This document shows, piece by piece, positions 1 to 64,000 of a stretch of DNA of 64,000 nt. Below the pieces are notes generated by a model. The model was not told the origin of the DNA and did not search any database. It worked only from the letters and a program-made list of their open reading frames with translations. The first letter of the stretch is position 1, and each line of letters starts with the position of its first letter. The stretch lies in assembly GCF_020921035.1 (NCBI RefSeq), contig NC_063155.1, positions 19,487,311 to 19,551,310 on the forward strand. The letters are read 5' to 3'. Origin of the DNA: Rhodamnia argentea. Taxonomy: Eukaryota > Streptophyta > Magnoliopsida > Myrtales > Myrtaceae. The translations under genes were made by a program, and so were the position numbers.

Positions 1-3000
1 TAAGTGTCATATCTGCAGAGGTTTTGGGTTGTCATCAACTTGTAAGCAAGCGCATGCTAAAAGCGCAGCATCACTATTTCTCTTCAAAAGCCAAAAAAGT
101 TACAATTTAGAGAGTCGGCGACGGAAAACATTGATAGTCCGAAAATTTACCTGTAATCTGGCCCAGCAGCGAAGTGTCATTTTTCTGTGACACAATTTCC
201 GCTAGTTTTAGAATCTCACTGTCATTTAGCAAAGAAACCAAATTGTATGCTGCCAAGAAATTTTGAAATACCAAAACCTCCAAACCGCTCTCGGGTTTAT
301 TTGACAGTTTTGCTTTCCATTCCCTAGCCAGCTTCATCGCTCCTTCTTTAACCTCATGCGTTACTGTAGGCGAAATTCTCACCAGCTGCTCTAATAGAAC
401 AATTTGACTCCTCAAAATGTCTGTCTCCAAATTCATATCCTTACTGTTTGAATATTGAGTATAAGACCCCGCAAAAACATCCAGAACAAGTTTTGCAGGG
501 TCAGATGAGTTTTGCAGTTTATGTGAGATTTCTTTGCATATCATAGCATTCTCATTCAAAACCTCAGTGTGAACAAGCTGCATATCTTTTCTAGCTGAGA
601 CAGTTGGTAGTGGTGGATTAACAACAGAAGAATCACCTGCATTGCTCACAGCAAAATTTTCTGGTTCCTCCGTCTCTCTTAGCCAATGTTGACTATATCC
701 AAAAGAACCTGTCAAACACAAGTCAACAATTAAGAATCTGAACTGCCTTTATCAAGATGACAGCACAAAACGTGGTTTGCCATGAGGATTTTGGAATGAC
801 GACGAGATGAAAATCTTAAGCTAAGGAAAGTCCAACATCGAAAGAGAGGACATAACTGATCTCAATTCTAAAATGCAGAGCAAGCATCGTCAAAGCAAGC
901 CAAAAAGTTTCAGCTTCCCAGTTAAGCATATTAGGAGAAATGTTTGCAAGCTCCAACTATAGAGCTTGACCTACTGGATGGAACTTTCGGAAAAGATATA
1001 TATGTATGTACCTAGCATAATGGCTGAACACATATAAATGGATTTGGCATTTTAATCCAAAAGATAGAAAAGAAGGGGTTAAAGAGGTACCTTTATGGAT
1101 TCGTTTTGTCAACTTTGGATTATATTCCAAATGAGACAAGCATAGTTTGATCAAACTGTACATGAGTTATAACACCAAGCAAGTCATCGGTATACAATTT
1201 TTCCTGTGCTCTTTAGTGAAAAGGGTGAATCATTTCAAAGGTGAAATCGAACTGTAAAATGTAAAAGGGATTTGAATGAATTTGCAGATCGGATATATAA
1301 AATTCACAAAATATAGCACAAACAAGTCTACGGTCAATGATTTGATGAAAAGTTGAACCTAAAGAAGAAAATAGTCATTAGCATCCCCAAGATTGTTCAT
1401 TGGACCAAATGAATAATCGGTGCGATATCTGCAATACGTGGGTTACCTCATCTCTCACAAGACCACATACAGAGCCATCACCATGTTTCAAAACTTTGTT
1501 TGCATAAAGAGACAAACATTAAAGTCGCATGAATAAAATAGCAAAAACCAGGCATAATATGATAAAGAAACTGGCAACCACATTCAACATTTTAAGTCAA
1601 TAGCTGCATCTCCGCTTACCAGGCGGCACGGCTGAAGAGCCAGGGACCTGTTGCAATTCCTGTGCTACTTGAAACTGTGACACATAATTGAGAAGATCAT
1701 GAATTTCATTTGCGTTGAACGCAGAAGCTAGCTTATATGCCTCTAAAAGCTTCAAAAAATCCCAGACCTCCAAAGAATACTCCTGTGATAGGGAAAATTT
1801 CAGCTTCCCTTTCCATTCAACAGCCAGTTTCATTGCAGCTTCCCTCTGCTGAGGCTTAATCTCCACTGAAGATCGTATGAAATTCTCCAACAGGAAGATA
1901 CAACTCCTTCTAATCACCCCAATATCTAATAACTCATCTCCATTCCCTGAATTCTGGGGGTAAAACCCTTCCATGGCATCTACGACCAACTTTGCAGCAT
2001 TAGCTGATGTTTTAATAATCTCCAGCACCTTATGGCACACTCTATTGAGCTCGTGAAAATGTTGATATATGAACATCTGCATTTTCTTTCCATCAAAAGC
2101 GATTGTGGATTGAGGATTTACACATGAAGCCAGAACAGGTCCATATTGGTCTTTCCAATTTTGCGCCATTACCCCAGAACGGCCACTACTCCTCTCTCTC
2201 AAATCCATTTCCGGGGAGCACTTCTCAATTGATTTTTCAGTTGAATCAAGCCGTTGCCGCAACAATTCCAGCTCCATACATTGCTCATTACATTCTTTCT
2301 TTTTCATTTCAAGTAGCTGAGAGTGTTCTCCAATTGACACGTCAAGCTTATAAAGTTTCTTTTCTTTAAGTCCAAGCTCTGCGACGCATTCCCTGCTTCT
2401 CTTCTGAACGGAATCCAGCTGCCTTGTTTTAGACTCAAGCTCTTGAGAGCATTCAGTAATGGATTCTTGTATCAAATCATATTGTTTATTTTTGGACTCG
2501 AGGGCCTTGGCGCATTCAAGAGTTGAGGTTTGAATGAAAGCTAACTCTTGCTCTTTCAAACGGAGTTGCTCTGCACTCTCTGCAATATCAATTTGGATGG
2601 ACTCTAGCTGTCTCTTTTTCGAGGCAAGCTCAAGATTTCGGACTTTGATAGATGCTTGGACCGCATTCAATTCCCCACTTTTCAACTCAAGAGCTTTGGC
2701 AACCTCTTCTAGTTTTGCCTGGACTGAACCCAACTTGTCCACTTTCGCGCCGAGTTCACGAGCATTTTCCTCGAGCAAACTCTGCACTGACTCGACTTTC
2801 TTCTCCTTCAAGTCCAATTCCTGTCGCAGCAACTCCACCTCCTCCTTCTTCGAACCGTAATCCCGGCAGCATTCATCAGTTGCGTGCATTAAATATCGCA
2901 GCTCCTCCTCCTTGTCCCTGAGCAGAGAGTCACACTCGGTAAGTGCGTCTCGCTTCAGAATCAGTTCACTCTCCTTCTTCCTATGTTCATCCCTGCATTC

Positions 3001-3330
3001 CTCGAGCCGCGTCTCCACCGACCTCAGGTCCATCTTCTTCTTCCGGACCTCCTCCTCGCACTCCTCGACCCTCTGCCACGCCGACCGCAGCCCGTCCTCC
3101 CGCGACTCGACCTCGCGGGCACGCTCCGCGAGCGACCTCTGGCCCTCGTCGAGCTCCTTGGCGCGGCGCTCGAGCGATCCGCGGATGCCATCGAAGCGCT
3201 CCTCCAGGTCCTTCCACTGGAGCGTGAACGAGAGGACAGAGGACGCCTGAGACTGCACTTGCTGGAACGCCTTGAAAAGGGTCTCCCTCTGCGACTCCGC
3301 CCGCTTCAGCTCGCCGGAGATTTCGTCCAT
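1..3330 (-). CDS. FRIGIDA-like protein (FRL5 type), 3' end outside window
   Basis: Plant FRIGIDA-like protein; founders of the family act in nuclear transcription complexes controlling flowering. CDS exon 1 is 3330..1620 and exon 2 is 708..151, joined in phase (G|GT). A further exon may start near position 14 (acceptor ctgcag), so the gene continues past the left edge. I place the start at the ATG at 3330 (MDEISGELKR); the reading frame extends 12 codons upstream but only from a GTG. Residues about 1-400 form a long coiled coil of repeated heptad blocks, each with a conserved Cys. About residues 420-560 hold one FRIGIDA domain (LVVDAMEGFYP, AMKLAVEWKGKL) and exon 2 holds a second, shorter one (LVLDVFAGSYTQ, AMKLAREWKAKL). 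Coiled coil plus repeated FRIGIDA domains fits FRL5-like members rather than FRI itself. The exact role is inferred only from family. Confidence 0.85.
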
Positions 3331-3654
3331 CGAAGAAGCACCCGCACCAGAAACCACACACCCCACCTACATAGATTAGAGTTTTACGAAGGAGCGTAAC
3401 GTAAACGTCACACGATGAGGATTGAGGGCGAACTGTTGAGGTTGATGTCTTGTATTCTGTTATTCAAGAGATTATGAGGCGGTTCCGAAAAGCCCCCTAC
3501 GCTTGGACAGCACGGGGGTCCCGCTCCCCGGTGAGCGGGCGGGGGTCCCGGGGGCCGCCCCGGCGGGGGTCGCGGGGGCGGCGCCCCTGAGCCGCCGCAG
3601 GCGTTTTATGTTCGGTTATAGAAGGTTTTCTATGGAAAAATTAAATATTTTAGG
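3331..3654. other. FRL upstream region with a GC-rich block
   Basis: This stretch is the presumed 5' UTR and promoter of the FRIGIDA-like gene. Positions about 3497-3600 are an abrupt, almost pure G/C block built from variations of gggggtccc and ccgcc, in an otherwise AT-rich surrounding. No TATA box is obvious. No coding region is supported. Confidence 0.5.
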
Positions 3655-4173
3655 GGGTTAATACCACGGAAAACCCCAAACCGGTACACTTGTGACAAAT
3701 TTACCCCAAATTATTTTTTTGACCATATAAAACTCCAAACTGGTATACCTGTGACAAATTTACCCTAAACTGGTACACATGTGACAAATTTACCATCCGT
3801 TAATTTTCATTAAATTTAAGCGTCAAACTGTTGATTTGGTGACACGTGACGGTTGACAGGTATACCAGTATGGAGTTTTGACCATCCGCTTGTCATGCAT
3901 TTATCAATTTGAAATTTTTCGTGATATTAAATCAATTTAACTAGGGTAAATTTGTCACAGGTGTACCAGTTTAGGGTATTTCGTGGTCAAAAGAATTAGT
4001 TTATGGTAAATTTGTCACAGATATACCGGTTTAGGATTTTTGGTGGTCAAAAATATAGTTTGGGGTAAATTTGTCACATGTGTACCGGTTTGAGGTTTTT
4101 CGTGGTCAAAAAAATAATTTAGGGTAAATTTGTCACGGGTGTACCAGTTTAGGGTTTTTCATGGTATTAACCC
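3655..4173. mobile_element. Mutator-type MITE with internal tandem sub-repeats
   Basis: A 519-bp element bounded by perfect inverted termini GGGTTAATACCA and TGGTATTAACCC and by a perfect 9-bp target duplication TATTTTAGG (3646-3654 and 4174-4182). A 9-bp duplication is the hallmark of Mutator-like elements. Inside, a motif of about 60 bp (ggtaaatttgtcaca, gtaccggttt, gtttttcgtggtcaaaa) occurs about five times in the right part and in inverted orientation about three times in the left part, so the two halves can fold on each other. No coding capacity. Confidence 0.85.
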
Positions 4174-4182
4174 TATTTTAGG

Positions 4183-6784
4183 CTATGTGGGCAATTTTGT
4201 AATTTGTGCCATGTAGGGTTTCGCTATATATATTTAGGGCGAAACGGGTCTCTGTAACAGAGAGGGTGTGAGAAAGAGCGGGTGTACACTTTTCTACGTT
4301 ATTAGTGAAACAGATCTCATCTCCCCGTGGACGTAGGTAGGCGGAATATCTCCGCCGCCGAACCACATAAATTCTTGTATTGTGCGAATTTCCATTACTT
4401 TCTTGCATCATTGATAGGATCGAATTTAGATATTTGACACGAACACGGCGATCGATGCGAGAGGCGAGACGGCATTCGGGAAATGCGGATGCTGAAGAGA
4501 GAGAGAGAGAGAGTGGCCTCTCTTGTTAGCGAAGAAAGAGAAATTGAAGGGAGTCTGAACCATGAAGCAGAAGCGCGGTTGAGACCGGCCGGTGCATTAG
4601 TACGATGAGAGGAATGATAGTACGGAAACGGTGGATGGTTTTGCCAAGTGGGGTTGGATTGATGGGATAATGACGTAAATAATCCTGAATTTTGATCTAA
4701 CGTGTATTACGATCTCCGAACTTTAAAGTTGTTCAATATGATACTTAAACTTTAACTTAATATTCAATATTATCCCCGAACTTTTAGTTTGTTCAATGTG
4801 ATTCCTAAATTTTTGCTACATATTCAATATAGTCCATGAATTATATGTAAATATTCAATATAGTCCTTCTATTAATTTAAGATCGGGAATAATAATAAAC
4901 ATTTTCATATGATTTAGAGACTAAGTTAAATATGTACTAAAAATTCAGGAATTACATTAAAAAAGTCAAAAGTTTAGAAATCATATTACACATTGAGCTA
5001 AAGTTTAAGGATTATATTGAATTAATTAAAAATTTATGAATTACATTATACATTAGATCAAAATTAAGAGACTATTTGTGTTATTTTCCTTGATTGATTG
5101 ATAGCGTTTCCTGACAATCATTTCCAAGTGGGTTCCGCTAGTGTTGCGTGACAGACCAAGGAAGCCGCGGCTTCGTCGGACTGTGAGTGACGTGAGGAGA
5201 GAGAAAGGCGTGCATGTAACGGAGGAATGGGTCGTCGGTGACGTGGATCATGGATGCTCTCGCCCCAATGGATGCAAATGAATTGACGAGATTTCGCCCC
5301 AAATTTGGAGATTTTCTTGGGCGAAACTTCTACTTTATGCCTTTTCTCACATGTCCCGCGAGATTAAGGCAATTGGGGTAGCAATAGCATTCTCGAGTAG
5401 CTTTGGCCTTCCAAAGTTTTAGCGTTCCATGACATCTTTCAATCATTTTGGTGCGAATTTTTGCTTCTTTAGCTTTAGGGCTTTAAAGAAGGCAAGTTCG
5501 GGGGCTAATGAATTATTTTACTCGTTCGTCAAGCAAGAACTTACGCCGGAGAAGTTTCACCATATCGCAGTTGGCACCGTGCATCCCAAGGGGGGACTCA
5601 GCGCAATGGTGGCGCCATGCCTAGGGTTGCACGACCTCGATGAGTAAGCTGTGCCACCAAGATGACTGACGCGAGAGAATCGTATTGAGGGCCCAGGCGA
5701 AACTCAGCACTCCTAAAATGCGTTGACGGTTGTTCGATGCTCTCGCATCCCCTCTCTTGGGGTCGTACAATCCCTCGACCCCTTGCTTGAATATCCTATT
5801 GACTCAATGCATATCATGAAAGACAAAAGGTTTTCGAATTCCTGATTTCTCTATTTTTGGTGTATACAAAAATCCGATACTGCACATGCAATTTACATAT
5901 TGACTTCTATGGAATATCTCAAAATTCTATAAGGGTACCGCAAAAGTACACGTTAAGGAAACAATTAAGGAAGTTCTTTAGTTTCTAAGGCAATATTGCC
6001 TTCGCGTTCATAACTTGAAATTGAATTATTTCAAATAAATTAAACTTAACAAGTGCCCGCAGAGGGCTCTTTAACGATACCCATACACATACCTAAAACC
6101 TAAGGGTAAAGCTTTATAATCTACAAATCCTACATGGTCAAACAAATTTTAATGTGTTAGTCAGTACATAGAATAAAAGGAAGCCATCAACATGATGCAC
6201 CATAAACTTAAGTCAGCCACGGATCGAAGTTGCAGATATAGAATTACTATCTTGGATATGTATTTAGGGTACGAACACATTCACTCTACAGACTAGATTT
6301 TATCAATGGAGTACTTCCACCCTCCATGATTCCATATGGAAGTTACAAAAGATATCCATTTTCGCTTAGGTTGGCCCATCAGAAAGTAACAGACCGCTGT
6401 TGTGGTTAGATATCTATATCAGAACTATAAAACAAGATTTTCCCTTGTTCCTCAAATTCGAAAGCAATACAGAAGGTGTGAGATCCGCCTGGCAGAATAC
6501 GAGTTACAATGTACAATTTGCGTCAAGTCCTAATAGAAGGTTAAAAAACTTATCACACTACAGGAAAGCGAGTATCCAGCATACATACCCTGAAACTTGC
6601 AACCAACAAACGTTCTCATTTTGTGACTAGTCTCTCAAGAATCAGCTTGGACCAACATGACTTCAGGTTCAGGAAGTCCTTCAATTCTTGCCTTCATTTC
6701 CACAAATCGCTTACCATGTTAAGTCACCAAAAAGCAAAGGCTAGGGAAGGGAGCTTAGTCTCAATCACTGTCCTGAACTGCTCA
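4183..6784. other. Intergenic, one AT-rich MITE-like element, 3' flank of TRAPP gene
   Basis: No gene is supported here. It contains a short GA run near 4498-4514, an AT-rich inverted-repeat element (listed separately, about 4665-5090), and unremarkable single-copy-looking DNA. The right end (about 6300-6784) is likely the 3' UTR of the minus-strand TRAPP subunit gene, whose stop codon lies at 6785. Confidence 0.5.
4665..5090. mobile_element. AT-rich MITE-like inverted-repeat element
   Basis: The left end (ggataatgacgtaaataatc, then gaattttgatctaacgtgta) is matched in inverted orientation by the right end (tacattagatcaaaattaag, then agactatttgtgttattttcc). The interior consists of degenerate repeats of the type gttcaatatgatnnttaaact. 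Flanks TGGATTGAT and TTGATTGAT differ at one of nine bases and may be a target duplication. A related half element lies at about 41600-41930. The class is not certain. Confidence 0.55.
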
Positions 6785-9516
6785 TCACGCCTTTATGCGA
6801 ATAACGAACGAGCCTGTTTATTCATATGAAGAGTAGAACAGGTGAGAATTAGATAGTGTGATAGCAAATCCCATGCAGGAGAAGTAGTTTAAAACCTCAA
6901 ATAACAAATACAAAATTAAATGACAAACAACAAGCTGCAAAGTGGAAAGATGGATCGTAAAAGCAATAAAAATATTATCCTAGTGTACGTAGGATTAAAA
7001 GAAAGGTCCCGGTAGAGTAGAAAAGGCAAGAAACATCATTTCTTAGCTCTGCCATCGACAAATTCAAGGTCAACATCTCATGATCCTTATTAGCACAAAA
7101 TGCCAGTGGTATCACTGTGGAAGCAACCTTCAATAAATTCATAGTTTGACTCAACATTTTCCTGACTAAACCTCCAAAGGTACTTCCAACTGCATGTTCC
7201 GACTGGTCTCAACTTTCATTTATAAATTTTATCTTTATTTTTTTGACATAGACTGAGTCAGCCAAAACTATAATATATGGGATCTAGGCAGCTAACATCA
7301 AACTCGATGCATCATCTTTCACCTAAAAAGAAAATCCAAAGGCCTGCACATCAAACAAACGTTGCAAATGATTGCACTTGAAAGCTAACTGCTTCCACAT
7401 AATATGAGGACACTGACGCAGAACAGAATGGTTAACACAGATGATGGATGCATCTGACCACAAAGTGAAGAAAATCCATAGATCAAAAGCTTTCTAATTT
7501 GTGTTTTTAGGGTTGCGGTGGGTGTTATCAGACCCAGATAAAGTCATTGTATGTGAGACAATGTGTTATATTAGGTAATAAAGTCTCTACAGGAGTTGGA
7601 GATCGGTATTTCTAAGCATCAAATTATCTCCTGGAAATTCTCATGGAAATTAGCAAGTCCTAAAAGAACATCATTTATACTGAGGCACAGTAACGAAAAG
7701 CTCAGAGAAAACTGGGAAGAAGAACTGAACAAACTTTTTGCTAGGCCTTGCTTACAGATACTGCAGGGGAAGAGAAAAGATTCAGCCATTACTAGGTTGT
7801 AAGGAGAGCATATACTGCAAATTGGTAATGATCAACAAAATGGAAAATGAAATTTAGTAACGAGAACCTTATATACAGAATGACCACTAAACTACGGCAC
7901 AAATGCAATGGTTAGAAGTAATAATTAGGAAGCTATTTAATTGTGATAATAAAAACTGACAGATTCACTTAAAGGATCCCACCAGAGTTTCTACATCAGC
8001 ATCACGTCAAAGAAGGCCACGCAGAGATAGTTTAAAGAAGCCCAGTAGATAGACATATAGACTAGAGGAATAGCGGCGAAAACTAAATCATGAAAAAAAA
8101 CAAAGGGGTGATGCTAGCAGCTAGAATCAAGTCCCACTGTTGGTTCAACTTCACCTTAGTTACCTAAATCAGCAATCAACTTTATGCAGTTATTTAAAGT
8201 CAAGAAAGTGGTTCAACAGATTTGCAACTGACTCTAAATGAAGCTAAGAAAGGATCGCGGGGTGTATGCAGTTGGCCAACAGACAAGAAATACATGTACT
8301 GAAAAAGGCCAAAAAAAGAGAGAAAGAAAGGAACCAAACATGTACCTTACCAGAAAGAATGTCAATTAACATTAGATAAAGTCGATTACTTACATGCAGG
8401 GAGATTGGAAATATCTGCTGAAACAGCACAAGGAATCCCCAAGTTTGAAAGAGCCCCTCTTATGATTCCACAAGGAAAATAGAGATGCATGCTCATTGCT
8501 TCTGTTGCCTTGTTCTCACCCTCCTGACCCGTTTCAAGTGATGGCTCGACGGACATGCGAGAAAGCCAACGGAAGCGATTATCTTGCAGCACAAATGTAC
8601 CCTACAAGATAAACACAATATAAGCCATTGATATTCAACAAACAGCACTATCCATGAGATAAAATGCAAGTAAGGGATTCATAAATTTCCAATACTCTAT
8701 GATTAGTCTTCAAATTGTCAATCTGTTTCTTGAAAACTTCCGACCAAAAGTCCTTGCATATGAACTTGATTGCTTCCAAATGGTCACTAAAACGAGGTCG
8801 CTCCATGGTGTACCTATTAGCAGAAGTACAACCACATAAGCCACACTTCTAGCAATGAATGCAAGTACTCAGCACATGGCGAGAGATCAGCTGTCAAATC
8901 CACACCACCAATACAAAACTTCAAGCAGAAAAAAATACCAACTCAGAACCACCACCTTTCTCATTCCGTCAAACTATCAATTAAAACACTCAATCCTCAC
9001 TCAAGTGTCCAGATCTAAGGCCCTAACATTGCAGAATCACGACAAACAAACCAATTCACCGACAATCGATTCAGCAATTACACACTGAAGCAGATACCCA
9101 GAAAATAAGACTTTAGACACTCGATCTCACCACATCATCAACTTGAGCGCACAGAACCAGAAGGAAACACGAATTAGGGCACTGACACATCAATGCATCA
9201 GGAACAGTGTAGCCAACAACAAACCCCGAGCATTTCAAGAATCCACCGTGATGGGAATTATGAAGAACAAACAGAAAGGATTCAAAAATCAGGATCGAAA
9301 TCTACACCGAGGCACCAGTAGAATTAATCAACGGGGAAAACAAAAGAGCTGATCAAAACCGTACCTTTCGGAGAGCTGATGACCGACCTGATAGCCGATG
9401 GCCTCGATCCTGCGGGCAGCGAGGTCGGACTTATCGGCGTAGAAGCGATTGCAAAAAGAAAACACCATTTCGGTCACGAGGCTGTCTATGCAGCTTTCTG
9501 AAACCTCCCGCCCCAT
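6785..9516 (-). CDS. TRAPP complex subunit 6 (Trs33/TRAPPC6B homologue)
   Basis: Small core subunit of the TRAPP tethering complex, which activates Rab GTPases at the ER-Golgi and trans-Golgi. Four exons were rebuilt: 9516..9365, 8813..8696, 8601..8394 and 6813..6785, all with GT-AG introns and consistent phase, giving 168 residues. The start is [14 protein letters not shown]. Family motifs are plain: [19 protein letters not shown] (exon 1), FICKDFW (exon 2), [12 protein letters not shown] and [15 protein letters not shown] (exon 3). The last exon is only 29 nt, encoding the end of a split Cys codon plus SFVIRIKA, and lies 1.58 kb away, which a simple ORF search would miss. Length and ends match plant orthologues as I recall them. 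A CT-rich stretch at 9517-9540 covers the leader. Confidence 0.93.
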
Positions 9517-9519
9517 TCT

Positions 9520-11060
9520 CTCTCTCTTTCTCTCTCTCTCTGCGCGCTTGGGAAGACGATGAGTTCGTCTTCAATGGGGTCGAAGTTAGCCTTTGGGCTG
9601 GGCTTGTAGAGTACGGACTTATACATTTTTCCTTATTTATTGAAATATCTATGTTCAGAAAAAAAAATTATTTATGAAGATAAAACTAATGTTCATATGC
9701 TAAATCCTATTTTACTGATTTAATATCTACCTTTATTGAATTTAATTGATTAATTCTCGAATTTTTGATTTTGGTTGATTCAATCCCCAATGGAAGAATC
9801 TCGTCATCTCAATAGAAAGACGTGTGTTTGCTCATTCGGATAAGGTAAACTTAGTTAATGGTAAAGATGACAAAATGAGTTTAAAACCTATATTTTAAAT
9901 CATATTTAAGGTTGTGAGTCATAAATGAGTTGCCTTAAGTTTTACAAGTAAGCTTATGTGGCTCGCTAATTAACAACTTATTGGTTATAAGTGATTTGCC
10001 TAATTAATTTAAGTGAATCATAAAAAGGTTTTTTGATTTTTTAATTTTTTTTAAGAGATCCGGCAAGGGTCGTTGGCCAACCCTTGCCACCCATAAAGTG
10101 TGGGCCGAGAAGCCCTCGATGGTTGTTGGCGTGGTCCCTCATCGGTTTTCGTGAAAATAAATAAAATAAGAAAAATTAAAATTTTTTGAAATTCATGTTA
10201 AAATTTACAAAATATCCACAATGTTTTAGTAATATAATTTTTTCAAAATTTTATAAGAAATAAGTTTTCCTAAATTGGATTAATATGAAAGTATTTTAAT
10301 AATATGGGTCAAGTCATGAATCAAATATGGGTCGAGAAATTTGCATGAGTCATTAACGGATTATATGGATCAATTTGGAAAACATCATTTATGACCCATC
10401 TTTTAACTCAAATTCAACGGGTTAGGTCAAATACATGTTACTTAAAACTTTTAAAACATATTAAGTTGGGTTCACAAAGTCCAACTAGTTGTGGGCTTTA
10501 GTGGATCCAAGAACAAACCCATGGACAACTCGTTTAAGCCCGAAAAGGTTACTAGCTAAAGACAAAAAAGAAAATATTGAGAAATAAAATAGGCAACCTG
10601 ATGTCGAAGAAGGGAGGGCAGAGGGCGAAGAGCACCCTATTGACGGTGCCCCTTCGCCGTCAACGTGTCGCCCACGGTGGCTAGTCTCTGCTGGCGGCAT
10701 CCGCAACAAGAGCGACGGTTCCGCAACTGTCTTCATCTCTTCCTTGCGTGATGGACAAAGTAATCATGCCCCTCCACCTCTAGCCCATCAAGAACCACCG
10801 CCACCGCCACCGCCACCGCCACTACTCAAGAACAATGACCCATAGAAGTTGATTACAACTTTCCTCTTCGATTCGCGCTATTCATCACCCCAGCTCCTTC
10901 GTCGAGGAATAGAATGGCCCTCTCTGATGGCCTCGAAAATGTTCACCTCGATTTCCTTGGATCCATAGGGAAGCTTTGGAGCCCTCTGCATGTCCATTAT
11001 TGCCCCATTTGCTCGGCGTCGCAGATTTTCCTTTGTCTTTTATTGGTCGGGAATTGTCCT
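9520..11060. other. Intergenic, AT-rich, no gene seen
   Basis: Holds AT-rich, low-complexity DNA. Fragments such as a GC-rich patch at 10070-10140 and phrases like gggtcaagtcatgaatcaaa near 10310 suggest eroded non-autonomous transposons, but I cannot define their ends. A run of ccgccaccg trinucleotides is at about 10797-10823. Short open frames show no family features. Confidence 0.4.
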
Positions 11061-11063
11061 TCT

Positions 11064-11668
11064 CCTTTAAAAGGGAAATTTTCAAATAAAGGTTTGAAGT
11101 GCCCTCATTTGTTCAAATAAAGGTCCGAAGTGATCTTTATTTTACATAATGATGTGAATTGGCCATGGCTATTTCAAACCTCGTCGAGCTTGCCAGCCGA
11201 CTAAATATTTCGAACGGTCAAAGGCATTTTCGGCAAAATATAATTTTAACCTAATTTCTAATTAAATTCACTTAAAAGAAAAGTTGAAACAAAAAAAAGG
11301 AAATACAAGGCGGCCCGCTGGCCTATGATCATCAACGGGTCGCCGACCCTCGATGAGGCGTTGACGACCCTACCGGCCATCATCGCTGCCCCCACCGAAA
11401 GGAGGGTAGCCTCTCGCTTGTGTTTCTTTTTTGCTAACGTTTAGTTTTTTCTTTGTTTTTAAAAAATAGAAAAAAGAAAAAAAGTACATGACGAAAATAC
11501 CACGACCGGCTCGTGAGTCGGGCCCCTTTTTTAAGATTGATATGGCCAATTAAGACTCTTATTTGAAAAAATGTTCACTTCAGACCCTCATTTGAAATAA
11601 TAACGACATTTCAGGCCCTTATTTAAAAGAATAAGGTCATTTTGGGTTCTTATTTAAAAAATTTCCCC
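11064..11668. mobile_element. Foldback/MITE-like element with long inverted ends
   Basis: The left end (gggaaattttcaaataaagg, then tgaagtgccctcatttgttc) is matched in inverted orientation by the right end (cttatttaaaagaataaggt, then gttcttatttaaaaaatttcccc). The motif 'rrggnctgaagtg...ttcaaataa' repeats within each arm. The centre carries a GC-rich segment (11310-11400). No clear target duplication was found. A related left arm occurs at about 45549-45760. No coding capacity. Confidence 0.55.
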
Positions 11669-12612
11669 GATTAAAGAGAAGAAGCTCGAGCATTCTTCCT
11701 TGTCATTGAATTTGCTAAAGCTTAAGCCTTATGAGATCGTGGTTTTGATTTTTCAAAAATATCTTTTTATGTGTTTGTGCAGGTCTGTTAGGACAAGAAA
11801 TGTTTGTGCAGGGCTTAATTGAGTGCCCAACAAATAGGATACAATTCACCAAAAGTAGACTCCATGTTGAAGCAAATGCGATTGTTGTTCAAGATATGAT
11901 CGAGCAATCACCACCTTTATTGAAGCAAATATTGGTCATTGCATGCAAGGAAGAAAATGGGAAATACTACCCCGACGGTTTGACAATATTATCGATTACT
12001 TCGATTTGTAAATCCACATACAATCACCTCGTATTTTGCCTAAAAAATTTATTAATTAAAAAATTGTGTGATCGGAAATAATAACAGTACTATTAAACTG
12101 TCGGGCTAGCGGCTTTCGAAGAAAATCCCTCTTCTTTTGGGAAGATTTCCATTGATATATTGAGTTCATCCATGATTTGAATTCATCTATGTTGTCATCC
12201 CGATCGTATGCACAATAGTGAAATTCCCTAAAAATTATATAGCTAACCAGATTAGTTGTCATTAATTCTCGAGAAAGGTGATTGCTTTAGTGCATGATGC
12301 TTCACATGGCAATATGTTACTAATGAGAATATCGAGGATCTAGCAAAACTATGTCAAGCCTGCATATCCCTTGATGTTTCCATTCAAAGTTGTGTCGATT
12401 AATTACTCCCATGTTAATCATTACCCTCCCATTAAGGAAAAGAATCCACTAATTAGTGCCTTCACCTCTAATGATCCGATCCAACGAGGGCGGGAAGTGG
12501 TCCTTAGGACAAGAGGGCATGGACGAGGAGCGGCTCCTGGAAAGCTTTTAGGATGGCAAATGAGGCAATAACAAACCGAACTTTGTATCGAATAGGGTGA
12601 GAGCGATTCTAA
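11669..12612. other. Intergenic, no recognised gene
   Basis: An open frame at 11800-12081 on the plus strand follows a stretch that looks like an intron 3' end (ttatgtgtttgtgcag), but its 93-residue product shows no domain I recognise and there is no convincing partner exon. I treat it as an unproven fragment, perhaps a relic. Nothing else is supported. Confidence 0.3.
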
Positions 12613-12800
12613 AATATATATCATAACTAAAATTAACTCAGAGATTTTCCTTTTGACCTAACGGCAAGCTTTGGATGGGGGACCTCCTCGGAAGGTGCCC
12701 ACCTATATGCCAAAGGACAAAAACATGAGACTCAATATGGGCCGGGTCATAGCGGATAGTATAAAACCAAGTGCACCACACAGAAGCCGATAGGCTTGTA
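12613..12800 (+). repeat. 5S-rRNA-derived repeat, copy 1 (lacks box A)
   Basis: Starts with sequence shared with copy 2 (gattctaaaa, then aaaattaactcagagatttt and ccttttgacctaa). It retains the 5S internal promoter box C region (ttggatgggggacctcctcg, 12671-12690), followed by gaaggtgcccac and a shared tail (gccaaaggacaaaa). The box A region is missing. Compared with copies at 13700-14050 and 46090-46280 it is clearly the same family. Confidence 0.6.
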
Positions 12801-12874
12801 ACGACCCGGTTTGACGAGGGCAAGAATTGTTCAACTTGGGCAAGATGGTCTGGACAAGGAATGACTCCTAACAA

Positions 12875-13567
12875 TAGGGGTGTGCAAACTAGACCGGACC
12901 GGCCCGGATCGGCCGGGTTGATCCGATCCTTGAGATGGATGGTCCGGTCCCCGGTCCCAATAAATGGGATCGGTGATCGGGCGGTCCGGTCCTCGGGTTT
13001 CTTGTATTGAGACCGGACCGGCCCGACCCGGACTGGACCGCCAATAATATATAATTATTTATATATAAATATATACAATTGCAAAAAAAAAAAATTGAAA
13101 ACAAAACAGAATAATAAAAGTCCATTTCCCATTTTTTTTCCCAACCTTGCGCGGTCGCACTCTCCTCCTCAAGAATCTCTTTTTAGTCTTATTTTTCATC
13201 TTGTTTTTTGTTATCTTTTCTCTCTGAAGGCTTTTATGAGTGCGGTTGGTGATGTTTTTATCATGTAATGGCTGAATTTGGTATTGAATTCAAACATTTT
13301 GGTCAAGTTCGTCAATCATAAAAGTCATAGCGAGTCGCTATGTTTTTACCATTACATAGTTTATTAAGTTGACTAGATTTTTAATAGTTAGCGGTCCTTT
13401 TGGGCCGGGATCGAGACCGGACCGGGACCGGCGGTCCCGGTCCGGTCCTTGGTCCCGAAAATATGGGGACCGGGACTACGGTCCGATCCCCGGTTCCATG
13501 CCGGGACTACGGTCCGGTCCCCGATTCCATGCCGGGACCGGACCGGCCCGGACCATGCACACCCCTA
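12875..13567. mobile_element. hAT-type MITE, 693 bp, with perfect 8-bp target duplication
   Basis: Inverted ends TAGGGGTGTGCA...TGCACACCCCTA are perfect over 12 bp, and a perfect 8-bp direct repeat CCTAACAA flanks the element (12867-12874 and 13568-13575). The 8-bp duplication and terminal sequence fit the hAT superfamily. Subterminal regions are dense in ccggaccgg-type repeats, giving strong secondary structure; the middle is AT-rich. There is no transposase. It sits between two 5S-derived repeats. Two diverged relatives lie at 31866-32403 and 33602-34144. Confidence 0.88.
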
Positions 13568-13589
13568 CCTAACAAGCTTCTAGAATAGC

Positions 13590-13640
13590 GAAGGGGCTAG
13601 GCATGAACCAAACTACACAACGAGTAAGGGGAGAGTGATT

Positions 13641-13701
<61 letters not shown>

Positions 13702-14052
13702 ATTGGAATTAACTTAAGAAGGCGCCTTTTGACATAAGGGCAACCTTTGTTTTGGAATTTCAAAGTTAAGCATGCTCGGACGTGAGTGCATTTAGGATGG
13801 ATGACCTATTGGGAAGGTACCCACATGTATGCCAAAGGAAAAAATCGTGAGAACGGTATAAAAAGGGTCAAAGCGGATAATACCTCGAGTGAGTTAAATT
13901 TTGGCTGCTCTTTATTATTCATTGGATGGGGGCCCTTCTGGGAAGGTGCCCACATATACGCCAAAGAACAAGACCGTGAAGCTTAACATAAAAAGGACCA
14001 AAGCGAACAATACCTCGAGTGAGTTAAATCATGACTGATCTTTATTATTCAT
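13590..14052 (+). repeat. 5S-rRNA-derived repeats, copies 2 and 3 in tandem
   Basis: At about 13755-13830 the sequence closely follows plant 5S rRNA from before box A through box C: caaagttaagcatgctcgga (box A region), then ttaggatggatgacctattg and ggaaggtac (box C region). A second partial copy with the box C part only (ggatgggggcccttctggga) follows at 13924-13955. Both end in the same tail (gccaaag, then caatacctcgagtgagttaaat and ctttattattcatt). Such 5S pieces occur in Cassandra-type TRIM long terminal repeats and in 5S-derived SINEs; I cannot decide which. A (GT)n tract interrupts the leader of this copy. Confidence 0.7.
13644..13698. repeat. (GT)n microsatellite, 55 bp
   Basis: About 27 uninterrupted GT units inside the leader of 5S-derived repeat copy 2, at the point where copy 1 has an AT-rich stretch. 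It is likely length-polymorphic. Confidence 0.95.
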
Positions 14053-14238
14053 TATTGTGAAAAACACAACGTAATCCTTTCCACATTGCTCTCCATATCC
14101 TTTCAAGGCATGACAATGTATTAAGTTTCCTTGTGAGGGCATTGCATTGAATGCAAAGGAAGGATCAATGAGTCGCTATGTATAACCTCGGGACGTCACC
14201 TTACTCGCCAAGGCACAAACTTGTATGTGCGTTAGATA

Positions 14239-14454
14239 CGTTAGAATGCACGTATAAGTTGTGTTAGAAAAGTCCTACAATGGAGAATTGATGTGGCATG
14301 GAGCGGTTAATATATCCAAGTTAGCTCATAATTCATTAGTTTAAGTTTTTGAGTGAAGGTAATCCAACCGATATATTAACGGGTTCGGACTTAGGCTCCC
14401 TTTTGGCAATCTTTCCATGTAAAGATATCGGACTTCTGCTGCGCTCTTCCAACA
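14239..14454 (+). repeat. Left LTR of the TRIM
   Basis: 216 bp, direct repeat of 14869-15086. The first base pair of the terminal TG is mutated to CG. Confidence 0.88.
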
Positions 14455-14639
14455 AATGATATCAGAGCCGATGGTTGATTGGTGACTCACTCTCACAAAA
14501 TGGTATCAGAGCCGATGGTTGATTGGTGGCCCACTCACAATATGCATCGCTATTTTGTGAATATCTCAAGGAAGGAATATGGTGATCAATGCGGTTTTCG
14601 AACCGGTAGGCGTTGTGGTGTAGCAATGCAAGCCCAATG

Positions 14640-14840
14640 GGCTTTGATAGAAATTCAAGTTGAGATAAGTTGATGCAAGCATTGTGGTGTAGCAACACAC
14701 TCCCATGGGCATTGATAGAGATTTAAGTTGAGATAAGTTAATGCAAAAAGATACTTGGATTAAGGGGGAACATTGATAGAGATTCAAGTTGAGATAAATT
14801 GATACATAAAGATACTTGGATTAAGGGGGAATAAACCTAA
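14640..14840 (+). repeat. Internal tandem repeats of the TRIM
   Basis: A block containing cattgatagagatt, caagttgagataa and gatacttggattaaggggga occurs three times in whole or part between 14640 and 14840, showing internal duplication within the element. Confidence 0.75.
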
Positions 14841-14868
14841 CATTGAAGCTCACACGTAAGAGGGAGAT

Positions 14869-15086
14869 TGTTAGAATAAATATATGAGTTGTGTTAGAGA
14901 AGTCTTGCATCGGAGAATTGATGTGGTGTGAAGCGGTTAATATATCCAAGTTGACCCATAACTCATTAACTTAAGCTTTTGAGTGAAGGTGGATCCAATT
15001 GGATATGTTGACAAATTCAGACTTGGGCTTTCTCTCGACAATCTTTCCGAGTGAAGGTATCGGACTTCTGATGCGCGCTCTCAACA
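14869..15086 (+). repeat. Right LTR of the TRIM
   Basis: 218 bp, TGTTAG...CAACA. It follows the polypurine tract directly. Confidence 0.88.
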
Positions 15087-16335
15087 AGACACATTACACA
15101 TGTTTGATTTTCATATTAACCAAGGTGCAAGCAACTCCATGTTTAGGTCGTCCATCTAGTTCTTGGCTTGCATCCTACTTTATTCACGAATTTACTTTGT
15201 AGTCGCTGCCTGTTTCAATTGACAATCTTATTTCGAATTTCTAGGATTGTACCAAAATTATGTCGGACTCCCTCTCCAGCCTTCTGTTAGTAGTAGTGTT
15301 ACCGTTAAAGATGCCGACATTTACTGTTGGAGATGCGACCGACTAGCAAGAGACAAAGCTGCCCATAGCTCAGCTTCAAAGGAGGTAATCCAACTTCTTA
15401 CTTGGTGCAACATCTTATGTCCTAAATGTTTCAAATTCCAGCTTTGTTATACAGTCGGTGATGCCAATTAGTTTCAAAGTTCATCTAAGAACTATTACAA
15501 TCGACGCCTAAAGTCTTTGTATAGTCAATGCAATTCTCATTCAGCAAAATAAGGTAAAATGGGTCAATATAATGACGAATGGGTCGGGTAAGGGCCAACA
15601 AATCTCTACCCATATGAAACAATACTCGATTTGTTATGACCCTCACACCGACAATCAAACCCGAACCCAACTGAACCAAGATGACTTACAAGCCTACCCT
15701 CGTTATGGAGCTTGTCTACCCAAGAATCGCTTGAGGTATTGATGATGACCATCCGTGAGGCATACTATAGGCTAAGTCTTCCATAGCGAGGACTAGGAGA
15801 TGTGGTCGAATGTGATGTAAACTATACTAAGCTCAATTTGTCAACTCTCTGTTCAAATTTCATCTGTGTAGTTTGGCGTGGGAGTGTTGTTTATCATACT
15901 ATGGATGTCTTGTTCATAAAACCCAAGGGTCGCCCTTATCTGAAGCCGTGAAACAAGAGGTAATTCACCACTTCATCCCCAATGTGTTTCTTGCATCATA
16001 TGACACAGTTCCAACACATCTTATGATCCCAGAGCTTTGATAATATCCATAACAAAGTAATTTTCTAGCTTGAGACCGTCTCAACTTTGGGTTTGAATAT
16101 ATCTCGTCATGGAGATAAGTCTCACAAAAGTTCGACATTTCGCTGAAGGAAAGCCTGTGAACATTTGAAGGCACAACAACAAAGTCTGCAGTCTGAACCA
16201 AACGAAAGCAATTACAAACCACTTTCAAGACAAGAAAAAGAGACCCACCAAGACTGCTCTTTATTCTTCATTCCCAAAGATCCTCAGTAACTAGAGGCGC
16301 GCTCAACTGTAGTTACTGTAGCTGAAGGATGCAGT
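15087..16335. other. Intergenic, 3' flank of SOD gene
   Basis: No gene is supported. A minus-strand AATAAA (plus-strand TTTATT at 16260-16265) lies 71 nt downstream of the SOD stop codon and could be its polyadenylation signal. The 87-codon minus-strand frame at 15965-16228 starts beyond that and has no recognisable features. Confidence 0.45.
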
Positions 16336-18424
16336 TCATCCCTGAAGGCCAATAACACCTGCCAAAATGAAGAGGGAGAATCGAACCGACTATGAGAAGT
16401 GGAGAAAGAAAAAATTCCCGCAGCTATCTGAGCTTGCTCGTGCACTGTATGATAAACGTGTTGAAGATGATGCAGGAAAGTATAATTCACGAAAAGATCA
16501 GATAGACTTCATCTGCAGATGCCTACTGTACTGCCCAGACATCTCTCAGCAATTACACGACCAGCAGAAAAGGAGCTGTAAAAGATCATCGCATGTAGAG
16601 GCAAGTGACATCTATCAGCTAACATCCCTCTGCCCACCTACAAGTGAGCTGCTAAAACTAGGGCGAACTAAAAGCAGCATAATAAATGTCATATGGGATT
16701 CTACAACGTGTCACTGCAGTAAGTTAAAGCTAAAATGCTTACCGCAAGCAATTCTGCCACCAGCATTCCCGGTTGTTTTGCTAAGTTCATGCCCCCCTGG
16801 GGTACAGCAAAAGAAACAAAGTTGCACTTTTATTAATATAAAGGAGGCTTACGGGACAAATTGCATTGCCTGGAGAGGAGGGAATAGTTCAAATAATCTA
16901 TAGAAAAAAAAGGCGTAAAGTGGAATATGCATTTTCCATGTGACTTGCACGCTATTTGCCACAGCAAGAATGAACAAAAAATGTGAAAGATGCCTACTAA
17001 TTATCACTCTTTTAGCTGGAGAAACTAGCATTTAAGATCGTCAAGGGCCTGTCCAGTAGGAGAAAACATTTGCAGCTTTCATTTGCTGTGTTGCTGAAAC
17101 ATGTTTCATTAGTGGAAATGCAATTCTCTTATAGACGGTGACAGTATGCTTGTATTCTATTTGTATTCCAAACCTGAACATTTTCATTTGGAACGAGAAA
17201 ACATTTTGAGCTTTCGTTTATTGTTTTCTCTAAAATATTTTGTTGGTGGAAGTGAAATTCTCTTCATATGCTGAATATGTACTTGTAACTTACTGGTATT
17301 CCAAACATGCATGCTTTCATTGGGAACGAAAATACTAAAAGCACTAGAAAGTTGCTTTTAGTTTTTGATTCTAGTTAAAAACAGCGACTTATTTTTGTTT
17401 TGCAAACTGTTTTCAAACTGCAGGAGTTATTTTCAATTTTCATTCCCCGATACCTATCTGTTAATTAAATAAACCAAACTGAAACCAGCAAATGTGGATA
17501 TTTTTCGCGAACCAAACACAGCCTAGATTCTCAAAAATTACCCTTGCCAAGATCATCAGGGTCTCCATGAACAACAACAGCCCTTCCAATAACTGAGTTT
17601 GGTCCACTGAGAGGAATCTGCATAAAGAAGAGGATCGTCAAACTAAATTCTGCTTTAGGTTTCAAAGAAATCTAAAACATGGCAATTCAACACATATTGC
17701 TAGCTGTTAAGTATAGATGGATAGTAGAGAACCTGCTTATCGATGATTGTGAAACTAACAGTGCCTGAATCACAATGAAAAGCATAGTTAATCACAGCTT
17801 CTACCAAATGCAAAACTTAATAATTGACCGAATGCACATTCCAACAGGTGGGTAAAGTTGCAACATCTTTAAGTATTTCCATCAACATTCATCTCAACAT
17901 CAGCATTCATAATTTTCATATTCTCTTAAAGAAGGTCAGTTGACCGTGTGAGGCTTACCATCATCACCCACATTCACATTCCCCAAATCACCAGCATGAC
18001 GGTTCTCGTCTTCAGGGGCTCCATGCTCTTTGCCACAAGGATTAAAGTGTGGTCCTGTGAATGTCATTTTCAAAGATCATACAACAGTCAATAAACTAAA
18101 CATTTGGTTTATGTAAATGAAGAAATAGTCTATAGAACCACCCTAATCAAAAGATACCTGTTGACATACAGCCATTTGTGGTATCTCCAAGAGCATGGAC
18201 ATGGAAACCATGAAGTCCAGGCTTAAGGCCAGACAGACTTCCAGTTACTGTGGTTGGGCCTGAAAAGAACAAGGCAAGACGAAAAAGATCAATTGGACCT
18301 TAAACACGGAAACACATCTGAGATTCTATAATCAGAGCGATGTATTACCATCTCCTTCTTGAGTGAAGTAGACAGTTCCGCAGACACCCTCACTGCTCTT
18401 GAGAACAACAACAGCCTTCACCAT
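16336..18424 (-). CDS. CSD1: Cytosolic Cu/Zn superoxide dismutase
   Basis: Converts superoxide to hydrogen peroxide and oxygen in the cytosol. Seven coding exons: 18424..18349, 18259..18158, 18054..17959, 17764..17733, 17617..17542, 16796..16743 and 16358..16336; all GT-AG, total 459 nt, exactly 152 residues, the usual length of plant cytosolic CSD. Copper ligands His45, His47, His62, His119, zinc ligands His62, His70, His79, Asp82 and the disulfide pair Cys56/Cys145 all fall at the canonical numbers. There is no transit peptide, separating it from the plastid (CSD2) form. Odd: residue 66, in HFNP-C-GKEH next to the metal site, is Cys where I recall Ala, Asn or Thr in most plant sequences. 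The 5' UTR holds an intron (18438..19112) and a miR398-like site. The symbol follows Arabidopsis CSD1. Confidence 0.96.
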
Positions 18425-18431
18425 CTTTCCT

Positions 18432-19127
18432 TGTGATCTAGACAGAAACAAAAAGAAGAAGTGAGACTCAGCAATCAGGCAAGCTTAAACAAAGAAAGAA
18501 ACACCACATGAACAAATGGTCGTTCTCAAATGGTGAAAGGTAAACATAAATTAACCCACGAAAACAAAGAAATGAAGCATAAAGAAACTGTGAAGAAATC
18601 AACAACTAAAGCAGGAACACGGGTTCAAAAGAAGCCGCAAAGTCAACAGACTGACAATACGCAAGCAATTTCAAACTCCTGTTGATGACCCAGTTCCAAT
18701 AATATGCAAATTTCAGATCTTATGTTAGAAAAACCTGCTCTATCGGAACAAATCAGACTACATCTAAGCAAACCCATCTCCTCTCCCTTCGATCGAGGAA
18801 CTCAAAACCTAGTCAACGAGTGTAGCTCCACACATAAACACAGAGACAGTATCCCAACTCGGAGCTCTTTCCGTAGCAACGGAATCGCAGCATTCGCAAC
18901 AATCAGAAACAGAAGTCTCCATTCTTCAATCAAGACCAGATCTTTCAGGACCAAACTGATCGACCCCACAACAAGCACAAGTACATCCGATCAAGGTCAT
19001 CAAAAGAGAGGAAAAATGGCAAGGAAGAATGATCCAACACAGCATGTCAGCGTCAACCGCTGAAATGGCGATCTCAGACAGTAGAACTTGAGTAAGATAG
19101 AACTGAAGCTACCTCAGAGCACCCCTT
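18432..19127 (-). promoter_or_regulatory. miR398-like target site spanning the spliced 5' UTR junction
   Basis: The first leader exon ends (19127..19113) with AAGGGGTGCTCTGAG, followed by the donor gtagct. The second leader exon starts (18437..18432) with ATCACA after the acceptor gtctag. Joined, these 21 bases match the complement of miR398 except at three positions (two adjacent central ones and one near the 5' end of the miRNA). Arabidopsis CSD1 carries its miR398 site in the 5' UTR as well. The site lies eight bases upstream of the start codon in the mature mRNA. Confidence 0.8.
18438..19112 (-). other. SOD 5' UTR intron
   Basis: A 675-bp leader intron with donor gtagct and acceptor tttctgtctag, upstream of the CSD1 start codon. 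Plant CSD1 genes commonly have such a leader intron. The open frame on the opposite strand (18704-19063) is not supported as a gene. Confidence 0.75.
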
Positions 19128-19216
19128 CTTGAGAGATAACGACACGCAGCGAAGAAAGACTCTGAAAGAGCAAATGCGTGGAGAGAGAAGACAGATTTTT
19201 TGTGGGGGAAATCTCG

Positions 19217-19228
19217 CTCTTATATAGT
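19217..19228 (-). promoter_or_regulatory. TATA box of the SOD gene
   Basis: Minus-strand ACTATATAAGAG. Transcription would start about 30 bp downstream, near 19190, giving a short first leader exon ending at 19113. Confidence 0.65.
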
Positions 19229-19299
19229 AGGAGGAGAAACAGTGGTCAGGCCCGGCCAGCTGGAGAGAGCAAAAGCCAGTCCTGACTCTCATCCTCTCA

Positions 19300-20440
19300 A
19301 CTACCCACCGATCTCGGCCGTGCCCTTTTGATTCGTAGGATGTCGTTTTCTATTTGGTCTGCGTTTTATTCTTTTAATTTTCATTGGATGACAAGGTGCG
19401 GTCCAATATTCACGGCGCGGCTGACAAAATAAGCTGAACAAATTGGAAAAGATGGGAAATGCGCTATTATTTATTTTTAAACTTCCAATGCATTGCTCTG
19501 GAATTAAGCCATGTTTGATGACGCAATTTGCATCAAATTACATTTTCAATTTTCAATATGTATCCTTATAGAATGGGGGAAAAAGGTGTATCCCATTCTA
19601 TAATAAACAGAAACTGCAGAATTCATGATGTCCAATATGAATCGATTCTCAATATAGAAAAGAAAATCAGCTTCGAGACTCAAGTTTCAAAAAATTGAAA
19701 CCGGCAACAAAACTAGTTAATTTTGAAACTATTGTTTCCTAAAGCGACCGAATCGATCCGAGTCTCGATTTTATCCGAGAATCAACCCATTAGGATAATG
19801 TTTGTTAGTTAAATAGTTATGGTGTTGTTTTTTCGTATTGAAGACCTTAGTCCAGTTTTTTATTGGTGCCAAGGGATTAAGTTCAATTTCGGAAAAACTA
19901 ATTTTGTCTTTGGATCGAGAACCCCAAGCAATTGTGGGCCGATTCCAATTCCCTAAAACCGAGAATCTAGTTGGTTCTTTAGAGATCCGAAGTGTTGTTA
20001 TTTCTATTTATGCTGCGAAAGGATACAAAACATTATAGGATGTGCATTATTGGCAATCGTGCGGTTTAAAAATTTCAGCATGTCTTTTAATTAAGTGAAG
20101 CACCTATATAAAATTTTTTGTGAGGTGTTATGATTACCTTAGAAATTGAAACACTCATTATTCAATTATTATAAAAAAAAGCCATAAGACACCCTCTTAC
20201 AATCCCTATTGTCTATCAAAACAAATCTTGGTCAAAGGATGTACACCAAAAAAAAAAAATCTGGATTTGATTGCCAGGCCTTAGTTGATATGAAAACATA
20301 TGAACTGTGTCATCAACATGAATCTATGATCTGATCCAAAAAAAAAAAAACATGGACTTATGTTTTTATATTTTTGAAAAAAATTATTAAATTTGTCCGG
20401 TCCATTGCAGGAAAAAGAAAAGAATAAATTCTGCTGGTTC
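19300..20440. other. Intergenic between divergent SOD and CAND-like genes
   Basis: AT-rich DNA with poly-A runs near 20250 and 20341. Shared promoter space for the two divergently transcribed genes. A TATA-like ttttatacccc at about 20441-20452 precedes the plus-strand gene. No other feature is seen. Confidence 0.45.
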
Positions 20441-20615
20441 CTTTTATACCCCTCAACTGTCCTTCCATTTTCACTTTCCACCAAATTTTCCCCTCTTGCT
20501 GTTAGAGCCCCCCCTCTCTCTCTCTACGTCTTCGACTCTCATCTCTACCTCTTCCGATCAGCTTCGCAGAACAAAAGCTAGGTTTTTTTGGGCACCCAAT
20601 TCGGGACTCCGGAAG

Positions 20616-23600
20616 ATGCGATCCTTGGAAGAAGCTGTCGGCTCCGCAGTCTCGATTTCGCGGCATGGCGACCTCAATACCGCCGTCGGGGGAGGTTTCG
20701 TCGGCCGGAACATGTACGGTTGGCTTTTCGAGTGCCATGGGTTCTGGCACAACGTGTTGCTGATCACGTCCTCGCTTGCGTTCGCTCTTTACTTGGCCGC
20801 TCAGGCGAGGAAGAGCTTCTCGAAGCTGTCGAGCGGGAGGTCGTCCATTATGATAGCCTATTACGGTTGCCTCTGGCTCGTTAGCTTGCTCAACCTGACT
20901 TGGTGCTCTTTGCAGGTGATTATTGTTATTAACCCGTCACTGTTTAAGATTTGAAGTGGGTTTGTGGATGGAATCAAGTTGGTGCATTTGTTCCAGCTTG
21001 TTATTGCGCTTGAGCGGAACTTTTAAGCATAGCGCTTTTACGAAATTTGCATTGTTTTAAGATGATGAAATGCTAAAGTTGCTTGCAAGTTCGAGTCTTC
21101 AGTTTATTGGTGTAGCTTTTACGGTGAGGGTTTTGGAGTGTCTTGTGCCGAAGTGTAAAGGAAGTTTGGACTCCTGGATTTTTGGTACGAGGTGGTTGCG
21201 GTGCTAAATGGCAAAAGAACTAGTCAGAATGGTGAACATAGGATGACTTGAATTGGCGATGGTAAAAATAGAATGGCCTTTCATTCGATTTTCTGAGGTC
21301 GTCTAAGAAGCGAATACAGACTATTCAAACACATTCTCTGTTGTTTGGGGTGCTAAAGGCAAAATTCTAAATGCCTAATTATTTCCATAGAAGGCCACCT
21401 GTAACTCTCTTGGCATGCTGTGCTCTTCATATGTAAATTTTTTCCTACTGCTAATATGCCTGAGATGGGTATTACTGATGGTGTGTAAATGGATGGCCAG
21501 TTGAGCGAAAGAACAATCCTAAACTCGTAATTGTCTGAATACTGTAATTATGGACAGACAAATGCTTATGTTACTCTTGAAAATTGAAATACTGACATAA
21601 TTTCGGATAGTCCTTAATCATCATTTGAGATTTAAGTATATAAGGAATCTGCTTGTCAATGATGACAGTTTGGTGAAAAGTCCATACTTGTCGCTGTGAA
21701 AGCTTCTAGTTATCTCCATCCATGGTTGATTGTATCCCAACCAACACCAAAACAACTCAATATGTCATGAGCCACGCAATAGCATTCTCAAGCTCTGGGT
21801 ATCGACCCCACTCCCCTGTCCTAATGCTTCCCTAGTTAGGTCCCACGTCAACTGTATGGCACTCTTAAGTCATTGTTGAACTTTATGAAGTCAAATTCTT
21901 AAGGGAAGTAGTAAGCCTAAACCGAGGAATATTCAACAGTTGGCAGCTGCAAAGCCAATTCACCATTGGTCATCCACATCATGGAAAGAGAACAAAACAG
22001 GATGAAGAAAACTTTCTAAAAAGTTCATTTAAGTTGCTGGATAAAGTGCCAGTGACTACTGGCATTGATATTTCTATGCTAAAGGGCATGGAATTCATGC
22101 CAATTGGAAGTTGTTGAAGAAATGTGTTGACACTTAAGGCAATTAACAACAGCCTTACTGGTTCAAAAATTTGGCTAGGCAATGAGATTTTTAGATTAGG
22201 TGGCTAAGGACTAAGGAACAGCGAAGATAAGAGTCTTAAACCATCTAAAAACATAATACAAGAAAGAGAAAACTTGAAAATATGTCAACCAAACATGCTT
22301 TCATAGTTTTTGAATCTATTTTGAGTTTCCAAAATGGAAAAAAAGTTCATTTTCGTGAATTAACACGAAGAGAACATGAAAGTGGAAACAAATTGAATAA
22401 GTTCTCTATTAACTGGGTAATTCTGTAATTGCTTATCTGCTACCATGCTACTCAGTTGTACGGAGGTGATATATGCCCTATGTCTACAAGACATAACATT
22501 GGACTGGTTGTGGGTGTCGGCACACTTATCTCAAACTCAATAGTTGCAGGTTCGTGTCTTATTGCAGAACTACAATTAATTTAAGTCTCAATAGCCAAAA
22601 TAAGTGAAGAAAGATAATGAGAACATTTGAAGGACAACGGTGAATACCCTGTTGAAGTTATCAACACTCAAGCAGCTTTGCTTTTTTGTAGATGCATGTG
22701 TATTAATTCTGTTTTCTTATGACCAAGTTGTGATGTTCAAAATTTTTCTATCCATCTCTAGTCCTTGTATTGCACATTTTATTCCTAGAAGAGTCAAGTC
22801 ATGATACATATCACTACTCGACAACAATATCTGAGTTTTAAGTAACATAGATCTGTACTTTGAGGGACCTTTCATTGCTTTATGAATGCTTGATCAGCTC
22901 TTTTGTTGACAAAGGCATGGGAATGCACTCCTGGGAATGAAGTAGCCTGGAACATCTTGTCTTTGTTTACGTCGTCTGGAATGCTTTTTCTCGAAGTAAG
23001 CTTGGTGGCTTTCTTGCTTCAAGGGAACTCGGCAAGCGGGTTGCATGCACTTACTCGCACATTTGTTGTCTCGGGGCTCATTGTTGGTTTGGATCTTCTT
23101 CTTAAGGTAATGTTTTGCCTTTTGGAATATACAAACTGTCTCCATGTTCCTCCTCCTGACTGAAGAAGCAGGTTGAAGCACACCATCTTCTTCCCTTTTG
23201 TGCATCCTGCTTTGTGTCTTCTGATGGAACAAATTTATTTGCAATGAGCGATACAAGAGATGTGCGTTCACTTTTCAAATCATACATGGGAAACAATCAT
23301 CTTTCAAGCCCTATGAGACCTGAAGGTTATGAAATGACCTGTTGCATTTGTTTGTTTTTTGTTGTTATGATCTTTGTCAGATTTTCTTTCTCTTTATTAT
23401 TGGGTAATATTATGTCTCTGGAGATTGATTTTTGGTTCCTCATGGTTTCTATTTCAGGCAATTTATCTTTTTGGATTTGGAATCCCTTTGTTTATCGACG
23501 ACATTGAAAGTCCTCATAAGGTTAAATGGGGATTGTGGGTAGTCCACCGACTAGTGCTTACTGGAGTTTATGGTTCTATATTGTTCATGTATCACTCCAG

Positions 23601-24224
23601 GTGGAGAGAAAGGCTACCTGGTATGTCTATATTCACAACGAGTCTCCTGATAATCTATTGTCCGTTTAATATGACAACCTGGGTATGTCTGTTGTTTCTT
23701 TGCAGCTAGACCGGGGTTTTACAAGTATATAATCATCATGCTCATCATGAATGCGCTAGCTCTATTCGCATGTGGCCTAACTGGAAATGGAGCTGGCTTT
23801 GGGTTGTGGTAATTAAAAATTTCATTTGCTTCTTTTTTATTTTTCTTTTTTTTCTTGCATCAGACAAACTTTTCTTTTAGTGATCTTTGTTCTTGATATT
23901 AAGAGGACTTAATCTTACAGGTTATACGGTGCCACAATTGTCTGCTATCATGCCTTCTACCTCCCCCTTTTGTACCTCACATTTCTAGCTGACTTCTTCC
24001 AGGTTAGCCCATCATCCTTATGCCCAATTTTTCTTATTGTGGTGTTACTTTCTGGTAAAAGAATTTTTATATAGTTTGATTTCCCGTGAGCATGAATAGG
24101 CTAGCGTAGATTGTCGTAACGCTGAGATTCTCGGTTATGATGACAGGAGGAGAACTTGCAATTGGAGAATGTGTATTACTCCGAAATGAAGGATGCTGGT
24201 TTCTTCGATGGAGACTGGGAGTGA
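20616..24224 (+). CDS. Seven-helix membrane protein, CAND2/CAND8 (TPRA1-like) family
   Basis: Plant relative of animal TPRA1/GPR175, described in Arabidopsis as 'candidate G-protein-coupled receptor' proteins; the biochemical role is unsettled. Six exons: 20616..20915, 22915..23106, 23458..23620, 23706..23808, 23921..24002 and 24147..24224, all GT-AG and in phase, totalling 305 residues. Hydrophobic helices are visible at about residues 45-65 (WHNVLLITSSLAFALYL), 80-100, 105-130, 142-165, then in exons 3 (IYLFGFGIPLF, WVVHRLVLTGVYGSILFMY), 4 (YIIIMLIMNALALFACGL) and 5 (YHAFYLPLLYLTFLADFF). The C-terminus is short and acidic (MKDAGFFDGDWE). The first intron is 2.0 kb. The start MRSLEEAVG is preferred over an in-frame upstream ATG because family members begin this way. 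No signal peptide. Confidence 0.88.
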
Positions 24225-24968
24225 TCCAGTCGTTTTGAAACGGGAGCGGCCTTACCGTGAAAATTGTAGATAGAGTAAATAGTGCCCGACGGCAGAACAC
24301 GTGCTATGCAGTATGTAAGATGTGATCCATTTTTGTATGGGATTAGGCCGTGCATCAATGTTGTGAAAGTTGTCAACACTCATTGTCGTAGGCTGGGGAT
24401 GGTCCACGGTCGAGTCGATAATCATTCCCCTTAGTGGATAATTTCATCTTCTGCTGTAGACTGGATGTCTGCCTGTTGTCATCATCATCCGTCAGTATGA
24501 TAATAAGCATGTAGATAGTAGCGGAAGTGATTTTGGCAAGACTAGAAAGTGTTTTTTTTATGCAAGACTCGCTCTTGGACTGTCGACATATGTGAGTACT
24601 CGATGCATTGGTCGATACATATCCTTCGGTAAGATGTCTAATGAAAAGCACTAACTGCACATGTTAATATTCTAGTTGAGGCATATGTAGTCTTCAAAAT
24701 TGGAACGTCACCTGCTCAATACGATACGGGACTGGCAAAATACTAGATTTACAGGAATTTGATGTGGCAGACATTTAGAGGTGCTATCAGGCAAGGCCCT
24801 TGTTGCACGCGTCGAAGTTAATTTCACATCTATGGGTACACAATCAGTCGATTATTGCATATGGTACATCGCTTTTGTGTCGAGAAAGACGCCGAGAAAA
24901 GGGCTCGCACAAAATCGCATTACAGGTTCTCGACAGTAGCTGCGTTAATTAAATACTCTACCCGATGC
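24225..24968. other. 3' ends of convergent CAND-like and NHX genes
   Basis: The two genes converge here, so this 744-bp space should hold both 3' UTRs. No clean polyadenylation hexamer can be assigned with certainty, and no further gene is seen. Confidence 0.5.
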
Positions 24969-27900
24969 CTAGCCTCCCCACTCACGGGTGCTCCTTTCTG
25001 TGGGTGAGCCAGGAACAAACGGAACGAAACCACGGCCACCAAAGACCGGGCGCATGAAGGCATTGTCGAATTTGCGCCAGTAGTAGTGGACAGTATGTGC
25101 TGGTGTGGTCCAGAGTGCCCTGAGGCTACTTGGGTGGCCGACATCAGGGATAGTAAGATCAGCTTCAGAATCCTGCCCGCCTCCGAGAAGTGGAAAAGTG
25201 ATGGACTTGGGAGTATTTGGATCAGAGAATACCATGCTTGTGTGCTTCGCATGCGGTAGCAATAGCCTTATCAAAGGTTTTGTCATTAAGCCAAACAACT
25301 GAAAAACACAGACGCATAAGACCATAGAAACCACGGAGAATATCTAAATCGCGAGTAAAATAGACAAAAAAAGTATATAACTGCAGAACCCATGTTGCAA
25401 CTCTATACAAGTTTAGCGAGAAAGAGAGAAAGAGCAAGTCATCTTACCACAGTGCTGAAGAGGACAATAGTTATGGTGCTTGTGATCATGACGGCATTAT
25501 CCCTCAGATGAGTATGGCCAGAACTAGTGAACTGCAAATAAATAACACGAGTCAAATAAAATTGCTCCTCCCCTCCATCTCACACGCAGACAAGTACGCG
25601 CCCATGAACACACATGGACAAGCTGCATTTACCTTGTTATAAGCTAGGGCCATGGATACGGCACCTCTCATGAGTCCAGCCCACCATATAATCACCTAAA
25701 GGCTAATGGTTGTTAGTTGGTGAATTGATTACTCAAAAAGGACATAATTTGCATCTCACACAGAACATACTTGCTGTCTGAAGCTGATTCTCTCGGTAGG
25801 ATTTTTCTTGGCCAGGTTGGACAGAAAGGACAGGGGGAAAACGAATGCTGCTCTTCCAACTAGAACCAACGCTAGCAATACTGAACTCACGGCAACTGAT
25901 GTCCCAGGACTGCAAAAATAAAAAGACAGTTGAATTTTCACTAAGCAATGCAGATAAACTAAAGGTAGCTAAAACTAGCAAAAGGATAGTAAGTTTCAAT
26001 AGAATGAGAACCAAATAGGTAAGGGAAAATAGGACGTGCCTATCGCTCACAAATCTCCACTTTTCGATGTCTAAAGCATCCATACCAACATATAGGAAGA
26101 TAAAAGTCTCAGCTACAAATGACAAGGTTGCAAAAGCATGCCTGAAACGAGAGAGATAAAAGCATTAGGTAAGTAAGTTACAATGTATACATGCGGGCGA
26201 GGGAAATGCCAATTTAAGAATAATATCAGAAAGGCATACTTAGTAGTGACTCGCGAACTTTCAGTCACGTTGTGCCAAGTGTAATGGGACATCACTATCC
26301 CACAGAAAAATACAGTGAGAATGCCGCTTAAGTAGAACAGCTGCATTACGGATATATCAACACGTCAAAAAGAAATAATTCAAAAGACCGCCGTGAATTT
26401 AGATAATTGCAGAAAACAAAGGGAGGAGCTATCAAAAGCTGACCATAAAGCTCTGAGAAAGCTTACTTCAGCCAGCATGTAGGACAGGTATGCCATGAGA
26501 ATCATAAGAGCGACTTCACGATCTGTAGAGTGCCTGAGCTTCCAGAATAGAATTATGACATTTAATTTAGAAACCCATTACAGGAAAGAAAAGAACTACA
26601 AACTTATAACATGTTCCAATGCAACACCTGTACACTACCTGTAAATCCAATATCCCAAGTAATTACATATACCCCATGATCGTGGTGATCGAAGTTCGGG
26701 AAAAAAGGTTCTTTTAATTACACTCGATCAGAACAAACTCATGCAAACACTTCCTAATTTTGAGCAGAGAACGGAAATAGCTAACTGAGGTGCAAGGCAC
26801 TCCACATGGTATGACAACTCTCACACTTTCACAGAAGATCAGCCACTTCAGTGTTATTAGAAGATCAGCCACTTCAGTGTTATTAGCCAGGGATAACCAA
26901 ACATCAGCCCAGCTTGACCAAAGCTTTTCATCTTAATTAGGTAGGCTATTGACTATTGCCAAATAACCAAAAGATACAATCAAGGTGACCTGCAAATTCA
27001 GTATCTCAGAAGTACCTGCCAAAATAGAGCTTTTTTATGACGTAAGCACTAAGCAGTCCAGTCTGCAAGGACAGAAAATATTGCATCACACAATTGATGA
27101 GGCAATAACTATCTAGGGAACTTGTGAATGAGTATTTGTCAGTGTCTGTACACATAAGCGTGCCTGTGTGCATGTGCCCATTTTGGGGGCAGTAGGGTGG
27201 ACTTACCAACACTCCCAACATAGTGCTTGCGAAGAATAAATAGAAGAAATTGCTGATGAACTGCAAAGCAATTCTCGGATTGATATTATCAAGATCAAAA
27301 CTCTGTATTGCATTGAAAAGAACCACTGATGTCGCATCATTCACAACACCTTCTCCAAACACCAAGCTGTAAAGCAAGGGTGTCTCATCCTGATTAAGCA
27401 CCTGTGCACCATATATAGAAGGTGGTGATTACATGTACCACATCCTTTTCTAATTACAGCAATTTTAAGTATAGATTATAAAGTACCTGCAAGGTGCAAA
27501 CAGAATCCGTTGCAGCAAATATAGCACCGATGGCTTAGAATGGAAATACAGATGACATAGTCAGAAGCATATCTTTTGCAATATATTTTATCAATAGAAA
27601 CAGAAGCAAGAAAGTAATAAATCATACTCTCAGAAAAATGAAAGGAGAACTGAAGTTGTACCTAAGTAATCCCCTATATCGAATGAACTGATCTCAATCT
27701 TCTTAAAAAACTGTATAGCACCTGACAAAAAAGCATTTGCAATCAGCTATTAGATGAAAATATGATTTATAACACCGTCTTGTATTCCACTAAGCTGAAC
27801 TAGAGTACAGGGACAGTGCCCACACAGCAGCTTGCCACTCTCCAACCCTGGAAACAGTCTAAAATGCCAATTGGATTTTCTTTTGGGGAAAGAATCGGCG

Positions 27901-29210
27901 ATAGATCTTCAAGGTATTGAAGAAAGGAAGCAGCAATAAACACAATCAACCTTTCACATGAAGAGCCAAAAAATAAAAGTAAAACCTTTGACTTACCTAG
28001 TGAAATAATACTGCACGATACTAAAGTACCGATAGCGCCGAATAGCATGATGGTCATAAAGTTTCTAAAGAATTGCTTCTTTTTCACCTGAAACCTGAAA
28101 AGAACGATTAGCACCAGTAAATAACATATTAAAAACCTATATCAGAAGCCTATAAAATTACTTATTCACTTAACAAAGATTAGAAAACTAAAAGGAGATC
28201 AATCCCATAGAAAATAGTCAGAACACTTTTTAACCCTGGAAGAAGTCAAGTCACAAGACTCATAAAGATAGGCAAACCTTCTTGTAAAGAGGGAAAATGA
28301 TTAAGACTAACGAATCAAAGTATACAACTTGTCTGTCCACACTATATCTCATACAGTATAACAGATTAATATACATGGACATTTTGCAGACGAAAATTAT
28401 TCAAATCTTTGATGATCAGTCTTCTGTCTACCTATACAGTCCACCCTTTACAGTTTAAATAGCCCACATTAGGATTCATGCAAAGCGAGTTAATTGCATC
28501 TGAAGACAAAAATTTGAAGAACAAACATGTAACAAAACATGATACCTAGAAGTTATCACATAAGATTACAGCAAAAAACAATGCCTGGAAGTTATCATGT
28601 AAGATGATCTGACAAAAGTTTTTCACCGCTCCAATTGAAAATCAACTTACCCTGCATTGAATATGATAGGTGGCAGAAGGTATATGAAAAAGAGATCTTC
28701 ACTGAACACTAAGAGATGAGAGCTTTTCATTCCAGTGGTCAGTAAAATAACAACACCGGTACATAATCCCTGCCAAAAATTGAAGTAATCACTTCTTTTT
28801 GGATAAATCCGAAATCTGCATCCTCTGGCACAAGACCAAAAGAAACGCTTGCACATGATCAAGTAACACCAACATGAAAGATGCATGCAACAAGCTCAGT
28901 TTTCATGATATGACTTTGGACTCGAATCTCGCGAGCAGAATGTAATTGGGGTCCAACTATTCCACTAGTACAATATCTGAAAGCTCAACACATGCAGGAA
29001 GATACAGAGGGAGAGAGAGAGAGAGAGAGAACTCACGATCACCAAAGCAGTAATAGACTCATTCATCCACCGGTTCTCTTCCAAGAGATGACCAATCACA
29101 ATGCAAGCAAGGAGGAGTGCCACAAACAGGTTCAAGGACACCACGGACGCATGGTCGGAGGTATATAGCATTTGAAACCTTGATACAACGGTGCTGAATG
29201 CGGCAGCCAT
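24969..29210 (-). CDS. NHX: Vacuolar Na+(K+)/H+ antiporter, NHX class I
   Basis: Exchanges cytosolic Na+ or K+ for vacuolar H+ at the tonoplast; class I NHX proteins support salt tolerance, vacuolar pH and K+ homeostasis. Fourteen exons: 29210..29037, 28769..28651, 28094..27997, 27721..27662, 27533..27487, 27401..27207, 27062..27016, 26533..26467, 26340..26240, 26141..26040, 25909..25771, 25695..25633, 25531..25448 and 25298..24969. They sum to 1626 nt, 541 residues, close to AtNHX1 (538). The amiloride-binding motif FFIYLLPPI is at residues 85-93; FAATDSVCTLQ, FGEGVVNDATSVVLFNAIQ (ion-binding ND pair) and the C-terminal RKFDNAFMRPVFGGRGF match class I. The intron after exon 10 has a GC donor (AG|GCACGT) instead of GT. 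The GA-rich region upstream (29890-29990) is probably leader or promoter. Which NHX number it is cannot be told. Confidence 0.95.
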
Positions 29211-29898
29211 TGTACCAGAATCTTAAACAACCGAACACCCTCTACTTTCGATAATTCAAACAGCTATTGGTTGACAACACAACAAGTCAGAACCACCCTT
29301 CAGGGAATAGTCTTATCAACCTATTTCTCCGAACTGTCCAACTCCTAAGCTTCGCCTGAATCTTAGGACCCCGAATTCTGCATCCAGAGAAACCCAAGAT
29401 GGAATTATCGCCAAAAATCAAACATTACAACCCGGAGCCTTTTAATAGTTACCAAAAAAAGGAGCAGCATAAAAGAGAATCGCGGGATTCAGAAACAGAG
29501 CCAACAAAGTTCAACCTTAAGCTCAATGTAACACCCCGCCATTTTCCAATTCGTCAGCAAGTCGAAATACGAAACGAACGTCAAAGTCAGGCAGAACGAA
29601 ACAGAAGACGTGCAAATTGCCGGAAACGCCATACCAGAGAGCTCCGAACGCAAGGCGCATGCACCAAGCATTACCGAGCAAAAACGGATTTCTTTCCGGG
29701 GTGAAGCGCGGTTTCGCGCCACGAGACGCCTCTCCGTTTGCTCAAAATCGCAGGCCACGACAGAGGTAGAAACGCGAGACCACGAAGCTCGAACTCTCAA
29801 AATCGAACCGAACCAAATGGAAGGGAACACGCCGAGCAAGCGCAATGGACACCAAGCGCGATTTCAATTCCGATTTCACAGGGACAGAGGGAGGGAGG

Positions 29899-29929
<31 letters not shown>

Positions 29930-31180
29930 AGAGAAAGCTCTGGAGAGAGAGAAAAATGGCCGCTAGAGAGAGAGAGAGAGAGAGAGAGTGGCGTGTTGTA
30001 CGGGGGAAACAGTGGGAGAGGGAGACAGAAAGAGACGCAGGCGCAAAAATAACGTGGAGGAGGGAGAGAGACAGAGAGAAGAGGGAAGGAAGAGGAGGAA
30101 AGGGGGGGGGGTGGTTAATGTACGGACACGATCACCGCTATGGGATTTAGAAAAATTTGAATGGAGATCGTCCGATTTGCGTACTTCTTCTCGGGGCGCG
30201 ACGCATCCAACAGTAGAGACACGACGTTACTTGTGGAAACGGGTGCACCGTAGCATAGTCTTCGTCGCAGCAGAAACTCGTAGACCCGTGACTGCCACGT
30301 CAGCTAGCATCGTCCGTGCCGCGCGCGTCGAGGTGTCTTTGAAGCGGTGTAATTTTTAGGACATTTATTTATCAATTACATGATAGAATTTCGTTTTCAT
30401 CAGTTGCTTAGTTGGCTTGGCTTAACCGCTTAAAGGCCAATCGACATATCGACTTTTTTTTTTGTCGGGTGTTATTGGCAGGATCTTGAATATCAGAGTT
30501 GCTCAAATCTTAAACGAGACTTTTAAACTCGAATATTTCAAGTGTCCAATGTTCTAGCCGAAGACACTTAATTTGTGTTGCCGAATCCGCAAAAACAACA
30601 CGCTTCGACACTTTGATGCCTAGTTATTATTACTCCTAAGGGGTATCGGAACATAGAGATTGGCCATGATCATGATTTTTTTTTTTTTTTTGCAATCTTT
30701 AGATAGTGAATGCAAAAATGGACCGCCTTCTTTTTCTCAATCTCTATCCGGACCTTTGAAGGCCTTCTCGAGACATTTGTCCAGCCACGCTTAATATGTA
30801 ACAACAGATCAATTTCAAACATTAATTATGCGCGACACGAAAAAAAAAAAAGACGAGATCCGTTAAAAGAGGTTATTACTTTTTTTAACGAATATCTCAA
30901 CGCCCCTTAATAAAATCTCATCTAATTATTTTTTTTTGTGGGTGGAATTGCTAGAAGATACCTAAAAGAAGAGGGGATACACCTGGCTCACTTGATGGGA
31001 ACTCATCAATCTGATGATTCCCATGAGCTATATGGTCCTTTGATGTGGATGGAAAGCCAAAGTTCAATGGAATCACATGCAAAGGTCATCCTTCTTTTCC
31101 CCTACCCAATTTATTAGCAAATTGACTAATAATCACCACGCAAACCATTAGTTTTCTTAATTTATCCTCCTTTTAATCTT
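29211..31180. other. NHX promoter/leader and intergenic
   Basis: From 29211 to about 30110 the sequence is purine-rich on the plus strand, with GA runs at 29899-29924 and 29968-29988 and a G8 run at 30101-30109; it is the probable NHX leader and promoter. Open frames here are products of this composition. From 30110 to 31180 nothing is recognised apart from poly-T/A tracts. Confidence 0.45.
29899..29988. repeat. Two (GA)n tracts
   Basis: Runs of GA at 29899-29924 and 29968-29988, upstream of the NHX start on the opposite strand, where they read as CT and are typical of plant leaders. Confidence 0.85.
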
Positions 31181-32915
31181 TCTTATTTTCTGTTCTTTCT
31201 TCTTCTTCTTTTTCTGAAAGAGAAAGTGTTTGATCGCGATCCTATGCCACCCCTTTTAAGCCATCCGGCATGAAAAATATATTCGCCCTCCTCCCCGTGG
31301 AGGATCCGCCGACATCTCTGCCACAGCGGACCACACGTGTTCTGTCCATATTAAAGGCGACGCTCGCCGTTGTCGGTCGCCGGCGGCTCTGGCCCGCCGT
31401 AAGACCGGCGTGGCCTCGCCGAGTCAACGTATTCGCATTTTAATCATTAACGAATCCGACAATCGTAATCAGATTGAGTACATAATTATACATCAATACA
31501 AATGAATAAAATATAGTATGATGTGATGTAAAGAGTACCATTTGAAATTTGACTGGCTAGGGCTATGCTGGATTACTAAACGATGGTTTTGATTGAAAGC
31601 GAGACTGGGGTTGTCCATTTCACGCCACATAATCGAATTGTTCTAGACTTGTCTTATTTGAATTGTCTTCTTTAAATTGTTTATTTATTTTTGGGAGGAC
31701 CGCAGAGACTCCATTCAAGCTGGACACACTGAAGACGACATGCCGAGAAATGTCGACCTCAAGCCCAAGTTTTTTGCCAAATTGGATGGTTATCCTTTGA
31801 ATTTGACAATTTTCGAACAACCAACATTTTCGTGGCATATATATGCGCATATTTCGAAAAATCGATAGGGATGATCAGTTTTCGATCTAGTCCAGTTCCC
31901 CTCAAGAACCAGGAACCGGACCGGTGGTCCCGGTTCCCATTTTATGGAACCGGGGATCGGACAAGACCGTCGGTCCGGTCCGGTTCTAGGTCGGTTCCAT
32001 GGAATCAATAACTCGACAAATTTTTGCACGTGCATCTTTTCCTTTTCCAGGATCCATCGCTATTTTTTTACTTTGGTTTTAGCTTCTTAGATATGATTTG
32101 ATTACTCGTTAAGATTTTGCTCTTCTCGGTGATAGAAGAAGGCAACCACAAAACAGCAAAAGAAAGAAGCAAACCCTAAACAATAAACATCACAGTTACT
32201 TTTTTTTATTTTATAAATTCAATCGGTCTGATCCGGGCGGTCCAGTCCTATGTCCCTGGAACCGAGAATCGAATCGACGGCCATCGGTTCTAATATTAAG
32301 AATCGAAAATCGGACCGGACCCATCTAGAACCCGGTACCGGACCACCGGCCCGGTCACGTCTAGGGGATTCTTGGTTCGGGCAGTCCAATTTGCTTACCC
32401 CTAAAAATTAGGGCACGCATTCTGATGTAAAAAAAAATTCTCACATTCAGGCTCCGCTTACTTAGCGAAAAAAATAAATGCTTCGAAACATATTTTTTCT
32501 CAAAAAATCATTTTATATCGCTTGCAAAAGTAAATAAATAAACAAAAAAAATATCATTGTCCATGCAAATATTTAAATATAAATTATAGTTAAATATGAA
32601 AATATTTCACTCATAAATTATTTTAAGCGATACAAGAGATCATCTAAAAAAATATTTTTCAAGTTGTTTATTTTTCGCGAAACAATCAAACCATATCCAT
32701 CCACAATTTAATCATCTTGGCTATGTTCACGGTCTCACTAACACTCACATTAATGGTGGATCAAATCACACTCGGAAAAGTATTTTTACACCAAAATTTG
32801 TACTATAATTACTCATATCTAAACAGTTATTTCTTAGTCACAGATATACGCAAAAGCTCGGACCTTATATGGTCATTAATCGCATAAAAAAGTAAGATGC
32901 GTAAAGCTTAATATC
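31180..32915 (+). repeat. Tandem duplication, unit A (about 1.74 kb)
   Basis: Unit A and unit B (32916-34660) line up from end to end. Examples: cctatgccacccctt / cgccctcctcccc at 31242 and 32968; gtaatcagattgagtacata versus gtaatcaaattgaatacata; gggaggaccg / agagactccattcaag at 31693 and 33430; gtactataattactcatatc at 32810 and 34548. Both contain an inserted hAT MITE at the same place, so the duplication followed the insertion. A partial third relative occurs at 45300-45548. Confidence 0.85.
31866..32403. mobile_element. hAT-type MITE in unit A
   Basis: Left end TAGGGATGATCA, right end gcttacccctA. Interior rich in ccggaccgg, ggttcc and ggtcccggttcc motifs like the 12875-13567 element. Flanks AAAATCGA and AAAATTAG are a decayed 8-bp duplication. 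It is the sister of 33602-34144. Confidence 0.7.
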
Positions 32916-34660
32916 TTATTTTCTATTCTTTCTTTTTTCCAAAAGAGAAAGTATTTTATCGCCATCCTATGCCACCCCTTTAAGTCCTTTGACATGAAAA
33001 TGTATTCGCCCTCCTCCCCACGGAGGATCTGCCGACATCTCCAGCATGGTAGGCCACACGTGTTCCGTCAAAATTAAAGGCGACGCTCGCCGTTGTCGGT
33101 TCCCGGCGGCTCCGCCCGCCATAAGAACGGCGTGGCGTCGACTCGTCAACATATTCGCATTTTAATCATTAATGAATGCAACAATTGTAATCAAATTGAA
33201 TACATAATTATATATCAATATAAATGAAGAAAGTATAGTATAATACGATATAAAGAATACCATTTGAAGCCAGGGTTATGCCGGATTACTAAATGATGAT
33301 TTTGATTGAAGGTGACACTGGGGTTGTCCATGTCACACCACATAATCGAATTGCTTTAAGCTAATCCGATTTATATTGTCTTTTTCAAATTGTTTAATTT
33401 TTTTTTGGTCAAATTGTTTATTTATTTTTGGGAGGACCGGAGAGACTCCATTCAAGTTGGACACATTGAAGACGACATGCCGAGAAATGTCGCTCTCAAG
33501 CCCAAGTTTTTGCCAAATTGGATGGTTATCCTTTGAATTTGACAATTTTCGAACAACCATCATTTTCTTGGCATATATATGCACATATTGCGAAAAATTG
33601 GGAGGGGTGATCGGTTCCCAATCTAGTCCAGTATCCCTCAAGAACCGAGAACCGGACTGGTGGTCCCGGTTCCCATTTTTCGAAATCGAGGACCAGATTG
33701 GCCACCCCGAGAATCAGACCGGACCATCGTTGGTTCGGTTCGGTTTCCAGTTGGTTCCATTGAACCAATAATAAGACAAATTTATGCACATGCTCGGAAC
33801 AGAGAGTATCTTTTCCTTTTCCAAAATTCATCGCTATTTCTTTACTCTGGTTTTAGCTTTTTAGATATGATTTGATTACTCGTCAAGATTTTTCCCTTCT
33901 CGGTGTGAGAAAAAGGCAATCACAAAACAGCAAAAGAAAGAAGCATTACGGTTACTTTTTTTTTTTTTAAATTCGTTTGGTCTTGTCCTATGTCCCTAGA
34001 ACCGGGAAGCGAACCGCTTGGTCATCGGTTCCAATATTAATGACCAGGAACCGGACCGGACCAATCTAGAACCTAGAACCGAATCACCGGTCCGGTCCAG
34101 TCCCGGCGGTTCCCTATTCGGGCGGTCCGATTTGCTCACCCCTAAAAATCGGGGCATGCATCCCGATGTATAAAAAATTCTCACATTCATGCCCCGCTTA
34201 CTTCGCAGAAAAAATAAATGATTCGAAAAATATTTTTTCTCAAAAAATTGTTTTATATCTCTTGCAAAAGTAAATAAATAAACAAAAAAAAAATCCAATT
34301 GTCCACGAAAATATTTAAATATAAATTGTAGTTAAATATGAAAACATTTCACTCGTAAATTATTTTAAGCGATACAAGATATCATTTAAAAAAATATTTT
34401 TCAAGTCGTTTATTTTTCGCGAAACAATCGAAGCATATCCATCCTCAGTTTAATCATCTTTTCTATGTTCACGGTCTCACTAACAGTCACACTATTGGTG
34501 GATCAAATCACACTTGGAAAAGTATTTTTACACCAAAGTTTGTACTATAATTACTCATATCTAAACAGTTATTTCCTAGTCACAGATATGCGCAAAGCTC
34601 GTACCTTATATAGTCATTAATCGCATAAAAAAGTAAGATGCCTAAAGCTTAATGTCTTAT
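32916..34660 (+). repeat. Tandem duplication, unit B (about 1.74 kb)
   Basis: Direct repeat of 31180-32915, in the same orientation and directly adjacent. Many point differences and short indels show that the duplication is not recent. No gene is carried; a GC-rich patch (33003-33140 here, 31285-31425 in unit A) gives only broken open frames. Confidence 0.85.
33602..34144. mobile_element. hAT-type MITE in unit B
   Basis: Left end GAGGGGTGATCGG, right end gctcacccctA. The flanking 8-bp sequences AAAATTGG (33594-33601) and AAAATCGG (34145-34152) agree at seven of eight bases. Same interior motifs as the copy in unit A. Confidence 0.75.
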
Positions 34661-34837
34661 CCATTTGTACACATGTTTACTTTGAACTTAAGAATTTGCT
34701 GATCTATAGTTTTCAATTATCACCCTCACCAGTAAAGTAATATTGCCAATCACGTAATATTGCCTTACTTGTTTTTTATCCATTGATTGCGTGCTGGTTC
34801 AGCCTTCAGATCAATTAGTGTATTTTACAACAATTGA

Positions 34838-35840
34838 GGAAAAGTGTCAAAAAAGTCCTAAGCATATTACATTGGTGCTAATTCAGTCCTAAACATTTTA
34901 TTGATGCCAATTTAGTCCTAAATCTTTTGTATTTGTGTCAATTGAGTCCATGTGGTCAATTTTAACCCAAAATCGTCGATGTGGATGCTGGCGGTCCCAC
35001 GGGGTATGACTAGTGCTAAAGAGGAAATTTTCAATTTTTTTAAAATTTTTAAAGATTTTTTATATATTTTTCTTTTCTTATTTTTTTCTTTTTCCTTCCA
35101 TGTTCTACATTGCAGCCTTGCGGGTGGCCCGCCACCACCCGACCGCAAGCCGCACGCCGGCTCTCGCCACGGCCGATCCTTGACCAAGCCATGGTGGTCT
35201 CGATCGGCGTCGCCAGGGCGAAATCTGGCAAGCACCGGTGAGGGTGAGCCTCGTCATGATTGACCCACTCCTCGACCTTCATTCTATATATATATTTTTT
35301 GTTAGTTCTAGTTTTTTCTCGGCCAGGCTAGATCGGGGAGAGAACACAAAGAAAAGACCGGAACTAAGGAAAAAATATATAAAATGAAGATCGAGGAGAG
35401 GAGTGGGTCGGTCGTGGCGAGGCTCTCGCCCTGACCGGTGCTTGCCAGATTTCGCCCAGGAAACATCGATCGAGACCACCATGGCCTAGGCAAGGGTCGA
35501 TCGTGACAAGGCCCGGCGTGCGGCGTGCGGCGTGCGGCCGAGTGGTGGCCAGCCACTTGTAAGGCTGCAACGCAGAACAAGGAAGGGAAAAAGAAAGAAG
35601 AAGAAAGGAAAAAAATTATAAAAAATCAACAAAAAAATTAAAAGTGTCCATATTAATATCAACGGAACCTCGTGGGACGGTTAGCTCTCACGTTAGAGAT
35701 TTTCGGCTAAAATTGATTGAATAAATTTAACTGGCATAAATATAAAAGATTTATAATTAAATTGATATCAATAAAAGGTTTAAGACTGAATTAACATCAA
35801 TTTAATAGATTTAAGGCTTTTTTTTTTTCACTTTTTCGAA
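34838..35840. mobile_element. 1-kb foldback element (near-palindromic)
   Basis: The two halves are inverted copies around a centre near 35285-35330. End pair: ggaaaagtgtcaaaaaagtc on the left against gactttt-type sequence ending cactttttcgaa on the right. Mid-arm pair: ccatggtggtctcgatcg (35190) against its inverse cgatcgagaccaccatgg (35466-35483), and gggcgaaatctggcaagcac (35217) against its inverse (35439-35458). The direct repeat ACAATTGA flanks both ends (34830-34837 and 35841-35848). No coding capacity; open frames in the GC-rich arms are composition artefacts. A truncated relative ends at about 47752. Confidence 0.8.
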
Positions 35841-35848
35841 ACAATTGA

Positions 35849-38153
35849 AATTTGTTGAAAAGCGGCACAGAGACACTTGTTAGGCAATCAAACAATAAAA
35901 TGTCACGATCACTGTAGTGGATTGTTCCCTCTCCGCACGGGCTTATGCTAGAGAGAGAGAGAGAGAGAGAGAGATAGATGGGGCATGACAAGACAAACCG
36001 AGGGCTGTACGATGTCAGCAATCGGGAGCGATGCGCTGGGAAAGATTGCCCTTGTGGATTACGGTGGCCGGAGGTGGAGGAGCGACTACTAGCATTTTCT
36101 TCTTCCTTTTTTCCCCTCTCAAAGCACTTGATTAATCTCATCGGACCCACCGCGACTGGATAATTACTAAAAATGGCGGCGGCTTCAAGAACGCCGCCCT
36201 TAGATTTCTTGGACGTTACTACATAACAGAAGGAGGGCCCTACCTCGGCTTCATGTTCACAAAGACAACGCAAACTCCCGTACGTATGTGTTGCATGTGT
36301 CCGTACATGTTCTCGGTGGGTTATCACATGGCCTAGGAGCGATCGTTTCGAGTCGATGATAATTCCCACGGCTTTTCAGCACGTGTTCTGGTTCGCCTTC
36401 ACGTGCTGAAAACGGAAGGACAGAGAGCACGTGTCCCCACACTGTCCTGTCTTGTCCTGTCCTGTCCAAAGATAGCACGTGTCCGTTACGTGTGGATCTG
36501 AGGTGTCCGCAAGAAGAGAAGGGATCTGTACCAGCTCATTGCCTTTTGGGATCGAGCGTGGCTTGCGGTTTCTGGATAGGAACGCTCCAAATCTTTCGCA
36601 TTGATAAGCTTGGCAATTTGGCTCCACCGCTTTGAATTTGGGGTGCTGAGGCTCCCATCGATTGAGCACTCACAGTAGATACCGCTGTACCTGTACGACG
36701 ACTATAGCTTTGAATATGATGTCGGGCCGCGCTAATGTCGGCGAGCCAAGTGGCGAGATCATTGAGGCGGACGAGATTCTCAGTAGCGATAAAAGCAAAG
36801 TCGTTGATTATGATATGAGGTCGGGACGGACGGCGAGTATTGATCGAGTAGCAAAAATGTCGAGCTCAACAAGGGACCGGATATCGATTGTGAACGCAAT
36901 CGGCAGGCAAATGCTATTAGTAATTGTGAGAAGCCAACGAAATCAATTTGACCGAATGGGAACAGATTTCGCCTATCAAACTCATACCCTAATAATCCTT
37001 ATCAGTCGGTTCAACGTCATTCGAGTCGGTGAACGTTGACATCGACTCCTGAAAATTCGACTGAAAATCATGTTAAATAGTAGCGGCAAGACCAACTTTT
37101 TCTATTGTGAATTTTTTTTTTGTGGGAGTTCGATCAGGAGGGGGAACTCATAATTGCGTAAAACGAGTCTTCAAACCGTCTCAATCAATAGAGGCTACCA
37201 TTATTACAGTCAAGCTCTCAAGCGAGAATAGTTACCATTGTGTCGACAGTCATTTCGGTTTGCCGGGAGCTCTCACGGTCGAGATCCTAAGTCGGAATAG
37301 TTATGGCAATGGAACATGGAGACGGAGTCTGATTTCAAGAGCTAGAACTTGCTAGGACAGGCCCGCCACCCTTGAACTATAGAAGGGAGCGCATATGAAG
37401 GAGGAAGAGGTGCACACGAACACGGGACTGCGGTGCGACTTCCGAAATCGCCAATTAATGTTGCCTTTCCCGTCCAATTAATGATGGCAAGAATGTAGTA
37501 CTATACCTTAAGAAGGCACGATTTCCACAAGCTATATATTTCCTCGGAAGAGTTTTTACTTCGATTTGTTGTGATTTATGTGATTAATATTTCTCGTGAC
37601 ATGAATCTAAGGATTATATCTTGAATCCACTTTGTGTATGGATTATCACGTAAATTTATGCGGATAGGATAATCATAGAGTGCTATATGATTGCATACTT
37701 TACAATCTTGTTAAATTATGAATAACCTTGTCTCGTAACTTTTGTTTAAGTGATATCTTCTGTCTCGAAGGATCAGTTGGTCAATTTTCAGGGATTATCG
37801 ATTCAACTTCAATTCAAGACAAATTATAAATTGCATGAATATCAACCGAGATGACACGATTTCGGCATGAAATAGGATCGACTAGGATCCAACATCACTA
37901 ATTTCTCGCCGGGATCAAAACATAAACAATATATGATGACGGCCCAAGTCACGCGAAGCGCTGGCCCATGTGCTTTAGTGACTGGATGATCCATGTGAGC
38001 TGTTACCTAATTGATACGAATGAAAAATTTCCAAGATATTGTCCTATAACGATACAAATTTACAGTCTAGCAAGAAAATAAATAAAGAACAAAGTGAAAC
38101 GCACAACACCAATTTCAATACACCAGATTGCCACTATGGAATAAATGGGCTGA
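35849..38153. other. Intergenic, no recognised gene
   Basis: A GA run (35950-35974) and CT-rich text explain a 190-codon minus-strand frame (35797-36369), which shows no domain and is dominated by low-complexity residues. Plus-strand frames at 36662-37039 and 37107-37355 also lack recognisable features. Nothing here can be supported as a gene. Confidence 0.4.
35950..35974. repeat. (GA)n tract
   Basis: About 12 GA units directly beyond the foldback element. Confidence 0.9.
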
Positions 38154-38842
38154 TCAGAAGGGTGGAGGCCCACCGGGAGGCCCACCAGGCGGCCCACCGA
38201 AGATTGGGCCGCAGCAGCTCTCGAAGATGCAGCAGCACAACAGGTAATAGGCACTGGGAAATGAACATACACAGAGAAATTAGGTCTCAAGTGCATCACT
38301 TCAAATTTTTATTTATATTTTTTTTACTTTTTGGAAATGAATTATAGACTTTAGACACATTTAAAAAATTTTGCAAAAGTTTTACGAGGGTTTCAAAATT
38401 CTAGAAATTGCATTGAGCACCAAGTGGCCGACGAGGACGGCTCTTGCCTATCCCCCCGGCGGGTTCGCTTGCGCTCTCGAAGTAAAACCGGCGTGCCGGT
38501 GAATAAAATGTTCGCAAGTGCTAATCGTTTACTTTATTTAATCATCTGTTAAATTTTAGAGGATTAACAGGGCTTAGCTCAGACCTTTGAATCAGCACTA
38601 CTCAAGTATTTTTACTTTCAGTCATCTTAGCTAAACTAATCTTAAAACTGGACATGGAGAGCTCTTAAAAAACAAAATTTTAGGCCATATGAGGGGCATG
38701 AGCTGGAGGGCAGAATACAGAGAATCAGAAGCCCTCACCATGAAGATGCAAGCCGGCAAATACCGTCGCAGCAGAAGCCCAAGCAACCGCACGGCCCCGG
38801 CGGTCCGGGAGGTCCTCCTGGCGGCGGTCCCCAATCCGGCAT
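38154..38842 (-). CDS. CYSTM-family small cysteine-rich membrane protein, copy 2
   Basis: CYSTM proteins are short tail-anchored proteins, often stress- or pathogen-induced, with a Pro/Gly-rich N-terminus and a Cys-rich C-terminal membrane module. Two exons, 38842..38739 and 38253..38154, GT-AG, splitting a Cys codon (TG|T), give 67 residues. N-terminus MPDWGPPPGGPPGPPGP; the module reads CDGICRLASSC, AYYLLCCCIFESCCGP; tail IFGGPPGGPPGGPPPF. Each exon alone is too short for routine ORF calling. A GA run sits directly upstream of the ATG (CT on the plus strand, 38843-38860). It is a tandem paralogue of the gene at 39593-40105, with the same intron position and phase. Molecular role is not known beyond the family. 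Confidence 0.85.
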
Positions 38843-38860
38843 CTCTCTCTCTCTCTCTCT

Positions 38861-39592
38861 CGGGTTATAGGAAGGCTTTGATGGAGTTGTGTAGAAGCAG
38901 GTTTTGGGTCACTTAAAGATAGGACGACACAGGAGTAGTGGGAAGACGAGAGAAAATTTCAATTCAACATGTGATCCTCAGCCGCGCTATTAACCTACCA
39001 TTCAAATGTTCAAACTTCACCTTTAAGGAAATAATCCGAAAAAAAGATCGGTCACTAGACCGATTTCTCAATTCTAACACGACGTACTTACTGGATCATC
39101 TCAGTACATTAAATTCGATAGAGCTATTTTGTCATATCCAGACTAACGTCAATTCATGCTGCGTCTCATGGAGAAAATGTTATCAGCCAGCCAATATTTT
39201 CAATGCTGTAAATGTTGACCCGAGCCTATGGATACTATCAAATAGAATTATTGCGATCTGAACCAGCACATTGCATTAATTTCTCATAGTTGAAACTTAG
39301 AATAAGGGAAAATAAGAAGGCTTCGTGAACTAAATTAGCTAATGTGCGATTTCACGAACATAGAGGAAACGGTCGCATTAATGTCGTCCACACAGCAACA
39401 AATGTGCCATCCATCAGTCATCGCTTCGTAGGCAAAGTCAACCGACAATACGACATCGTATGGAAGAGAACAAGGACACGTGTAGAATTCTAGAAAGCTG
39501 GCATGAAATGAAATACACCGAGGATCAAGAGTCTTGAAATTTATTCTTTCTTTTTTTTGACATTTACGTTTTCCTTGGAAAAAGGGGTGAGC
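38861..39592. other. Spacer between the two CYSTM genes
   Basis: Promoter space for the 38154-38842 gene and 3' flank of the 39593-40105 gene. No further feature is seen. Confidence 0.4.
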
Positions 39593-40105
39593 TCAGAAGC
39601 GTGGTGGGCCTCCACCTGGGCCTCCGGGCCCGCCGAACATAGGCCCACAGCAACTCTCGAAGAGGCAGCAGCAACACAGCACGTACGCACTGCCGACGGG
39701 AAAAAAGAAAAAAAAAATCAAATAAACCAAAATCCAAGTCAATATCAATTGCGAAATTACGTTCACTCTAGAAATATAGCAAGAAATATTGATCCATAAA
39801 TGTATGACAGCAAATTTCCACGAAATTAATCTCTAAATACTCAAGATAATCGCTATCTATACATTTCGAGTCGCGATTCCCTTCGCATCGTTCACCGTTT
39901 CTTTCGACATTGGTCATCAAAGTTTCTCTCACGACTCATCTTCGAAAAATAAACGCAACGCCGAATTAATTTACTATGCAAAACATAAACAGAAGACATT
40001 GAGCGGAAGACGGACTCACCAAGAGGAAATGAGGCGACATATCCCATCGCAAAGGAACCCGAACGGCCCCGGCGGTCCCGGCGGTGGTCCCCAAGGCGGA
40101 GGCAT
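39593..40105 (-). CDS. CYSTM-family small cysteine-rich membrane protein, copy 1
   Basis: Two exons, 40105..40020 and 39689..39593, GT-AG, 60 residues. N-terminus MPPPWGPPPGPPGPFGFL, module CDGICRLISSC, AYVLCCCCLFESCCGP, tail MFGGPGGPGGGPPRF. Five Cys in the CCCCLFESCC stretch sit within the predicted membrane module. Start chosen at 40105 because the frame upstream belongs to a GA-rich leader in another frame, and because it matches the paralogue. A TATA box lies about 90 bp upstream (40190-40200). Head-to-tail with its paralogue 0.75 kb away, with the intron in the same place and phase, so the pair arose by tandem duplication. Role inferred from family only (membrane-associated stress response). 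Confidence 0.87.
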
Positions 40106-40189
40106 GATCTCTTCCTCTCTCTCTCTCTCTCTCTCAAATTGGCGGACGAAGTTGCAGCGGATGCGGATAACGAAGTTGATGGATCGAAC

Positions 40190-40200
40190 GTATATATAGG
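40190..40200 (-). promoter_or_regulatory. TATA box of CYSTM copy 1
   Basis: Minus-strand CCTATATATAC, about 85-95 bp upstream of the ATG at 40105, consistent with a leader of about 55-60 nt that includes the GA run. Confidence 0.65.
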
Positions 40201-41095
40201 AGGAAAAGAGAGGAGCTTCGTAGCGAAGTAATGCTCGGAAACCTAAAACAGTTGGTTGAGGAAACGAAGCAATGCACCAACCAGTCCAAACCTAACGTTC
40301 CAGCCATCACCATGCCGACCTATACGTGCATGGTCTCTCACTTGCGGTCGTTCAAAGCACGAATCACGCAAAAGGTGTTGTGGCAAAAGGAATAATACAT
40401 GCGTTCCGGCGTAAAAGATGTCGATTTGCACAGTTGAAATCGCAACATCGTCGCGGTATGCTCTTTTCCGGCATGTTCGAATGTGATTCGCTCTTTCGAA
40501 ATGGCTAATGAAAGTAGTTTGCAACATCGTGCACAGGTTATGGGATCGGCCGGAATTGATCGAGTACTTGGTTTGGTGGGGGCAATGAAATCATTTGCCC
40601 GCGTCTATCGAGTAACAATATGCATCTGTCGGCATGGATTGAGCAAAAGATGAGAAAATTCATGGAGTTTGTGGCTCCATTTGGATCGCGAAAAAATGAG
40701 TGATTGGAAAAGTATTTTTCTTAAAATGATCGCATGAATTGCTTGAAAGAATTAGTCAATGAAAAATATTTTCATTACCGACATCGATTTATGTATGAAT
40801 ATTTGCATGGTCGAGAAAAAAATTTTTTTTTTTCAATTTTATATGCGATATAAGTGATGTATTTTGGACAAGCTATGTCAATGCTGATTGAATACATCAA
40901 TGCTTTCACCAAATTGTTAAGGGCCAGATCTAGCTGGGGTCGCATGACTTTGGGCCAACTCTAGCCTTGGGTTGTGAGAGCCCCAGTGACTTGGGTGTTT
41001 GATTTAATTTTATGTTTTTAATATACATGATTTCTTGAGTAATCTCGACAAAATTCTAAAAGGGTGCTCGAGTGATTTACCTAATGAAATCATAA
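40201..41095. other. Intergenic upstream of the CYSTM pair
   Basis: About 40245-40400 resembles 42385-42510 in short blocks (cgaagcaatgcaccaa / cgaagtaatgcaccaa; cacttgcggtcgttcaaagc / cacttgcggttttccaaagc), suggesting an old local duplication. The rest is AT-rich and unremarkable. Confidence 0.4.
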
Positions 41096-41350
41096 GCTAG
41101 TTCATTAGAAATAAATCGGGAATGAAATAACAATTATGGCGAGCCATAAGCACAATATGTATTCTCTAGAGATATTAAAATTAAACATGATCACGGTCCG
41201 GCACCATTTTCTTGTAAAAAACAAGAGCACTTGCTCGGACGGCCCGACGCTCGGCTTTGTTGTGTTTGAATCATCGCCGGAGGATGGTCAGTCCATTTTC
41301 TGCTGGGATGTTGTTCTTAAATTTCTCTCAGAAGTCCCCATTTCGAGATA
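41096..41350 (+). repeat. Degenerate partial copy of the ARM/TPR gene's upstream region
   Basis: Aligns in order with the upstream and leader region of the gene at 54137. Left: gcacaatatgtattctctag against ctcacaatatgtattttcta (52505), with aaattaaacatgatcacggt against aaattaaactcgaccgtaat. Middle: gagcacttgctcggacggcc against gagcactcgctcgacggctc (53046). Right: ttctctcagaagtcc against ttctctcagctagtcc (53281). Several hundred bases present at 52570-53035 are missing here. Confidence 0.7.
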
Positions 41351-41599
41351 GAGTCATCCATGGCTCGTATAAATGTCAACCCGCGGTCTAAACAAACTGA
41401 TTACCGAAAAAGAAAGCATTCCCATTGCGTCGTTGGAACTGAGAACTGGCTTCAGACACAAGATGGGAAAAGCAAGTCGGTCTTTTTCTTGTATGAAGAA
41501 ATAGGGGTCTGAATATCGCGTTACACACAGAATACAAAAGCTCAAACTGTTTGAAGTATTACACAAGGTCGAATTAATGAGGTCCCCTAATTTGGAGAT

Positions 41600-41950
41600 G
41601 GAAAATAATGATACATATGGTCACTGGACTTTGGCTCAATGTGTAATGCGATTCCTAGACTTTTAATTTGTTCAATGTGGTTCATGAAATTTAGCCCAAT
41701 GTGCAATGTGCTCATTGAACTTTTAATTTGTTCAATGTGGTTCATGAACATTTTAAACTTTTAATTTGTTCAATATGGTCCATGAACTTTAGCCCAATAT
41801 GCAATATGGTCGTTGAACTTTCAATTTGTTCAATGTGATCCCCAAAAGTTTGGAATATGTTCAATTTAGTTTCTGAACTATATGAAAAAGTTCAATATTG
41901 TCGTTCCATTAATTCAAGTTTATGAATGACATTTAACCTTTTTTTTTTAA
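41600..41950. repeat. Half of an AT-rich MITE family
   Basis: Degenerate 40-50-bp repeats (ttgttcaatgtggttcatga, actttagcccaatatgcaat) like the interior of the 4665-5090 element, beginning ggaaaataatgatacatatg. The matching inverted right end is not seen. Confidence 0.5.
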
Positions 41951-41956
41951 ATTATC

Positions 41957-42115
41957 ATTGGACGTTATGAACAATCATCATAGCACATGAACGAATTTGA
42001 ACTTTAAGATACGAAATTGAAATCAATTCACTTTATCACGTAATTGGAGCATGGAAGAGCCTTGATCATCAAAGTTGGAGTCAAATCAATATAAGAAATG
42101 CATAAAAATGATTAA
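41957..42115. repeat. Single arm related to the 46.5-47.3 kb inverted repeat
   Basis: Shares gatacgaaattgaaatcaat, tcactttatcac, ttggagcatg and agtcaaatcaat with the right arm at 46950-47100. It stands alone here, without its inverted partner. Confidence 0.65.
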
Positions 42116-43039
42116 CACTATCGTAATAATGACCATGTTGCAATCTAGTGAACAAGACATACGATCGCAATATCGATGCTAGCAAAGGAACTGCGTCCTT
42201 TATTTAATACACGCCATAGTCTCTATTTTTTTCTTTTAATCCGTCTGTAGGCAGAACATGAAGTTTCCGAAAATACTCTATTAATTTCATCGGATCCTAG
42301 TAAAATACTAAACAGGGAGGCTTGAAGACATTGGCAAAAGACAAACACAGCAAGCGGAAACGAGGCCACATATTCCATGGCATTGGAAGAATTGGAACCC
42401 GAACTCTAAGAGGTTGTCGAGAGTGCGAAGTAATGCACCAATATGCACGCGGATGGTTTTCCACTTGCGGTTTTCCAAAGCGCAAATCACACAATAGCAC
42501 GCAAATCTCTTGCCGAATTCGGTCGCAGGACCACAAACTCCATGTAACAAACTACTTCAATTAGAGATTTAATAGAGCGAATTGCGTTCAAACATACTGA
42601 AAAACGATTATATCACAATTATTTCAATCATTATTGTGCTTACTGATGAAACCAAAAAGCAAAGTAGAGAGATAAGTGGCCGGTTTCTGGATGAACCTTT
42701 GTGTAGCTCACTCTCATTGTGGTTCGATAGCGCCATCTCGACTAGTCCTGACCCATAACATCGATGCTCTCTGAATAGCCTTCCATTTCTTCTGTTCTCG
42801 AAGCCTTTGCAATGTTCTCCAATGCCAGATCTATAGACATCAATGCTATCCTCTCCCTTTTCTTTGTTCCACATCTATGTGCCACATGCAAAGCCTTTCG
42901 CATAAACTCCTCCACATATGAATCGACTGAAGCTTTATCACATGTTGTCCCTGTACTAGGGGGTGCGAACTGGCAAGCTGTCTTGCAGATTTTGTCCACC
43001 TTTTCAACAAGTAGCAAGACGGTATCTCGAAGATATTCA

Positions 43040-43125
43040 TGAAATTGAGTACTTTCAAAGCATGAAAAACAAGATACCGAAATTGAGTACTTTCAAAGCA
43101 TGAAAAAACAAGATACCGAAAAACT
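43040..43125. repeat. Tandem duplication of about 45 bp in the FAR1 relic
   Basis: The unit aaattgagtactttcaaagc / atgaaaa / acaagataccg occurs twice in a row. It duplicates the HALKVL-coding segment and shifts the frame. Confidence 0.85.
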
Positions 43126-43404
43126 CGAACTTCCCATAGGTACATGCTAATGTCGAATTGGCGGGATCAAACTTGACGGTGTCCATGTTTGTTCCGCCAT
43201 GTTCACTCAACTTAAATTTACGAAGACTCGCCGTGCCCGGGCTTTCTTCGATTTCTAGTGATATGCCACACATCAGCTCATCTTGGAACATCTGAAAATT
43301 GGTCTAGTATGCAAGCATTTGGCTTCTCTCTCCACCGGACTCCTATATCTCAAATTGGCCGTGTTCTTCTCGCAGCGCTTATCTTCCATAAATTCTTTCC
43401 TGTG

Positions 43405-43545
43405 CATGTCCTTAACATAGTCTATCCGAAGCTCGGTGTCGATCGCTCCTCAGCTCTACTTTTCAAGCGGGCACTCGACATAGTCTATCCGAAGCTCGGT
43501 GTCGATCGCTCCTCGGCTCTACTTTTCAAGCAAGCACCGAATTCC
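43405..43545. repeat. Tandem duplication of about 64 bp in the FAR1 relic
   Basis: Two adjacent copies containing catagtctatccgaagctcg, gtgtcgatcgctcct and ctctacttttcaag, with only a few differences, so recent relative to the gene's decay. Confidence 0.85.
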
Positions 43546-44120
43546 TTTCACGGGTTACTTCTGACTAATGAAACTTGTTTTGCTTTATTCTTTTATGCGC
43601 ATGTACATAACTGCTGATGTTAAACCATGGAATGTTTGTTTTTTTTTTTTACATAACTGCCGATGTTAAACCATGGACTGTTTTTTTTTTCCTTAACAAA
43701 AATAATTGTGTAATTTGGTGTTTACAATAAAAAATAATTGTATAATTTGGTGTTTACAATAAACGTATGTTCTATCTATCTGGCCTTTCCCAAAAGTTTA
43801 TAGAGGACTAAAGAGAATGTTTCTATTGCTTTAAATGTTGAGTGATACAAAGGCAGGGAGATCACCCCTATTTATATAAGAGGCTTTCCACTTAGTACCG
43901 TTGATTTCCTCTTGATCGAATGGGTGAGATCGACTCTCGCCACCTACCATCTACTCTATTAATTACAAGACTACCATTTATCTCATTAAGCACACGAAAT
44001 ATCTTGGGTATACAATTCCCATATCGTCCTCAGGAGTGTTCTAGAATACTCATGAAAATCCTAAAGGTCAAGACACTTTTAAGTCTTGTTGACCATTAGT
44101 CTATCTTGTTGATCCTTTTA

Positions 44121-44644
44121 GGCTGCGTTTGGTCGTCCGTATAAAACTCGGGATATGATATGTTTTATCCTATCCCGTGTTTGGTAGGTATCCCGGATTG
44201 TATAATGTCGAATATATTGGGAAATAACCCGGATAAAAAAATCTTAGGGGAGGGGGTAGGATAAGGTCGGATAGGATTTCTCTTATCCGTTATATAAAAG
44301 CTAACTTTCTCGTCTCATTTGTTTCTATTTTTATTTTATTTTATTTTTTGCAAAGAGGTTTGAAAATCTAATAAAATGTGTATATTTTCAATTTTTTTTT
44401 GTGTGTATGAGAATATTATTTTTATAGTAATAAGATCGGAATATTTCATGAGTATCACGTAGGACATATACGTCCTTTATATTGATATACGGTTTCTACC
44501 AAATGCAGGATATGATAGGATATGAGAATATCCGACTTTAAATCCGTAGTTCACCAAATGATGGATAGGATATGGCCAAATCCCTAGATTTCTTATCATA
44601 TCCAATCCTATCCCGACCAGAAATCCCGACAACCAAACGCAGCC
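44121..44644. mobile_element. PIF/Harbinger-type MITE, 524 bp
   Basis: Perfect 13-bp inverted ends GGCTGCGTTTGGT...ACCAAACGCAGCC, flanked by the trinucleotide TTA on both sides (44118-44120 and 44645-44647), the typical PIF/Harbinger (Tourist-like) target. The subterminal regions also pair (gatatgata, tatcc-rich). No transposase. It is inserted next to the codons LVLDP of the FAR1-like relic. Confidence 0.88.
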
Positions 44645-45299
44645 TTAGGGTCCAGGACTAGAAGATCCCGAAATGCTCGTAATCGAGCTTAGACCTGCTA
44701 TCCCTGAAGAAGAAGTTCTCCATGCCGCGTGCCTCTACCACTTGCAACGAGTAAAAGGAACAAGAATCTACCGTCGCGAGACACTTGAAGTGATCAATCA
44801 GGTCCTGAGTCTCTTCAGGCGCAGGTCTTGGACGATTCTTCGAGACATCACTGCGGTCCGCATCAAGAGCCCGGTCTCCTATCGCCCTAACTTGATCTGC
44901 AATCCTGTCAAACCGGTCTCCTATCGCCCTAACTTGATCTGCAATCCTGCCCGTTGACAGACCCGTCGTCGCGTGATTATGCTCGAGAACTACTATGGAG
45001 ATATTCCACGTTCCATCTTTTTCCACGCACTCGATCTTAGCATCACATCCTCTTCTCCTGTCCCCGTCTTCTGTACCGCGACGCCTTGGAGATCTGCTCT
45101 TTGGACTTGTGGCCTTGGCAAGAGCATGAGAAGTAACTCGTCCCGATGACGGACTTGTCTGCTTCCATGTATTCGGCTTTTCCCCTTACCACATTGAAAC
45201 CGGTTTGTTTAGCACAGCTGCAGTAAAAATCATACCCGGCCACCTCTGAGTCGAAATCCATCCCCACCCTCGCTCGTCCTCTGTCTATATGTGTATGCG

Positions 45300-45548
45300 T
45301 GTATACTAAATGATGATCTTGACAAAAGCAACACGGGGTCTATTTCACACCGCATAATTTAATTGTTTTGGGCTTATCCAATTCGTATTGTTTCTCTATT
45401 TTATTAGGACTAGAGAAATATTCTACACAGTTTGGATAGCTCAAAATGACACGTTGAGGAATGTCAATCTCAAGCCAAGTTTTTGCCAAATTTGATATTC
45501 GTCCTTTGAAATTTGGCAATCTTCAAGCAAGTATCATTTTCTTGAAGG
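45300..45548 (+). repeat. Partial third relative of the 31-34 kb tandem unit
   Basis: Shares, in order, tactaaatgatgatcttgac, ggggtctatttcacaccgca, taatttaattgttttgggct, aatgtcaatctcaagccaag and ttttgccaaatttga with units A and B (31575-31830, 33288-33570). The same family is therefore dispersed and not only a local tandem event. Confidence 0.7.
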
Positions 45549-45760
45549 AAAATTTCAAATAAGTGCTTGAAATACTGTCATTTTTTTTCAAATAAGGGTA
45601 TGAAGTGAATCTTATTTCAAATAAGAGCTTCAAGCGGCCACGATTGACTCAAACAAGAGCTTGAAGTGGTCACGTGGTTTCAAAAAAGAGCTTCGCCTTA
45701 AGGACATTTTCATCATTTATTTTTATCATTTTTTATTTGTTTTTTTTCCTTTCTTCAATT
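45549..45760. repeat. Left arm of a foldback family (related to 11064-11668)
   Basis: aaaatttcaaataagtgctt, ttcaaataagggtatgaagt and repeats of agagcttgaagtggtcac have the same layout as the left end of the 11-kb element. The right arm is not found. Confidence 0.5.
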
Positions 45761-46089
45761 TTTTTAAAATTAAAAAATTCACGGCCCCTCCTGTCCGTGG
45801 CTGCCACTCCAAAGAAATTTGCTTATGTTTTTAAGAAATTTAAGAGCTGAATTGATTCAGAGAAATTTGAAAGTGGAACATCTCTTTCTGCTGCTGCAAT
45901 AACGTAATCTGATTTTTTTGAAAATTTGTATTTTGATTGCTGATTAATCCGTTTAAGCTGGATTTTAGGAATTTCCCAATCTTCTGTAGATATGTGAGAA
46001 TCTCCAATGTTTGTTTGTGAAAATCTTCTATGTTTATTTCTTATCTATGGATAGGACCATGATTTGAAGACATGCGTGATATAGAACTA

Positions 46090-46290
46090 TATATGTGCGT
46101 GTGAAAACTGAAATTAATTTTGCTTTTGACGCAACAAAAGATTTTGCTTTGGAACTGCAAAGTAGCATGCTTAGGCTAGAATACCATGTTATAACCTCCT
46201 ACCAAAGTGCATGCATGTACACTAAAGAACAAAATCGTGAGGCTCGGAATGGGACGGGCCAAAGAGGACAATACCTCGAGTGAGTTAATT
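46090..46290 (+). repeat. 5S-rRNA-derived repeat, copy 4
   Basis: gtgaaaactgaaattaattt and ttttgacgcaa match the leader of copy 2. tttggaactgcaaagtagca then tgcttaggctag is a diverged box A region, and taacctcctaccaaagtgca a diverged box C region. The tail (gggccaaagaggacaat / acctcgagtgagttaat) is shared with copies 2 and 3. It lies 32 kb from the others, so this is a dispersed family. Confidence 0.7.
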
Positions 46291-46510
46291 CAGGAATGTC
46301 ACACAAGTACTCTCTCGCCACAAATTTTCCTGACGATTCTCCGCCACGCCAAGGTTGTCCCGTCATCCATCCTTGCTGGCCATGTCTCTCACGGCCCCTG
46401 ACAAACCTCTTGGTTCCATCGGAATCTCGACAAATCCGCTGGTTTCTGAGTTTGCTCAGATTAAAGATGGGCTCTCTTCATTGGATGATCAAAACTCATA
46501 GGATCGTTCT

Positions 46511-47273
46511 ATGAGTCCTAATAGAAAGTTGAAGGATTATCTTCAACCCATGGTCGATGGTTTTGGAGAGGATGTGATGAGTTCTTCGAGGAACCCTCCT
46601 CGAATTATTTCTTGAGTAGATAATTGCATGAAAATGCATGTTTAGCACAACTTAGGTATCCTCAAGCTTGCTGGCCGAAGTATTGTTGTGCATTTCCTAT
46701 ATGGAATTGACTCCATTTTTGATGATCAAGGCACTTGCATGCTCCAATTAGGTGATAAAGTGAATTGATTTCAACTTCGTATCATGAAGTTCAAATTTGT
46801 TCATGATAGCTGTTCATAATGTTTGATGATATATTTTTTTTAATGTTCTAAGCTTGTGTGAAGATGATTTGATGATTAGAACGCCTGTGGACGAGTTTAG
46901 ATGCATGTTACAAGTATCTGGAAATTCAAAATTTGGGGGCGTGAAACATCATCAAACTCTATGGACAATCATCATAGCCCGTGAGCGAATTTGAACTTCA
47001 TGATACGAAATTGAAATCAATTCACTTTATCACCTAATTGGAGCATGCAAGAGCCTTAATCATCAAAATTGCAGTCAAATCAATCTAGGAAATGCTCACC
47101 AATATTTCGGCTAGCAAGCTTGAGGATACCTAGGTTGTGCTAAACATGCATTTTCATCGAATTCTCTATTCCAGAACTAATTCTAGCAAGGACCCTCTAA
47201 GAACTCATCACATTCTCTCCAAAACCATCAACCATTAGCCAAAAATAATCCTTCAACTTTCTACTAGGACTCA
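46511..47273. repeat. Long inverted repeat, arms about 320 bp, loop about 118 bp
   Basis: The left arm (46511-46831) starts atgagtcctaatagaaagtt and the right arm (46949-47273) ends aactttctactaggactcat. Inner pairs include gcatgtttagcacaacttag against ctaggttgtgctaaacatgc, and aggtgataaagtgaattgat against atcaattcactttatcacct. No clear target duplication. A lone arm relative is at 41957-42115. RNA from this locus would fold into a long imperfect hairpin. Confidence 0.85.
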
Positions 47274-49098
47274 TATTGGCTAGCCCTCGTCAAATCTTGG
47301 TGAGGGTTACCTCGCCCGCAGTCGGCGGGGCCTTGAGTGCCTTCACAGCCTCACATGTGGCCGGCAAGGCCGCGGTGGCCCTAGGCGAGGTCATCGTGGC
47401 CTTGAAGGCCCTTGCCCAAATCTAGTGAGGCGCTAGCAAGGGCAGTTAGCGATCCTCACCGGCCAAAGTGAATGAAAAAAAAAAAAACAATGAAAAAAAA
47501 CCAATTAGAAGAATATGTTTTTTAAAAAAATAAAATTTTATGTAAAAAATATTAGAAAATATCCATATCTGCGCCAGCCGCACGATTTAGGACGGCCGAC
47601 ATCATGTCAGCGATTTCCAATCAAAATTGACTAGATGGACTGAATTGGTACTAATGAAAAAAGATTTAAGACTAAATTAATTCAATTGAAAGGTTTAGAA
47701 TTGAATTAGTACTAATGCAATATATTTAGGGCTGTTCTGGTACTTTTTCCCGGTCTTGAATGGCGACCACTCCATGATCAGCGGACCCGGATGCGCGCGC
47801 TCCTTGGGTAGTATAAGCAAAGATTTCACTCGTATCAATGACTCTCAGAGCAATTATTACTACTCCACACAGTCAACCCAGCGCAACGTACAATTTCCAA
47901 CAAAATCAACTCTGTGATCCTCTGTTTGACGCCCATTTTCCTGAGCTTACTCCAGTTGAAGTATGGCGGGACAGCGCCCTGTGACCATGGACTTCAGCAT
48001 TGCGTGCTTTCTCGCGAGCTGCCTCGTTTATCTTCTCGACAATGAATACCTTCCTGAATCGTCTCTTCCCAGTATCTATGGCCAAGCCCGCTTATCATCT
48101 CAATATCCATCTCTCCCCGGTGCCTACGGCCAAGCCGTCGAGTGTGCGGGGATGTTGCTCTGATGGTTGTCATTGGTGTCTCCGGTTACCCTGCTTCTGC
48201 CTAGCTTGTGGACCACGTATTTCTCTGTATTATATATCTCTCTCCATGGGAGTTGGGGCATTGATGTGCTCTATGCTTCTCAAATGCAAGCTCAATACAT
48301 TATCGGAGACCGAGACAGCACGTTGAAACTTGCCTTTTCTAGCTCGTTGTCTGTTGAGCAAGAAACCGATCGCCCGGTCTGAACCCTTTGACGCCATACT
48401 TGTGCACGGTCGGTCACATGGCGGTTGCTTATTCTATGTAGTTTAACAGGAGGAATAATTTCATCAACCGAACTCCTGCATCTGATACCATGTGTACCGT
48501 CAATTCGAACTAGTATCATGTTGACTTTGGGCCCGAGAGTCACGCTGCCGAGTCATATAGGCCTTGGATAGTTGATGCCGGATGCAATGGTAAATTTGCG
48601 AGCACATTAATAAACTGCTGTGTCAAATTCTTGTTGGATCAAATTATGACCTGTTTACTTGAATTCAGACTCGCAGCTTGTTAGTTTACAAATCAGATTT
48701 CTAGGTCAACATTAACACACTTCGCTATATTCAAGATATGAATAATCTGCCCATCAATCTTCTTTCCCAGATGCACCTGTGGTCATCCTATCGGGAGGAA
48801 GCTTGGCATTATCATGACATTAACTATCCCCATGAGCCCGGGCTTGGCATTGATTTTCTCTATAGCATGTGGTGTCCCTGTAATGTTAATCTCCATAAAG
48901 AGAGGTAGAACCAAAGACCATCCCAAAGTTCCAATGATTCTCCACAAAATCATCATCTTCATTTTGATTCCGTGACCTGAGGAAGCAAGCAAAGACAAGT
49001 CTTGTACTTAGTGCTTATTGAAGAGCGGACGTCCAAAAAGGGAACAGATGCTACTAAGCCAAACAGGGTCTCTACCATTCATGTCATTAGCAGGGCAT
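47274..49098. other. Truncated foldback relative and intergenic DNA before the PPR gene
   Basis: About 47600-47752 (ctgaattggtactaatgaaa ... ggctgttctggtactttttc) is the right end of the same family as the 34838-35840 foldback; its left arm is absent. A small plus-strand frame at 47963-48163 (66 codons) has no recognisable domain and is not called a gene. The last 200 bp are the 3' flank of the PPR gene. Confidence 0.45.
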
Positions 49099-51540
49099 TC
49101 ACCAGTAGTCATTACAGGAACATTTCCCGTTCTTGAAGTGATGAAAACGATTAGCATCCCGTACAACAATCTCTCTCTGAACTATTTTTGAAATGTATTT
49201 TGTTACATTATGACAATCGTTGCATACACGCAAGTTCTTGATGATCCGAATCAAGCTTCCGGCTGGTGTACTTAAGAGCCCAAATGCAATAGCTAATCTT
49301 TCACTGTGACCCCAAAGCAACTTAACCTTTATTGATTCATCTACATCTCGAAGAATACAACTAGTATCAGGAACATGACCAGAAGCCTCAACTTCTGTTT
49401 TCAAATTGCCCACGATCTCATCTATCTCCAACTGTTTTGGATGTGAACTATCTCCAGCCAAAAATGTGTGCAACCGGTTACCAATTTCTATCAAACTGTA
49501 TCCAGGGGTTTTTTTCAACCCACACTGCCTCATAAGTCGTCTAACATGATCTACCTTATCCCATTGTCTTGCTACAGCATATATATTTGAAAGCACTACA
49601 TAAACACCCGGATTGGCAACACCAAGACATAGCAATTTGTCTGCGGTCTTTACACCTAAATTGACCTTCTTGTGAATCTGACACCCATTTAGCAGAGCTT
49701 CAAGAGAAGAACTGCTTGATTTGAAAGGCATTTCTTCAACCAAAGCCTCTGCTTCTTCAAGACGGCCTGCTCGACTAAGAAGGTCCACAAAACATGCATA
49801 GAGCTTCTCATTTTGTCTAATGTTGTGCTCTTTCTGCATGCTGCGAAATAGTGCAACTCCCTCTTCCACCAGGCCCGAGTGATTGCAAGCAGTTAGAAGA
49901 GACACAAAAGTGCTTTCGTTAGGCGAGACTCCTTCCTCTTTCATTTGGTGAAAGGCAGCAAGAGCTCGATCTCCGAAACCATGCATACCATAACTACCTA
50001 TTAAGGAATTCCATAATACGACGTCTTTTTCACTCACAGTTGAGTAACGAATTACTCTATCTGCATATTCAAGCTTTCCACATTTAGCATACATATCAAT
50101 AAGTGCCGTCATGTTCACAACACTCAAATCATAGCCATCACGTAATAGGTGTGCATGGATGCTCTTCCCCTTCTTTAAATATCCCAAGTGGGCACAGCAA
50201 TGGACTAAGCTAACCAGAGTAATGGAATTGGCGGCAACTCCCTCCTCTTGCATATCAGAAAATAATCTCAAGGCTTCCTCGGCACACCCATTCTGTGCTA
50301 ACCCAACAAGCATTGCCGTCCATGTTATCACGTTCTTATTAGATGTGCTACTAAAGACTGACAAGGCCAGACTCAGGGCGTCGCATTTTGAGTACAGGTC
50401 CACAAGAGCAGTGCACAAAATGACATCCAACTCAAGACCAGCTCTATAAATAAAACCGTGGAGCATCTTTCCACTTTCGAAATTTGCAGTTAAAACACAA
50501 CCATGGAGAAGGCTGACCACGGTCCCTGAATCAAACCTGCAATGATTATTACGTAGTTGAGAGAAAAGTTCAAAAGCTTCATTCACAAAACCATTTTGGA
50601 CATATCCAGAGATCATGGCATTCCAAGACACCAAATTTCTCATTGTCATACCGTCAAAAAATCGACGGGCATTCACAACATCACCCAACTTAGCATACAT
50701 ATTGACCAGGGATGTGACAACCAAAACATCGCCGCCCATCTCCAAGCACAGTACAAACCCATGAACCGATTTGCCTAGATCCAAATTACCAACTCCCTCG
50801 CAGGCTTGAACTATGCTTGTCATTGTCACGGGAGTAGGCCTAACACCATGTTTACACATCTCGAAGAACAAAATGAAAACATCATTAAACTGTCTTGCCT
50901 GCACATACCCGCCAATCATTGAATTCCAACAGACAACATCTCTCTCAGGGAGACCATCAAAAATCATTCTTGCTTCTTTTACCTTCCCAAACTTCATCAG
51001 AAAATTTACCATCGAACTCGCGAGAAACTGATTTCTCTGAATTCCCTTGTTGACGGCAATGGTTATTATATCCATGCCCCTTTCGTAATCAGACACCATC
51101 GAGCAAGCCTTCAATGCGAAATTGCAAGCTCGGTCATCGATCTCCAAATCACGGGACCTCATCAGCTCGAAAAATGCAAGGGCCTCATCGTACAGCTCAC
51201 GTCTCAGATACCCAACAAGCAAAGCGGCGCATAGAGACGCTTCCGGGTGCGGAATTCGATCGAACACGTTGCGCGCATATACAAGGCAACCCAAATCACG
51301 ATACACCCTGACAAGTTCAGTAGCCAAACGTTGCTCATTGTAAATGCCATTGACAACAATCTGAGCATGGACGGACTTGACTCCAACAACGTCCTTTGAG
51401 AACTCACGCAGGAGAGAGGAAAAACGACTGGAGGAAGCATCTCCGAGTGAAAGAGGACGGGATGAAAACGTAGAAGAAAAGGAGACTCTGGAGGGTATCT
51501 TCTGGGTGAAACGAAAGATTTGGAAAGATGGCGATGGCAT
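49099..51540 (-). CDS. PPR protein, PLS class with DYW domain (organelle RNA editing)
   Basis: Members bind a specific plastid or mitochondrial transcript and direct C-to-U editing. Intronless, 813 residues, starting at the ATG at 51540. Residues 1-45 are rich in Ser, Arg and Phe without acidic residues until Asp34, consistent with an organelle-targeting peptide. From about residue 80 to 600 run tandem PLS-type repeats (for example DVVCWNSMIGGYVQ, NLVSWNAMISGYVQNG, DVILCTALVDLYSKC, VNMTALIDMYAKCG). The E region follows (GYSLIEIGNRLHTFLAGDSSHP). The DYW deaminase domain has the zinc/catalytic signature intact: HSERLAIAFG (His-x-Glu) and CNDCHNVTKYISK (CxxC), ending in the canonical CSCNDYW. 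The target transcript cannot be read from sequence with confidence. No frameshift seen. Confidence 0.95.
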   Translation of the reverse strand: MPSPSFQIFRFTQKIPSRVSFSSTFSSRPLSLGDASSSRFSSLLREFSKDVVGVKSVHAQIVVNGIYNEQRLATELVRVYRDLGCLVYARNVFDRIPHPEASLCAALLVGYLRRELYDEALAFFELMRSRDLEIDDRACNFALKACSMVSDYERGMDIITIAVNKGIQRNQFLASSMVNFLMKFGKVKEARMIFDGLPERDVVCWNSMIGGYVQARQFNDVFILFFEMCKHGVRPTPVTMTSIVQACEGVGNLDLGKSVHGFVLCLEMGGDVLVVTSLVNMYAKLGDVVNARRFFDGMTMRNLVSWNAMISGYVQNGFVNEAFELFSQLRNNHCRFDSGTVVSLLHGCVLTANFESGKMLHGFIYRAGLELDVILCTALVDLYSKCDALSLALSVFSSTSNKNVITWTAMLVGLAQNGCAEEALRLFSDMQEEGVAANSITLVSLVHCCAHLGYLKKGKSIHAHLLRDGYDLSVVNMTALIDMYAKCGKLEYADRVIRYSTVSEKDVVLWNSLIGSYGMHGFGDRALAAFHQMKEEGVSPNESTFVSLLTACNHSGLVEEGVALFRSMQKEHNIRQNEKLYACFVDLLSRAGRLEEAEALVEEMPFKSSSSSLEALLNGCQIHKKVNLGVKTADKLLCLGVANPGVYVVLSNIYAVARQWDKVDHVRRLMRQCGLKKTPGYSLIEIGNRLHTFLAGDSSHPKQLEIDEIVGNLKTEVEASGHVPDTSCILRDVDESIKVKLLWGHSERLAIAFGLLSTPAGSLIRIIKNLRVCNDCHNVTKYISKIVQREIVVRDANRFHHFKNGKCSCNDYW

Positions 51541-52800
51541 GAAGTATAAGAAGAGGAAGGGGATAGCACAAACGCGCTATGAAGAGAGGCCATCAGCTAC
51601 AAGGTGGACATTGGAAGATTGGCGCTAATTTTGTCTGTGGAAATCATCTCTAGGTTTGACCCCACACCCAAAAAAAAAAGAAAAAAAAAAGAAAAAAGAA
51701 ATCATCTCTAGTGTAGGGGTTAGTGCGGTAGAGACCAGACATGGAGGATTCCGCGGTTTGATTTGGGCTTATGTTTTCCAACATGGACTCTTTCTTTTGT
51801 TTTCACATTTTTTTGGAAAAGGTAATAGAGACACGTGATACACATTGTTTTTTTCAAATTGTTTAGTGACACTCGTCAACTTTTTTTTTTTTCTTGTGCA
51901 ATTGAATTTTCATATATGTTTTTTTTTTCAGTTGGTCCTTCCGTAAAATTAATAGAGTATTATTAACATGAACTACATAAGCATCATGTCAACGATGGTA
52001 AGATAAGTTAGTGTTTTCATATAACTTTTAAGTGTTTGCCTAGATATAATGGTTCGAAATTTCGAAGGAAAAAAAAATCCTAAAAGAGAGAATAGTAAGG
52101 AAAACGTGAGAGGCGATTGGGAGTGGTGCTGACAAAGGCCAGACTTGCTGGGATTGCGCAATTAGGCCAAAATCCAAATGACCCTAAGTTTCACTTGGCT
52201 TGGGTTGCTTGGCTCGGATGGTGCGACTCGAGCCGAATTTGGTCATGGGTCGTGCGATCCCCACCATCCATTGCGGGTTCATGCGATCCTTGACGATACT
52301 CGATCGGGTCAAGGATCATCGACCTAAGTCGGATTTGGCCTGCATCGCCTAACTTCACCCAAATCCTTTTTTGTCTCCAAGTTTCCCTTTTTAAAGATTT
52401 TTTTTTTCCGTTTATTGTATTATTCATTATGTCTCTCTTATTTTTGAATTTACAATTCATTAGGAATAATCAAGAAACGAAATAAATATTATTGCAAATT
52501 AAACTCACAATATGTATTTTCTAGAAATGTTGAAATTAAACTCGACCGTAATCCGGTGCCCGACAGGCCCGTTTAAGCTTGACCCATCAATATTCTTGGA
52601 TGAGGTTAGACAAATAATTTACGATGAACGGGATTGGATGAAGATTAAGGCTTAATCTTAAATTCCGATTCGGACCCGACCCATTAGTGACCACTAATTG
52701 CAGTTGCCGGGTATGGACTGGCCCGCCCCATATGGCCACGGTGCATCCCGACAAAAGGGGTGGTCGTGTAATAACCGTTGTATGCGCCCACGCCCTCGGG
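51541..52800. other. Intergenic between divergent PPR and ARM/TPR genes
   Basis: Promoter space for both genes. An A/G-rich tract (51666-51706) and poly-T tracts occur. About 52187-52370 is rich in gactcgagcc / gggtcaag motifs and looks like another eroded MITE interior. The stretch from about 52455 onward has a degenerate copy at 41096-41350. Confidence 0.4.
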
Positions 52801-54136
52801 AAGTGTCAGACTCAGCTCATTCTTTCAAAATGAGGGGAGCCCTTGCCGCATCTCACTTCCCTTTCACTCCCCCCCCTCTCTCTCTCTCGCGCAGTCCAGT
52901 GAGTCTGCGCTCTCCCTCTTCTAGGCTTTTCCCCTCTTGCGCGCAAATCAAAATCACGGTGATCTGATCTCTGCGGGTGGGATCCGTTTCGGGCTTCCGG
53001 TGGTCCTGCTAGTTCCCCGTGTCTTTGCTGGCTTCTAGGAAGCGAGAGCACTCGCTCGACGGCTCGGCGCCTGGCTTTGCCGTGTTTGGATCGCCGCCGG
53101 AGGAGGGTCGGTCCGTTTTCTTGGATTTTCCCTCTTGTGCCAGCTCGTTGGGATTTTGGGGTTTGACCACGTTTCGGCCTACTTAGGCTGGTATGTTAAA
53201 AATCAGTGTTTTCGCATTGTACCTTCGGTTTTTTTGCTTTTTGATGAATTGGGATTCTTGTTCGAATGTTGGTGTTTAAATTCTCTCAGCTAGTCCTGAA
53301 AAAGTTTTAAATTTTTGGAATCTTGGGCATTGATTTGCTCGAATCGGTTCTCTTTTTGCGGCGATTATATCGATTTCCAGTACAATTATGCGGGTCATGT
53401 TCTCGAGAATGAAAATCAACTGTTCTGTGACGCAAGTTTGAATTTTGGATTACTCTAATGTGGTGGTGGGACAGGCTTAGTCAGGCATTTTTCACGTAAA
53501 TGCATAGATTGTGAAAGATGAAATGAAATTGGGAGCTGGCACGAGCTTATTAAGTGGACATCATGTTAGTTGGCCTTTCCCTTGCTTTTCCTGGTAACAT
53601 TTTCCTTATCGTTTGATGCCTCATTTGGTTTATTTGTGTCATTTTCATTTTCCCTGAGAGAATGTACTTCTGCGGATGGTGCAATACAACAACTGGTCAA
53701 CTCCTTGTGGAGTTTTTCCATTGGTTGGAAGTTAGATGGGCGCTTTTGACTATAGTTTTTCACTAATTTTTACTGTTGGACTTCAGGTCATTGTAGCGCC
53801 TGTGGGGTTTATTCGTTTTGCATAGAGAATGGATGGTGGCGGGGATGGGATTGCTTTAGTTAGTTTTTACTGAAATGTTCTTATGCAACTACTATTTGCT
53901 AATTACAATTTCCATTAATAACCAAAGTAAAGCTGGTGAGGAGGTTCTTATATCACATGGCATATCACTGAACAAGATGGTAAACTCAAATAGTCTTTTT
54001 TCTCTGAGCTTGCTTAATTTCCGAAGATTATGTGTCCGGCTTAAAGTTAAACTTTGTGTAATGCAGTGGTTTTATGCTTTTCTTGTTGAACGTGGAGTGA
54101 CTGAATGCTGCCTACTTAATAACTTGTGATGCAAAC

Positions 54137-57100
54137 ATGGACAAAATTACGGATTGTCCGTATCCGGGATGCTTCTTTTGCGTCATGAAGGAGGGAAACC
54201 CAAGCAAGCGTAGAGCAAGCATTCTGAAATTCTTCAGAGAACTGCCTTCACAAGATGACAATGGTCAGGTCCTACCCATTAGTGGCCTTTGGAACACTGC
54301 AATGGCTCATCCTAATGACCCAGAGTTTATTGAATTGGGAATTTTCGAGTGCATGGCTGCCCTTATTTGGAAGGGTCTTAGGAATCGCCGTTGGCTTTCG
54401 CATGACCAAAATATCTACATCCCTTATTATGCAGCTCATATAATTGGATCGTACACGATGAACATGGAAGAATTTGCTGAGAGAGCTGTACGTGCTGGGG
54501 TGATCCCACCTCTGATAGATCTTTTAAAGGGAAAATTGACATGGGTTGAGCAGCGGGTGGCATTACGAGCACTGGGACACTTGGCTACATACGCCAGCAC
54601 TTTCCCAACAGTTGCTAGTCACGCTGAAATCCTCGAGCTCTCCATTCAGCTAGCAATGAGTTCTTTAGAGATAGTTTATTCTCATTTTTATCAGGACATC
54701 GATAGAAGACTTAGCTATCATTGTGACCTTCTCACCCGTGGCATGGGCGGTGTTGAAATGGAATCTAGAAAAGCAGAGGAATGGGCTAGTCAGCTGCAAT
54801 GCTGGGCTCTTCAGCTCATAAATTGTTTTGCTTTTAAGCCTGAATTTCTTCCTGCCATTTGTAAGCCAGAGTTCTTGGTGAAATTACCTGGAATGTGGGG
54901 TGGACTTGTGAATGAAAACTCCCCAGCTGGAATTGGTTTACTGAGAACTATTTGTCATCATAAGATTGGTCGAGGAGCTGTTGCTAGTTGTCCTGGTATA
55001 GTTGAAGCATTGTGTAACATTGCTCGTTCTTCAGATGATTGGCAATATATGGCTATTGACTGTCTTATCTGGTTGCTCCAAGACCTAAATACTTCCAACA
55101 AGGTAATTTTTCGCTTTTTGTTAGCTCCGTAAACATGATTATTTGTATCTCCATCATTTCGGACATCATGTACACAATTTTTTCAGTTGCTTATCTTCTT
55201 TCATTTTCGAAGAGGTTATCAAGTTACGATCTTTATTTCTTTTGTGATTGTGAAGATTTGTGAATTATTGTTGTATTGTCATATTTATCTTCTTCACTCG
55301 TGATAGGATTTCTAGAAGGAATTATCCTGTGGTGGTTTTCTGATAGGAAAATTGAATTAAGCTACATTTAATGTCACATGGTCCGTATGTGTAAGACAAC
55401 TCTACCTCTTTTCTTTATATCTGTGAAGCATGTTCATCATAAGTGCGAAAATTTGTTTGCAAGGTGATGCACGGCAATTTGACTTGACTGGTCCAACTAT
55501 GAGATCATTTTTCTTTTCTCAACTTGCATTTATTCTTCGAGCCTTTGTGATGCTTGGGGCCTAAAGTCCCTTATTGTGCTCTGGCTTTCTTGTGTCCTGC
55601 ATGTGGGACAGCAGAGAGACAACTTAGACTTAAAAAATGTCAAAACTGCGTGCCTTTACTTTTACCATTTTGGGAATACAACTTGTAAATACATTCTTTT
55701 GTGTCCTCGGGGTCTGACCTGATTATCCATGAGGAAGAGGCATGTAGTGAACTGTGATCTTGAACTGATTTATAGAGCAATAAGCTGAACATTGTCTTTG
55801 AACTGAGGGGATGTCTGTCTTTAAATTTTGAGAATTTTGGGATCTATATAACCAATTTACATTCAAGATTCAATTTTGAAAATTATACTGTCAGTGAGGA
55901 ATATGCACTGGAAAAATGAGACATGTTAGCCCTGTTTGACAGAGAATAATCAGGTTAAGAGAAAGTTCAGAATGGCTATGTACATATACATATAAAATTT
56001 GCATTGTGCTTCTTGTAGTTATGAGAAATATAGTTTCAGTGAAATTTAAACACTTTTGGCTGTAGGGAAGGAGGAAATGTTGTACTCCTTAAAAAAGTAT
56101 TTTTTCTGTGTGGGAGGGTGTTGGGTATTACGCTTCCTGCGACTTTGGTTTTGAGTAGTTGAGTAGTTTTTGCTGTTTAGTCTTTTGGCTTTGCTGGTTT
56201 CCTGACACCTAGTGGGATTTCATTTGGTTGGTTTTTGGAAGAAGTAAGCCTGTTTGAGGGAGGTTGAACCTCACACTTTGGCTTTGGCTTCTTGCTTCTA
56301 ACGTCAACATTAAAAGACAACTGGTAACTCCCATTGTAGACTAGAACTCATTCAGCGGACTGTCTTTGGGAGCTGTTGTTAACTTTTGGCTTTAGTTTTC
56401 TACATTCACTGTAACTTTTGACCTTTTGTTATATTTGACTTGTATTTTGCAAACTTAGATTTGTTGCGAATGTTGCATGCTTCAAATCCTCAAAAGCATA
56501 TAATCATGTACATTTAAAGGTATTTAAAATATTGAATAGTACAATTTTATGTACTAAATGCCGTAAGTCGGTAAGTCAGGACGGGCTTCTGCCTTTTTTT
56601 ATCAGAAACTATAATTTGCAATCCTAGATCCTTGGTCTGTGCCCTTGTAATATATGAACTCGCATTCTAGATGTGTAATAGAAAGGAATTCTTTCGTCTG
56701 AATGAGCTAGCCACTCATGCACTTTGTATTGTCAATTTGACAGTAAGCCTCTCTTTTTTCTGTTGGTACGAAATTACCCCTCTTTTCTCTTTCTTCTGTT
56801 CACATGAAATTACCCCTCTTCCTTTTTTATGAGAAGTAAATACTTCGACCCCCAGAGGTATGGCTTAAGGTGGAAGATATATGACCTTGAAAGCTGACTG
56901 CATTCATCAAATCTCTGAGAATTAACTCAAATAGAAATGTAGTCTGTCTTTAGATATTCCCTCTATTCCTAGCTATTTTCAACTTAGTTTTGCTCTCTTT
57001 GGTTTTTTATTTCATTGAGGCTCTAAAAGTCAATATGTCATTGGTATGACATGTTTTCAAAAATTTCCGACATGCATGATGTTTAATTTTAGTGGAAGAT

Positions 57101-58125
57101 TTATACATTAACTTGATTAGACTCTGCTTCTTGTCCTGCATGAACTTACCCGAATGCAGTATGCCAGACATGTTTTATCTATGAGTGCCTGTTTAAATTC
57201 TTTTGTTAAATTCTTCTGATCTGCTGTGTAGGTGGTTGACGAAGCAGTTCCTGCACTAGTAGATCTTTCAGAAATTACTTCTCTTGGTGATCACAAAAAG
57301 CTTGGAGATACAATCGTCAATGTTCTCGAGGAATGTATCCAATCGCAAGCAACAGGTCCCAATTCTCTCAACAGTCGCACAAAGGAACACATTGATGATC
57401 TCTTAAGTTCCCGACAGAGACTGAAATGGGAGAAAAATATGCCTAAGGAGGATCTCCATATTAAGCAAGCTGCCAGTCTGGTGGTCAAGCTTGAAGGAAA
57501 TTCGCTGTTCTCATCAGGGGATATAGCTGGAGCAGCTTCAAAGTACTCAGAAGCATTGGCACTATGCCCAATGAGGTCTAAAAGAGAGAGAGCAGTCCTT
57601 TACAGTAACCGAGCACAATGTTATCTTCTGTTGCAACAACCCTTAGCTGCCATAAGTGATGCGACGCGTGCTCTTGGCCTTCACGCCCCTCTTAATCGTC
57701 ATGCTAAAAGCCTCTGGAGGAGAGCGCAAGCTTATGACATGCTTGGCTTAGCTAAAGAAAGCTTACTAGATGCAATTTTGTTCATAAATGAGTGCTCACA
57801 GTCTAATGATCCAGATCTGTCACTGAGGCAAAATAAGGTTCCTGACTATGCTGAGAGATTGGTCAAGAAGCAGATGCGTGCGGCTTGGCTATTTAGAGAA
57901 GCGGCAACTAAACATGGAGGTGTCCGTGGTGAGGGTGATTCCCATGCCATCTATGGTCAAGAATCTGATGATTCCGAATGGGAAACAGCCAGCGAAAGTG
58001 ACGTTGCAGATGATGGAAGAGATGAAATGGATGAAGATGATGATAACGAGAACGAATGGAAGAATGTGGATGAACGCAAAGAAAAAGCTTTGAAAAAAGG
58101 TATTCGTCGAAGGTTCATCCCTTAA
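54137..58125 (+). CDS. ARM-repeat / TPR protein of plants
   Basis: Two coding exons, 54137..55102 and 57232..58125, joined by a 2.1-kb GT-AG intron in phase 0, give 619 residues. The N-terminal half (about residues 1-370) is all-helical and reads as Armadillo-like repeats (FAERAVRAGVIPPLIDLLKG, WVEQRVALRALGHLA, CPGIVEALCNIARSSDDWQY). A Cys-rich start (CPYPGCFFC) is notable. Residues about 400-510 hold TPR repeats (KLEGNSLFSSGDIAGAASKY, RAVLYSNRAQCYLLL, AISDATRALGL, KSLWRRAQAYDMLG). The C-terminus is strongly acidic then basic (DEMDEDDDNENEW ... KKGIRRRFIP). Such proteins are conserved in plants but have no established role that I know of; a co-chaperone-like scaffold is only a guess. A leader intron before about 54067 (acceptor tgtaatgcag) is likely. 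AATAAA at 58257 is the probable polyadenylation signal. Confidence 0.88.
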
Positions 58126-60185
58126 TACCCTCTAGGCGCGAAATTTCATACAGCCTTTTTCTTCTGCAACGGACACTTAGACAAAAGACGACTTCTTTCT
58201 TTTCCACTTATTTTCCATTTTTCTGCCTTTTTCACGTGTGTTTCGTTTGATTTCGAAATAAATATTAGCTTCTTTCTTCTCAGCTTCTAGCTTATTATGG
58301 AATGTCCATGTATAAGCTGAACCCTTAATGTGTATTGAACTTGTAAGATTGTACAGACATCAAGGGTGGAAAAAATTTGCCGCTTCTGGAAGATGAACCA
58401 TGAAATTGTGGTTGAGGGCAGACTTTAATGGAGTTGAAGCTGTGCCTAATGCTGTATTAGTGTGTAAGAGTGTTGAGTTCCAGTCTTTTTTCCTTGGCTG
58501 TCATCCACAAACCCATCCAATCATCATCAGGCGAAGCAGTTTGGACAATTTTCAGGTATTGCTCTTGAAAGGATGTGACTTGTGGCCTCTCTCAATAGCT
58601 TTTTTTTGCTATTCTTCCTATTTTTTCAAGTGTAAAAAATATTTTTGAAGTTTTTGGTGAACGAGTCTTCTTTTGGCTTTTCTTTGTGTTTGCTCATTAA
58701 CTTTCTGGAGGTGATTTGGGAGGCTTGTGTGCATATGTGATCATCAGGGTTCTTGTACTTTGGACGAAGAGTTTGTGAAGTTTGATACAATTCTCATTAC
58801 CAATTTCTGTCTAGTTGACATTTTCCTTTCCTGTCTTACTTTGTTTTTTGGAAAGCTTATGGCCTTTTCTTGTTGCCTATTCTGGTTGCTGTATTACTGG
58901 TCTCTATACAGTCTCTCCAAACTCATTTAGCTTACATGCATACCAAGGCAAGAATTCAAGAATTGACAAGGAGCTTATGAGAAGCTTCCGTTCACTGACA
59001 TAACGTAGTTCGGAGTGTTTCTGGTCTGGTTAAGTTGATTTCAGTTCAAGATTGTTTTCTTTATTCAAACCAAGTTCCTTGGTCCTGATGTCGAATAGAG
59101 AATGAACAATAACAAAAGCGCAATGCCTTCTTGTACTTCTCGCATTTATGGAGTTCAATGATATTTCCTTGCTCCCTTTCCTCAAAAAAATTGATTGGTC
59201 ATCATCTGTGCTTTACGTCGCTAATGCATGCTTTCTGTCTACACTCGTACTTCTGATTATTCCTAGGTCTTTGCATTTTACCTCCTTTCAATGTATTGCA
59301 CCTGGTGCTGCACAATGTCCTTTGTGAGTTCATATTGCTCCATATCTATCCTTATTGTCTCCTTCACGTCTTTTGTTTTTTCAGTCCTTCGCCGCCTCTT
59401 GAGTTTTTTCTTTCTAGAATTTTGTTCGATCTAAATCGCACGGCGCGCTTTATTCTCTGTTCTTCAATGACATCGCTTAATTAGAGCACCGAAGGCCCTC
59501 TTGGCGAACCGAAATTTGCTTTCGGATGTCTTTCCCCAAGCCTCATTATAGGACTCGTCAGCTTCATTATCTCTGTTGCAGACGCAATTTCGGATGTTAA
59601 ATGATCCAATTCAAAATATTAATTTTGAAGATTATTTGCTCTTCCTTTCATCGTCATCCGCTTCAAAACGTAAAAAAAAAAAAAAAAACTTTATTTTCTC
59701 CCTTTGTCCATAGATTGAATGAGTAAATTGTGCAATCTTTGGAATTACACGACACTCGTTATGGCAGTGTTCTCTTCGTAGGTTTCCTTCAAGAGCTTAA
59801 GGAAGTAACTTCTCTGTCTGTCTTCAATTTCGACAATTAGAGCCTCTTAACGTCGTCGTGGATACATCATTCCTGTTTCGTATTTCTTGATATCTCTTGC
59901 TCTTTCTTTTCTGATACGTCATCAAAATTGACCGCCTTCGCTTCACTCAGGTTTTTTTTCCGTCCTTGTATCATATTAAAATGCCCCAAATCAATGGATG
60001 AAAATGAGTAACCACTCCATGGAGACATGAGCGTTCACTCTCTTTTATTAAATTTCAAGGGGGGTCCTACATTGTTCTTCATGTGAAGATGGCATTTATT
60101 TGTGGGTCATTCCTCATTTTTTCCGCGCACAAGAAATCCTAGAGTTAGGCGATCACGATCAGTGCCTCAAGCGACTCGAGAGTGA
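58126..60185. other. 3' flank of ARM/TPR gene and intergenic
   Basis: T-rich DNA downstream of the ARM/TPR stop codon, with AATAAA at 58257-58262. Short frames between 58400 and 59484 are hydrophobic because of the T-rich composition and have no family features. A poly-A tract lies at 59672-59687. No gene is supported. Confidence 0.45.
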
Positions 60186-61789
60186 TCACTTCCTTTTGTG
60201 CAACTCCATCACCCACATGTTGTAAGCCCGACACGGAATTCTCGGCTTGTCAAAACCGGCTGAAAGCGCAAGCGCCTCCAGCTCTTTCCTTGTCCTGTCG
60301 ACCCCTCCGGGGCTCGCGCCGAGCATGATCATGTCGGAGGTGAACGCGTTCCTCGACACCGCGTCGGTCTCGGGATAATCGGGAAGGATCGGGTCGAAGA
60401 TGACCACCTTGCCATTTGGCGGCAGTGCCTCGTAACAGTTCTTGAGTAGCTTCTTGCAGAAATCGTCGGGTCGACCATGGAAAAGCCACTACGCGAAGAA
60501 CAAATAAAATAAATGCACTACGGACATTTCTTGCAGAAATTGTCGCGTCGATTTCTCTAATACTCTATTATTTTCAAATTCCATTGGTACACTATATTTT
60601 AAAAAAAAAACATTATGTTTACCGTATCCGTACTCATCTAATACCGAGTGTGTATATGAGATTTTCCTAATATTAAGTATAGTTATCATAACTTATAACT
60701 AAACTTGCATTAAGAAAATATGATGATATCTTCAATATCGTTTCCTTAAGAGCTAAGCTAAGATAGGATGATTAAATTTCAAAGGTGGGAAGAATTTGAA
60801 GATAACCTTCATGAAGAGGATATCGGCTTTTGGAATAGACTTTGACAAGTCTCCTCCTACATGCTCCATACCTGTTAAAGAAAAAAAAATTACATCTTAT
60901 GTAGATTTACGCCTTTAACATCAAATATCAATATTTTTTTTTTCTCTCTCTAGTCGAAAAAATAAAAATTTAGAGAGAGATTTTACGAGGATGGGCAGGT
61001 GCATCTTTGACCACGTGAGGCAGATCATAGTTTATGCCCCTGAGATGTGGGAACTTGTTCAATATGAGCCGGAGGCTCTCGCCGACGCCGCCGCCCACGT
61101 CGGCGACAGTCTTCGCGCCCTCGAACCCGCGGTAGGAGTCGAGGATCTTGTTCATGTAAAGCGGGGTCGGGGCTTTCATCCCGTTGTTCAGGAGCGCGCT
61201 GAACGCCGGGTCCTTCATGGCGCAGTCGAAGATACTCATCGCGTTTGCATTCTGAAAGGGGCTTCCTCCATTTTTTACTGCTTCTTGCAACCCATACCTG
61301 CAGAATGGTAAGTGTAAAAATGTATCTGGCAAGGCAGGTTGTTTTGAAAGGATAAATTACGTGAAACTGTAAAGAAAGAAGGAACACAAACCAGCCATTG
61401 ATGACGGTCTTATGTTGGAGGAATCGCAGCAACGGCGCGAAAGAACCGGCTTCGCTGCTCACAAAGTACTTGCTCTTCGGCCCGATGCCGTACAGCCGCT
61501 GATCGCCATCAAGAGTGCACGACAAGTAGGAGAAGCTGGCGAGGAGCCGCAGCATGCGGTCGACGGTGCGCGGGGCGTCCGGGTTGGTGATCCCGAGGCG
61601 GGACACGATCTGGGACGGCGACAGGCGGGCGGAGGCCCCGCCTTCCCTGGCTAGCAAGTCGATGATCCCGAGCTCGACGGCGGACGTCAGCACCAGGGGG
61701 ACGGACACGAGGACGCACGTCTCGAAGGCAGCCAGGAGCTCCTCGTCCTCGGCGGGCGTTGAGATCGATTGGGTCTGGCGAGGATCCAT
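60186..61789 (-). CDS. Caffeic acid O-methyltransferase-like (COMT family) protein
   Basis: Class I plant O-methyltransferase, transferring a methyl group from S-adenosylmethionine to a phenolic hydroxyl in the cytosol. Four exons: 61789..61392, 61297..60987, 60871..60807 and 60488..60186, GT-AG, total 358 residues, the normal family length. Start at MDPRQTQS; an upstream in-frame GTG is not needed. The N-terminal dimerisation domain (residues 1-130), SAM-binding VADVGGGVGESL, and GINYDLPHVV, EHVGGD and LFMK are conserved. Catalytic His262 is present in WLFHG, at the position of His269 in alfalfa COMT (constant offset of 7). However, the following Asp (DWSD) is Gly263, and the two Glu residues that bracket the His (alfalfa Glu297, Glu329) are Asp290 (VVIFDP) and Asp322 (GGVDRT). 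Substrate unknown; lignin COMT proper is unlikely. Confidence 0.88.
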
Positions 61790-61888
61790 GCTAGCCTTTC
61801 GCACTGCGATGAGAGATCAAAGATGGAGCTGGAGAAGTGAGGGATTGAAAAGTTGGTTTGTGGATGGCTGGTAAACATGAGGAGCTGC

Positions 61889-61900
61889 CCTTTATATAGC
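61889..61900 (-). promoter_or_regulatory. TATA box of the O-methyltransferase gene
   Basis: Minus-strand GCTATATAAAGG, about 100 bp upstream of the ATG at 61789, predicting a transcription start near 61865. Confidence 0.7.
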
Positions 61901-61904
61901 GCTC

Positions 61905-63637
61905 TTCACGAGTCTTGCTAGGTTAATGACAGAGGACAAGAATCCTCGGTGCCCGGCACGAATGTCTCTACGTTTGTCTCCACAAATCTCGACCGTGGAC
62001 GGATTCGGTATTCCAGTTACATCTTATTATCACCTTTGTTCACGTAGGCTAGTGATCTGAATGAAAGAGGATCAAGAAACTGGTCCTTCCTGAACAAGAA
62101 GCATTCATGATGCGCCACCCAGTATTGAACCCTAGAAAAAGTGTAGGAGGGAGGGATGATGACAGACCAGGAGGGTGGTTGAGAGGGGGGCGGCTCTTCG
62201 CATGGATCAGTGATTTGAACGGATGCAGGAACTGATCTAGTAATGAAAGCTCCATTTATTCAAAAGAAAAGTGCTTTCGAAAAGATATTTTTCTCGACTT
62301 CCGATCCGAGGATCAGACGAAATAAAGTTAATTGATTTATGAAAAACCGTGTTTCGCAGAGCGAAAACAATAAGTTTAAATTTCAAAGAAAATGTCTTTC
62401 CCTTTCGATAAGCAAGTCCTCTTTTCTTTTGTAAAAGATATGTATTCTAATTATTGTTATTATTACTAATACTATTATAATGCAATAAGAATTGGTCCGA
62501 ATTGCATAATTAGCATTGCTGCAACCAAAGAATACTAAACTTTATTGTCTGTTATTTTTTTTCAAATTTTTGGTGAGAAAAGTTTTATTATCTTTTGAAA
62601 GTTTGGCTTCTTTTTAAACCTAAATTTTTTTAGGACAACTCTACTTTCATAGTCATTAATTCACTCTTGCTCATACTTTGCCTCAAGGATAAGGACATTT
62701 CAATATTGCTGGAGGGCAAGCCATAGCCCATACTGACCCACTTTGCATCCGTCCGGCGACGAACGAGACATCGAAAGGAGACAATACCGAATCCTGGATA
62801 GAAGATACAATGTCTAAAAATGCATCCTAGGTAGCAGGAATAGAGGGCGGTCGAGGGGGGCCCTCCCCCTATGAGAAATGCCAGATTTATCGAGACCTCG
62901 ACTTCTTTCGAGATTTGCAAAGTTATGCAAACCTTTCGGCTTATTTCTTTTCTTACGTTCGAGGGTTAGACTTAACTTCCGACTAGGGGTGTCAAGAGGT
63001 CGGATCGGGTCGGGCACGTCTGAATCCAAATGAAAGTGCTCTCGACCTGACTTGACCCAATATGCGAAACACATATGTCTCAAGATGTTGCAAAAAAGTC
63101 CCGACATGTCAAAATTCAGTACATCTACAAACACACTATCTAGACATAGTGTAGATCCTGCTTTGTTCCCGGTCCTCCCTTTGTTAGAAGGTTCCAAAAT
63201 TTTTTCGTCCACCAGAGGACCGAAGATTATGACGATGACCAACACCTGTGCTGATGTTCCGATTGTCGTGAACTCTGAAAATGACAATATTTTTCGATGT
63301 TCGATTGAAATCTGAAAATGACCTGGAAAATTCCACCGTTCGATATGAAAAATCGGATTTAATTTGGACTGTGAATTCAAAATCCAATCCAGTTCGGTGG
63401 AAGGGCGTTTCTACGACGGGCCTTTTGCGATCTAGTTTGCCACTTAATTTGTCTCGCGTGGACCGTGGACCAGAACAGAAGAAGCTTAACCGGGCCAGCC
63501 TTTCCCTACAACCTTCAACAATCGGCCACATCTCCCATGGGCTCGGGTCGGGGCCCAACACCACACTAACCGCAGGTTACTTCTCATGTTTGTGTCCTCC
63601 AAGGACATGAGCGTCTCCTCTGGGGCAAGCAGCTAGA

Positions 63638-63679
<42 letters not shown>

Positions 63680-64000
63680 AGCCGGCAACCACATGGCCAG
63701 CAGCCGTTACGACAAACAAAGCCGGCAACAGTTTCCTCCTGTTTTTCTTTAATGTGCGATCTGTCGATATTGAATTTCAAAAAGCGCTTGAAATTTCGTT
63801 AACAATGAAGCACAATTTGTGGTTATTTTGGAAAACATATGCATTGGCGCCTTCCATAATGTCCATTTAACCCTTTTCACTGTAGTATAAATTGTCGTAA
63901 GAACAGAGAAGGGCTATATTAAAATATTTTGGCCATCCAAATTCAAAAGACAAGAAATTAATCGATCTTCGGCCCCGTCTAGGGGCTAACTATTAAGTTG
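61905..64000. other. Intergenic to the right edge, no gene recognised
   Basis: Promoter-side flank of the O-methyltransferase gene followed by anonymous DNA. Around 62984-63060 the text actaggggtgtcaagaggtc and ggatcgggtcggg resembles the start of a TAGGGGTG-type MITE, but a matching right end is not found. A (CT)n tract lies at 63640-63675. Overlapping frames at 62814-63610 on both strands have no recognisable domain. Confidence 0.4.
63640..63675. repeat. (CT)n microsatellite
   Basis: About 18 CT units; it produces the Arg/Glu-repeat frame on the minus strand, which is not a gene. Confidence 0.93.

What the first reader, a model, noticed from the sequence alone, without database searches (positions are those of the whole stretch)
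18432..19127. miR398-type target site created by splicing of the SOD leader intron
AAGGGGTGCTCTGAG ends one leader exon and ATCACA begins the next; only the spliced mRNA carries the 21-nt site. It differs from the perfect miR398 complement at three positions, two of them adjacent in the centre near the slicing site. Arabidopsis CSD1 also has a 5' UTR miR398 site. Splice dependence means intron retention would free the transcript from miR398, and the central mismatches could weaken slicing in favour of translational repression. It ends eight bases before the start codon.
Basis: partly seen in the sequence, partly recalled or inferred. Interest (0 to 1): 0.7.

Follow-up and report, generated by a model that had tools for sequence, protein, structure and literature searches.

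The report
Splice-assembled miR398 site in CSD1
In this plant's copper/zinc superoxide dismutase gene, the docking site for a copper-sparing microRNA is cut in two by an intron, so only the spliced messenger carries it; this looks like a conserved, already described kind of control rather than a new one.

Summary
On the minus strand, AAGGGGTGCTCTGAG (19127-19113) ends the leader exon. A 675-nt GT-AG intron (19112-18438) follows, and ATCACA (18437-18432) opens the next exon, seven bases before the CSD1 start codon. A second CSD1 on another contig has the same 21-nt site split at the same junction, although its 990-nt intron aligns no better than shuffled sequence and synonymous sites have diverged (dS 0.56). 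The genome encodes miR398: one MIR398 hairpin above Rfam's cut-off and one weaker candidate. No shuffled leader reached the observed split-site score (0 of 200).

The site is miR398-type and needs splicing. However, the "central mismatches" are one G:U pair at position 12 and one mismatch at 13. Positions 9-11, around the slicing bond, are paired, so cleavage is the default expectation. Intron retention would break the site but leave 11 upstream AUGs, a poor route to more enzyme. Splice-dependent miR398 sites in CSD1 are already reported for peanut and soybean, and cited for Arabidopsis. I file this as a well-supported new instance of a known kind. No expression data were available.

The parts
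19220..19226 (-). TATATAA, putative TATA box; implies transcription start near 19190 (inferred), upstream of the site
   Evidence: sequence read; start position is inference
19113..19127 (-). 5' 15 nt of the miR398 site (pairs with miRNA nt 7-21, includes the slicing position 10/11), last bases of leader exon
18438..19112 (-). leader intron, 675 nt, GTAGCT..TCTAG; with it retained the leader has 11 upstream ATGs
18432..18437 (-). 3' 6 nt of the miR398 site (pairs with miRNA nt 1-6, part of the seed), first bases of the coding exon
18425..18431 (-). 7-nt spacer AGGAAAG; an AG 8 nt downstream of the intron end (ATCACAAG) is a possible alternative acceptor that weakens the site (5.5 to 8.5); a further AG directly before the ATG was not scored
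16336..18424 (-). CSD1 (cytosolic Cu/Zn SOD) coding region, 7 coding exons (18424-18349, 18259-18158, 18054-17959, 17764-17733, 17617-17542, 16796-16743, 16358-16336), 152 aa, all six introns GT-AG
   Evidence: (Pfam Sod_Cu 174.8 bits)

Best explanation
The spliced CSD1 leader carries a conserved miR398 target site assembled from two exons. When copper is scarce, SPL7-driven MIR398 transcription raises miR398; AGO1-miR398 pairs with the mature mRNA just upstream of the AUG and slices it between the bases facing miRNA nt 10 and 11 (both in the first exon), with possible added block of ribosome loading because the site lies 7 nt from the AUG. Unspliced or alternatively spliced leaders lack the seed half of the site and largely escape. 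Shown here: the sequence, the junction logic, conservation in a paralogue, and the presence of a miR398 gene. Inferred from other plants: splicing in vivo, cleavage, copper response, SPL7 and AGO1.
For: Junction 21-mer is the best of 14,529, and 0 of 200 shuffled regions reach it. Paralogue on C1 has 21/21 identical split site at the same junction while introns (675 and 990 nt) align no better than shuffles (0.776 vs shuffled mean 0.756, max 0.776, 20 shuffles), with 4-fold sites 50 of 77 identical and dS 0.56. MIR398 hairpin on C6 encodes TGTGTTCTCAGGTCGCCCCTG (Rfam RF00695 64.2 bits, cut-off 55; fold z -5.83); 11 GTAC cores in the 1385 nt upstream against 5.4 expected at equal base frequencies. 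Other genes that miR398 targets in other plants have candidate sites too: a CCS-like gene on C3, a CSD2-like gene on C6 with a bulged pairing. Spliced leader has no upstream ATG. Cleavage of CSD1 by miR398 is reported in other plants (passages).
Against: No RNA-seq, degradome or small RNA data here. With the genome's own miR398 the penalty is 5.5 (5.0 with the weaker C5 candidate), above the usual prediction cut-off of about 4 (cut-off recalled); seed position 5 is mismatched. 1 of 200 shuffled miRNAs reaches 5.5 on the paralogue's leader. The unspliced donor side keeps -24.9 of -28.9 kcal/mol. A cotton study placed all its predicted miR398 sites in SOD coding regions, not in a 5'UTR (PMC5429560 passage). 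Transcription start and splice junction are inferred from sequence.
Confidence: 0.86

Rival explanations
1. The site acts mainly by translational repression: bound miR398-AGO1 next to the AUG blocks initiation, with little slicing because of the position 12-13 irregularity.
For: Site lies 7 nt from the AUG; [quoted passage not shown]
Against: Positions 9-11 are paired and position 12 is G:U; the recalled Arabidopsis CSD1 site has the same penalty and CSD1 cleavage is reported; [quoted passage not shown]
Confidence: 0.15
2. The intron split is a regulated switch: alternative splicing (tandem acceptor 8-9 nt downstream, or another site) makes a miR398-resistant CSD1 mRNA under stress.
For: Shifting the acceptor by +8 (A) or +9 (B) weakens the site from 5.5 to 8.5 and 7.5; splice variants without the site are reported in peanut and soybean (passages).
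Against: No isoform data here; the retained-intron leader of A has 11 upstream ATGs and the intron of B has 25, so retention itself is unlikely to raise protein; the soybean paper concludes its regulation was not affected by CSD1 splicing; rice CSD1 is described as not alternatively spliced (PMC8068833).
Confidence: 0.25
3. Chance resemblance: the leader junction is real but not a miR398 target.
For: Penalty 5.5 with the genome's own miR398; 1 of 200 shuffled miRNAs does as well on the paralogue's leader.
Against: 0 of 200 shuffled regions; identical split site in a diverged paralogue; CSD1 is a known miR398 target in other plants.
Confidence: 0.03

Closest known systems
miR398 site in the 5'UTR of plant CSD1 (Arabidopsis, rice, common bean, soybean)
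   Same: Same miRNA family, same gene, same 5'UTR position; rice CSD1 site in 5'UTR (PMC8068833); [quoted passage not shown] same pairing penalty as the recalled Arabidopsis site
   Different: Nothing essential found; pairing at positions 12-14 differs from the recalled Arabidopsis site (G:U at 12 and mismatch at 13 here, mismatches at 13 and 14 there)
Splice variants of CSD1 that lose the miR398 site (peanut AhCSD1-2.2, soybean GmCSD1a-1/b-1; Park and Grabau 2017 itself not held, seen only through passages in PMC9502370 and PMC7674178; soybean from PMC7201782 passages)
   Same: Presence of the miR398 site depends on how the CSD1 transcript is spliced
   Different: Those are reported transcript variants; here the dependence is read from the genome and no escaping isoform was seen. 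The passages do not say which splice event removes the site, and one figure legend (PMC9502370) speaks of mutations in the site instead
miR165/166 site of HD-ZIP III genes, split by an intron (recalled; no call confirms it)
   Same: A plant miRNA site formed only by splicing
   Different: Coding-region site, different miRNA and genes

Membership tests
miR398 target, CSD1 type | Gene encodes a cytosolic Cu/Zn SOD | tested here: met
   152 aa, Pfam Sod_Cu 174.8 bits; PDB matches listed are superoxide dismutases; cytosolic is inferred from the absence of an N-terminal extension
miR398 target, CSD1 type | Site in the mRNA complementary to the genome's own miR398 | tested here: met
   mismatches 5, 13, 21, G:U 12, 15; 9-11 paired; duplex -28.9 kcal/mol, 66% of perfect; penalty 5.5 is above the recalled usual cut-off of about 4
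miR398 target, CSD1 type | miR398 gene present | tested here: met
   L002 RF00695 64.2 bits over cut-off 55; second candidate L016 44 bits, under cut-off
miR398 target, CSD1 type | Cleavage between positions 10 and 11 | not testable with these tools
   needs degradome or RACE
miR398 target, CSD1 type | Site conserved between species | not testable with these tools
   21/21 in one paralogue of the same genome; no other plant genome was available to me
Splice-dependent miRNA target site | Site absent from unspliced sequence, formed by the junction | tested here: met
   unspliced 10.5 (own miR398) and 9.0 (miR398a-type); other nearby junctions 7.5 or worse; by energy the loss is smaller, -28.9 to -24.9
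Splice-dependent miRNA target site | Junction used in vivo | not testable with these tools
   no transcript data; supported by paralogue conservation only

The most novel reading that the evidence does not exclude
The intron is kept inside the miR398 site by selection as a splicing checkpoint: the seed half and the slicing half sit in different exons, so only finished mRNA can be repressed, and a tandem acceptor 8-9 nt downstream, present in both paralogues, gives a short, AUG-free, miR398-resistant leader when CSD1 is needed despite high miR398.
Probability: 0.1. Interest if true: 0.5.

Novelty: new member of a known kind. Interest (0 to 1): 0.25.

Why it matters
It corrects the picture of this site (slicing centre intact, seed mismatch at 5) and shows, within one genome, that a split miR398 site outlived the loss of detectable similarity in the intron that splits it. 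Target predictors that scan unspliced genome sequence would miss it. The paralogue pair gives a ready test of whether splice choice tunes miR398 control of SOD.

Tried and rejected
Rejected: 'two central mismatches near the slicing site' as a reason for weak slicing. Rejected as likely main route: intron retention as a way to make more SOD. Rejected: chance. Led nowhere: viral-contig search with the CSD1 protein gave four viral-contig SODs, 49-51% identical, no plant leaders sought in them; Rfam gathering scan of the window found nothing; text search for six literal site sequences found 0 papers; a search for miR166/PHABULOSA split-site papers listed seven papers, none opened, so that comparison stays recalled; a last search on miRNA sites and exon-exon junctions found nine papers, eight listed, none opened. 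The CSD3-like gene on C10 has no good contiguous site (best 9.0), but I did not run the split-site search on it. Not settled: genome-wide Rfam search for MIR398 and the genome-wide count of the 15-nt half-site (not completed). A Pfam check of the neighbour gene and of CSD2/CSD3 pieces failed on a wrong coordinate and was not repeated; the names CCS-like, CSD2-like and CSD3-like rest on reading translated pieces and recall.

Full report
What is there. The window is part of a 347-Mb genome with 74 contigs; the gene content is that of a flowering plant (inference). The finding lies in a Cu/Zn superoxide dismutase gene on the minus strand. I rebuilt the coding region as seven exons, 18424 to 16336, all six introns GT-AG, giving 152 aa; Pfam Sod_Cu matches at 174.8 bits. 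Upstream, AAGGGGTGCTCTGAG (19127-19113) is followed by a 675-nt intron that begins GTAGCT and ends CTGTCTAG (18438), then ATCACAAGGAAAG-ATG. The sequence TATATAA at 19226-19220 suggests a start near 19190, upstream of the site (inference).

Is it more than chance. I let every GT pair with every AG at least 60 nt away in an 804-nt leader region (TATA box to ATG) and scored all 14,529 junction-spanning 21-mers against miR398 (my own penalty: mismatch 1, G:U 0.5, doubled at positions 2-12). None of 200 dinucleotide-shuffled regions reached that with either miRNA (best 6.5), nor did any of 200 shuffled miRNAs reach 5.5. In the paralogue's 1135-nt region 0 of 200 shuffled regions, but 1 of 200 shuffled miRNAs, reached its score.

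The strongest evidence is the paralogue. A Pfam search of the genome gave 8 Sod_Cu matches, which I read as five genes (such counts are lower bounds): the window's CSD1, one each on C1, C10 and C3, and a second on C6. The C1 gene (L013) encodes a CSD1 identical at 136 of 152 residues (one search prints 137 of 153 with the stop). Its leader reads AAGGGGTGCTCTGAG, then a 990-nt intron that begins GTAGGC and ends TTTTAG, then ATCACAAAGGATAAAATG. The 21-nt site is identical and split at the same place. The two introns align no better than shuffled sequence (0.776 against shuffled mean 0.756, maximum 0.776, 20 shuffles), and the 80 nt upstream of the site is within the shuffled range (0.781; shuffled mean 0.683, maximum 0.828, 50 shuffles). 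Fourfold sites are identical at 50 of 77 and dS is 0.56. At that rate 21 identical bases would be expected about once in 10,000 (0.649^21); part of the identity will be due to splice-site and start-codon constraint, which this figure ignores.

The microRNA is present. One exact TGTGTTCTCAGGTCGCCCCTG lies on C6, about 3 Mb from the window (first 20 nt), in a hairpin that Rfam calls MIR398 (64.2 bits, cut-off 55) with fold z-score -5.83. Eleven GTAC cores lie in the 1385 nt upstream, 5.4 expected at equal base frequencies; the 1000 nt upstream of the presumed CSD1 start have none. GTAC boxes in the miR398 promoter are bound by the regulator SPL7 (PMC7674178 passage). A second locus on C5 (TGTGTTTTCAGGTCACCCCTT) folds as a hairpin and scores 44 bits, under the cut-off. 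A third match within three mismatches is the star arm of the C6 hairpin on the other strand. A CCS-like gene on C3 has a contiguous site (penalty 5.5), and a CSD2-like gene on C6 has a site that pairs well only with a bulge (-28.9 kcal/mol; the two ungapped registers tried score 10.5 and 13.0). These gene names come from reading translated pieces and recall.

Pairing. With the genome's miR398 the site has mismatches at 5, 13 and 21 and G:U at 12 and 15; positions 6-11 are all paired. The site scores the same as the Arabidopsis CSD1 site that I recalled (5.5 and 4.0). Papers, read as passages, report 5'-RACE-confirmed cleavage of CSD1 by miR398 (review PMC9502370) and of soybean GmCSD1a/b (PMC7201782). 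So cleavage is the default expectation. [quoted passage not shown]

Splice dependence. The unspliced donor side scores 10.5 (9.0 with miR398a-type). Of the other donors and acceptors tried one at a time near the junction in both paralogues, none gives better than 7.5 (the AG directly before the ATG of the window's gene was not scored). The nearest are tandem acceptors 8 nt (A) and 9 nt (B) downstream, which replace the part facing miRNA nt 1-6 and give 8.5 and 7.5. By duplex energy the contrast is smaller: -28.9 kcal/mol spliced, -24.9 for the unspliced donor side, -7.8 for the acceptor side. Intron retention leaves a 766-nt leader (from the presumed start) with 11 ATGs; the spliced leader has none. 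The paralogue's intron has 25 and 130 nt of its upstream exon none. Such numbers are ordinary for introns of this length (inference). Retention would therefore escape miR398 in part but probably not make more enzyme.

Prior art. A review passage states that peanut AhCSD1-2.2 loses the miR398 site by alternative splicing and so bypasses miR398, although its figure legend speaks of mutations in the site (PMC9502370); [quoted passage not shown] both cite Park and Grabau 2017, which is not held. Soybean has CSD1 transcripts without the site, though that paper concludes its regulation was not affected by CSD1 splicing (PMC7201782). [quoted passage not shown] Against generality: rice CSD1 is described as not alternatively spliced (PMC8068833), and a cotton study put all its predicted miR398 sites in SOD coding regions (PMC5429560). 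A review passage cites at least 44 of 354 Arabidopsis miRNA sites as affected by alternative splicing (PMC4324062). I opened 12 papers, as passages only; none of the passages names the exact exon junction inside the CSD1 site. Most papers listed by my searches were not opened, so this is no claim that it is unpublished. The kind of control is known.

Verdict. A real, conserved, splice-assembled miR398 site: a new instance of a known kind. What remains open and testable is whether plants use splice choice at this junction to release CSD1.

Noticed in passing
G000:C6 19.5, 21.3 and 22.5 Mb (window; L012; L002): Three likely members of the miR398 regulon, CSD1, a CSD2-like gene and the MIR398 gene, lie within about 3 Mb of each other on one contig.
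   Followed up: no
L002:1411-1431: The star arm of the MIR398 hairpin (CAGGAGCGACTTGAGATCACA) resembles the CSD1 site and shares its odd GATCACA end, including the position-5 mismatch (penalty 4.0). It may be chance or a trace of MIR398 having arisen from a target gene.
   Followed up: no
L016:1491-1608 (minus): Second MIR398-like hairpin whose mature arm differs from the recalled miR398a at position 7 (T for C); Rfam 44 bits, under the cut-off.
   Followed up: partly
window 20616-20915 (+): Divergent neighbouring gene on the plus strand with a 100-codon first coding exon (MRSLEEAVGSAVSISRHGDLNTAVGG..., followed by GTGATT); it looks hydrophobic, perhaps a membrane protein. The family check failed.
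   Followed up: partly
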